A DNA stretch of 36,571 bases from a virus. The stretch covers positions 1-36,571 of the IMG/VR virus record IMGVR_UViG_3300002223_000017; one strand, given 5' to 3'. Shown piece by piece: positions 1 to 36,571 of this stretch. Position numbers and translations under genes: made by a program. Position 1 is the first letter of the stretch. Each line of letters opens with the position of its first letter. The notes under the pieces were generated by a model. It was not told where the DNA came from, searched no databases, and was given only the letters and a program-made list of their open reading frames with translations.

Positions 1-97
1 CGGCAACGGCAACGGCAACGGCTACGGCAACGGCAACGGCAACGGCGACGGCAACGGCAACGGCTACGGCTACGGCTACGGCAACGGCAACGTCTAA
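1..97 (+). CDS. Gly-[Asn/Asp/Tyr] repeat protein, C-terminal part (partial)
   Basis: The frame from base 2 reads fifteen Gly-X dipeptides (X is Asn, Tyr or Asp), then Asn-Val and a TAA stop at 95-97. It is open at the left edge. The right edge of the window carries the matching N-terminal part (36445-36571) in a compatible repeat, so the two are probably one gene cut at the contig ends. Low-complexity Gly-X proteins of this kind occur in other phage genomes, with no known function. Repeat number in the intact gene cannot be known from this window. Confidence 0.55.
   Translation, partial: GNGNGNGYGNGNGNGDGNGNGYGYGYGNGNV
2..91 (+). repeat. GGCNAC hexanucleotide repeat (15 units)
   Basis: Fifteen tandem hexamers GGC[A/T/G]AC in a row. 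Only the fourth base varies, and it is never C. The repeat is much richer in GC than its surroundings and continues at the other end of the window. Confidence 0.95.
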
Positions 98-98
98 A

Positions 99-113
99 TC
101 CCCTCTTTGGGGA
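99..113 (+). terminator. Short hairpin after the repeat gene
   Basis: TCCCC (99-103) pairs with GGGGA (109-113) around a 5-nt loop, two bases after the stop codon of the Gly-X repeat gene. There is only a weak T-rich tail, so it may be a weak terminator or the first hairpin of the structured stretch that follows. Confidence 0.35.
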
Positions 114-300
114 AAGCTTTTAATAAACCTATATTAGAGTGTTTTCTAAAAATTATGTTGGTAGCATTATTTTTTAGAAGTCAGCGGGTCGCTACCGTGA
201 TGATATGGGTGTGTTAAAAGCTTAAATGAGTGGAATACAGCGGAAACACTGATCATCGGTCGCTAGGAGATACGGGGCGACGCACTCAACTAAGTTAAAT
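114..300 (+). ncRNA. Structured gene-free leader with crossing helices
   Basis: There is no plausible gene in this stretch before the ATG at 319. Complementary segments are 114-123/214-223 (10 bp), 138-146/242-250 (9 bp with one G-U), 144-152/171-179 (9 bp), 160-165/191-196 (6 bp), 199-204/252-257 (6 bp) and 259-263/277-281 (5 bp). Helices 144-152/171-179 and 160-165/191-196 cross, as do 114-123/214-223 and 138-146/242-250, so pseudoknots or switching between folds are possible. It could be a cis-regulatory leader of the early operon or a free RNA. No known family was recognised. Confidence 0.4.
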
Positions 301-318
301 AAAAAAGGTGGTAGATTT

Positions 319-582
319 ATGGGAGATATGCGAGACGAATATGATGCCTACAAAGCACATTCAAAAAATAAAAAAGAATCAAATAAAGAAAGCTCAATAT
401 CAATACTTGAAAATGAAAAAATTGTTTTTGAGGTTAAAAACAATGGTATACATTTAATAGTCACTTCTTTAAATGGAAGGCTGATCGATTTTTATCCTAC
501 TACAGGAAAGTGGATAGAGCGAGGTGGCAAAACTTCTAGAGGTGTTTTAAATCTTATCCGACATATAAAAGGTGAACAATGA
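319..582 (+). CDS. Hypothetical phage protein (87 aa)
   Basis: This is the first gene of the rightward early cluster. It starts at an ATG behind AAAAGGTGG (good spacing) and ends in an ATGA overlap with the next small ORF. The N-terminal third is charged and Lys/Glu-rich; the rest looks like a small beta-rich domain with a Gly-Lys-rich turn near residues 61-72. No family was recognised. The long structured leader upstream suggests its translation or transcription is controlled by RNA. Confidence 0.75.
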   Translation: MGDMRDEYDAYKAHSKNKKESNKESSISILENEKIVFEVKNNGIHLIVTSLNGRLIDFYPTTGKWIERGGKTSRGVLNLIRHIKGEQ

Positions 583-650
583 AAAAAATTAAACACTTCC
601 TACTTCGTCAAGAGGTAAAGTTTGGGCAATTAGCTGAAAGGTTGTTTTAA
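579..650 (+). CDS. Small ORF (23 aa)
   Basis: It starts in an ATGA overlap with the preceding stop and has AAAGGTG upstream. It ends in a TAATG overlap with the next gene. The predicted peptide is basic. Only the tight coupling on both sides supports it, so it may serve translation coupling rather than make a functional protein. Confidence 0.4.
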   Translation: MKKIKHFLLRQEVKFGQLAERLF

Positions 651-781
651 TGAAAGCATACAATCAAATGATGGCTTTGGAGTATCAAACCAAATACCGA
701 AAACAGATTACAATAGGCGAGGCATTACGCCTTTTAATACGATTAGAAAATCGTGGTACATATTTTAATAAGGTAGGGTGA
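650..781 (+). CDS. Small hypothetical protein (43 aa)
   Basis: The start overlaps the previous stop (TAATG) and an AAGG lies upstream. The sequence is mostly helical and basic, with several Met and Tyr residues near the N-terminus and a Leu/Arg-rich helix in the middle. It ends two bases before the next ATG. Function unknown. Confidence 0.5.
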   Translation: MKAYNQMMALEYQTKYRKQITIGEALRLLIRLENRGTYFNKVG

Positions 782-782
782 A

Positions 783-1007
783 ATGATCCGAATATTTGAA
801 CCAAACTACGGAGCCGATTCGGATGATCTACGCGGTATCGCTATGACGTTCTACGAGTTGGAACCATCTGATACCCCAGAAATCATCCGACAACTCAAGG
901 AAGAGATTGAAAGCGGTAACGAAGATGATGTTATCGTCGTAAGCTTGGAGTGTCAAGAGACGGGCGATATGATTGATTTTGATATTGAAAAGAAGGACTA
1001 TTTATGA
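783..1007 (+). CDS. Hypothetical acidic protein (74 aa)
   Basis: A very acidic short protein with a GGTAGGG ribosome site. It ends in a 4-base overlap with the start of the Sak4-like ATPase, so the two are likely co-translated. Its strong negative charge would fit a DNA-mimic or partner of the recombination genes, but no motif supports a specific role. Confidence 0.7.
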   Translation: MIRIFEPNYGADSDDLRGIAMTFYELEPSDTPEIIRQLKEEIESGNEDDVIVVSLECQETGDMIDFDIEKKDYL

Positions 1008-2056
1008 ATTTGTTAAAAAAACCAAGCAACCGTCAAGCGTTTGCAAAAATTGGGCTATATGGTGATGCGGGTAGCGGTAAAACTACAACAGCGTCCAAGA
1101 TTGCTATTGGGCTATCTAACTACTCAGGCGGGCGTGTAGCGTTCTTTGATACAGAGGGAGGGTCTGATTACCTTATCAAGACTTTCGATGATGCAGGTGT
1201 GGAGTTATTCGTTTCTGACATTAGCCGTGACTTCAAATATCTAATGGCATTTATGTCGGAGTGTGTACAAGAAAAAATCGACGTTGTAATCGTGGACTCT
1301 ATTACGCACATTTGGAAACAACTTCAAAGCGATTATTTGAACGAGTTGAATGAGCGTAATAAGAAGAATAACAGACGTGCAAGGTATGCGCTTGAATTTC
1401 AAGATTGGAGATTTATTAAAGACACATGGCAGACGTTCACAGATATGTATCTCACAAGTCCTATGCACGTTATTATCTGCGGACGCATGGCCCAGATTTA
1501 TGACTATCAAGAGAACTCATCAGGCAAAAAAGAGCTTGTCACAAACGGCACAAAAATGAGTACCGAAAAAGAGTTAGGCTATGAACCGTCTTTGCTTATC
1601 GAAATGATGAAAGAGTTTGATAGTGGAAGCAATCGCCTGATTAATAAGGCTATTGTTGAAAAAGATCGTACCGATACGTTAAACGGTCAAATCTTCTATA
1701 TGCCAAACTTTGAGACATTTAAGCCTCATTTTGATTTCTTGAATATCGGGGGTAAGCATTTAGACATTCGCCCAAAAGAGGGCAATACTTTCGGAGGTGA
1801 GATCGGGGATGATACTTTCGGACAAGAGAAGCGATCACGTGAAATCCAATGTGAAGAAATTCAAGGTCTTATGTTGAAATACTACCCATCGAGATCAGCG
1901 GAAGATTCAAAAGCAAAAGCGGAACTATTGGAAAAATTCTTTGAAACACGGTCATGGACAAAAGTAGAGAGTATGCGTTCATCGCAGCTTAAAGAGAAGT
2001 TTGAACTTATGAAAGATTACTTTGAGACTGGACAACATGAAAATAACCCTACGTAA
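1004..2056 (+). CDS. Sak4-like RecA-fold ATPase (AAA_24), phage recombination protein
   Basis: The Walker A motif GDAGSGKT is at residues 20-27. A Walker B segment (DVVIVDS) lies near residue 95, followed by a region typical of phage nucleotide-binding proteins of the AAA_24/Sak4 group. In known phages Sak4 promotes single-strand annealing and works with a phage SSB; here ssb lies about 0.7 kb downstream in the same operon, which supports the call. At 350 residues it is longer than many Sak4 proteins because of a C-terminal helical extension after about residue 265. The start is an ATG with GAAGGA upstream. Confidence 0.75.
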   Translation: MNLLKKPSNRQAFAKIGLYGDAGSGKTTTASKIAIGLSNYSGGRVAFFDTEGGSDYLIKTFDDAGVELFVSDISRDFKYLMAFMSECVQEKIDVVIVDSITHIWKQLQSDYLNELNERNKKNNRRARYALEFQDWRFIKDTWQTFTDMYLTSPMHVIICGRMAQIYDYQENSSGKKELVTNGTKMSTEKELGYEPSLLIEMMKEFDSGSNRLINKAIVEKDRTDTLNGQIFYMPNFETFKPHFDFLNIGGKHLDIRPKEGNTFGGEIGDDTFGQEKRSREIQCEEIQGLMLKYYPSRSAEDSKAKAELLEKFFETRSWTKVESMRSSQLKEKFELMKDYFETGQHENNPT

Positions 2057-2477
2057 GCAATACGGCACGCTAACCCCATACAGCGAAGCCGACGCGGAAC
2101 AACTCGCAACGCTATCGGACGCCGTGTACCAAATCGACATTAAAAACATGGATAGCCGAACACTCGCCCAAAACAGCTCCTTGCACCTTTGGGCTTCACA
2201 AATCGCAACTGTGCTAAATGCAAATAATCTATACATGACTGGAATTTTCCAAAATGACATCATGTGGTCAATGTCTTTGGTGAAAGAACAGATCATAAAA
2301 GGTTTGATTAAAACGCTGTTCAATATCGACAGTACGACAAAGCTAAAGCGTAAGCAACTCGATACGCTGATTGATTATATCACTGCTATCTTTGGAGAGA
2401 AAAAGGGGATTAAAATTCCTGAGTTTCCGAATAGAAAACTTTGGGATGAAATTAAAAACACGGCACAATGCCACTAA
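2037..2477 (+). CDS. NinB-like recombination protein
   Basis: Residues 40-52 (SRTLAQNSSLHLW) match the conserved start of the NinB/Orf-type phage proteins, which typically read R.QN..LH.W, followed by a helix, a Ser-Thr-Thr patch and a C-terminal Gly-[IV]-[KH]-[IV]-P-x-[FP]-P segment, all visible here. NinB/Orf of lambda binds SSB and ssDNA to help recombination, and the neighbours are a Sak4-like ATPase and ssb. The ATG at 2037 is preferred over an upstream TTG at 2022. It overlaps the ATPase end by 20 bases. Confidence 0.65.
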   Translation: MKITLRKQYGTLTPYSEADAEQLATLSDAVYQIDIKNMDSRTLAQNSSLHLWASQIATVLNANNLYMTGIFQNDIMWSMSLVKEQIIKGLIKTLFNIDSTTKLKRKQLDTLIDYITAIFGEKKGIKIPEFPNRKLWDEIKNTAQCH

Positions 2478-2487
2478 AGGAAAAACG

Positions 2488-2721
2488 ATGAAAAGAGAAG
2501 AATTTATAGCGGATTTTGAAAACTTATCTGATGCAGAGCGATGGAAATTGCTTATTAAATATGCAAAAGACAATAACGATTATTTGGTAAACATTGATAA
2601 TGACGATGTTTTTATCACTTTTAAAGACGATGAAGATACAACATTATCATTCGATGAGTTTGGATACTATGCTTTAGAAATCCTATTAAACCAAATCGGC
2701 ATTAAAGCGGAGGGCGTATAA
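2488..2721 (+). CDS. Hypothetical acidic protein (77 aa)
   Basis: The ATG at 2488 follows AAAGGA and is a better start than the upstream in-frame ATG inside the NinB-like gene. The protein is acidic, with a run of Asp residues near the middle. It sits between the NinB-like gene and ssb and almost touches ssb (1 base apart). Function unknown, but the setting suggests a role with ssDNA or recombination proteins. Confidence 0.7.
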   Translation: MKREEFIADFENLSDAERWKLLIKYAKDNNDYLVNIDNDDVFITFKDDEDTTLSFDEFGYYALEILLNQIGIKAEGV

Positions 2722-2722
2722 A

Positions 2723-3172
2723 ATGGCATTACCAAAAGTAAACGGATTATACAGATTAACACGGGATGCAGAGCTTCGTTATAGTGGCAGTGGTTCGGCT
2801 ATCCTAAAAATGGGTTTAGCGTGTAGCGAAAAGTTCGGCGATAAAGAAACACAACTATTCATTGATGCAACGGTATTCGGAAAGCAAGCGGAGATTATTA
2901 ACGAGTGGGCTGGTATAAAAGGCACGCAAATTTTCCTAAGTGGTAAACTCCAAACCGAACAATGGACAGATCAACAAAGTGGAGAAAAGCGGAGTAAAAT
3001 ATCTATGATAGTTGAGGGGTTTGATTTTGTGTCAAAGCCTAAAGACAGCCGAGACAATGACCGTTCACAAAACACAGGCGCAAACGCACCGACGCATTAC
3101 GAGAAGAAACCTATGCCAAACGCTGATGAAGTTCCTGAAATTGATATCGATGAAGATTGTATTCCATTTTAA
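2723..3172 (+). CDS. ssb: Single-stranded DNA-binding protein
   Basis: Residues 1-105 are a typical bacterial/phage SSB OB-fold: an N-terminal strand, the GSGSAILKMGLA-type strand, the FIDATVFGKQAE core and the LSGKLQTEQW strand. A flexible linker follows, then the acidic tip DIDEDCIPF (141-149), the standard docking site for partner proteins. It coats ssDNA during replication and annealing and is probably the partner of the Sak4-like ATPase and the NinB-like protein. Confidence 0.93.
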   Translation: MALPKVNGLYRLTRDAELRYSGSGSAILKMGLACSEKFGDKETQLFIDATVFGKQAEIINEWAGIKGTQIFLSGKLQTEQWTDQQSGEKRSKISMIVEGFDFVSKPKDSRDNDRSQNTGANAPTHYEKKPMPNADEVPEIDIDEDCIPF

Positions 3173-3181
3173 GGACAACCA

Positions 3182-3292
3182 ATGTCAAAGACGTTTAATC
3201 GTGTATTCTCACACGTTCACATAAAACAAAATGTATCAGCATCCGCAAAGGTGCTGAGAGAGATAAATGAAATGTTAAAGGGGAAGAAATGA
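3182..3292 (+). CDS. Small basic ORF (36 aa)
   Basis: It lies 9 bases after ssb, with AAGGA at good spacing before the ATG. It ends in an ATGA overlap with the next small gene. The peptide is basic and could form one long helix. No family was recognised. Confidence 0.5.
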   Translation: MSKTFNRVFSHVHIKQNVSASAKVLREINEMLKGKK

Positions 3293-3390
3293 AATTCCTA
3301 TGGGCCATGCTAATCATAATCGGATACTTTGCGGTATTCGCATGGGTATCGCAATATGACAAAATTCAAACAATTGGGGAGACAAAATGA
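3289..3390 (+). CDS. Small single-pass membrane protein (33 aa)
   Basis: It starts in an ATGA overlap and ends in another ATGA overlap, with GGGG upstream. Residues 3-21 form one hydrophobic helix (FLWAMLIIIGYFAVFAWV), so it is probably a tiny inner-membrane protein. Function unknown. Confidence 0.55.
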   Translation: MKFLWAMLIIIGYFAVFAWVSQYDKIQTIGETK

Positions 3391-4049
3391 CTCAAGAAGA
3401 ATTGATAAAAGCGATTAATACAGAGTATTCTAGAAATGGAACGGCATCTTCTGTGGTAAAAAAGTTCTTTGAATCACACGTGTGTATTCCTAAAGGTGAG
3501 AATAGACATCCTTATGCTGATGTGTTGCATTTAATGGCTGAGGGATCAGAGGCAGAGTTTAGCAGTGATAATGGGGGTACATGGGTTGGCGTATCTAAGG
3601 CATTATATTATTGTGAGGCTTACCGTATCAAACCATCAGAGCCAGTGCATGAATGGCAGTGGGTGAAATCAAAAGATAAAAAAGAAATTGCAAGAAGTTC
3701 ATTTTTTACTAATGATGAGGCAAAAACTTTGCAAGGAGAAACAATGAATTATCAAATTCAACAATTGAAATATGAGCGTGAGGTGTTGAGCAACAAGTTA
3801 AAAGAAAAAGAACAACAAAACCATGCGCTTGCTATTTTTAATTATATCACGATCAGTCTGTTTGCGATTGTAACGGTCATAGCTATTGCATGGTACAACG
3901 AGAAAGAGCAATATAAGAAAGATATCGTAATGATCGTAAAGGACGTTTCAGACCGTGATTATGCTTACGGAAAATTGAAAGAATCTATCGTTGATGGGTC
4001 ATGTTTAAAGCGTGATTTTACGTTTGAAAAACAGTTAATCAGGGGTTAA
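3387..4049 (+). CDS. Hypothetical membrane-anchored protein (220 aa)
   Basis: It has three parts. An N-terminal soluble domain of about 110 residues has conserved-looking Trp and Tyr positions (HPYADVLHLMAEG near residue 41, and a W.W pair near 90). A charged coiled coil spans about 118-145. One hydrophobic membrane helix (about 147-169) is followed by a short tail. It overlaps the previous ORF by ATGA. The N-terminal domain resembles small phage proteins of unknown role; no function is assigned. Confidence 0.75.
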   Translation: MTQEELIKAINTEYSRNGTASSVVKKFFESHVCIPKGENRHPYADVLHLMAEGSEAEFSSDNGGTWVGVSKALYYCEAYRIKPSEPVHEWQWVKSKDKKEIARSSFFTNDEAKTLQGETMNYQIQQLKYEREVLSNKLKEKEQQNHALAIFNYITISLFAIVTVIAIAWYNEKEQYKKDIVMIVKDVSDRDYAYGKLKESIVDGSCLKRDFTFEKQLIRG

Positions 4050-4050
4050 A

Positions 4051-4194
4051 ATGACAAATAAAGTAATTATTGCATTAAACGAATTTTGTAAAAAAGGAAA
4101 TCCGCCATCGGGTGAAGTCGCTGAAAAGCATGGAATCACAAAAACGGAACTATGGACTGGTTTCGCACAACTTATGGCAAAGGCGCCAAGATGA
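4051..4194 (+). CDS. Small hypothetical protein (47 aa)
   Basis: The start lies 1 base after the preceding stop, with AGGGG upstream, and the end overlaps the next ATG (ATGA). Residues 20-37 (SGEVAEKHGITKTELWTG) look like a helix-turn-helix, so it may be a tiny DNA-binding protein. This is based on pattern only. Confidence 0.5.
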   Translation: MTNKVIIALNEFCKKGNPPSGEVAEKHGITKTELWTGFAQLMAKAPR

Positions 4195-4592
4195 GTAAAT
4201 CAATCAGAGAACAATGGGGCGATAAAGAGATCACCGATATTGAGTATATCAGGCATTTAGAGCGAAAAGCAGCTGTTTCAGAGTATAGTTGTGTTTTGCC
4301 TGATGGTTTTTTTGAGCAACAAAATGAGCCAAATATGGTTAATGATATCCAATGCGACCGTGAAAACGATTACGGAGATGCAAAAGAATCGCATGAAAAT
4401 ATCGCTCAGTTCTGGAACGCATATCTAGGGCGAAAGAAGTTTCATTCAGTATTTGATAATCTCGATGCTACCGACGTATCAGTTATGCTATCGCTCATGA
4501 AAGTTTCACGTATGGCATATAAGCGTAAGCATGACAGTGTACTTGATTTTGCGAGTTACGCTAATTTTGCTTTACAGTTTGAGGAAAAATAA
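4191..4592 (+). CDS. Hypothetical protein with DUF-like helical C-terminus (133 aa)
   Basis: The start is the ATG at 4191 in an ATGA overlap with an AAGG site; an earlier in-frame ATG at 4152 lies inside the upstream gene and is less likely. The C-terminal half (AQFWNAYLGRKKF... DVSVMLSLMKVSRMAYKRKHDSVLDFASYANF, split here for length) is of the phage type DUF6378 or a similar small helical domain often found with early genes. That family link is tentative. Confidence 0.65.
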   Translation: MSKSIREQWGDKEITDIEYIRHLERKAAVSEYSCVLPDGFFEQQNEPNMVNDIQCDRENDYGDAKESHENIAQFWNAYLGRKKFHSVFDNLDATDVSVMLSLMKVSRMAYKRKHDSVLDFASYANFALQFEEK

Positions 4593-4777
4593 TGAGCTAC
4601 ACATATCAAATGTATTGCGCTCAAATGAGAGGGTTAAGAAAAACTCCAATGAGTCAAAAACAATTTAACGAGATGCAATGCATTAATTCAGAACCAATAA
4701 TTCCACCTCTGCAAATTCGCCCGAAGAATCAACGCCCTGTTAAGCCGACAATGGAAAACCATGTTATTCACGGTTAA
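4592..4777 (+). CDS. Hypothetical protein (61 aa)
   Basis: It has a TAATG overlap with the previous gene and a GAGG site. The second half is Pro- and Asn-rich and basic. The end overlaps the next gene by 17 bases. No family was recognised. Confidence 0.55.
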   Translation: MSYTYQMYCAQMRGLRKTPMSQKQFNEMQCINSEPIIPPLQIRPKNQRPVKPTMENHVIHG

Positions 4778-5060
4778 ACAATTACGAAAGGCTGGTTTTG
4801 TCAGCGGATATTCATATCTTAGCATGAGACTCACTGCCGAAAAGTCTATAATTGACGGCAAATACTTGCATGATCTGTATGACAGTGACAAAGCCATTAA
4901 TGTTCTGCAATGTCGAATAAACAGGTATAGAGTTAGTTTGCGCCATTCACAAACTACCGAAAAAAAAATGATCGCATTATTGGAAAGTTTCAAAAAAGCG
5001 ATAAAAGAACTGGAGAGAACCGATGGCGGCTGGAAGACCAAAGAAGCAATTGCAAGTTAG
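4761..5060 (+). CDS. Hypothetical helical protein (99 aa)
   Basis: It overlaps genes on both sides (17 bases upstream, 38 bases downstream). The ribosome site is weak, so translation probably depends on coupling. The N-terminal 40 residues have a helix-turn-helix look (VKQLRKAGFVSGYSYLSM); the rest is a long charged helix. Function unknown. Confidence 0.6.
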   Translation: MLFTVKQLRKAGFVSGYSYLSMRLTAEKSIIDGKYLHDLYDSDKAINVLQCRINRYRVSLRHSQTTEKKMIALLESFKKAIKELERTDGGWKTKEAIAS

Positions 5061-5250
5061 TCGCGATAAAAACGATATCGACGCATTATTTAACAAGGTC
5101 GAAGACGAGTACGATTTAATTGCACTGGTAGGAAAGTTATCGGCTCAGTACGATATTAGCATGGACGCTAAAGACGCACTTAAAACGATTGTTAAAGAGT
5201 GCGTGGATTTTGGTTATAACTTGTGTATTAAAGAATCTCAACTTCGTTGA
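5023..5250 (+). CDS. Hypothetical protein (75 aa)
   Basis: This is the last gene of the rightward cluster. It has a strong GGAGAG site before its ATG inside the previous gene. The N-terminus MAAGRPKK resembles the AT-hook-like start of small DNA-binding proteins, followed by acidic helices. The 3' end overlaps the convergent minus-strand gene by 23 bases, leaving no room for a terminator between the clusters. Confidence 0.65.
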   Translation: MAAGRPKKQLQVSRDKNDIDALFNKVEDEYDLIALVGKLSAQYDISMDAKDALKTIVKECVDFGYNLCIKESQLR

Positions 5251-5410
5251 TATCGTTTGCTTTGCTTTGAATGATCCCGTCAATCATAACCTCTGCAACG
5301 TCTTTCGTAATACCATCTTGGGAATGTTCAAGCAGTTTTTTAACCGCTAATCCGATTAACACTTTTGTAGCTTCAGAAGAAAGTACGCTCATTAGAATAT
5401 TTAACCACAT
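5228..5410 (-). CDS. Hypothetical helical protein at end of late operon (60 aa)
   Basis: Its ATG follows directly on the stop codon of the endolysin gene. The protein is helical and moderately hydrophobic in residues 1-26, then charged. It does not show a convincing membrane span. Position next to the endolysin suggests a lysis-linked role, but nothing in the sequence proves it. Confidence 0.6.
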   Translation of the reverse strand: MWLNILMSVLSSEATKVLIGLAVKKLLEHSQDGITKDVAEVMIDGIIQSKANDINEVEIL

Positions 5411-5869
5411 TTATCCAACCTTTTTAAAAATTTCGTTATCACTCGTTGTATAAAAATGGCATTCCTCATCGGGTGACATTTTAACCTCAACATGCAGAAT
5501 GCCTTTATGATCTTCTCTAATCACTTTGCGTAATTCGGGAAGTAGCCCACTTCTTTGAGCGATAAGCAGTGCATTAAATGCTTCTTTTAGCGGAATATTA
5601 GGCACTATATCGGACGCTTCAAACTTCATGTGCGTAGAAGCTTTGGCAAGACTCCCGATAGCTTTGTTTAAAACTTTATTACGGTATCCACTTTGGACGC
5701 TTAAAGGCTTATTCCCTAAGATATGACGGATAGACTCAAGGAGTTTAGATAATCGTTTCCCCGCGAATAAAAATTGCATAGCATCGATTCTGTTTTGCTC
5801 CACTAAATGAGGCTTGCTTGATGAGTCAGTTAACTCATTGAATGAAAAATACTTGCTAAATCCTTCCAT
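5411..5869 (-). CDS. Peptidase M15 family endolysin
   Basis: Residues 60-63 (SGYR), 79-87 (THMKFEASD, with zinc ligands H80 and D87) and 123-128 (GILHVE, with H126) are the signature of the M15_3 (D-Ala-D-Ala carboxypeptidase-like) fold. In phages such proteins cut peptidoglycan cross-links at lysis. There is no signal peptide, so release would rely on the holin encoded upstream. At 152 residues it is the full size for the single-domain form. The ATG overlaps the stop of the upstream tiny gene (TAATG). Confidence 0.88.
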   Translation of the reverse strand: MEGFSKYFSFNELTDSSSKPHLVEQNRIDAMQFLFAGKRLSKLLESIRHILGNKPLSVQSGYRNKVLNKAIGSLAKASTHMKFEASDIVPNIPLKEAFNALLIAQRSGLLPELRKVIREDHKGILHVEVKMSPDEECHFYTTSDNEIFKKVG

Positions 5870-6021
5870 TATTTATCCTTGCTTTTTTTATAAAGCTTAT
5901 TAAGCTCTTTTTTTAACTCTCCGTTAGACCCATAGTATTTACCGCATTGGAATCCAAATGAGTAACCTATGGACATAAGTATAATGATAATAATTGAGAA
6001 TTGTATTTTACTTATACTCAT
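5869..6021 (-). CDS. Small single-pass membrane protein, possible spanin or lysis accessory (50 aa)
   Basis: AAAGG precedes the ATG at 6021. Residues 6-24 form one hydrophobic helix, followed by a Cys at 26 and a charged Lys-rich tail. The layout, between a holin and an endolysin, is what is expected for an inner-membrane spanin or accessory lysis protein, though it is short. Overlaps both neighbours by a few bases. Confidence 0.55.
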   Translation of the reverse strand: MSISKIQFSIIIIILMSIGYSFGFQCGKYYGSNGELKKELNKLYKKSKDK

Positions 6022-6116
6022 TATTTACCTTTTAAAATCAAGATGTGCAAAGGTATGGTGATTATTAGCGCAGGTATAAAAAATATAACTGCCAAAATAT
6101 GAGAAACCCACATCAT
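6021..6116 (-). CDS. Tiny membrane protein (31 aa)
   Basis: The start is in an ATGA overlap with the holin stop, with AAGGA upstream. Residues 3-28 are almost entirely hydrophobic. It could be an antiholin-like or other lysis accessory peptide; the role is inferred from position only. Confidence 0.5.
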   Translation of the reverse strand: MMWVSHILAVIFFIPALIITIPLHILILKGK

Positions 6117-6433
6117 AAATCAGTCCTTGTTTTTCTTGTGATAAGTTGCTCAATTATAAGCAATGCTCTTGTGCCTTGATGTGAAGCAACACCGATCATA
6201 ACAGCTGATAGCCACTCATCGAATCCAGCGTATTTACAAAGCGCATAAGTAACAACCCCGATGAAGCCAGATGTGATAACATCATAAACCCACTCTCGAA
6301 ATGTGAAACGTTCAATAACTCCGTCACGTACTTTCTTGATTGTATGCACTGTTCCCCCCCATACAGATAGGATCATAACCCAACCTAAAGCGAAGTACTG
6401 AGTCCATTCATTAGGTAGATTATTTAAAGGCAT
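6113..6433 (-). CDS. Phage holin (class with three membrane helices, superfamily III-like)
   Basis: Three hydrophobic segments (about residues 12-28, 53-68 and 73-93) are separated by a charged loop with the pattern KKVRDGVIERFTFREW, as in the LydA-like phage holin family. The holin forms inner-membrane holes that let the M15 endolysin, encoded two genes downstream, reach the cell wall. The ATG at 6433 with GGAAAG is preferred over an ATG at 6472 that lacks a site. Confidence 0.75.
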   Translation of the reverse strand: MPLNNLPNEWTQYFALGWVMILSVWGGTVHTIKKVRDGVIERFTFREWVYDVITSGFIGVVTYALCKYAGFDEWLSAVMIGVASHQGTRALLIIEQLITRKTRTDL

Positions 6434-6471
6434 TGATAACTTTCCTTTTTTGTTTATTAAATTGTAACACA

Positions 6472-6867
6472 CTATTTGACCTCAACGGAGATCAATTCTC
6501 GATATTTTGATGATTCGCCATCTTGATACGCACTATCCCCAAAAGCTCGAACCGCCAAGTACATCTCTTTCGCTAATGTGAGGCTTACCCCATCAGATAG
6601 CATAGCCTCATGAAATAGCTTATCACACATTTTTCGGTCGAAGATACGAGCCGCATATAGTGCATCATGGAGACACGCCGCTCTTGAATATAGCTCACCC
6701 ATAGGGCAACCGATAACGCTCCATAGTGACCGTGGTATTGACGCTCCATCATAATCGAAAGATGGATGGACTGTAATCGTGAAATTATCGTTTTCATAAA
6801 CTAGATAATTGATTAAATCAAACGATTGCTGACCAGTCCATCTGACATCAAGAGGAGTTATGAACAT
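6472..6867 (-). CDS. DUF1353 family phage protein
   Basis: The hallmark FDYDGASIPR (37-46), the LHDALY block (66-71) and the later D..F...M...GV pattern define DUF1353. These proteins are common in phages near tail-fibre and lysis genes. The conserved Asp and His-Asp suggest an enzyme, but the activity is not known to me. TAATG overlap with the upstream gene. Confidence 0.8.
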   Translation of the reverse strand: MFITPLDVRWTGQQSFDLINYLVYENDNFTITVHPSFDYDGASIPRSLWSVIGCPMGELYSRAACLHDALYAARIFDRKMCDKLFHEAMLSDGVSLTLAKEMYLAVRAFGDSAYQDGESSKYRELISVEVK

Positions 6868-7478
6868 TAGAACTCAACCCCATCTAGTACCGCTTGAAAC
6901 TCTTCATCGGTAGGGATAGACGTTAGTTTGGCATGATACGAGTTCACTGCATCCCATATATTACTCGCCCATAGGATAAATCTTACCGAAATATCGTAGC
7001 GTGACGAAGCAGGTACAGCGGCATATTTTGCAAAGCTCTCAATACTTTTGTAATCGGTTTGGTTATCAGCATCATATTGCTTAACGTGAGCGTTGATATG
7101 CTGATAAGTCATGCCCTTAAAATGAGATATTGCCTGTTCTAACACTTCTGCCTGAGTCCTAAAATCAAATAATTCAGTAGTTCCGTCGCTATTGACTTTA
7201 TTATGCTGACTATTGATGGCTATAGCCCACTGTTCATCTGTAACAGCTATATTAGGCTGTGGAATATTTGATATATCGTAATACGCATCTTTGATCATAA
7301 CAGTGCCATATACCGCGTCTATTGCCTCAGATACTAATGAACCGGCTTCATCATAGACCGCTTCACTCGCCGGAGTTATCTCGACCTTTTCAGTTACAGC
7401 TGGGACGAGATTGCCATGTAGTTTCTCGTCGTACCATCCTAAAATCTTCCCTGCCTCGTTAGCGTGTGCGTATTTCAT
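6867..7478 (-). CDS. Tail-fibre-associated protein, possible DUF4376/assembly protein
   Basis: The start lies 9 bases after the tail-fibre stop. The N-terminal 100 residues are beta-rich with the pattern of tail-fibre assembly proteins (GKILGWYDE near residue 11). The middle and C-terminus (residues 105-203) look like the DUF4376-type helical domain with a Phe-Asp-Phe motif. Position directly after the fibre gene fits a fibre chaperone. Moderate certainty. Confidence 0.6.
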   Translation of the reverse strand: MKYAHANEAGKILGWYDEKLHGNLVPAVTEKVEITPASEAVYDEAGSLVSEAIDAVYGTVMIKDAYYDISNIPQPNIAVTDEQWAIAINSQHNKVNSDGTTELFDFRTQAEVLEQAISHFKGMTYQHINAHVKQYDADNQTDYKSIESFAKYAAVPASSRYDISVRFILWASNIWDAVNSYHAKLTSIPTDEEFQAVLDGVEF

Positions 7479-7487
7479 TTTTTCTCC

Positions 7488-8660
7488 TTATGCTGTTATT
7501 GCTCGCCACATATACACCTGTGAAATCGATCCACCGCATTTCATCTTGAAATTTGTAGCTGTAAGTGCGTATGCCGTATTATTAGCCTCAGGCGCATTAG
7601 TGTATGACGTTCCTGTGATCTGAACATTATAATTTGCAGAAGATGCCGCAATTGGTAATGTTACTGTTAGCTCGGTGTTTGGATTTAACGAGACTGTAGT
7701 TCCCCACTGTTCCATTAAGCCGTTCGGAAGAACATTATAGCCGCTTGTTGCGTGGCTGAATGTGCCATCAACATACCCCTTGGTTGCGCCATGTGTGCTA
7801 GTAGTTGGAGTGTCAAACGTGGCCGTACCACTTAGGACAAGATCACCTAATGACGTCATGCTTGCAATTTTTACATCTGACGCCGTCCACGTATAACCGC
7901 CCCCGTTTGCATCGTCTAACGTCCTAAACTCAAGACTATTTCCTTGGGTTGTAGGTGTGTCTCGATTTGAGCGACGAATACCTACGTTATTAGTGTTAGA
8001 CTGAGAATCACCTAGCGCGATTCCTCCGAGTGCTTGATCAGCAGATGATATTTTTAATGTAGACCCGACAAAAGAAGCGTTCTCACTAATAAACTCAGCG
8101 ATATGCCCGTTGTCTAAGATTGCCCCGCCGGTGTTGTTGACTTTGATGCTATCAGTGAAAGTGGGGGAATTTATCGGGGCGAATAGTGATGTTAAAGAAG
8201 CCCACGTAACGCTTTTTAATAATCCGCTTACGCTATCCCATATTCCAAATTTATCGGAATCCACGGGGCTAGCTTTACTGCCTGCTGTGCTTATTTGCCC
8301 ACCGAAACCAGTATCTAGCCAATAAGTAGCATTTGGTGGGGTTTGGTTTGTATTTGGCAAAATAGCTTTATACGTTACTCCATCAGTAAACAAAACAGAG
8401 TCATTTGTTAAATACGCTGTAGCGCTATTCCAATTCCCTTTGAAATTAGCGGCGACTATTGCGGCATCTGATGATGCTTCTGTGCTGATAGCTAAATCAT
8501 CTAAATATGATGCTAGGGCGTTAATTTCAGGAACTGTATTTGTAGAAATATCACCTGTGAATGATTCCCACTCAGAAACAAATAATATTTGCTCTTCTTT
8601 ATTGGTAACCGATGCTGAAGTCCTTGGGTTTGTAACTGAGCTTATTGTTGGCGCTGGCAT
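7488..8660 (-). CDS. Tail fibre protein with gp53-like C-terminal domain
   Basis: The last 85 residues (starting GYNVLPNGLMEQWGT) match the receptor-binding end of many phage tail fibres: a GL..QWG start, a beta-sandwich core and an aromatic end. The middle is rich in Ser, Thr, Asn and Gly with a DTPTTSTHGATKGYVDG collar-type motif, typical of trimeric fibres. It likely decides host binding. The fibre is short (390 aa), which suits a siphovirus tail. Confidence 0.85.
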   Translation of the reverse strand: MPAPTISSVTNPRTSASVTNKEEQILFVSEWESFTGDISTNTVPEINALASYLDDLAISTEASSDAAIVAANFKGNWNSATAYLTNDSVLFTDGVTYKAILPNTNQTPPNATYWLDTGFGGQISTAGSKASPVDSDKFGIWDSVSGLLKSVTWASLTSLFAPINSPTFTDSIKVNNTGGAILDNGHIAEFISENASFVGSTLKISSADQALGGIALGDSQSNTNNVGIRRSNRDTPTTQGNSLEFRTLDDANGGGYTWTASDVKIASMTSLGDLVLSGTATFDTPTTSTHGATKGYVDGTFSHATSGYNVLPNGLMEQWGTTVSLNPNTELTVTLPIAASSANYNVQITGTSYTNAPEANNTAYALTATNFKMKCGGSISQVYMWRAITA

Positions 8661-8662
8661 TT

Positions 8663-9523
8663 TTATAACTCCTTATTTTGTTCAATTTCCCATGAAATAG
8701 TATTCATGTCTAAGTTGTTAGCTCTCGGTTCTACCCGTATAATTTTACCCACAATTATAATGTTCTGAAATTTAGAGCTTTCGCTTTCATCAATAACAAA
8801 CATCATTGGTATATTTCTAGATCGTTTGGCTTTGTCTGACGTTGGAAATAGTAAATTTTGCGTAACTAATGTATCGAAATTAGCTACAGAAACAGTATCG
8901 TTTCCAATCATTCTGTCAGGGAATGAAACATTATCCAGTGTGTCGCCCATATCTTCCTGTTGCCCAGCTATGAGATACCCGCAACTTGTAGCATCTCCTC
9001 CATTTTCAAAAGTAACGCGAACATTGACCCCTAGTTTTTTAATAGGTGTAAATATCGTATCAAAATTAGCCCCATTAAAATTAAAAGTATTGTAAATATA
9101 TTCGTATATATTCCAGACTTCACGACGAGGCACAGGGTAATTTTCAGTTAATAAAACAGCATCTAACGCATCAAGATATTCTATTTTTATATTAACCGCC
9201 GTGAAGTTCCCTATGCCGAGGGTGTTTTTAACTCCCCTCTCGAATTTAACTATTCCATTAGCTGTAAAATTTGTTACAGTGTCTGAGTATAAATCGAACA
9301 TCGCATGAGGGTTTGACACGCTCCAATACGTCCAAAAAACCCCGATGTTAGTTAGTGGGTCATGCCCTACGTTAGGAGTAGCTACAGAGATATAAACATA
9401 GTTTCCTACCCTTGCATAATCACCTATAGCATAATCTACAATAGCATCAAATAGATCTACAACATTAGGGGCATTATTTGAAATAACATCATCGTCTATT
9501 ATTTCTTGTTCAACTCGTATCAT
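8663..9523 (-). CDS. Tail protein with carbohydrate-binding-like segment
   Basis: Residues about 30-70 (Y-x-x-G-x-Y-x-x-x-G-x-x-x-Y followed by P and W) resemble the small carbohydrate-binding repeat seen in phage tail tip proteins. The remainder is beta-rich. It lies between the tape measure and fibre genes, where distal tail and baseplate proteins are encoded, and overlaps the next gene upstream by 4 bases. Confidence 0.6.
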   Translation of the reverse strand: MIRVEQEIIDDDVISNNAPNVVDLFDAIVDYAIGDYARVGNYVYISVATPNVGHDPLTNIGVFWTYWSVSNPHAMFDLYSDTVTNFTANGIVKFERGVKNTLGIGNFTAVNIKIEYLDALDAVLLTENYPVPRREVWNIYEYIYNTFNFNGANFDTIFTPIKKLGVNVRVTFENGGDATSCGYLIAGQQEDMGDTLDNVSFPDRMIGNDTVSVANFDTLVTQNLLFPTSDKAKRSRNIPMMFVIDESESSKFQNIIIVGKIIRVEPRANNLDMNTISWEIEQNKEL

Positions 9524-9837
9524 ACTGCTACTTTTGTTCCAAACATAATAACTCCATCATCTAAAAAAGTATAGTTTATGCCTGATGAAAATGTAATTGA
9601 TACCCCTTCTTCCCAAATAAATGGTATGTTTGTTTGTGGGTATGTCGCACCTACTATAGACGCTTTCATCCTAACACCCCGTAATGGGGTAGGATTATTT
9701 TGATCATCCACAATCCTTACTCCTCTAGTAAGTGTGACTGTATCAATGCTTTGCCCAGATGGGATATCTGCCGATGTATACGTTGTAGTTGTATTAACTT
9801 TTAACCCGCCCTTAGGGATGATAAAAAATGTTTGCAT
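9520..9837 (-). CDS. Hypothetical tail protein (105 aa)
   Basis: A short beta-rich protein that starts one base inside the tape-measure stop and overlaps the following tail gene by 4 bases. Both overlaps indicate co-translation. By position it is a candidate distal tail or tail-tip component, but no family was recognised. Confidence 0.6.
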   Translation of the reverse strand: MQTFFIIPKGGLKVNTTTTYTSADIPSGQSIDTVTLTRGVRIVDDQNNPTPLRGVRMKASIVGATYPQTNIPFIWEEGVSITFSSGINYTFLDDGVIMFGTKVAV

Positions 9838-12800
9838 TATGATACCGCCTCTATATTTTGGTTAGATACAAGTATTCCATTAGAAATATCCCGTGACTCA
9901 TTTAATACTCTAATTATATCATTCAATTTTTCATTCTGTTTTATCTGTTGAATGATTAAGGCTTCATGATTGAATCTTAGCGTATCATTCACGGTTAATA
10001 AAGAAACATCAGGGGTCAATGCCACAGACTCAAATTTATTAGCTATAACCGCTTTTGCAAAAGCGATGTCACGACTTTTTGTATCAGCTGAATCTTCAAT
10101 GGCCTGTAAATACGACCTAGCATCGTCTATTGCTTTGCCACCTATGTCCTTGATGTCAACTGCTCCGGCTTCTATTGAATCAATCATTTCATTAAATGAT
10201 TGACTGAATACCATGAATGAACCGACCGTATCGGATTTAATAGTATCCGTTCTAAGCTCTTTAACAAAATCCACTATTTCATTATTAAAATCCGCAAGCG
10301 AGGACATGTTTTCGGCTACTAGCTCGATTGAATCAATATAGTCTAGGGCCTCAGTTGCTCCGCCAGCAAAAGCTACTCCAAGCTCATTTGTTATCCGAGT
10401 GAGGATTTTCTCTTGATCACCAAGAGCCGACACATTTTGGAGTAATAGAGTTTGGATTTCCGAGTCTGTGAGGTTTATTGTTGATATTGCGTCGATTTGA
10501 TCTTGTAGGTATTCGGCTACACTTCTTTCACCCCTTAAATTATCAACATCTGATATAGCTTGATTTAGTCGCTTAGTCTCATAAAATGTTGTACCAGTTA
10601 TTGAATCGAATGCGTCCTGAAAATCAAGCGAAGCATCTTTTAGATTGTTGACTCCCTCGATCGCCCCAGTAGCAAAATCCGAAATAGCATCTAACGCATC
10701 ATTGATGTACGAAACTACCTCTTCTCGATCAAAACGATCTATTCCTCCAAAGCCTATCGATGATAAATTTTCAGATAAATACGCAACATACTTAAGTGTG
10801 GCTTCTGTATTACCAGCCAATACTCTTGTGTCAAGATACGCTGTGCCGCCATTACCGCCATAAGAACCTAAAGACAGCCCTGTTGCGGCGGATGCACCCG
10901 TCACTAAATTGCCGACTGCTCTCCGTCTCCATTCCTCAGTTTTGCCTGCAAGTACAACATCTTGTGCAACTTTATATGAAAGACTCCCTATGTCTCTCAT
11001 ATACTGTTGAAGTAAGGACTGAGCCTCTACTTTTCCAACTGAACCTTGGCGACCGATTACCTCTAATAACTCAATCTGTCTATCTAATCTGCTGGTTATT
11101 AGTTCGGTTTCGCTATCAAATCTTGCGCCTTGTGCTTGTACATCTGCTATTGCTCCGCCGACTCCTCCGCCACTGCTTCCACCCGAGCCGCCCATAGATG
11201 TTAGCTGTCCGATTAGAGGTATAACTGCCGCTGTGGTAGTTGCTACTGCTGGCATATTTAGCGGAAAAGGAGCCGACCCCCACGCAGAAATAATAGCTTG
11301 TATCCCTTGGGCTATACCTAGAGTAGCTGATACCACTTGCATCGCTTCCGCACCCCTAGACCCCTCCTCAAAGAACCCAGCCGCCGCACCTGCTAGATTT
11401 GCATATCCTGCTATTTGATGCTCGGAATGTTCTTCTTCATTCTTTTGATACTCAATAGTTCCTTTTTCAAAGTTCTTTTTGTTTTTTTGGTACTTCTCGT
11501 CCTCTTTTTGAAGATTTGACATTGCTTTACTAATTGATGATACGGCTTTTGGTATTCCCTCTAACCCTTCGGTTTCAAATTCAATCTTAAAGGTATCAAT
11601 TTCTATTTTTGAAAGCTCTTCGTTCATTTGATCTGTAGCTCGTTTTGCTAATTCAGGAGCTACGCCACTTAACGATTCGATTAATTCAGCATACTTATTT
11701 TTAATCTTCTCACTATCTTGTAATGATGCTTCATAGATTGTTAAAGCCGCATTTGCTTGACGCTGCGCAATAGTATTTAAAATTTCGTTTTCGATATCTA
11801 GTTTCTTTTGATTTGCTTGTTTGTCTAACTCTTCTTTTTTTAAGTTAAATTCTCTTTGAATTTCAAGCTCTGAGCCTTTGATACCTTTGAATTTTTCTAA
11901 CTGATCTTCTTTGACAAATTCAAGTTTTTTATATGCTTGCTCTTCTTCGTTAAGCGTTGATAAAATAGCCTCACGGTCATTTGTTTTTTTGAATTCGTTT
12001 AACTCTTCGTTGAGTTTTTTTATTCTTTCGGCTTCTGCTTCCGCTTCCTTTTGCGCTTCGGTCTTTTTTTCTTCTTTAGGTTTGCCTGATGCTATTTGAC
12101 TCTCTAGCATCTTGATTGTTTCTTCTAGTGATTGTACTTTAGGGTCTTTTTTGTCTTCTGCTTTACCAGTTGTAGGCTTAAAATCACGCACTAATCGATA
12201 AGCTTCGCGAGTTTCTTCTAATTTTTGTTTTAAGTCTGCAAGGTCTGATTTTTCACGCTGATAATCTTTTTCGCTTTGGAATATCCCCTTTGTTCTTGCG
12301 TCTGCCTCTGCGGCTCTTAAGTCTGCGGCTAACTCTTGGGTAGCATCGAATAAAACTGTTTTGCGATATTCTAGTTGAGCTTTAGTTAGCTTATTTAGTG
12401 ATTCTGTAGTATTATCTAAGCTTTTATTGAGTTCATCGGAATCATTCTTTGCGTCAAAAAACGAAGTAGCCAAAATAGCAACGGTTGAGGCTACTGCTAC
12501 GAATGGGATAGCTTTTAATGCCATACCCATAAAACCTGCTGATACACCTGCGGCACGTAATGCGTAGGCGTGTTGTGTTTGAGCTAATGCGGAAGTTTCA
12601 GCCGCCAAAGCTTCCGCACGTAATGCGGCTATCTCTGCGGTAGTTGCAATACGGTTATTAATCACACCTGTTGTTGCCGCATTTGTAGCTATTGTTCGTG
12701 CCTCTGTGGCATAAGCCCCCATCGTTTGAGCCAATGTTTCAGCTTCGGTTATTGCAAGATTTGAAGCTTTAGCGGCACTATTTATTTTAATAACTTCCGT

Positions 12801-13772
12801 TGATGCAGTAGTCCACATCGCCGCCGCTTTTTGCGCTCCGTACATTACTACTAAAGCGGTAGCTAGTCCTTCTATAATGCTTTCATACTCTTTAAGTGTA
12901 GTGATTGTTTCGCCTATTGCACTTTTGCCACTTTTTAGTGATTCGCTTGCGTCTTTGACTGCTCCCGATAGTGCCGACGTAAACCCGATTGATTTATCTA
13001 GCTCTTGGGCGAATAACATTGCTTCTGTTTTGAAGTTAACCATTGCTTCAGACATTCCGAAATAAGACTGCTTGAAATCATCCTCCACTGCTGAGGACAT
13101 TTTAAGAAGTGCGGCGGCTACTCTTCCCGCTGTTAATTCTCCATTTTCTGCCATTTTTCGCAATGATCCTACCGGAACATCCAAGCCCTCTGCAAGTTTA
13201 CGCATCAGGTATGGTGAAGCTTCCATAAGGCTATTAAACTCTTCACCTCTTAGAACGCCCGACCCCATAGCCTGAGAGAATTGTAAAATAGCACTTGATG
13301 ATTCGGTAGCGGTTGCCCCTCCTAGTTTTAACCCTTTAGCAAATGTTTCTACTACTTGGTTTACCGCTTCGGTCGAAACTTTCATTTCTTTTAATGCAGG
13401 ATTTAATTTTATAAATAGGGTTGTAATATCTTGAAGTGGTGCACGTGCATCGATTGAAATTTGGTAAAGCTCTTTTTGTTGCGCTACGAATTCGGTCATA
13501 GAATCGGTTGCTAGTTTTAAGCGTCCGTCCATTCGGTTAATAGTATCAGCCGCTACTACTGAGCCAGTGGCTAAGGCTCCTAGTGATAATCCAGTTAGTG
13601 CAGTTCCATAGCGTAATACTGAGCTTGTAGCGTTTCCTACTGATGAAGATAGCTTGTTGGTAGAACCCTCGGCTTTGCCTGATGCGTTGGCAAGACTATT
13701 TAAGTCTTTTTCACCTTGTTTGATTTGTGTACTATCGACCTTAAGGGTAAGAGAGTGGACTTCATTAGGCAT
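9837..13772 (-). CDS. Tail tape measure protein
   Basis: This is the longest gene (1311 residues). Residues about 75-245 match the tape-measure N-terminal domain seen in many siphoviruses (blocks such as MDGRLKLATDSMTEF, SGVLRGEEFNSLMEASP and MAENGELTAGRVAAAL). Two hydrophobic stretches (about 420-440 and 810-840) and long Lys/Glu-rich coiled coils (480-720) follow. The protein sets tail length; on the usual 1.5 angstrom per residue rule this predicts a tail of roughly 190-200 nm. Confidence 0.93.
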   Translation of the reverse strand: MPNEVHSLTLKVDSTQIKQGEKDLNSLANASGKAEGSTNKLSSSVGNATSSVLRYGTALTGLSLGALATGSVVAADTINRMDGRLKLATDSMTEFVAQQKELYQISIDARAPLQDITTLFIKLNPALKEMKVSTEAVNQVVETFAKGLKLGGATATESSSAILQFSQAMGSGVLRGEEFNSLMEASPYLMRKLAEGLDVPVGSLRKMAENGELTAGRVAAALLKMSSAVEDDFKQSYFGMSEAMVNFKTEAMLFAQELDKSIGFTSALSGAVKDASESLKSGKSAIGETITTLKEYESIIEGLATALVVMYGAQKAAAMWTTASTEVIKINSAAKASNLAITEAETLAQTMGAYATEARTIATNAATTGVINNRIATTAEIAALRAEALAAETSALAQTQHAYALRAAGVSAGFMGMALKAIPFVAVASTVAILATSFFDAKNDSDELNKSLDNTTESLNKLTKAQLEYRKTVLFDATQELAADLRAAEADARTKGIFQSEKDYQREKSDLADLKQKLEETREAYRLVRDFKPTTGKAEDKKDPKVQSLEETIKMLESQIASGKPKEEKKTEAQKEAEAEAERIKKLNEELNEFKKTNDREAILSTLNEEEQAYKKLEFVKEDQLEKFKGIKGSELEIQREFNLKKEELDKQANQKKLDIENEILNTIAQRQANAALTIYEASLQDSEKIKNKYAELIESLSGVAPELAKRATDQMNEELSKIEIDTFKIEFETEGLEGIPKAVSSISKAMSNLQKEDEKYQKNKKNFEKGTIEYQKNEEEHSEHQIAGYANLAGAAAGFFEEGSRGAEAMQVVSATLGIAQGIQAIISAWGSAPFPLNMPAVATTTAAVIPLIGQLTSMGGSGGSSGGGVGGAIADVQAQGARFDSETELITSRLDRQIELLEVIGRQGSVGKVEAQSLLQQYMRDIGSLSYKVAQDVVLAGKTEEWRRRAVGNLVTGASAATGLSLGSYGGNGGTAYLDTRVLAGNTEATLKYVAYLSENLSSIGFGGIDRFDREEVVSYINDALDAISDFATGAIEGVNNLKDASLDFQDAFDSITGTTFYETKRLNQAISDVDNLRGERSVAEYLQDQIDAISTINLTDSEIQTLLLQNVSALGDQEKILTRITNELGVAFAGGATEALDYIDSIELVAENMSSLADFNNEIVDFVKELRTDTIKSDTVGSFMVFSQSFNEMIDSIEAGAVDIKDIGGKAIDDARSYLQAIEDSADTKSRDIAFAKAVIANKFESVALTPDVSLLTVNDTLRFNHEALIIQQIKQNEKLNDIIRVLNESRDISNGILVSNQNIEAVS

Positions 13773-13808
13773 AGATAATTCCTTGGAGGGTTTCGTTATC
13801 TAATTATA
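13772..13808 (-). promoter_or_regulatory. TATAAT box and hairpin before the tape-measure gene
   Basis: On the minus strand TATAAT reads at 13808-13803. TAGATAA and TTATCTA (13796-13802 and 13772-13778) can pair around a 17-nt loop that holds the AAGGA ribosome site, and the stem touches the start codon. Both could limit or boost tape-measure expression. No good -35 is seen. Confidence 0.3.
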
Positions 13809-13826
13809 CCTAATGCGTGGATGAGG

Positions 13827-14623
13827 CTATTCAACTACCTTAGCAATGCCCTTCAATGCCTCTGCAAAAGAGTTGTTTTTGATAGGTTTTGCACTCCCGA
13901 AAGGTGGAGACGATTGAGGGTTCCTATCGCTTACTTTATTGCAGTATGCTTGTGACATTTTTTTAAGTATCAGCACTTCATCACTGCTTAAATATACATC
14001 ACACCGCGACATATAAGCATCTATCTCTTGGAATGAAATAGGGCTTAACCCCATACCGTTAGATGAACACCATCCGAGATTACTAAGATGATTTATGAGA
14101 TACTCAGCCCCACCAATATCAGGGTATTCGAGCTTTTGCCATTCTCCTCTTGACTTTGCCTTGTCTGGCTTGTAATCTTTATCGGGAGTAGATTGAGCGT
14201 AACCACTCTGTGCGGCGTATGTTACAAGTCGCTCTCCGATTTCTTCAAAGACTTTCCCGATTGCTCCGAGAAGTGCTTAACTTGTAGTGCTATTACTGTG
14301 GATTTTTTCAAAATATCAATGGCTTTTAGCATATCGAAGTCCTCATCTACGCCGTCCCATCCATCAATCAGCGTCGCGTACATTTCCCTGCTTAACTCTT
14401 CGAGCAATTCGTCTTTTAATTGTTTTTTATCATTCAAATTTGATTCATATTTCATGAGTTCAAAATATCTTAATCGCATTGCGTTTTGAGCTATTGAACC
14501 TTTGAACGACTTAAGTTGATGCACGAACAATGTCACGCCTGTTTCTAGGTCTGTTTCAATATCAATTATTTTGAGAGGTTTTGAAGGTGTGTTTCCGATG
14601 TTGCAGAGTTGGTTGATAGTCAT
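13827..14623 (-). CDS. Tail assembly chaperone GT, made by -1 frameshift
   Basis: Joining 14623-14252 and 14252-13827 by a -1 shift at GGGAAAG gives a 265-residue protein: the first 124 residues of G followed by 141 residues from the second frame. That frame has no good start near its beginning, opens just upstream of the slip site and runs to 13827. Its end contains a small conserved-looking phage domain (GLSPISFQEIDAYM). In lambda the G and GT chaperones load the tape measure and recruit tail tube subunits; the next gene here is the tape measure. Confidence 0.82.
14222..14623 (-). CDS. Tail assembly chaperone G
   Basis: This 133-residue product ends at the 0-frame stop (14222). It is mostly helical and acidic, with the usual size and place for a siphovirus G-type chaperone between tail tube and tape-measure genes. 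The slippery site lies 10 codons before its stop, so most ribosomes make G and a minority make GT. Confidence 0.8.
   Translation of the reverse strand: MTINQLCNIGNTPSKPLKIIDIETDLETGVTLFVHQLKSFKGSIAQNAMRLRYFELMKYESNLNDKKQLKDELLEELSREMYATLIDGWDGVDEDFDMLKAIDILKKSTVIALQVKHFSEQSGKSLKKSESDL
14252..14258 (-). promoter_or_regulatory. Programmed -1 frameshift site GGGAAAG
   Basis: In the 0 frame the codons read TCG GGA AAG, giving the X XXY YYZ pattern G GGA AAG. This is the same heptamer used by lambda G/T. After slipping, the ribosome continues in the frame of the downstream ORF. Confidence 0.85.
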
Positions 14624-14624
14624 A

Positions 14625-14650
14625 ATATCCCCTTTTTAGGAGATATTATA
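14625..14650 (-). promoter_or_regulatory. TATAAT box and SD hairpin before the tail chaperone gene
   Basis: TATAAT reads on the minus strand at 14650-14645. The segments 14639-14646 and 14625-14632 can form an 8-bp stem (one G-U) that covers the GGGG ribosome site. A transcript begun at this box would lack the 5' arm, so the hairpin would act only on read-through RNA. Confidence 0.3.
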
Positions 14651-14655
14651 GCAAA

Positions 14656-15165
14656 TTAAGCTGTTGTTCCAGCCGCCTTATATAACAATGGTACTTCCAT
14701 AAATTCAATTGTAGTTTCATACACCACGCTTGAATCCATAGTTACAGGCATAGCCAGAGCAACCACTTTGATCTCACAAACGATATACGTCGGGTGTGGT
14801 GTTGCCCCTGCTGCGGGTTCATCGTCAAGCGTAAGGATAAGGTTGCGATAACCTGCCGTAGTTCCTGCCGTTGAGTGTGCCAATACTAGATCAGCTTGAC
14901 CAGTAGCGTTAGCTGCATCGAATACAACCGATAAGGTCATATTGCCAGCAGTTTGCCCGCCGATTGATTTTTTAAATCCGCCCCCAAATACTGAAAGCGT
15001 ATTAACCGCCCACGTACCAAAATCGATATTACCACTTGCCGTGATATTCTCGATCTCTTTTGCTGTTGCCAATGCTGTTTCAATATTTGAAACCGCCGCA
15101 TAAGTTCCTGCTGCCGCTAAGTGAAACGTTGTTGAAATTCCGTCTACTGATGGGATATCAGCCAT
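14656..15165 (-). CDS. Major tail tube protein
   Basis: A 169-residue beta-rich, Ala/Thr-rich protein with a GTWAVNTLSVFGGGFKKSIGG-like centre (split here at the 20-residue limit) and a conserved ITASG start to strand 2. Size and position, between the tail terminator and the G/GT chaperones, are those of a siphovirus tail tube protein. It polymerises around the tape measure. Confidence 0.75.
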   Translation of the reverse strand: MADIPSVDGISTTFHLAAAGTYAAVSNIETALATAKEIENITASGNIDFGTWAVNTLSVFGGGFKKSIGGQTAGNMTLSVVFDAANATGQADLVLAHSTAGTTAGYRNLILTLDDEPAAGATPHPTYIVCEIKVVALAMPVTMDSSVVYETTIEFMEVPLLYKAAGTTA

Positions 15166-15189
15166 GTGTATGTCCTTGTGTTAAAATTT

Positions 15190-15540
15190 TTAATACTCTA
15201 AAAGAGTACAGACCAAACCAGTCCCGCCAGTAATTGCAATCGTCCCGCGTAGATATTCTGCAATCGCTTCCGTACTGATAGACTTAACCGCACCTGCGGC
15301 GATAGAACCGACCGAGAACCCAGCTGATACATCAACTGAACCCACCCCTGATACATTAATTGATGTAGAACTTGCTCCATCAATAACTGGAGTCAGCGCC
15401 CCCGCTGTTGCATTACGAAAAATAAGAGTTTGGATAGCTCCTGATTTATACGTAAAAGTATCCAGAGTTCCAGTTAGGGTAGTTTCTGCAATCGTCACTA
15501 CTCCGCTACTTCTAGCTTGCGTTGGTACGATAGTTGCCAT
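15190..15540 (-). CDS. Hypothetical structural protein between tail terminator and tail tube (116 aa)
   Basis: It is low in charge, rich in Ser, Thr, Gly, Ala and Val, and predicted all-beta, like small decoration or tail-tube-associated proteins. AAGGAG is at proper distance before its ATG. A TATAAT box (minus strand, 15584-15579) lies in the gap upstream. The specific role is unknown. Confidence 0.6.
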   Translation of the reverse strand: MATIVPTQARSSGVVTIAETTLTGTLDTFTYKSGAIQTLIFRNATAGALTPVIDGASSTSINVSGVGSVDVSAGFSVGSIAAGAVKSISTEAIAEYLRGTIAITGGTGLVCTLLEY

Positions 15541-15587
15541 GTATTCTCCTTGTTTTAAGTTTGAGATTTCTCATTCAAATTATAACA

Positions 15588-15995
15588 CTACTTTGAAATG
15601 ACTTTATATTGCACCGTTACTGGAATCATATACGCACCGTTATCCATTTGTAAACCACCCGAAGCATAAGTGGGACGGCTTACTTTTAACTCTCCACTGA
15701 TTGCGGTTGTGTTTGGCAAGGCGTTAATAATTTTGTCGGCAATTTGGGCGGCTTTTATTTCTCCTAAATCGCCTTTTATTACGCAATCGCACTGGATAAG
15801 CCCTGCTTGCAATATTCCACCATCGAATGAGAATGTTGAAGTGGGTATAGGCATTACGTGGATGCGCACATATTCGTCAGGCAATACGGTCATGCTTGCG
15901 TTCGGGTATTTCCTATTTGGATAAAGTACCGTTGGAAGTGTAGCAATGCCTACTATTTTGGTAAAAATTGAAGTTAATAGCGTTTCATGTGTCAT
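15588..15995 (-). CDS. Tail terminator protein (DUF4128-like)
   Basis: It has the N-terminal helix, the PNRKYPNAS turn, and the DEYVRIHVMP strand followed by Gly-rich and QCDCVIKGDLG segments of the DUF4128/gpU-like tail terminator group. These proteins cap the tail tube and join it to the head. The ATG overlaps the previous gene by 4 bases. Confidence 0.7.
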   Translation of the reverse strand: MTHETLLTSIFTKIVGIATLPTVLYPNRKYPNASMTVLPDEYVRIHVMPIPTSTFSFDGGILQAGLIQCDCVIKGDLGEIKAAQIADKIINALPNTTAISGELKVSRPTYASGGLQMDNGAYMIPVTVQYKVISK

Positions 15996-16405
15996 TTAAA
16001 CCCTTTTAAACTATTTTGTATTTCAGCGATACTAAGGCGAAAAAATCCTGCGGGTGCTTGAGTTGAGAAGTGATTAATAACTTTTGTACTATTTGCCCAC
16101 GGAAATAATCCATACTCTAGCTTCCGAATATAATCGAGATTATTAGTCAAATAGAACACTTTACCACTTGCAATTTTAGCAGTTGCCAAAGCGTCCATAG
16201 TTGCATCATTAGCACGTCGTGTTTCGCTTGTTTCGCTTGAAGCTGTGCCGATAGTAGCAAACCAGTTCCCCCTAGCTCTTCCAGTATCAGCAGGAGTTTT
16301 GCGAATGATTAAATCTGAAGCCGTTGCACATATTTGAGTTACTGAGTTATCAATGCTTAAATTGGTTCTTTTGGCATATCCCGCTATACCTGATGCAAAA
16401 CTCAT
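15992..16405 (-). CDS. HK97 gp10-like neck or minor tail protein
   Basis: Residues near 35-48 (KTPADTGRARGNWFA) match the core T-P-x-DTG-x-x-x-x-W block of the gp10-like/neck family, and the LEYG motif is near residue 95. The ATG overlaps the head-closure gene by 4 bases. It sits in the standard connector order. Confidence 0.75.
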   Translation of the reverse strand: MSFASGIAGYAKRTNLSIDNSVTQICATASDLIIRKTPADTGRARGNWFATIGTASSETSETRRANDATMDALATAKIASGKVFYLTNNLDYIRKLEYGLFPWANSTKVINHFSTQAPAGFFRLSIAEIQNSLKGFK

Positions 16406-16743
16406 GTTCGTAACTGCACTTTGTAAAGTAAATTAACGTCTGCGGGTTGTACCTTATTGATTGATACAATAGCGTAAACTATAGAGCCGTCCACCACTTT
16501 ATCATCAACCTCTAATAGTGAAGTTGTGAGTAACTTTTTATCAGTAGTAAGGATTAGTGTGCCGTCTATCTCGTTTTGACCGTATGATACAATTACGCCA
16601 TATATATCGGTATCGTTTGGAGTTTGCGTTGGATTAAAATCACTTCCACTATTTGTGATCGTGCGCTTTTTAAGTGTTTTTCCGAAACTGTTTACTAATC
16701 GTGTGGCTGTTGCTGATAGGTTTGTATAGTCGAATTTAGGCAC
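16402..16743 (-). CDS. Head closure/head-tail joining protein
   Basis: A 113-residue beta-barrel-like protein with an N-terminal helix (residues 4-22), a T..R..T strand, and a NPTQTPNDTDIYGVIVSY turn and strand seen in head closure proteins. Its place between the DnaT-like connector and the gp10-like protein supports the role. Confidence 0.65.
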   Translation of the reverse strand: MPKFDYTNLSATATRLVNSFGKTLKKRTITNSGSDFNPTQTPNDTDIYGVIVSYGQNEIDGTLILTTDKKLLTTSLLEVDDKVVDGSIVYAIVSINKVQPADVNLLYKVQLRT

Positions 16744-17230
16744 GAGATACTCTTAATCCACTTTGAATGAATGGGCGTAAAATGTCATTAAGTGCCGTGA
16801 ACTGTTGCGCTGATGTAGTGTAATCTTGGTACTCAACTTCGATAACGTCAACTTTCTCACGCTTCACCGCTTGGCTAACTGTACTTTGTAAATCTGAACC
16901 GCCATCAATGAGCAATGCCGCTATCATTTGTGCTTTTTTAATTTCGTTTGGTACGGTTAAACTATCATATTCACATGGGGTCACATTATAATAATTTTGA
17001 GGGTAATTATTGTATGGGTAAATGCTATCGCAAAGGATACGCGGAAACTGTAAAGCCTGATTGTATACGGTCTTTTGTCCTATGTAGTTTCTACTCTCTA
17101 AATAATCCATTGCTTTAATCAATAATACTGTTTTATCAGTAGCTACAATGGTAATGCCACGATCTGAAGCATAAGTGGTTAATTCTGCCTCTGTAACGTA
17201 TGAATTTTCACCGACTGTTATTGTTGCCAT
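16736..17230 (-). CDS. Head-tail connector protein (DnaT-like fold)
   Basis: It starts with SYVTEAELTTYASDRG and later has ALQFPR, the pattern of the phage 'putative DnaT-like' head-tail connector family: S-Y-x-x-x-x-E-x-x-x-Y, a helical core and Q-x-L-x-[FW]-P-R. These proteins form the adaptor ring under the portal. The 8-base overlap with the next gene points to co-translation. Confidence 0.75.
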   Translation of the reverse strand: MATITVGENSYVTEAELTTYASDRGITIVATDKTVLLIKAMDYLESRNYIGQKTVYNQALQFPRILCDSIYPYNNYPQNYYNVTPCEYDSLTVPNEIKKAQMIAALLIDGGSDLQSTVSQAVKREKVDVIEVEYQDYTTSAQQFTALNDILRPFIQSGLRVSRA

Positions 17231-18136
17231 TTAATACCCCTCAATGTGCCCTTGAACTTTTGCACGGAAAGAGTTCAAGGCAGTTAAATTATCTTGTACG
17301 AGAATTTCTAAATAATCCCCTTGCGTACCATTTACGAAAACAACCGATCCAGTATTATCTTTGAAGTTTCCGATAGAGTTTGTCCCATAGTCTCCGCCTC
17401 CTCCTGATCGTGTCGAGTATGTAATATTTCCAATATCTACGACGATATCGCTGTTGCTTTTCCAGTTGGTAAGCGTCTTATATAGACCAGTTGAGCCATT
17501 ATATAATCGTATCACAATGCCATTGGTTAAGGCTGTTAAATTACCAAACAGCCCATTATCGCCCGCTGTAGTGTGAGTCATTTCTAAAGTAAGGCTCTCA
17601 ATATGCCATATCTCAGTAGATGGGGGATAAGCTTTAAATGACTGCGGGGACGACAATGTACCTGAAACGTCCATGCTTATCACGGCTTTTGTGATTGTGT
17701 CCCCGATCAAATACCCATTGTCTAGTGGTCGATCGAGAGTTGCAAGAGTTCCGACCAATACAGTTATCTTTGGGTGAACCGTCTCTGATACTCCATCTTG
17801 GATATGAACGAAGTCTCCCACTGCGAAACCTGTTGCGCTTGTTAATGTTATTTGTGTGCTTCCTGCGGGTGCATCAGCTGCGAATGTTGTTTCGGTAGCT
17901 GTGTGTTGGTGGAAATAATTATTTATAAAGCTATGATGAACATCTGCGTCATGGGTATTAATTGCGCCATTGAATGATTGAAGTGGGTTTCCTAGCCCAT
18001 CTGTTAAGGATACTTTCAATATCCTACCGCTTGCATAATCTCCGTTAGTCTGTAACTTTTCGCCCTGATAGGTGATAGTGTCTAATGCAAAAACAGAAGA
18101 AAATAAAAACGCTAATAGAATAATTTTCTTAATCAT
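17231..18136 (-). CDS. Virion-region protein with a signal peptide (301 aa)
   Basis: Residues 1-17 (MIKKIILLAFLFSSVFA) are a clear Sec signal: Lys-Lys, a hydrophobic core, then an A-x-A-like cut before LD. The mature part is beta-rich and has the segment APAGSTQITLTSATGFAVGD found in phage structural proteins. A Sec signal on a gene within a cluster of cytoplasmic virion genes is unusual. It might be exported, perhaps to alter the cell surface, or the signal may be a graft on a structural gene. Confidence 0.7.
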   Translation of the reverse strand: MIKKIILLAFLFSSVFALDTITYQGEKLQTNGDYASGRILKVSLTDGLGNPLQSFNGAINTHDADVHHSFINNYFHQHTATETTFAADAPAGSTQITLTSATGFAVGDFVHIQDGVSETVHPKITVLVGTLATLDRPLDNGYLIGDTITKAVISMDVSGTLSSPQSFKAYPPSTEIWHIESLTLEMTHTTAGDNGLFGNLTALTNGIVIRLYNGSTGLYKTLTNWKSNSDIVVDIGNITYSTRSGGGGDYGTNSIGNFKDNTGSVVFVNGTQGDYLEILVQDNLTALNSFRAKVQGHIEGY

Positions 18137-18163
18137 GGGGTTCCTTTAAATATAAAAGTGAAA

Positions 18164-18180
18164 GCGGGGTTACTCCCCGC
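18164..18180 (-). terminator. Intrinsic terminator
   Basis: Read on the minus strand: GCGGGG, a 5-nt loop, CCCCGC, then TTTCACTTTT. The stem is strong and GC-only. The loop contains the stop codon of the 36-residue gene. It would separate the capsid transcript from the connector genes downstream, at least partly. Confidence 0.55.
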
Positions 18181-18280
18181 CCTCTGTTTTAGATTCTTTG
18201 ACTTCTTTTTTAGCTTTTTTTTCTTCTTGCTTTGCTTTTTCACGAATCTTTTGGATACGCTCGTCTGCTTTGATGCCCAT
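18170..18280 (-). CDS. Small Lys/Glu-rich protein (36 aa)
   Basis: AAGGAG lies 6 bases before the ATG. Residues 4-32 form one highly charged helix, mostly Lys and Glu. It lies between head genes and is followed at once by a terminator hairpin. Small charged proteins here are common in phages but have no known role. Confidence 0.6.
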   Translation of the reverse strand: MGIKADERIQKIREKAKQEEKKAKKEVKESKTEGGE

Positions 18281-18310
18281 TGTAAGCTCCTTGTTTTAGT
18301 TGGATAATTA

Positions 18311-18330
18311 TACCCTCGGCTAGGAGGGTA
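18311..18330 (-). terminator. Hairpin after the 76-residue gene
   Basis: TACCCTC and GAGGGTA pair perfectly (7 bp) around 6 bases, just past the stop of the gene at 18334-18564. There is no T run after the stem on the minus strand, and a TATAAT (18312-18307) overlaps its last bases. It may work as both a weak terminator and a promoter region. Confidence 0.35.
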
Positions 18331-18333
18331 CTG

Positions 18334-18564
18334 TTAAACAACTGTTTTTGCTTTAATAGCTTCCTTGAGTTCAGCGGATGTTAGGCCCTCTGTCTCAATG
18401 CCAAGCCCCATAGCTTCATCGATCAAAAGCTCTTTAGCTGTTTTATGTTCTTCTTGCTCTTCTGAGCCTTTTATAACCCACCCTGCATCAACCCAACCTT
18501 GAAGGTCTACAGCATGAAAAACTTGCGCTTCCTCTTTGCCTTTTACAACTGTGACTGGGGACAT
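18334..18564 (-). CDS. Head-region protein with HeH/LEM-like C-terminus (76 aa)
   Basis: The N-terminal half is a short beta unit with two Trp residues (GWVDAGWV). The C-terminal 35 residues (AKELLIDEAMGLGIETEGLT...) resemble the small helix-extended-helix module found in phage head-completion proteins. It follows the decoration-like gene directly. Exact role unknown. Confidence 0.6.
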   Translation of the reverse strand: MSPVTVVKGKEEAQVFHAVDLQGWVDAGWVIKGSEEQEEHKTAKELLIDEAMGLGIETEGLTSAELKEAIKAKTVV

Positions 18565-18981
18565 TTAGTTCACCCCGCGTACAACGTGTGCAGAAAGCGT
18601 TAACGCCGTTGCAGTCGTTCCGACCTTGGTAACAGTAAGCTTATAATGCGTTGCATCGTTGCTACCTACTGCATCCGCTACTTGACGAGTATTAAAGGCA
18701 ATTAACTTAGAGCCAGTTTCCATCATAATATCGTTAGTAACAGTGTAATAAGTACCACCTACCGCCGTACTAGCTAAAAGCTCAACGGTGTAATGGTTTG
18801 AAGCGTCAAAGGTTCCTGTTGCAACAGTTACGTTAAGCAAAAGCCCCAAATCTTCATCGCCACATCCAATAGATGGGATTGTAACCGCTGTAGTGCTTGC
18901 GGTAGTTGTGACCGCTGTGGAAGCGGCGACTTGTAGTTCTGCATCGATAGGACGGTTGTTTAATAGATTAGGTGTTGCCAT
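18565..18981 (-). CDS. Capsid decoration-like protein (138 aa)
   Basis: The protein is beta-rich and Thr/Ala/Val-rich, with ELQVAASTAVTTTAS near the start and a VELLASTAVGGTYY strand pair. Proteins of this size next to major capsid genes often decorate the capsid surface. No specific family was confirmed. Confidence 0.6.
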   Translation of the reverse strand: MATPNLLNNRPIDAELQVAASTAVTTTASTTAVTIPSIGCGDEDLGLLLNVTVATGTFDASNHYTVELLASTAVGGTYYTVTNDIMMETGSKLIAFNTRQVADAVGSNDATHYKLTVTKVGTTATALTLSAHVVRGVN

Positions 18982-19008
18982 GCTATTTCCTTTATTTTTA
19001 GTGTTTAA

Positions 19009-19920
19009 TCACGCAACCATCGTTGCTTTCGTGAACCCTGATAGGCGTGTAAGATTATAAGCACCTTGTACAAGTACAGCCGCCATCCAATCAACTTGGT
19101 ACTCATTTTGTGAGCCTGTTTTAGTTTCACGAGTCATAATCCCCGCTTGACCTGACAACCAAGAAACAGCACTTTCACTCAAATTCGCTACGAACAGAGA
19201 AGAAGTTGAACCGCTTTCACCGAATCCGAGGATATCAGCATTCAAGTTGTTACGACGGATAGGGATAATTGGAACATCGCCATAACGAGGAACTGGCACA
19301 CCAAACTCATTTTTATCGAATGTAACAACGGTCTCCCCATATTGATTAATCAACATCGGCATATTGTAGTTAGCGAAAATGACACGGTTAGCGTCACCGT
19401 CTGTTTCTGCAAGTGCTTCGTCAAGTTTTGCACGACTAAGAGCCGAACCACCATTTGCAACGTGATAACCACGATCAACACGACCATTCGTACCGGTTCC
19501 GATAAATGATTTCAAACCGTCAAAGTCTTTAACGTCCGATGTTGAAGAACCGTTAAAGAACTGATTCATAATACGCATACGGATAGCTTTGATCTGATCT
19601 TCTTGTTTACGCATCATTACATCATCACCGAGTTGTCCAACAAGGGCATAGTCTGCACTTAGTTTTCCGCCTGTGAGTTTTAACGCCTCTTGCATAGGTT
19701 TTGTTTCGCCATTGCTTGCAGTGTAGTTTTCGTTAAACGCACGAGAACCTGCACTTGGGAGTGTCTTTTCTTCATTCCATCCATAAGAGAGTGAGCCACC
19801 GATTGACACGATTGGTACACGATTGAAAAATTCTTCACTTTCCATAAAGTTCTGAATCACCATCGAAGCCATGTTATCTTCACGACCTTGCGCTATACGT
19901 TGTAATTCTACGATATTCAT
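19009..19920 (-). CDS. Major capsid protein (HK97 fold)
   Basis: The 303 residues contain the helix FNGSSTSDVKDFDGL and segments such as ANGGSALSRAKLDEAL and YGDVPIIPIRR, typical of the spine helix and A-domain of HK97-type coat proteins. It lies directly after a coiled-coil scaffold gene and before a decoration-like gene, the standard head order. Confidence 0.88.
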   Translation of the reverse strand: MNIVELQRIAQGREDNMASMVIQNFMESEEFFNRVPIVSIGGSLSYGWNEEKTLPSAGSRAFNENYTASNGETKPMQEALKLTGGKLSADYALVGQLGDDVMMRKQEDQIKAIRMRIMNQFFNGSSTSDVKDFDGLKSFIGTGTNGRVDRGYHVANGGSALSRAKLDEALAETDGDANRVIFANYNMPMLINQYGETVVTFDKNEFGVPVPRYGDVPIIPIRRNNLNADILGFGESGSTSSLFVANLSESAVSWLSGQAGIMTRETKTGSQNEYQVDWMAAVLVQGAYNLTRLSGFTKATMVA

Positions 19921-19932
19921 GTTTTACCTTTC

Positions 19933-20499
19933 TTATTTTGTAAAGAACGCTTTTTGCATTTCTTTAAATGTTTGAGGAGTATCTTTTGACCCGTCGCCTT
20001 GTTTTCCGCCGCCTGCGCCACCGCCTGAATTGTCGGGGGCTTTGATATATACCTTGCCTTCACCTGTCGCCCACTCACTCATAAAGTCTGTCAATGGTTT
20101 ATCACCGATAACCGCTTGATTGTCTTTTAATTGCGTTTGTGAGCGTAGCAACGCTTTAACCGCTGGCATAAGCTCAGGAACAACCCCTGCACTTGTTAGA
20201 GCGTTTGTCAACCCATCGTCAATGATAAGCTTTTGGAGCGCACCATCTTTTTCTCCGAGTTGCGCCATAAGTTTTTCGGTGTCTTTAGCTTTGAGCTTAA
20301 TTTCGCCGTTAAGTTTTGCGTTTTCGGTTTTAACGCTTTCGAGTTCATCGATCATTGCGTAGTATTTATCGGCGTCAATTTCACGCGACTTTGTACGCTC
20401 TTTTTTAACCTCAGACAAAAGCTCTTTGTTTTTATTCGCTAAGCTTTCTTTTTCGGCTTTCAACTCGTCTACTAACGCTTTTAATTCATCTTCATTCAT
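19933..20499 (-). CDS. Capsid scaffolding protein
   Basis: Residues 1-95 are a continuous Lys/Glu-rich coiled coil, followed by a small helical domain and a Gly-rich linker (about 160-172) with a final helix ending FFTK, a usual capsid-binding tail in scaffolds. It directs capsid assembly and then leaves or is cut. No protease domain is fused. Confidence 0.82.
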   Translation of the reverse strand: MNEDELKALVDELKAEKESLANKNKELLSEVKKERTKSREIDADKYYAMIDELESVKTENAKLNGEIKLKAKDTEKLMAQLGEKDGALQKLIIDDGLTNALTSAGVVPELMPAVKALLRSQTQLKDNQAVIGDKPLTDFMSEWATGEGKVYIKAPDNSGGGAGGGKQGDGSKDTPQTFKEMQKAFFTK

Positions 20500-20556
20500 A
20501 ACACGTGTTCCTCACAAAGGATAATTTGTAACCGTCACAGACGATTGCATTCGATA

Positions 20557-20562
20557 ATTATA
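20557..20562 (-). promoter_or_regulatory. -10 box for the head operon
   Basis: TATAAT on the minus strand, about 60 bases before the scaffold start. A TTAAGG sits 15 bases upstream of it, a poor -35. The leader that follows can form two small hairpins (7 and 5 bp). It faces the strong plus-strand promoter at 20623. Confidence 0.4.
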
Positions 20563-20622
20563 ACACTTATTTAAGCTCCTTAATTTTCAGCGAATTAATT
20601 TACACAAATTACTCTTTTACTA

Positions 20623-20651
20623 TTGACACTCTAAATGTTTTAAGATATAAT
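20623..20651 (+). promoter_or_regulatory. Consensus sigma-70 promoter
   Basis: TTGACA at 20623-20628 and TATAAT at 20646-20651, exactly 17 bases apart. This perfect promoter drives the three-gene plus-strand cassette against the direction of the head genes. Confidence 0.9.
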
Positions 20652-20681
20652 TATGGTATCTAAAAAGAAAAGGTGGAAAAG

Positions 20682-21011
20682 ATGCTTGACTATGAAAACA
20701 TAATTGCACGATCAAAAGTAGAGAGTGCTGAAAAATGGAATGATATTATTTCAAAAGTTCCTATGCTAAATTTTAAAAAAGAGTGGGATGTTAAAATAAT
20801 TCCTCCATTTGCTGGAGCAGTGGTACGGTTTACAATTAATAAAGATGGCGTACAAGTATGCAGTATATATTTGGATTGGTATGACCGTTTAGGAATATGT
20901 GGAAGTCCTTACTATGAGCTATACCCATTTGAATATGATACTAAAAGATATTCACTCGAAGAAACTAAAGAGCTTATTGATGATATTAATACTATATGGG
21001 AAGCTTCATAA
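20682..21011 (+). CDS. Moron-like hypothetical protein (109 aa)
   Basis: It is the first gene behind the perfect promoter. The ATG at 20682 has AAAAGGTGG at the right distance; a GTG nine bases upstream lies inside that site. The protein has a helix, then a beta-rich core with several Trp, Tyr and Pro, and an acidic C-terminal helix. No family was recognised. Its promoter and opposite orientation suggest expression independent of the lytic programme. Confidence 0.7.
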   Translation: MLDYENIIARSKVESAEKWNDIISKVPMLNFKKEWDVKIIPPFAGAVVRFTINKDGVQVCSIYLDWYDRLGICGSPYYELYPFEYDTKRYSLEETKELIDDINTIWEAS

Positions 21012-21176
21012 ATGACCAAACAAGTAACCTACACCCGAAAATCAACCAACACAAAAGCCCACTCATACACTTGTATCTGTGGCAAAACTGAGTTAGGACG
21101 TAAGGGGCAGAAGTTCTGTAGTAATAAGTGCAAACAGCGGGATAAGAATGATAAGGCTAAGGAGGCTAAATTATGA
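21012..21176 (+). CDS. Small zinc-finger-like protein (54 aa)
   Basis: The ATG is one base after the previous stop. Cys residues at 21, 23, 36 and 40 (CIC ... FCSNKC) form a likely zinc knuckle similar to those in phage and plasmid DNA-binding proteins. The C-terminus is Lys-rich. It is the middle gene of the plus-strand cassette. Confidence 0.6.
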   Translation: MTKQVTYTRKSTNTKAHSYTCICGKTELGRKGQKFCSNKCKQRDKNDKAKEAKL

Positions 21177-21454
21177 AACCACACGATATAAAAAAGAGAA
21201 TCATATATACTAAATCACAAATTGAAAAATATGCTGAAATAGTATATGATCAAAATAGCATTACTAAAACAAAAAGAAATTTAAGTGCTTACATTGATTT
21301 AGCATATAATAATCTTTCTTATATTGATATATCAGAAAAATATAGCATATCAATGCCAACTGCTTCTCACGCTATTAAGCAAGGTTATAAATTTGTATTT
21401 TCAGTACATACTAAGCACAAAATGCAAGAACTTGGGTTTATTGCAATAATTTAA
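21173..21454 (+). CDS. HTH protein (93 aa)
   Basis: It starts in an ATGA overlap. Residues about 48-72 (LSYIDISEKYSISMPTAS...) read as a helix-turn-helix like that of sigma-region-4 or small phage regulators. It could regulate the cassette or other phage genes. It ends 20 bases before the convergent head gene. Confidence 0.65.
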   Translation: MKPHDIKKRIIYTKSQIEKYAEIVYDQNSITKTKRNLSAYIDLAYNNLSYIDISEKYSISMPTASHAIKQGYKFVFSVHTKHKMQELGFIAII

Positions 21455-21477
21455 TGATTATTATTAGTACATAATCA
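21455..21477. terminator. AT-rich hairpin between convergent genes
   Basis: TGATTAT and ATAATCA pair (7 bp) around 9 bases between the end of the plus-strand cassette and the end of the gp7-like gene. It is AT-only with no clean T run, so it is at best a weak bidirectional terminator. Confidence 0.3.
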
Positions 21478-22470
21478 CTTCAATAAATCACGCTGTTTCA
21501 ATTCCGAAAGAGTAAGAACATCACCGTTTTTACTCATAAATTTATCAAGCGTGATTTTTCCATCTCTAAATAGTTTAGCACGTTCAACGCCTAATACTTC
21601 ATTTTGTATAGTATTGCTTTGGGTTTTTAGCCAATCTCCATAATTCATTGAGGCTTTTATTTGACCATTCATTGAGGCACGTGTCGATTCAGTAAATAGA
21701 TTGTATTCTTTTTTAAGCTTAGGTGATAATACTGACCTACAACGATAATGTGCTGGCAAGTGTGGAAGCTTATCAAATGGGTATACTTTACCATCGCGTG
21801 AGGCGCATAGAATGGTTGTACGTGCATCAAGTACGCTTATGTATTCCATGCCTTGAAATAAATTCTCGTATGGCTCCCATGTTGCAATTCGTGCTTCATT
21901 ACCTACATGATTAGCAACACTTAACACAACCGCTCTCGCTTGATCTATAGTGCGTGTCTTACTCAACGCCACTATATTACGTGCTATAACGTCCGTTGTG
22001 TCACCTGCGGTTAGACCAGTAGTTATGAGGCTTTTCACATCCTTTGATATTGCTTTACCAAATTTGGCGATGAGGTCGTCAATTGTTTGTCCTGAGCTGT
22101 CAGGAGATAGGAACATTTTATTATTTTGGAGTATTCCGGTGATAATGGCTGGCTCTAATCCTGCACCGATTGTAACACTTGCTACCGTACTATCATTGAG
22201 TAGCTTTGCGCTCCAAGTGGACTCATACTCGCCTAATTCTTGCATTGATTCAAATAACAACGGCTGTATTTTTGTAACTGCGCCGCTGATAATTTCGTCA
22301 ATTTCTTTGAGTAGCTGAGATTGTCGTGCTAGTTGAAAGGGTGTAGCATTGATGAGCTTTAGTGAGATTTCGTCTCGCATTGAAACTAGAATAGGAATAA
22401 TGTCGTTTTTGACTATACCATTGCCGTACCTCTCAATCCAAATTTGGTGCCGCGTTAATTGGTCAAGCAT
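21475..22470 (-). CDS. Phage head morphogenesis protein (SPP1 gp7/Mu gpF family)
   Basis: The C-terminal half has the family signature: ARAVVLSVANHVGNEAR, then YISVLDARTTILCASRDGK and LPAHYRCRS. In SPP1 and Mu this minor head protein is bound to the portal and helps DNA ejection or head assembly. The gene follows the portal gene by 3 bases, the normal order. Confidence 0.88.
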   Translation of the reverse strand: MLDQLTRHQIWIERYGNGIVKNDIIPILVSMRDEISLKLINATPFQLARQSQLLKEIDEIISGAVTKIQPLLFESMQELGEYESTWSAKLLNDSTVASVTIGAGLEPAIITGILQNNKMFLSPDSSGQTIDDLIAKFGKAISKDVKSLITTGLTAGDTTDVIARNIVALSKTRTIDQARAVVLSVANHVGNEARIATWEPYENLFQGMEYISVLDARTTILCASRDGKVYPFDKLPHLPAHYRCRSVLSPKLKKEYNLFTESTRASMNGQIKASMNYGDWLKTQSNTIQNEVLGVERAKLFRDGKITLDKFMSKNGDVLTLSELKQRDLLK

Positions 22471-22473
22471 TTA

Positions 22474-23892
22474 TTATAAACCATTCCCACTTATCTCAAT
22501 AGAACCCCTATGCTCTTCAAAAGTAACACTCTCCCCGATCAATTCGCCTTTTTGGAGATTAATAAATAGTTCCTGCTCACTTAATGCTCCTGTTTGCCAT
22601 GCTGAAACTAACGCCGTTAATGTTTGTGCATCCATTGTGCTTAGGTTATAATCTGTATTAAGTTTAAATTCAACTGTACCGTTATCCCCTGACCATTCAG
22701 CCATAATCTCTAAAGCCTTTTTAACCCCTCTTGATACTGTTTGAGCGATTGAAATAATAATTGCTCTTTCCCCTGCTGTTTTCATAGCTAAGGTATTTTC
22801 TGCTATCTGAGCGTTATTATCGGTATTTAAAATCCTTGCACCTAGTACCGCCATTGATTGCTTAGATGATTCCATCTTGCGTTCTAGTGTTTGAAGTCCG
22901 TCGCCTTTGAACTCTAAGAACTCCATTCGTGCTTGCGGGTTTTGGAATACATGAATAGCGGTTGATCCTAGTTTGATAGTTTCGCCTTCTGCGTTTTGAT
23001 GCCCTGCGATGTAAGCGGTAGGTAATGCGGTGAAGTGGGCCCCATGTGCGTAGTCCACCGCAGTAGCAAAGTAATTCAAGTTTACTTTTGCAAGGTCGTA
23101 TAATGGAGATTTAGCGGGTGTAATCGTCAAGTTATCGGGAGTAATTGGGATGAATGGAATATAAGTCATATTCTTACCGTTCATCATCGGATATGATTCG
23201 CTTACCAATTTGAAACCGACCCCTAAAAGCTTTTTAACACTATCTACAATAAAGTTTGATTTTTCGTTCTTCTCGTAAACTTCTTGCTTATAGATTCCTT
23301 TTTTAAGTTTAAGAACTCGATACCGTCCGATTTGTGCGCTTTCATAATCGTTTTTATATTGGTCTACCACTTCGTAAAGCACTACCATTGAAAGAGCCGT
23401 AGCGTTATTAATTGTTGTTGTTTTCCAGTTTATAATTGACTCAGTAGTGTAAAGTTTTAATGATGGTCGGATGTTTAATAACTCAACCTGAGCAACAGTC
23501 ATTCCTTGTGTATTTACGTTTGGCATATCTACCAATAGCCCACACCGTCCCATAGTTGCAACATCAGCGGTGCATACTTGTGCTAAGTCAGTTAGTGTTG
23601 AATTATCAAGGTCAATATTTTGTGAGTATTCGGTGAGTTTTGCGCCTAATTCTATTTGTGGATCTTTTGAGAAAATAAGTCCGGTAATTCCGTCTAGTGT
23701 ACGGGAGGTGAAATTTTCAAATACTGCACGATTTACGTATGAGTTATATTCAGGTACCGTTTGCCCTTCAAGTTTTGGAACGTATGCAAGTGCATTAGCT
23801 TTTATACTATCGTCACCTGCGATACAATCACGCATCAATACATTTTGTGGTATATACTTAGTATATAGATGATGTCTTGTATCAACTGACAT
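22474..23892 (-). CDS. Portal protein (DUF4055)
   Basis: The N-terminal block has the DUF4055 pattern (AYVPKLEGQ, then EYNSYVNRAVFENFTSRTLDG, split as seen, then GLIFSKDP). Long helical C-terminal parts with MAVLGARIL and a basic crown follow. It forms the 12-fold ring through which DNA enters and leaves the capsid. Length (472) is usual. Confidence 0.9.
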   Translation of the reverse strand: MSVDTRHHLYTKYIPQNVLMRDCIAGDDSIKANALAYVPKLEGQTVPEYNSYVNRAVFENFTSRTLDGITGLIFSKDPQIELGAKLTEYSQNIDLDNSTLTDLAQVCTADVATMGRCGLLVDMPNVNTQGMTVAQVELLNIRPSLKLYTTESIINWKTTTINNATALSMVVLYEVVDQYKNDYESAQIGRYRVLKLKKGIYKQEVYEKNEKSNFIVDSVKKLLGVGFKLVSESYPMMNGKNMTYIPFIPITPDNLTITPAKSPLYDLAKVNLNYFATAVDYAHGAHFTALPTAYIAGHQNAEGETIKLGSTAIHVFQNPQARMEFLEFKGDGLQTLERKMESSKQSMAVLGARILNTDNNAQIAENTLAMKTAGERAIIISIAQTVSRGVKKALEIMAEWSGDNGTVEFKLNTDYNLSTMDAQTLTALVSAWQTGALSEQELFINLQKGELIGESVTFEEHRGSIEISGNGL

Positions 23893-23933
23893 TTAATTAG
23901 TCCTTATTTGAATATAAGCAATTTATTATTGAT

Positions 23934-23961
23934 ATTATAACTTATATTTGCAGTTATCAAA
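23934..23961 (-). promoter_or_regulatory. Promoter upstream of the portal gene
   Basis: TATAAT reads on the minus strand at 23939-23934, with TTTGAT 16 bases upstream (23961-23956). It overlaps the 3' end of the HNH gene and may restore transcription of the head genes after that insertion. Confidence 0.4.
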
Positions 23962-24624
23962 GTGATAGCGAGCCATTGCATTAATACCTCCCGACTTATT
24001 ACAATGAGGACATTCTGATTTTCTATAAGATGCTCCAGTTTTTCTAAATGATATCTTCAATTTATGATCATTTGACAATTCTTTCATTTTTTTACCTTTC
24101 TTAGCTAATGATATCTTTGTCTTTGTGTCATTGGAAAGTTTTTTGCCTTTGTGTATCATAGATATTTTAATTTTTTGCTCATCAGAAATTTTTTTACCAG
24201 TGCCTGCTTGTCTTATCTTTTCTATAGCTTCTTTGGTATGCTTGTACCCTTTATTAGCTATAGATAAAAGTATCTTGGTATCTTCGTTTGTTTTATGTCC
24301 TAATCTATGTTTACAATTTTTCATTACTTCACTATGTGCTTTACGTGCCTCTTCAAAACCATAACTATTAAAATATCCTTTTATGTTCCTATAGCCCCTA
24401 AAACTGCTAAAAGCAAGTGCCATAGAGCTATCTCTGTATATTCTCCAAAGCAACCAATGCGCTACAAAATGCTCACGCGCTGATAATCTAACTAAATTGC
24501 TTTTATCATTACTCCCACCATGCGACTTAGGGATAATATGATGTTTTTCAGTGTAAGTTTCTTTTAGAAGTGCATTGTTTTGTCTATTGGTAATTAATTC
24601 GTTGTAGATTCTTTGATAGTTCAT
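23935..24624 (-). CDS. HNH homing endonuclease with NUMOD3-like repeats
   Basis: Residues 28-56 carry the HNH core: HHI, then GGSNDKSNLV and AREHFVAH. Repeated short modules of the GKKISDEQKIKIS type (NUMOD3-like DNA-binding repeats) fill about 115-195, and a C-terminal CPHC zinc motif follows. The gene is free-standing between terl and the portal, both intact. The ATG at 24624 is the preferred start: an in-frame GTG at 24681 lies within the pseudoknot leader and has no ribosome site. Expression is likely damped by that pseudoknot. Confidence 0.88.
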   Translation of the reverse strand: MNYQRIYNELITNRQNNALLKETYTEKHHIIPKSHGGSNDKSNLVRLSAREHFVAHWLLWRIYRDSSMALAFSSFRGYRNIKGYFNSYGFEEARKAHSEVMKNCKHRLGHKTNEDTKILLSIANKGYKHTKEAIEKIRQAGTGKKISDEQKIKISMIHKGKKLSNDTKTKISLAKKGKKMKELSNDHKLKISFRKTGASYRKSECPHCNKSGGINAMARYHFDNCKYKL

Positions 24625-24630
24625 TGCAGA

Positions 24631-24688
24631 CCCCACGTCTATGATATTTTGTAGTAGGTATGACGTGGGGGAAATACCCACTACAAAA
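24631..24688 (-). ncRNA. SD-sequestering H-type pseudoknot leader (copy 1)
   Basis: Read on the minus strand: stem 1 pairs 24688-24675 with 24660-24647 (14 bp, one G-U), and stem 2 pairs 24670-24662 with 24639-24631 (9 bp, all Watson-Crick). L1 is 4, L2 is 1 and L3 is 7 bases. The last strand of stem 2 ends in GTGGGG, which serves as the Shine-Dalgarno, 6 bases before the ATG of the homing endonuclease. Same plan as the element at 29438-29500. Confidence 0.75.
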
Positions 24689-24703
24689 CCTCATAACACA
24701 GTA

Positions 24704-24709
24704 ATTATA
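24704..24709 (-). promoter_or_regulatory. -10 box before the HNH pseudoknot leader
   Basis: TATAAT on the minus strand. A start about 7 bases later would place the 5' end of the RNA a few bases before stem 1 of the pseudoknot. A TTGATT is 15 bases upstream. Flanking GTAAT/ATTAC repeats surround the box. Confidence 0.5.
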
Positions 24710-24726
24710 CTCTTATTACACTTAAA

Positions 24727-26028
24727 TCAATGACCTGTCATTTTCATTGAGCCTATTTGTTGAATAATAGGGAACCTCACCGAAGTGTAATATCTCAACG
24801 CCGTCGTAATATGCTGATATTGACTATCTTTTTCTTGGAAGCTTGAACCATCTTTTAATTGAGTGGTAGATAACCCCTTATCAGTATATTTACAAATTGA
24901 CGGATTTACATAAAAATTAATCTCATCCAGTGCGTTTAATATCCTAGCCCTTAAACTGTTTTGCCCGTCCATAATCGACTTTGTGGAATAAGGTATTCTA
25001 TCTGTTACCGTCCAACCATCGGATTTTAATATCTCTTTAATTGAACTCCATGATGACTCTTGACTGTGTTTCTCTCCTGCTCGTCCTGCTGGGTCACCGT
25101 ATAGAAACACTTGTTTGATTTTTGAGTCTTTATACCGTTGTACGAATTCCATCGCTGCATTCTTTGCGACGGCACTTTCTAATATGATCTCATCCACCAC
25201 ATAGGAAACGTTACCGTACTCCTGAATAATAGCCGATGACATAGGGGTATAGTTGAAGTCATGCGTCCAAATAATCGGGCGGTTTTCATCGTATATCTTA
25301 TCAGTATGATTAGCTTTTGAGTAATCTTCATAGATACGCCCTGTTGCTGTCTCAAAGCTTGCCTCATACTCTTGTAAGTATTGTTTACGGCTCATCCGTC
25401 GCTTTGCCGCTTCGATTGTTGCAGCGGGTAGAATGTCCGACGATTTCCAGTGGTAAAGCTTCCATTGTGGGTCGTTTGCTGTTTCGGAATAGGTAGCCAT
25501 ATCGTAATAGAAGTTTAATCCGTCTGGTACACCAATTAGCCAACACCATGCTAAATAGTCAGGACGTGACGGATTAAATGTATCAAGTGCTGGGGAAATG
25601 TTTGCCTCCCATGCTCCCTCTTTAATGTCGGCTATTTCGTCGATAATACCACCGCTCCAAAATGTACCTTCGATACGTTCGGGTTTATCAAGTCCTAAGA
25701 GTGTGATTGTCGTTCCATTTTTAAAAAATAGTGTGAGTTCTGTTTCTGATGGTGATTTGAGCTTTTGAGATTCAGGCATAAGCTTTTTTAAGTCATTCCA
25801 GTAAATCTTCTTGACTTGGTTTATAGTTGGAGCCGCGACAAAGTATTGCTCATTTGGATTTTTGAGTGCTTGTTTTATTATGTACCGTTTCGCTCTTTCA
25901 GTCTTACCGCTACGACGACCTGCTGGAACTACTTTAAAACGTACATCGTCATTTACAAGGGCTAATTGTACGGGGTGATCGATAAGTTTGTACCATCGTT
26001 TTTTATTGATCTCGGATAGGTATTCCAT
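24727..26028 (-). CDS. Terminase large subunit
   Basis: The ATPase has Walker A PAGRRSGKT (35-43) and Walker B GGIIDE (127-132), with a C-motif region following. The nuclease part starts near residue 250 (THDFNY) and has YGDPAG near residue 308. It packages DNA through the portal. All 433 residues are present, so the neighbouring HNH gene does not interrupt it. Overlaps the small terminase by one base. Confidence 0.93.
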   Translation of the reverse strand: MEYLSEINKKRWYKLIDHPVQLALVNDDVRFKVVPAGRRSGKTERAKRYIIKQALKNPNEQYFVAAPTINQVKKIYWNDLKKLMPESQKLKSPSETELTLFFKNGTTITLLGLDKPERIEGTFWSGGIIDEIADIKEGAWEANISPALDTFNPSRPDYLAWCWLIGVPDGLNFYYDMATYSETANDPQWKLYHWKSSDILPAATIEAAKRRMSRKQYLQEYEASFETATGRIYEDYSKANHTDKIYDENRPIIWTHDFNYTPMSSAIIQEYGNVSYVVDEIILESAVAKNAAMEFVQRYKDSKIKQVFLYGDPAGRAGEKHSQESSWSSIKEILKSDGWTVTDRIPYSTKSIMDGQNSLRARILNALDEINFYVNPSICKYTDKGLSTTQLKDGSSFQEKDSQYQHITTALRYYTSVRFPIIQQIGSMKMTGH

Positions 26029-26543
26029 TAATCTGGCAGTCCGTTAGCAATAGCCAAACTTATGTCCTCTATTGAAAGATTCGTTAATTGATTGTTTTGT
26101 GTGTTTACTTCAATTTTGCTATTTTGTGGATTCGCTATTGACTCAATATCTTTCACCGCTGAAACACCCGCTTTAATGTCTGACGCTGTTTTGTATGTCT
26201 CGCCACGTATTCCTTGACTAATCAATCCTTGAAACGCTGTAAGTAATTGTCGGTTATTTCCTATCAATTTATTATCAGCTGTTAAAGTTGATATTTTTGT
26301 TTCAAACATTTCGCTTATAATTGGATTTTGTGTATAGTTTTGTGCGATTCGTGAAGAGGTCGCATTAATCTCGTCTATGTCGGATTTTACGTCAAATTTA
26401 ATGACCCATTTATCCGTGTTAATCTTATTGGTAAGTATTGCTTTTGGGATATTAAATTTATTACAAATTTCGTCCTTATCGAAGCCCTTCTCGTAAGCCT
26501 CTTTAATTACTTCCCAATTATACTTACTCGGTCTACCTGCCAC
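26028..26543 (-). CDS. Terminase small subunit
   Basis: The start MAGRPSKYNW and the helix-turn-helix at about 17-40 (KGFDKDEICNKFNIPKAILT) match small terminases that recognise the packaging site. A coiled helical middle and a polar tail follow. It is directly upstream of terl, as expected. Confidence 0.85.
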   Translation of the reverse strand: MAGRPSKYNWEVIKEAYEKGFDKDEICNKFNIPKAILTNKINTDKWVIKFDVKSDIDEINATSSRIAQNYTQNPIISEMFETKISTLTADNKLIGNNRQLLTAFQGLISQGIRGETYKTASDIKAGVSAVKDIESIANPQNSKIEVNTQNNQLTNLSIEDISLAIANGLPD

Positions 26544-26588
26544 TTGTTACCTCTTGCGGTTTAATAAATTAAAAGCTATAATGCTTAT

Positions 26589-26663
26589 GCGAATATAGCT
26601 TAAAAGTAAAGCGTTTGGTTTCCAACCAAAGGACGAGAGAGCGTTACTCATCTATTCGCTCCA
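26589..26663 (+). tRNA. tRNA-Gly(TCC)-like gene with an atypical T-arm
   Basis: Acceptor GCGAATA (26589-26595) pairs perfectly with TATTCGC (26653-26659), followed by discriminator T and encoded CCA (26661-26663). T8-A9, a 4-bp D-stem (26598-26601/26609-26612) and a perfect 5-bp anticodon stem with loop TTTCCAA (anticodon TCC at 26621-26623) are all in the right places. U73 fits tRNA-Gly. The 22 bases for variable loop plus T-arm lack the TTCRA loop and pair poorly. The 3' 20 bases overlap, antisense, the end of the mom-like gene. It may be degenerate or a special tRNA. Confidence 0.6.
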
Positions 26664-27363
26664 TATCTCTAACCCATTCCCCTTTATACATTCCGATATT
26701 TAACTCATTTATTTTACTAAATGGTATAAACTGCCCTGTAAATCTTTCTTTTGCTTTTGGATTTATAAAATAGATGTACTTGTACATATAGCCTATTAAT
26801 GGCTTCCAACCTATAAAACATTCATCTAGGTATTTACGCTCATTTGAATATCCCTTAGCTTTCATTTCTTTTGTATATTTGTTTTTTTGCGAAGGGCTGA
26901 AATTAATAAAGTGTGTTTTTTCTCCATTTGGAAGTTCTATAATTCGGTTATTTTCTTTTATCTGTGTTAAATAAAAATTACTAGCTTGATAAATTGTTCC
27001 GTGTCCACATTGTGTTCCGTCTGCAAAACTAACAACCCATTCAATCTGTGGAGCATTTTTCTTCATCCATTTAAAAGCCATAGCTATAGCTCTTGATTCT
27101 GCGAATCTTGGAAGTGCATCGCTAAAAGCCATCCGATTTAGCTCTAGCATTCCGCTCCATTCTGTACCGCTTACAAGCGGTAGCATTTTGCGTTTATCAG
27201 TAGGGCTTCCAAATTGCATTGCCCCTAATAATAATCCCTTGTAAAATACTCCGAAGTTTAAATTACTATTTTGAACAACTTTACCACTGTAATGATATTT
27301 TTTTACGATTTTATCTGCCTCTGTTTTGGCTATTGGTTTAATTATTATCTCTTTAGCTGACAC
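26644..27363 (-). CDS. Mom-like DNA adenine modification protein
   Basis: The sequence follows the Mom family plan of GNAT-like proteins: KKYHYSG (21-27), a FGVF strand (37-40), ELNRM (74-78), ESRAIA (89-94) and SFADGTQCGHGTIYQ (112-126). In Mu, Mom converts adenine in phage DNA to a carbamoylmethyl form that blocks restriction. The start is GTG with a GAGG site. Its 3' end overlaps the tRNA-like gene on the other strand by 20 bases. A ParB-N protein is encoded just upstream. Confidence 0.85.
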   Translation of the reverse strand: MSAKEIIIKPIAKTEADKIVKKYHYSGKVVQNSNLNFGVFYKGLLLGAMQFGSPTDKRKMLPLVSGTEWSGMLELNRMAFSDALPRFAESRAIAMAFKWMKKNAPQIEWVVSFADGTQCGHGTIYQASNFYLTQIKENNRIIELPNGEKTHFINFSPSQKNKYTKEMKAKGYSNERKYLDECFIGWKPLIGYMYKYIYFINPKAKERFTGQFIPFSKINELNIGMYKGEWVRDMERIDE

Positions 27364-27455
27364 TTAATAACCTCATTTTCTTTTGTAAATTTGCCGATGC
27401 AAAAATCATAAACTTCTTGTGTTCTACCATCTTTAGTTGTTACAATCCAAACCAT
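27345..27455 (-). CDS. Small ORF between parB-like and mom-like genes (36 aa)
   Basis: GAGG lies 7 bases before its ATG at 27455. It overlaps the end of the ParB-N gene by 23 bases and the start of mom by 19 bases, so the three are tightly coupled. The peptide starts MVWIVTTKDGR and is beta-like, then basic. No function known. In Mu, mom needs a small partner gene (com), but no zinc motif is present here. Confidence 0.55.
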   Translation of the reverse strand: MVWIVTTKDGRTQEVYDFCIGKFTKENEVIKCQLKR

Positions 27456-28050
27456 TTTTAAAAACCTCGCATATATAATATAGTGCGTTACCGTTGCTGT
27501 TTTCATTGATTCCAGCAGGGTCATGCAATGGATACAGCTTAGCATCTTTTATGGCTTTTTCTATCAATTCATGTTGCTCGTCCGAAACAGTAAATGTCAT
27601 GTTACGAATAGGCTCACGATCACCAGTTGGAAGGTCTATTTCAATCTCATCTACTTCCTCATTTTCGTTAAAATCAAAATCAAAACCTAACTTCGAATAA
27701 TCAAAATTTAGCTCGTCCAATTCGATTAATTCAAGTTGTAACAAATCTTCATCCCACCCACTATTTAATGCGAGTTTATTGTCTGCGATAATGTACGCTT
27801 TTTTCTGCGCCTCTGTGAGGTGTGACAGCTCAATCGTTGGCACTTCTTCAAGCCCTAATCGTTGTGCCGCCATAACACGCCCATGCCCCGCTATTATGCC
27901 GTTATCACCATCTGTCAAAATAGGATTAGTAAACCCAAACTCTTTTATACTCGCCATGATCTGTGCTACTTGCTCATCACTATGCGTTCTGCTATTCCGT
28001 GCGTATGGCACTAACTCTTTGACTGATTTATAAACTATTTCTTGTTTCAT
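27433..28050 (-). CDS. ParB N-terminal domain protein
   Basis: Residues 1-90 are a ParB/Srx-type domain: ARNSRTHSDEQVAQI (17-31), FGFTNPILTD (38-47), then GHGRVMAAQRLG (55-66), followed by the E.P...I..LTEAQK segment. In phages such domains often stand beside or are fused to DNA methylases; here it precedes a Mom-like modifier. The domain may be a nuclease or NTP-binding unit. The acidic middle and C-terminal helix have no clear match. Confidence 0.82.
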   Translation of the reverse strand: MKQEIVYKSVKELVPYARNSRTHSDEQVAQIMASIKEFGFTNPILTDGDNGIIAGHGRVMAAQRLGLEEVPTIELSHLTEAQKKAYIIADNKLALNSGWDEDLLQLELIELDELNFDYSKLGFDFDFNENEEVDEIEIDLPTGDREPIRNMTFTVSDEQHELIEKAIKDAKLYPLHDPAGINENSNGNALYYICEVFKNGLDCNN

Positions 28051-28208
28051 CTCTTTACCCCATCATTAGTCTTAATACTAGGCACTTCCCAAACTCTCTT
28101 TAGTTCACCACCACATAACTCACAATGCTCGATTCGGTCACTTTCGCTCATAGGCTTTGATATTGTTAATTGTATAGTGCATTTGGGGCATACGTAATTG
28201 TAAATCAA
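28047..28208 (-). CDS. FmdB-like zinc-ribbon protein (53 aa)
   Basis: CPKC (7-10) and CELCGG (29-34) form a four-Cys zinc ribbon with the short strands expected of FmdB-type regulators (KPMSESDRIEHC in between). The best start is a TTG at 28208 behind AGAGG, overlapping the previous stop as TTGA. The end overlaps the ParB-N start (ATGA). It may be a small regulator or a Com-like partner for mom; that link is inference only. Confidence 0.65.
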   Translation of the reverse strand: MIYNYVCPKCTIQLTISKPMSESDRIEHCELCGGELKRVWEVPSIKTNDGVKR

Positions 28209-28546
28209 AATAAACCTCTTTGTAAGTGTGAGTTTTCTGCTATACCCTTTTTAAATTGAGAGTATGGGATATTGCTTAAATCAAGTAAACCTTGTAAGTA
28301 GCGAATATAGCACGATTCAGTTGCAAAAGTCAATCCTTTGCTACACTCTAAAATAACACTTTGTGGTTGTGCAGTGATTAGGTCGATAGTTTCCACGTAG
28401 TTTTCAAGCTTAACGGCTTCTAAGTGCTTTAAGATCACCGTGATAGCTATCTCTTGCTTATGGAATGAACGGATAACAAACGCAACAAGATACAAGTCAT
28501 CGTTTAAAATTTCCGATAACTGGTAAAATTGTTGTGCTGTATTCAC
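28205..28546 (-). CDS. Hypothetical helical protein (113 aa)
   Basis: Mostly helical with four or five amphipathic helices and two Cys. It starts 3 bases after the upstream gene and ends in a TTGA overlap with the zinc-ribbon gene. No known family was recognised. Confidence 0.65.
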   Translation of the reverse strand: MNTAQQFYQLSEILNDDLYLVAFVIRSFHKQEIAITVILKHLEAVKLENYVETIDLITAQPQSVILECSKGLTFATESCYIRYLQGLLDLSNIPYSQFKKGIAENSHLQRGLF

Positions 28547-28549
28547 ATT

Positions 28550-28828
28550 CTAACCTAATCTACCATTAATCAAATCATCGGAATAGGCTCGCTTCAACCC
28601 TTCAAACTGCATGTCTTTTCTTGCAATAGCATTCTCATATTGAGTGAGCATCTTATTTTGCTTTTCGATGTGTTGTTGTAGTTTGTAAACGGTTGAGTTA
28701 GCAATACCTAAACGTCGGTTAATATCCTCATTATCATCATGTGATAATTGTAGCTCTATTTCTAACGCTTCTGCATAAATCTCTAATAGTTCAATATCAT
28801 CACGTAGTTTTCGTTTACTTACACTCAT
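28550..28828 (-). CDS. Hypothetical coiled-coil protein (92 aa)
   Basis: It has two long charged helices (about 5-32 and 45-82) with a break at NSTVYK. The end of the upstream gene overlaps its start by 4 bases. Function unknown. Confidence 0.65.
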   Translation of the reverse strand: MSVSKRKLRDDIELLEIYAEALEIELQLSHDDNEDINRRLGIANSTVYKLQQHIEKQNKMLTQYENAIARKDMQFEGLKRAYSDDLINGRLG

Positions 28829-29016
28829 ATAATCACCTTTTTATTAGTCTCAATACGTCGGGCAAAAGGTGAATTAAAACCCGACTTATTCAAACTATTA
28901 TGACCTCTTAACCTATCTTGCGAAGCTACCATTGGCACCTTATCAGAAAAGAGGAACCTTTTATGAAACACACTATTGCATACTAGACGAATTCGGTCTT
29001 CTGCGGTGTGCTTCAT
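28825..29016 (-). CDS. Hypothetical basic protein (63 aa)
   Basis: A short, Arg/Lys/Asn-rich protein with an ATG behind a weak CGGAA site at the end of a structured leader. It overlaps the next gene by 4 bases. No family was recognised and the reading frame rests on operon position alone. Confidence 0.55.
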   Translation of the reverse strand: MKHTAEDRIRLVCNSVFHKRFLFSDKVPMVASQDRLRGHNSLNKSGFNSPFARRIETNKKVII

Positions 29017-29025
29017 TAAAAGTTC

Positions 29026-29095
29026 CGACGCTCACCTTTCGTGAGTTTGTCGATTCAACCACCGATTGCTCAGTGATTGCGTATGTGTTATTATA
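29026..29095 (-). promoter_or_regulatory. -10 box and structured leader of the 29016-26644 operon
   Basis: TATAAT reads on the minus strand at 29095-29090. The leader RNA can form a 9-bp hairpin (29079-29071 with 29064-29056, two G-U) and a second hairpin (29045-29041 with 29035-29031) inside a 4-bp helix (29052-29049 with 29029-29026) that ends next to the ribosome site. It may control the first gene. Confidence 0.45.
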
Positions 29096-29136
29096 GCTTA
29101 TTTATCTTAAAATGGTGCTAAAATAAACTCTTATTA

Positions 29137-29430
29137 TTATAAAAGTTCAATTTTTCTAATTCCTTCAATCTTAGTAATATGCCCTTTTTTAAGCCAGTTT
29201 TTAGAGCAATTCTCTAGTAATAAAAACATGATTGGCTCATCGCTTAAAAATCCACCAAATGTAAGCTGATTTTTTTCATTTTCAATACAACACACTATTT
29301 CAGCGATAAAAAATGTATTCTCATCACTATAAAAATATCTTTCAACTTTTACCTTATCACCTATTTTAACCCCTAGTTTGTTTAAATATTCCACTTGTTG
29401 TTTATATCTGATTTGTGATTTCTTTTGCAT
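29137..29430 (-). CDS. Hypothetical protein under pseudoknot control (97 aa)
   Basis: The ATG at 29430 is chosen because GGGAG lies 7 bases before it; the ATG at 29448 lies inside the pseudoknot and lacks a site. The protein is beta-rich with an SH3-like or tudor-like order: GVKIGDKVKVERY, then IAEIVCC and LTFGGF strands. No known family was recognised. It shares its leader plan with the homing endonuclease gene. Confidence 0.65.
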   Translation of the reverse strand: MQKKSQIRYKQQVEYLNKLGVKIGDKVKVERYFYSDENTFFIAEIVCCIENEKNQLTFGGFLSDEPIMFLLLENCSKNWLKKGHITKIEGIRKIELL

Positions 29431-29437
29431 TGCAGGA

Positions 29438-29500
29438 CTCCCATCCATAAGTTGATAAAGAGATAGGAGGATGGGAGGTCGTAACCTATCCCTCTATCAA
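29438..29500 (-). ncRNA. SD-sequestering H-type pseudoknot leader (copy 2)
   Basis: Read on the minus strand: stem 1 pairs 29500-29485 with 29467-29452 (16 bp, two G-U), and stem 2 pairs 29477-29469 with 29446-29438 (9 bp, perfect). L1 is 7, L2 is 1 and L3 is 5 bases. The last strand of stem 2 ends in GGGAG, the Shine-Dalgarno, 7 bases before the ATG. The sequence differs from copy 1 (24631-24688) but fold, L2 length, SD position and the TGCAATG ending are the same. Confidence 0.75.
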
Positions 29501-29514
29501 ATTATTACAGTCTA

Positions 29515-29520
29515 ATTATA
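29515..29520 (-). promoter_or_regulatory. -10 box before pseudoknot copy 2
   Basis: TATAAT on the minus strand. Transcription starting about 7 bases later would place the RNA 5' end a few bases before stem 1. ATTACAG (29504-29510) and CTGTAAT (29522-29528) are a 7-bp inverted repeat around the box, which could be an operator. Confidence 0.5.
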
Positions 29521-29542
29521 GCTGTAATTCCTTAATTTTTTG

Positions 29543-29899
29543 CTAAATCCCCAAATATTCCGTAATAACTTTTTTCGCTTCATCGAACGAATAGCATACG
29601 AAGCACATATACCCACTTGCAGATAACCCAGCTATCCATTCACGCTGATTTTCAGATACTTTTCCTTTTACGCTCTTCATCTCGATGAACAGACCATGAG
29701 CGTGTATTGATGGGTATGCAAGGAAAATATCAGGTACTCCACTTTTTACACCCTCTGCTTTTAGTTTGGTAGCAGTAACGATATTTCGATGCCCGCCGTT
29801 AGGGATTGCAAACATCATTGTAAATTGTGGATGTTTTGCGCTTTGAAGTTTTGCCCATGTAAATAGTTTTTTTTGCTCTTCGTGCTCAGTTTGTTTCAC
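29543..29899 (-). CDS. VRR-NUC domain nuclease
   Basis: The whole protein is one VRR-NUC domain: E5-Q9 at the start, NGGHR (34-38), GVPDIFL (54-60, catalytic Asp), GLFIEMK (69-75, Glu and Lys) and Q85. Such stand-alone phage nucleases cut branched or flapped DNA and are common in replication or recombination regions. It overlaps the HNH gene by 14 bases. Confidence 0.88.
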   Translation of the reverse strand: MKQTEHEEQKKLFTWAKLQSAKHPQFTMMFAIPNGGHRNIVTATKLKAEGVKSGVPDIFLAYPSIHAHGLFIEMKSVKGKVSENQREWIAGLSASGYMCFVCYSFDEAKKVITEYLGI

Positions 29900-30221
29900 T
29901 TTTGTACTCCAAATAATATTTATGTGCTATTGCGCGTTGTTCTTCAATCGGATACACTTCACGCCATTTTTTAGGCGTTCGGTGTGGTGATAAAAACTCA
30001 TCGTGCTGATGATGGTTATTGCACAATGGCAGAACTTCACGGTCATTTTTAATATCGGTAGAATTATTTTTTACATGGTGTAATTCTATGTATGGGCTAT
30101 TACATACAATACACCCAAAGCCTTGCGAGTGCATCCATGATAAAAACGTCTTATCTTTTATCGGTTTTGGCTTCAATGGTGCTTTATGCTGTAGCTGTTG
30201 TGATTTTGATATACCAATCAT
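29886..30221 (-). CDS. HNH nuclease, Ref-like
   Basis: CIVC (37-40), IELHHV (45-50), KNDREVLPLCNNHH (58-71) and a following H80 form an HNH finger as in the P1 Ref-type recombination nucleases (Ref needs RecA to cut in D-loops). That link fits a phage with its own ssDNA recombination genes. The start overlaps the previous stop (ATGA). Confidence 0.8.
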   Translation of the reverse strand: MIGISKSQQLQHKAPLKPKPIKDKTFLSWMHSQGFGCIVCNSPYIELHHVKNNSTDIKNDREVLPLCNNHHQHDEFLSPHRTPKKWREVYPIEEQRAIAHKYYLEYKSETN

Positions 30222-30385
30222 TTTTTATAAACCTGTGGAAATATATCTTTGCTATCTTCTTCCGCATACTCAATTCCGCGCTCAAAACCTCCTTTTGCGT
30301 ATCGGTATAAAAACCCTGCTACGAAAAAAACTGACGCAACAACTATGCCGATAAAAGTTGCAATCATCCAAATAACGATTTTCAT
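30218..30385 (-). CDS. Small single-pass membrane protein (55 aa)
   Basis: Residues 3-27 form one hydrophobic helix (start MKIVIWMIATFIGIVVAS), followed by a basic turn and an acidic tail. ATGA overlaps exist at both ends. Function unknown. Confidence 0.6.
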   Translation of the reverse strand: MKIVIWMIATFIGIVVASVFFVAGFLYRYAKGGFERGIEYAEEDSKDIFPQVYKK

Positions 30386-30534
30386 TTTATTCCACTTTGC
30401 AACAGATAATAAGCCAACAACGCCTCATATATTCTATGATACGCTTCATTGTTTCTATAATTAGCGATTGTGTTCCGGTGGAGACCGTAGAAGTCGCCTA
30501 TTTTTTGGTTGGATGGTTTTTTGGTTTTAGTCAT
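30382..30534 (-). CDS. Small HTH protein (50 aa)
   Basis: Residues 10-28 (QKIGDFYGLHRNTIANYRN) read as a helix-turn-helix with a basic recognition helix; a basic start (TKTKK) and a short C-terminal helix complete it. It resembles the small phage regulators with one HTH. It overlaps genes on both sides by 3-4 bases. Confidence 0.65.
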   Translation of the reverse strand: MTKTKKPSNQKIGDFYGLHRNTIANYRNNEAYHRIYEALLAYYLLQSGIK

Positions 30535-30932
30535 TTAACTTCTACCCATCTACTTGCAGATGTTCTAGCAAAGTTTTTTCCATCTTTTTGAAAAAATGAG
30601 CTTTGAGAACTAAAATAGCTAGAGGCAATCCATCCATCATCGCATAGCTTTTTAGCTTCATCATATGCAATATCTTTTCTTTCTGAATATGTTGTCTCTG
30701 GAATCTCAAACTCTAATGTTTTTCTTTCAATTTGCATACCAACTTTATCTAATCCGTTTACTGAAATATCACAATCAATATATGCTAATCCAGTGATAGC
30801 CTCTGCAAAATCTGCAAGCGAAATTTTTGCTTCTACAAATTCAATTGACGATAATTCATCTTTTATTTGTATAGATATTATTCCATTGCCTTTATTACTT
30901 GATTGTCTTGATATTGTTATCTTACCTTTCAT
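30531..30932 (-). CDS. Conserved-type phage protein of unknown function (133 aa)
   Basis: This is the first gene after a perfect consensus promoter. The ATG at 30932 has AAGGTGG upstream; an earlier in-frame ATG at 30971 overlaps the promoter. Segments such as ISIQIKDELSSIEFVEAKIS and LADFAEAITGLAYIDC are of the kind seen in many phage early genes. The function is not known to me. Confidence 0.7.
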   Translation of the reverse strand: MKGKITISRQSSNKGNGIISIQIKDELSSIEFVEAKISLADFAEAITGLAYIDCDISVNGLDKVGMQIERKTLEFEIPETTYSERKDIAYDEAKKLCDDGWIASSYFSSQSSFFQKDGKNFARTSASRWVEVK

Positions 30933-30959
30933 ATTCTCCACCTTCTTTAAATATCCGTT

Positions 30960-30988
30960 ATTATAACACAAATAATATGTAATGTCAA
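30960..30988 (-). promoter_or_regulatory. Consensus sigma-70 promoter
   Basis: On the minus strand TTGACA (30988-30983) and TATAAT (30965-30960) are exactly 17 bases apart. It drives the nuclease operon beginning at 30932. Confidence 0.9.
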
Positions 30989-31007
30989 GTATTTATGCAA
31001 AATTTGT

Positions 31008-31559
31008 TTAATTTCTTGTTACTAACCCATCCACTAATGCGGATACGGTTGTGTTTTGGCGTGTGCCAATCTGTTTAATATCTCGGTGCAAATACTTCTC
31101 TAGTTGTTCAATTACTTTGCGCTCTAAGCTATTAGGCTCTTGCTCATTTACTTTCATAATGATTTTTTTACCACCAAGCTCATTTAGGACGCATACTTGC
31201 TTATCCGAAAGATTAAAAGTCAATCTCATGTCTATCTTGTTCAGAATCTGAATATAGCCCTCCCCTTTTTCCTCAGCGTGGCTAAGTGCTGTTTTATTCA
31301 TTGAGTGCATAAGACTAACTATTTCCTTTGCTTCTGCAATAAAATCGTTTTTAGGCGTGTTTGTGTAACGCTCAGATACTATTTTGACTCGATCAAGCCC
31401 GTTCTTGAATGAAAACTCATCACCACTTAGGTCTTTGAAGAACTCTTTATACTTTGCGGGAGGTATGTTTGTAATGTAATCTGATATTTCAGCATCTACG
31501 AAATGACCGCCGACTATTTTTAACTTAGATTTTATATCGAGTATTAACTGGTTTTTCAT
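31008..31559 (-). CDS. Hypothetical protein in the replication operon (183 aa)
   Basis: It has an N-terminal helical domain (1-70), then helices rich in Lys and Glu, and a C-terminal region from about 135 that looks like a compact helical DNA-binding unit (YLHRDIKQIGTRQNTTVSAL). It overlaps the YopX gene by 4 bases. No family was recognised. Confidence 0.65.
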   Translation of the reverse strand: MKNQLILDIKSKLKIVGGHFVDAEISDYITNIPPAKYKEFFKDLSGDEFSFKNGLDRVKIVSERYTNTPKNDFIAEAKEIVSLMHSMNKTALSHAEEKGEGYIQILNKIDMRLTFNLSDKQVCVLNELGGKKIIMKVNEQEPNSLERKVIEQLEKYLHRDIKQIGTRQNTTVSALVDGLVTRN

Positions 31560-31876
31560 TTTAGTAACTCGGGATTTTCATAAATGTTGCCTATTACTTC
31601 AAATGAATGTTGGCAATGCGAGTGAACATTAAACCCACAATCTTCCCATCTCACTTCGTATGCTAAATAAATTCCACCTTTTAAAATATCACCTTCGTAT
31701 ACCTCAACACCGTTTTTGTCTTTTAGTCCAGTGAATTGCATAAGAGTTTTAACTCGTTTTAATTGGTCATTTAGTGGCTCATATTCTTCAAATGCTAAAT
31801 CATAAACCATTTCATACCCATTTTCATCTTCTCCAAATGGAGGCTTTAACCACGCTCTAAATTTAATCTTTCTCAT
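31556..31876 (-). CDS. YopX family protein
   Basis: It begins MRKIKFRAWL and has LMQFTGLKDKNGVEVYEGDI and a YEVRW strand, then FEVIGNIYENPELL at the end. This is the full YopX pattern, common in phages; the function is unknown. The ATG at 31876 with GGGAGG is preferred to one 18 bases upstream. ATGA overlap with the replication gene. Confidence 0.88.
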   Translation of the reverse strand: MRKIKFRAWLKPPFGEDENGYEMVYDLAFEEYEPLNDQLKRVKTLMQFTGLKDKNGVEVYEGDILKGGIYLAYEVRWEDCGFNVHSHCQHSFEVIGNIYENPELLK

Positions 31877-32634
31877 TTGTTTTGTTCCTCCCACTCTCTC
31901 TGAGCGTTTGCTAGTTGTATATCAAGCGTTTCACTTGGACTCATGCCTAGTTTGTCTTGAATTGCCTTTGCTTTGTCATAGTCTGATAGTGTGACCTCAT
32001 CCGACCATCTGCCCTCATTAATCCATGTTGCAGGGTTACACGTAAACCCATCACGTACCGTTTTAGATAGCTTATAGCGTTCGATTGCTTCGAGTATAAA
32101 TTCCATGTGCGGCTTATGCTTCTTTTTGTTCCATGCTTTTAATGCAGCGTCTTTTCCTACTTTTTTAGGGTAGGCTTTCCAAAATGTATCAAAGTCATTT
32201 CGATCTATATCTTTATACTCTACTATACTAACCTTACCTATCCTATCCTCTCCTAGACTAGGCGTACAATTTGTATCCAGATTGTATCCATCATCTAAAG
32301 TATAGGCGTTATTGTCCTTAATTGCGAGTTTTGCACGTTCTTCAAAATGTGCAGAAGTCTTAAATCTGTCGTTTTGAATGTAATTATGGATACGCCAGTG
32401 TTTAATTACAATCACACCACTTTCAAACGAAATAATGAACTTTTTAGCGATCAACATTTGAGCATCTCCGTCGGCTGCTCCTATGGTTCTTTGTATGCGT
32501 TTTGGAGAATTAACAAATCCCTCATCATCAGCCTCTAGTAAAAGATGAAAATATAGGTTTTGTGTCGTTGCTGGTAAGTCTAAAAAAGCATCAGAGTGAA
32601 TGATCTTCTTAGACATCATGCGTCTTTCAGCCAT
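31873..32634 (-). CDS. Phage replication initiator (replisome-organiser type)
   Basis: The N-terminus has the winged-helix pattern of phage replisome organisers: RRMMSKKIIHSDAFLDLP, then TQNLYFHLLLEADDEGFV and VIVIKHWRIHNYI. The C-terminal part (from about 145) has FWKAYPKKVGKDAALKAWNK as in DnaD/replication-linked proteins, with a NPATWINEGRW segment that binds helicase loaders in relatives. It would recruit host replication proteins to the phage origin. Confidence 0.82.
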   Translation of the reverse strand: MAERRMMSKKIIHSDAFLDLPATTQNLYFHLLLEADDEGFVNSPKRIQRTIGAADGDAQMLIAKKFIISFESGVIVIKHWRIHNYIQNDRFKTSAHFEERAKLAIKDNNAYTLDDGYNLDTNCTPSLGEDRIGKVSIVEYKDIDRNDFDTFWKAYPKKVGKDAALKAWNKKKHKPHMEFILEAIERYKLSKTVRDGFTCNPATWINEGRWSDEVTLSDYDKAKAIQDKLGMSPSETLDIQLANAQREWEEQNK

Positions 32635-33307
32635 TTATCAAATCCTTTTTTATCTTTTCAGTCAAAGAGGTTTGACCTTTCCCAGTTATTTTCACAGTAA
32701 TCTCTAAAAAAGTCCCATTTGGATGTGAATGTGTACTTTGTATCTGTTCAAAATATCCATTTTCTGAAGCGTACATTCTCCATTTATTCCCCTGCTTATA
32801 AATATGTCCTTTTTCATGTAGCCACTTTCTGCATTTCTGCTCAGGAATACCTATTGATTTAGCCCAATCTCTTATAAGCATACTGTTAATAGTTGATGAT
32901 ACAGTTTCAGCAAAACTAACAAGAGGTTTTTGGTACTCTAATTGTTTTGTTTGCTGTTCAATTTGTTCTGCTTGTTTTGCGGCTATCATCAAAGCCTCTG
33001 AATATGTCTGTGGAATTGCAAATAAGTTTTTACGCTCATTTTCTAATTGTTCGAGTCGGTTAATGATTTTCATGCGCAAGTCAAAAGAATAACCGCTTAC
33101 AATCCCAATAGCCATATTTTTAGGTAGAACATACTCGGTTTGGTCTCTATTCATGGAGTCTTTATAGATACGCCCAAATTTGGTCGCATCTTCTCCAAGT
33201 GCAACTTCAATATCTCTCTTAACGTGCTTATGTTCTTTATTTGTTATCTCTGCAATGTCGCGGCTTGTTATTGTTACCTTATCGTTTTCGGTAATCATTA
33301 TTTGCAT
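32627..33307 (-). CDS. Rha family antirepressor with KilAC-type C-terminus
   Basis: Residues about 10-95 form a Rha domain (SRDIAEITNKEHKHVKRDI, then YVLPKNMAI and GYSFDLRMKIINRL). Residues about 105-218 are a KilAC/ANT-type domain (AKSIGIPEQKCRKWLHEKG, then YKQGNKWRMYA). Such proteins counter repressors in temperate phages. The ATG at 33307 follows AAGGAG. It overlaps the RHH gene by 29 bases. Confidence 0.88.
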   Translation of the reverse strand: MQIMITENDKVTITSRDIAEITNKEHKHVKRDIEVALGEDATKFGRIYKDSMNRDQTEYVLPKNMAIGIVSGYSFDLRMKIINRLEQLENERKNLFAIPQTYSEALMIAAKQAEQIEQQTKQLEYQKPLVSFAETVSSTINSMLIRDWAKSIGIPEQKCRKWLHEKGHIYKQGNKWRMYASENGYFEQIQSTHSHPNGTFLEITVKITGKGQTSLTEKIKKDLING

Positions 33308-33440
33308 TTGATACTCCTTTGTTTTTATAAGCCTCTATCATGATGGAGATAGCCTCATCAATTCCAGTGCCATTTAAAGCCGCAATAGCTTTAACCTTTT
33401 TATGCGTTTCCTCTTTTACTCTCAAATGCTTATATGCCAC
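33279..33440 (-). CDS. Ribbon-helix-helix regulator (53 aa)
   Basis: The GTG start at 33440 follows AGGCGG. Residues 4-38 (HLRVKEETHKKVKAIAALNG, then IDEAISIMIE) follow the strand-helix-helix pattern of CopG/Arc-type repressors. It is the first gene of the Rha operon, next to divergent promoters, so it may be the operon's own regulator. Confidence 0.7.
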   Translation of the reverse strand: MAYKHLRVKEETHKKVKAIAALNGTGIDEAISIMIEAYKNKGVSNANNDYRKR

Positions 33441-33470
33441 TTTTTTACCGCCTTTTAAATAATTTACATC

Positions 33471-33500
33471 ATTATATTACTTTTATGTTAAGTTTGTCAA
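33471..33500 (-). promoter_or_regulatory. Promoter of the RHH-Rha-replication operon
   Basis: On the minus strand, TTGACA (33500-33495) and TATAAT (33476-33471) are 18 bases apart. The RHH gene starts 31 bases later. It is back to back with the plus-strand promoter at 33507. Confidence 0.8.
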
Positions 33501-33506
33501 GTTTAT

Positions 33507-33535
33507 TTGCAATTATTTATTATTTACTGTAAGAT
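33507..33535 (+). promoter_or_regulatory. Promoter of the 33564 gene
   Basis: TTGCAA (33507-33512), a 17-base gap and TAAGAT (33530-33535). Both elements are near consensus. Its -35 is only 6 bases from that of the leftward promoter, so a regulator bound here could act on both. Confidence 0.6.
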
Positions 33536-33563
33536 ATGTTAAATTTAATAAAAGAGGTACAAA

Positions 33564-33986
33564 GTGCATATTTTTGAAACAGGGGCTATTTTTAAAGATA
33601 GTGAAAGTGGGTTTGAGGTTGAGTGTTCTGTTTTAGTTGCAGATATTTTCGAGTTAAATACTGACATGAAGGCTATGATTGTTATTGACGTAGACACTAA
33701 TAATTATGACTTTACAAATAATGATAAAACAGTTGAGATAATGAACAAATTACAAAAGTGTGATTTGTTTGAGTGTGATGTTTCAGCAGTAGGAAATTGG
33801 TTTAAATGTAAGTTTACAGATGTAACAGTTGAAGCCGATTATGGTAATGGAAGTGTTATTAGAGTTTATGTACACGTTAAGGACTATGACCATCATGAGT
33901 GTAGACCTACTGTAAACAACTATGATGTTATGGTTGATATTATTAATAATGAAGAAATTTGGCAGGATTTAGATCAAAATCCTTAA
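33564..33986 (+). CDS. Hypothetical acidic protein opposite the Rha operon (140 aa)
   Basis: The GTG start has AGAGG at a good distance. The protein is acidic and beta-rich with many Asp and Asn and four Cys at spaced positions, but no clear zinc motif. It stands alone on the plus strand, followed by a hairpin. In a lambda-like layout its place is that of a control or exclusion gene; there is no HTH to support a repressor. Confidence 0.7.
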   Translation: MHIFETGAIFKDSESGFEVECSVLVADIFELNTDMKAMIVIDVDTNNYDFTNNDKTVEIMNKLQKCDLFECDVSAVGNWFKCKFTDVTVEADYGNGSVIRVYVHVKDYDHHECRPTVNNYDVMVDIINNEEIWQDLDQNP

Positions 33987-34046
33987 AAGTTTATAGGTGG
34001 TTACCACGCCGACTTTAGCTGATAAGGTATGTAATTATAGCATGAA

Positions 34047-34065
34047 TAGCCACAAAAAGTGGCTA
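34047..34065. terminator. Bidirectional terminator-like hairpin
   Basis: TAGCCAC and GTGGCTA pair perfectly (7 bp) around AAAAA, between two convergent genes. It is followed by AAAGTTTT on the plus strand. The site is right for a shared terminator even though the T runs are short. Confidence 0.5.
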
Positions 34066-34097
34066 AAGTTTTGACATCATTCTACGCTCTGCCATTG

Positions 34098-34673
34098 TTA
34101 AACCACCACAGGCATGACGATTACCTGTATTAATGCGCTGAAATAATCTCCATGATCTGTGCCGTATCTGATTTCTTTATCAATCTCGAACATAACTGGC
34201 ATATTATTTCCGTTTTCGGTGTTATTATATATAACAGTTCCTTCCCCTAAAATATCTATGATTTTAAGAGCTTTTACCATATTTGGAAATCTAAACACAT
34301 CTAAAATAATATTTTGTTGCATGGTAGTTCTCCACATTGATAATGAATAAACACGATTTGTATGGTCTCCTTTTGGAATAATACGTTCATAATCAGGATA
34401 CTTGCCCTCTGATTTAAAAGCAATACCTTTATTGTTAATATATTCTAGCCCATCAGCAGACTTTAAATGAGGGAATGCATAATCATAAAACTCACTTGCA
34501 CTAGTATTTTGTGGTGTTATAATTACAATCATACGCGTATCAGTAGCGACGAATTTACCATTTTTACGGTCAAAAAATAACCAGTCAAGCTCTCTTTTTG
34601 GATTGTTTTTATCCATAAAAAGCGAAGTAAATTTAAGGAAATTAATGCTGTCGTTATATTTTTTAGTTGCCAT
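34098..34673 (-). CDS. Hypothetical protein, distant sliding-clamp-like features (191 aa)
   Basis: Residues around 35-55 (GKFVATDTRMIVII) resemble the 'ATDG-x-R-L' strand pair of beta-clamp domains, and the C-terminus ends in IVMPVVV, like the clamp's final 'MPMRL'. The rest is a mix of helices and strands of about one and a half clamp domains. This is a tentative link. The ATG at 34673 with GGAAAG is preferred to an upstream TTG. Confidence 0.6.
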   Translation of the reverse strand: MATKKYNDSINFLKFTSLFMDKNNPKRELDWLFFDRKNGKFVATDTRMIVIITPQNTSASEFYDYAFPHLKSADGLEYINNKGIAFKSEGKYPDYERIIPKGDHTNRVYSLSMWRTTMQQNIILDVFRFPNMVKALKIIDILGEGTVIYNNTENGNNMPVMFEIDKEIRYGTDHGDYFSALIQVIVMPVVV

Positions 34674-34725
34674 GTTCAAGCTTTCCAAGAGATGTTATGC
34701 GGTGCTCTTCGAGTGCTTGTGTCAT
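34663..34725 (-). CDS. Possible leader peptide (20 aa)
   Basis: A short ORF coupled by ATGA to the upstream gene, with AAAGG before the ATG. Its stop overlaps the start of the next gene by about 10 bases. It may only couple translation. Confidence 0.3.
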   Translation of the reverse strand: MTQALEEHRITSLGKLEHGN

Positions 34726-34964
34726 TGTTGAGCCTTTGGAGTGTAATAATCTTTGTAAATACCAAGTGACAAAATTCTTTCACACCCAAATTCGTACATA
34801 CATTGATTTGTATGTACGAATAGACTCTCACACCCATCGCACGTCTTAGGTGCTTGCAGTGCTTCGAGTTCTGTGATGGCTTCGTTTAATTCTTCTATAT
34901 ATGGACTATCTTGATTTTGTTCTTGCATTTCTTTCAATATCTCTAACGCTTTTAAATCTTTCAT
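34722..34964 (-). CDS. Small zinc-binding-like protein (80 aa)
   Basis: An acidic helix (1-37) is followed by Cys at 42, 45, 55 and 61 (CDGCE ... C ... C), a likely zinc site. It overlaps the upstream gene by 4 bases. No known function. Confidence 0.65.
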   Translation of the reverse strand: MKDLKALEILKEMQEQNQDSPYIEELNEAITELEALQAPKTCDGCESLFVHTNQCMYEFGCERILSLGIYKDYYTPKAQQ

Positions 34965-35188
34965 TGAATTGCCTCCAGTGTACTTTTAATATAATCAGTA
35001 TCAGCCCAATCTTCATTTTCGTTATCAATGACTTTTTGTATGAACTCCCGCGCTATGGTTAGCTTTGATTCGAGGGATTTTATGTATTCTCCTGAATGTA
35101 CTAAGTGTTCTGCAATTTTTGTATCATATATATCTTGCTTAGACATTTCTATATCCTTAATACCTTGCTTAAACTCTTCACGTGTCAT
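34961..35188 (-). CDS. Hypothetical helical protein (75 aa)
   Basis: It is a charged helical protein, probably a coiled coil in residues 30-60. ATGA overlaps occur at both ends. No family was recognised. Confidence 0.6.
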   Translation of the reverse strand: MTREEFKQGIKDIEMSKQDIYDTKIAEHLVHSGEYIKSLESKLTIAREFIQKVIDNENEDWADTDYIKSTLEAIQ

Positions 35189-35343
35189 TGCTTTTTACCT
35201 CGCTTTGCCAATTCTTTAGTTAGAGCTACTGCTATAGAAGCGTATCCCTCATCGTTTTTGACTTTCTCTAAGTATTCCTTATCGGACACTTTTACCTTAA
35301 TATGTGTCAACTCTTCTTTATTTGGTTTTTCTTTTGGTGCCAT
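35185..35343 (-). CDS. Small RHH-like protein (52 aa)
   Basis: It follows an AAAGGA site. Residues 13-50 (HIKVKVSDKEYLEKVKN..., then a helix ending ALTKELAKRG) fit a strand-helix-helix of the Arc/CopG kind. It is first in a minus-strand operon. The call rests on pattern only. Confidence 0.55.
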   Translation of the reverse strand: MAPKEKPNKEELTHIKVKVSDKEYLEKVKNDEGYASIAVALTKELAKRGKKQ

Positions 35344-35368
35344 GTAATTCCTTTTAAATAGTAAACAA

Positions 35369-35374
35369 ATTATA
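35369..35374 (-). promoter_or_regulatory. -10 box of the 35343-34098 operon
   Basis: TATAAT on the minus strand, about 26 bases before the first start codon. There is no good -35 at 16-18 bases. Confidence 0.4.
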
Positions 35375-35452
35375 AGCCTATTAACCTTTAGTTTTGTTTA
35401 ACCGTAATTTATATAAAAGTTACATCATGTTTAAAGAATAATTTAAGAATTG

Positions 35453-35458
35453 TATGAT
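35453..35458 (+). promoter_or_regulatory. Possible promoter of the structured RNA region
   Basis: TATGAT with TTTAAA at 35430-35435 (17 bases apart). Transcription from here would start near 35465 and run through the gene-free structured stretch. Confidence 0.35.
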
Positions 35459-35683
35459 AGAATGCTCATATCGGTTCATAAACAGACCGCGTTCAAATTC
35501 AAACAACTTAATCTGCCTCACTTAGAATAAAAGCAGATCACATTAATATCTTTTTGGTTGGAACCAAGTGGGGGAGATATGAAGCTTTAGTATGGAGCGC
35601 ATACACTTCCGTTTTTAGAACCAATGTGAGGATTGAGATGGAGATACGGATGGACATCATTCTTTTATATGCGTTCCACCATC

Positions 35684-35781
35684 AAGCTTTTTAAGTTGGT
35701 ATATAGTAGCTCAATGGTTAGAGCGCGCATAGACAGTCTGGATCGGGTTCGAGTCCCGCTATATACCAACTCAAAGAGCTT
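35684..35781 (+). tRNA. tRNA-like element lacking an anticodon arm
   Basis: A D-arm (GCTC 35709-35712 with GAGC 35721-35724, loop containing GG) and a T-arm (CGGG/CCCG with loop TTCGAGT, 35744-35758) are typical of tRNA. The stem enclosing them is 23 bp long (35684-35706 with 35759-35781) with one A-C mismatch and one G-U, where a tRNA acceptor has 7 bp. The 19 bases between the two arms cannot form a 5-bp stem with a 7-nt loop, so there is no anticodon. CCA is encoded at 35766-35768, but inside the helix. It is more likely a tRNA-like domain of a larger RNA than a working tRNA. Confidence 0.5.
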
Positions 35782-35855
35782 TACATACTGCCCCCCATAG
35801 TAAACAAACTACGTTTGAGATTTTTGATTGCAAGGGGTAATTATAGAGCTTTTGC

Positions 35856-36006
35856 TAGTGATACATAGTGGCGGAATATCAAGACGCAAATGCGAGTGCC
35901 ACCAGATAGCATGGTAAGGTTCGCAGTGGATTTAGGCGAACAACCTCCACAGCTAGTCCATAGGTGATAATAATAGATAAAAGCGTCCTATGGCTATGTA
36001 TCACTA
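35856..36006 (+). ncRNA. Multihelix RNA domain with pseudoknot upstream of the 36066 gene
   Basis: The closing helix is 35856-35868/35994-36006 (13 bp, perfect). Inside are 35869-35872/35898-35901, a 3-bp hairpin at 35885-35894, a 6-bp hairpin (35919-35924/35936-35941) whose loop (35926-35930) pairs with 35946-35950, and 35958-35964/35987-35993 (7 bp) directly stacked on the closing helix. It could be the 3' domain of a large RNA or a riboswitch-like leader for the gene starting 60 bases later. Confidence 0.55.
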
Positions 36007-36065
36007 CAAAGAGTTTTTGCTAAATCATCTTTCGAGGTGGTTTATAAACACTTTAGGAGATAGAA

Positions 36066-36461
36066 ATGAATATTGAAGATTTAACAATCGGGCAAGCTAA
36101 GGAATTAGCACAAATGTTTGGCGGAATTCAAAAAAGTAACGGTTCTGTTTTGGGAGAAAATACTAATCGAATGATTGGACAAAAAGTAATTATCAGAACA
36201 TATTCCGCTGGTGTTTGGTTTGGTGTTCTTGTTGAAAAAGACGGAAAAGAGGTTATTTTATCAAATGCTCGCCGGATGTATCAATGGTGGTGCAAAGAAG
36301 GAATTAGTCTTAGTTCAGTTGCTATTTATGGGCTGAATATTTCAAAAAGTAAAATAGTGGAAGCTGTTCCAAGTGTTTGGCTTGAAGCAATTGAAATTAT
36401 ACCATGCTCTGAAGTTGCAATTGAAGACTTAGAAGAAGCTCCAAATGTCAAAGCTCAATAA
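36066..36461 (+). CDS. DUF6948-like phage protein (131 aa)
   Basis: Residues 1-18 have the start 'LTIGQAKELAQMFGG'; residues 36-70 contain GQKVIIRTYSAGVWFGVLVE and NARRMYQWW; and the end has AIEIIPCSEVA. This agrees with the phage DUF6948 type, of unknown function. TTAGGAG gives a strong ribosome site. It overlaps the Gly-X repeat gene by 17 bases, so both are made together. Confidence 0.75.
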   Translation: MNIEDLTIGQAKELAQMFGGIQKSNGSVLGENTNRMIGQKVIIRTYSAGVWFGVLVEKDGKEVILSNARRMYQWWCKEGISLSSVAIYGLNISKSKIVEAVPSVWLEAIEIIPCSEVAIEDLEEAPNVKAQ

Positions 36462-36571
36462 ACCAATCGGCGACGGCGACGGCGACGGCTACGGCGACGG
36501 CTACGGCAACGGCTACGGCTACGGCTACGGCGACGGCAACGGCAACGGCAACGGCGACGGCTACGGCAACG
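36445..36571 (+). CDS. Gly-[Asp/Tyr/Asn] repeat protein, N-terminal part (partial)
   Basis: It opens with ATG in a different frame inside the end of the previous gene and reads MSKLNKPI followed by seventeen Gly-X dipeptides to the window edge. Asp and Tyr predominate on this side, Asn on the other side (1-97). AAGAAG upstream is a weak ribosome site, so translation is likely coupled to the 36066 gene. It would be joined to the left-edge fragment in the circular molecule. Confidence 0.6.
   Translation, partial: MSKLNKPIGDGDGDGYGDGYGNGYGYGYGDGNGNGNGDGYGN
36469..36571 (+). repeat. GGCNAC hexanucleotide repeat (17 units, open)
   Basis: Seventeen full hexamers plus one base. As on the left edge, only the fourth base varies between G, T and A. 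The total length of the intact array is unknown because the window ends within it. Confidence 0.95.

What the first reader, a model, noticed from the sequence alone, without database searches (positions are those of the whole stretch)
29438..29500. Second, sequence-unrelated copy of the pseudoknot leader
A 16-bp stem 1 (two G-U) and a perfect 9-bp stem 2, L2 of 1 nt, GGGAG in the last strand, 7-nt spacing and TGCAATG ending repeat the architecture of the HNH leader, but the base sequences are different. Two independent instances with preserved pairing indicate a real structural class of cis-regulator in this phage, maybe responding to a ligand, temperature, a ribosome or a phage protein.
Basis: partly seen in the sequence, partly recalled or inferred. 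Interest (0 to 1): 0.8.

Follow-up and report, generated by a model that had tools for sequence, protein, structure and literature searches.

The report
Switch-like RNA leader of homing genes
Just before the start codon of several selfish DNA-cutting genes in this group of phages lies a short RNA element whose letters change freely while its three competing helices are preserved; it probably limits how much of the gene's protein is made by hiding the ribosome's landing site.

Summary
The minus-strand stems at 29500-29438 exist as described and are not chance (dinucleotide shuffles do not reach them). They belong to a wider class. A structure scan of 2.0 Mb of viral loci found about ten sequence-diverse members in related or unplaced phage contigs, plus four looser ones. 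Most lie before homing-endonuclease genes (HNH-NUMOD3, GIY-YIG-NUMOD3, AP2/HNH); others before a C5 methyltransferase and two small orphan ORFs. Layout: TATAAT, 6 nt, purine (predicted +1), A, L1, B, A', B' (holding the Shine-Dalgarno), about 6 nt, ATG. A:A' and B:B' pair with their own partners in 94% and 99% of positions, but with other members' partners in about 50% (0 of 20,000 permutations); G-U outnumbers A-C 24:1, so the sense RNA is the object. Best reading: a bistable translational leader (stem 1 + helix 3 versus upper stem 1 + stem 2, SD buried), related in logic to T4 RBS-hiding hairpins but built differently and absent from Rfam. The translational effect and its timing are inferred, not shown.

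The parts
29515..29520 (-). -10 hexamer TATAAT of the leader's own promoter
   Evidence: Same element in 11 of 12 leaders (TATACT in the other), 12/12 with a purine (9 G) at the 7th base after it (9/12 G has p about 6e-5 at 20% G).
29508..29508 (-). predicted transcription start (+1, G)
   Evidence: Inferred from spacing; not mapped.
29485..29505 (-). segment A, 5' strand of extended stem 1 (4 bp, mismatch, 16 bp)
29478..29484 (-). L1 (TTACGAC)
   Evidence: Sequence; not conserved between members.
29469..29477 (-). segment B (CTCCCATCC), anti-Shine-Dalgarno strand of stem 2, lying in the loop of stem 1
29447..29467 (-). segment A', 3' strand of extended stem 1; runs directly into B'
29438..29446 (-). 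segment B' (GGATGGGAG), 3' strand of stem 2; holds the Shine-Dalgarno GGGAG
29435..29446 (-). alternative helix S3: GGAT-GGGA-GTCC, with the SD in the loop
   Evidence: S3 stem with SD in or at the loop in 9 of the 10 core members plus L055; own partner beats foreign partner in all but 12 of 20,000 permutations.
29137..29430 (-). ORF of 97 aa driven by this leader, no known family
   Evidence: AlphaFold model unreliable (pLDDT 51).
24704..24709 (-). -10 hexamer of the HNH leader; predicted +1 G at 24697
24631..24696 (-). HNH leader: A 24696-24674, L1 24673-24671, B 24670-24662, A' 24661-24640, B' 24639-24631
23935..24624 (-). free-standing HNH-NUMOD3 homing endonuclease (phrog_655, MobE-like)
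28833..28900 (-). third, weaker instance in the window, before ORF 28550-28828: B' AAAAGGTGA then TTAT-ATG; no promoter at the usual place and no S3
   Evidence: the orthologous gene in L073 has the same layout with a different stem-1 sequence (L073:10166-10242).

Best explanation
A promoter-coupled, bistable 5' leader RNA that limits translation of homing-endonuclease and similar cargo genes. The RNA starts at the base of stem 1. State I: full stem 1 (A:A', about 21 bp) traps the anti-SD segment B in its loop, and the SD in B' sits in the 4-6 nt loop of the small local hairpin S3; this state should form first during transcription and be permissive. State II: the lower part of stem 1 opens and B pairs with B' (upper stem 1 + stem 2, a true pseudoknot), burying the SD. 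A crude energy count favours state II, so the likely outcome is a short burst of translation from new RNA followed by shut-off. Shown (by computation): the element, covariation of stems 1 and 2, S3, the SD inside B', the promoter and its spacing, the RNA strand. Inferred: the effect on translation, which state dominates, and the timing.
For: Ten non-redundant core members with unrelated or diverged sequences keep both helices: own pairing 94.4% (S1) and 99.2% (S2) versus 50-52% with foreign partners, 0 of 20,000 permutations. G-U versus A-C in S1 is 24:1, pointing to the sense RNA. B' holds the SD 6-8 nt from ATG in most members (10 in L055). S3 puts the SD in a loop in 9 of 10 core members; 12 of 20,000 permutations match it. 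TATAAT-6 nt-purine directly before stem 1 in 11 of 12 (the other has TATACT). L3 is near 0 in most core members, so full S1 excludes S2. Rough energies: nested state I -24 to -31, state II -31 to -40 kcal/mol with an assumed +8 for the pseudoknot. Homing endonucleases of T4 are known to be held down by RBS-hiding RNA structures (PMC2988022).
Against: No expression, probing or start-site data. Pseudoknot energies are crude. Two looser members (L048 before a GIY-YIG gene, L076 before a primase) keep the architecture but lie 38 and 63 nt from the start codon, so SD hiding cannot explain those; L048 hides its SD in a separate hairpin (read by eye). S3 could be a second OFF state rather than a permissive one. 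The ON-then-OFF order is inferred from folding order only.
Confidence: 0.55

Rival explanations
1. Plain RBS sequestration: the leader simply keeps translation low at all times (stem 2 and S3 both OFF), with no meaningful switching; stem 1 serves as a 5' cap against RNA decay.
For: Low expression is the known rule for phage homing endonucleases (PMC2988022). Stem 1 begins at the predicted 5' end. H. pylori aapA3 uses transient hairpins to keep the SD closed during transcription (PMC6733600).
Against: In S3 the SD lies mainly in the loop, not the stem. The lower part of stem 1 is conserved although it competes with stem 2.
Confidence: 0.25
2. Factor-gated switch: a dsRNA-binding host or phage protein (for instance RNase III) holds or cuts the two-turn stem 1 and so sets which state forms, as in lambda cIII.
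For: Stem 1 is close to two helical turns in nearly all members without sequence conservation, which suits a general dsRNA binder.
Against: No site or factor identified; analogy from memory; no paper on this found in the library.
Confidence: 0.15
3. A DNA-level feature (recombination or insertion site, cruciform, endonuclease target) that happens to lie before the gene.
For: Nearly the same promoter-plus-leader DNA (91% over 88 nt) stands before unrelated ORFs at different places in two phages, so the block itself moves.
Against: G-U 24 to A-C 1 in S1; SD and start-codon phasing; promoter spacing.
Confidence: 0.04
4. Chance inverted repeats.
For: None.
Against: Shuffles and partner permutations.
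Confidence: 0.01

Closest known systems
RBS-sequestering hairpins of T4-type homing endonucleases (I-TevI/II/III, segB, Aeh1 mobE; PMC2988022)
   Same: Structured leader hides the SD of a phage homing-endonuclease gene; HNH and GIY-YIG members on both sides.
   Different: There a single hairpin forms on read-through RNA and a late promoter inside it makes RNA that lacks the 5' arm. Here the promoter lies outside, the RNA is predicted to keep the whole of stem 1, and three interleaved helices compete.
Metastable SD-hiding structures of H. pylori aapA3 toxin mRNA (PMC6733600) and the MS2 maturation-gene leader (cited there)
   Same: Competing SD helices formed in order during transcription.
   Different: Different topology; no antisense RNA or long-distance 5'-3' pairing here; MS2 (ON then OFF) is the closer analogue in sense.
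Lambda cIII two-state mRNA with RNase III (from memory)
   Same: Phage leader with two alternative folds, SD free in one.
   Different: No RNase III dependence tested; unrelated sequence and topology.
T4 gene 32 translational pseudoknot (from memory; PMC535899 treats the topic)
   Same: Pseudoknot in a phage 5' leader.
   Different: There it is a nucleation site for the autorepressor gp32, upstream of the RBS; here the SD itself is a strand.
HNH/TnpB-associated guide RNAs (IscB omega RNA, reRNAs)
   Same: Structured RNA next to an HNH-type gene.
   Different: Here the RNA is the gene's own 5' leader with changing sequence, before unrelated gene families including a methyltransferase.

Membership tests
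T4-type homing-endonuclease RBS hairpins | SD paired in an RNA structure before a phage homing-endonuclease gene | tested here: met
   B' contains the SD 6-8 nt from ATG; HNH, GIY-YIG and AP2/HNH genes. Pairing is predicted and covariation-supported, not probed.
T4-type homing-endonuclease RBS hairpins | promoter placed so that its RNA lacks the 5' arm of the inhibitory structure | tested here: not met
   TATAAT lies 7-10 nt before stem 1 in the core members; predicted +1 at or before its base. Start not mapped.
Classical H-type pseudoknot | both stems formed together with loops long enough to cross them | tested here: not met
   Full stem 1 of 20-24 bp with L3 near 0; possible only if the lower stem 1 opens.
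Any Rfam family | score above the gathering threshold | tested here: not met
   No match for the leaders; best E 0.09-0.6 far below thresholds.
Ligand riboswitch | conserved unpaired aptamer core | tested here: not met
   L1, L2 and loops are not conserved; nearly every paired column changes.
Bistable or metastable translational leaders (MS2, aapA3, cIII) | two alternative SD conformations of comparable stability | tested here: inconclusive
   Alternative helices conserved; energies rough.
Bistable or metastable translational leaders (MS2, aapA3, cIII) | measured change of translation between the two folds | not testable with these tools
   Needs reporters and probing.

The most novel reading that the evidence does not exclude
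A new, mobile RNA family: a promoter-plus-leader module of about 90 nt that spreads between phage genes, has no conserved sequence in its stems, and acts as a ligand-free, self-timing translation switch that gives selfish genes a brief burst of expression.
Probability: 0.3. Interest if true: 0.85.

Novelty: new variant of a known kind. Interest (0 to 1): 0.72.

Why it matters
It is a covariation-supported RNA family that sequence searches cannot see, because only the pairing is kept. It ties at least three unrelated homing-endonuclease families and a methyltransferase to one regulatory design, and it makes a general question (can folding order alone time phage gene expression?) testable with a 75-nt leader.

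Tried and rejected
Protein relatives of the 97-aa ORF: none in IMG/VR; its DNA: none in phage records; AlphaFold model too poor to use. Named phages carrying relatives of the HNH and AP2/HNH genes: six loci fetched; the genes overlap or closely follow their upstream neighbours and no leader of this class was found. First 50 kb of two Campylobacter phages, tried because the promoters look Campylobacterota-like (impression, untested): no members. The 29016-28825 leader has ordinary hairpins only (by eye). TGCAATG as a motif of its own: chance frequency. The elements at L073:7051 and L079:7158 look like another class and were set aside.

Full report
OBSERVATION. The feature lies on the minus strand before a 97-aa ORF whose likely start is 29430. 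The sister leader before the HNH gene (24689-24631) has the same layout and unrelated sequence. A scanner that tolerates mismatches shows that stem 1 goes on past one mismatch to 21-23 positions in both, so that A' runs straight into B' (L3 of -1 and 0). In six dinucleotide shuffles of the window, both strands, nothing scored above 47.5, against 64.5 and 61.

SURROUNDINGS. The HNH gene is a free-standing homing endonuclease (Pfam HNH and NUMOD3, PHROG 655 'homing endonuclease'), with T4 MobE-like relatives in many phages. It sits between terL and portal; in the relative L054 (94% identical TerL) the same interval is about 50 nt and holds no such gene. The 97-aa ORF has no known relatives.

MORE MEMBERS. 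TerL relatives gave a nearly identical copy of the 29.4-kb leader in L055, 91% over 88 nt covering only promoter to SD, but behind the portal gene and before an unrelated 91-aa ORF: the block moves without its gene. Other members are L072 (GIY-YIG-like, NUMOD3), L077, L215, L212, L213, L216 and L054:3059-2988 (AP2/HNH type) and L143 (C5 DNA methylase). L216's gene lacks its N-terminal part and its start region is decayed. Over 2.0 Mb of fetched loci, scoring with promoter and ATG, the core members caught by that filter scored 59 or more and everything else 47.5 or less; 3.4 Mb of shuffles gave two hits, at most 39.5. That filter misses L072, L213 and L216, which were found by other scans. Part of these loci was fetched with a pattern taken from the leader itself, so the count is not a frequency; L077, L215 and L212 were also reached through their proteins, and the HNH, GIY-YIG, L213, L216 and L054 leaders lack that pattern.

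COVARIATION. In ten non-redundant core members, A pairs with its own A' in 94.4% of positions and with another member's A' in 50.1%; B with B' 99.2% versus 51.6%; none of 20,000 permutations reached the observed values. Nearly every column shows two to five pair types. Among 275 S1 positions (13 members) there are 24 G-U and only 1 A-C (p about 1.5e-6 for equal chance), so the sense RNA is under selection. Caveat: segments were delimited by eye from scanner output, which selects for pairing (and scores G-U above A-C); the shuffles are the control for that.

PROMOTER. Aligned on the -10 box, 11 of 12 leaders have TATAAT and one TATACT; the seventh base after it is G in 9 and A in 3, and stem 1 begins within a few bases of it in all but one. 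The RNA is thus predicted to begin at the base of stem 1. Start sites are not mapped.

THIRD HELIX. MFE folds of the leader show a small hairpin after stem 1 with the SD in its loop, for example GGAT-GGGA-GTCC, CAGTT-GAGG-AACTG, AAGTC-GTGGAG-GACTT. It changes in step between members; 12 of 20,000 permutations match the observed score.

MECHANISM. With L3 near 0, full stem 1 and stem 2 exclude each other (geometric argument, inferred). Either stem 1 + S3 form (B trapped in the loop, SD in a small loop), or the lower stem 1 opens and B:B' forms (SD buried). Rough energies favour the second by about 4-14 kcal/mol with an assumed +8 kcal/mol for the pseudoknot. Because stem 1 and S3 are local and are made first, I expect a permissive nascent state that refolds to a closed one. 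This order and its effect on translation are inference. Two looser members (L048, L076) have the layout far from the start codon, which the SD model does not explain; L076 could be a leader left behind after loss of its gene (speculation).

COMPARISON. T4-type homing endonucleases are held down by RBS-hiding hairpins that late transcripts avoid by starting inside them (PMC2988022); this design keeps the whole of stem 1 and differs in topology. H. pylori aapA3 and MS2 are the nearest timed-folding precedents (PMC6733600). Rfam has no match. Literature searches found no description of such a leader; the library lacks most subscription papers.

Noticed in passing
window 35690-35775 (+): tRNA-like sequence (D-arm and T-arm motifs) closed by a 17-bp helix and apparently without a normal anticodon arm; missed by ARAGORN and Rfam.
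   Followed up: no
window 26589-26660 (+): Rfam tRNA match (46.4 bits) on the strand opposite to the neighbouring genes, between terS and a Mom-like gene; ARAGORN does not call it.
   Followed up: no
L073:7051-7130 and L079:7158-7232: Another interleaved-stem element, shared by two phages with different stem sequences, in which L1 also pairs with L3; in L073 it lies 59 nt before a 259-aa ORF. No counterpart found in the window by motif.
   Followed up: partly
window 28833-28900 (-) and L073:10166-10242 (+): A similar SD-hiding leader before a small coiled-coil-like gene, overlapping a preceding short ORF in the window, with stem 1 of wholly different sequence in the two phages.
   Followed up: partly
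window 26644-27363 (-): Mom-like DNA modification gene in a terminase-type phage (Pfam Mom, E 5e-53).
   Followed up: no
L216:2849-2990 (+): Leader retained before an AP2/HNH homing gene that has lost its N-terminal part: possible gene decay with the leader still foldable.
   Followed up: no
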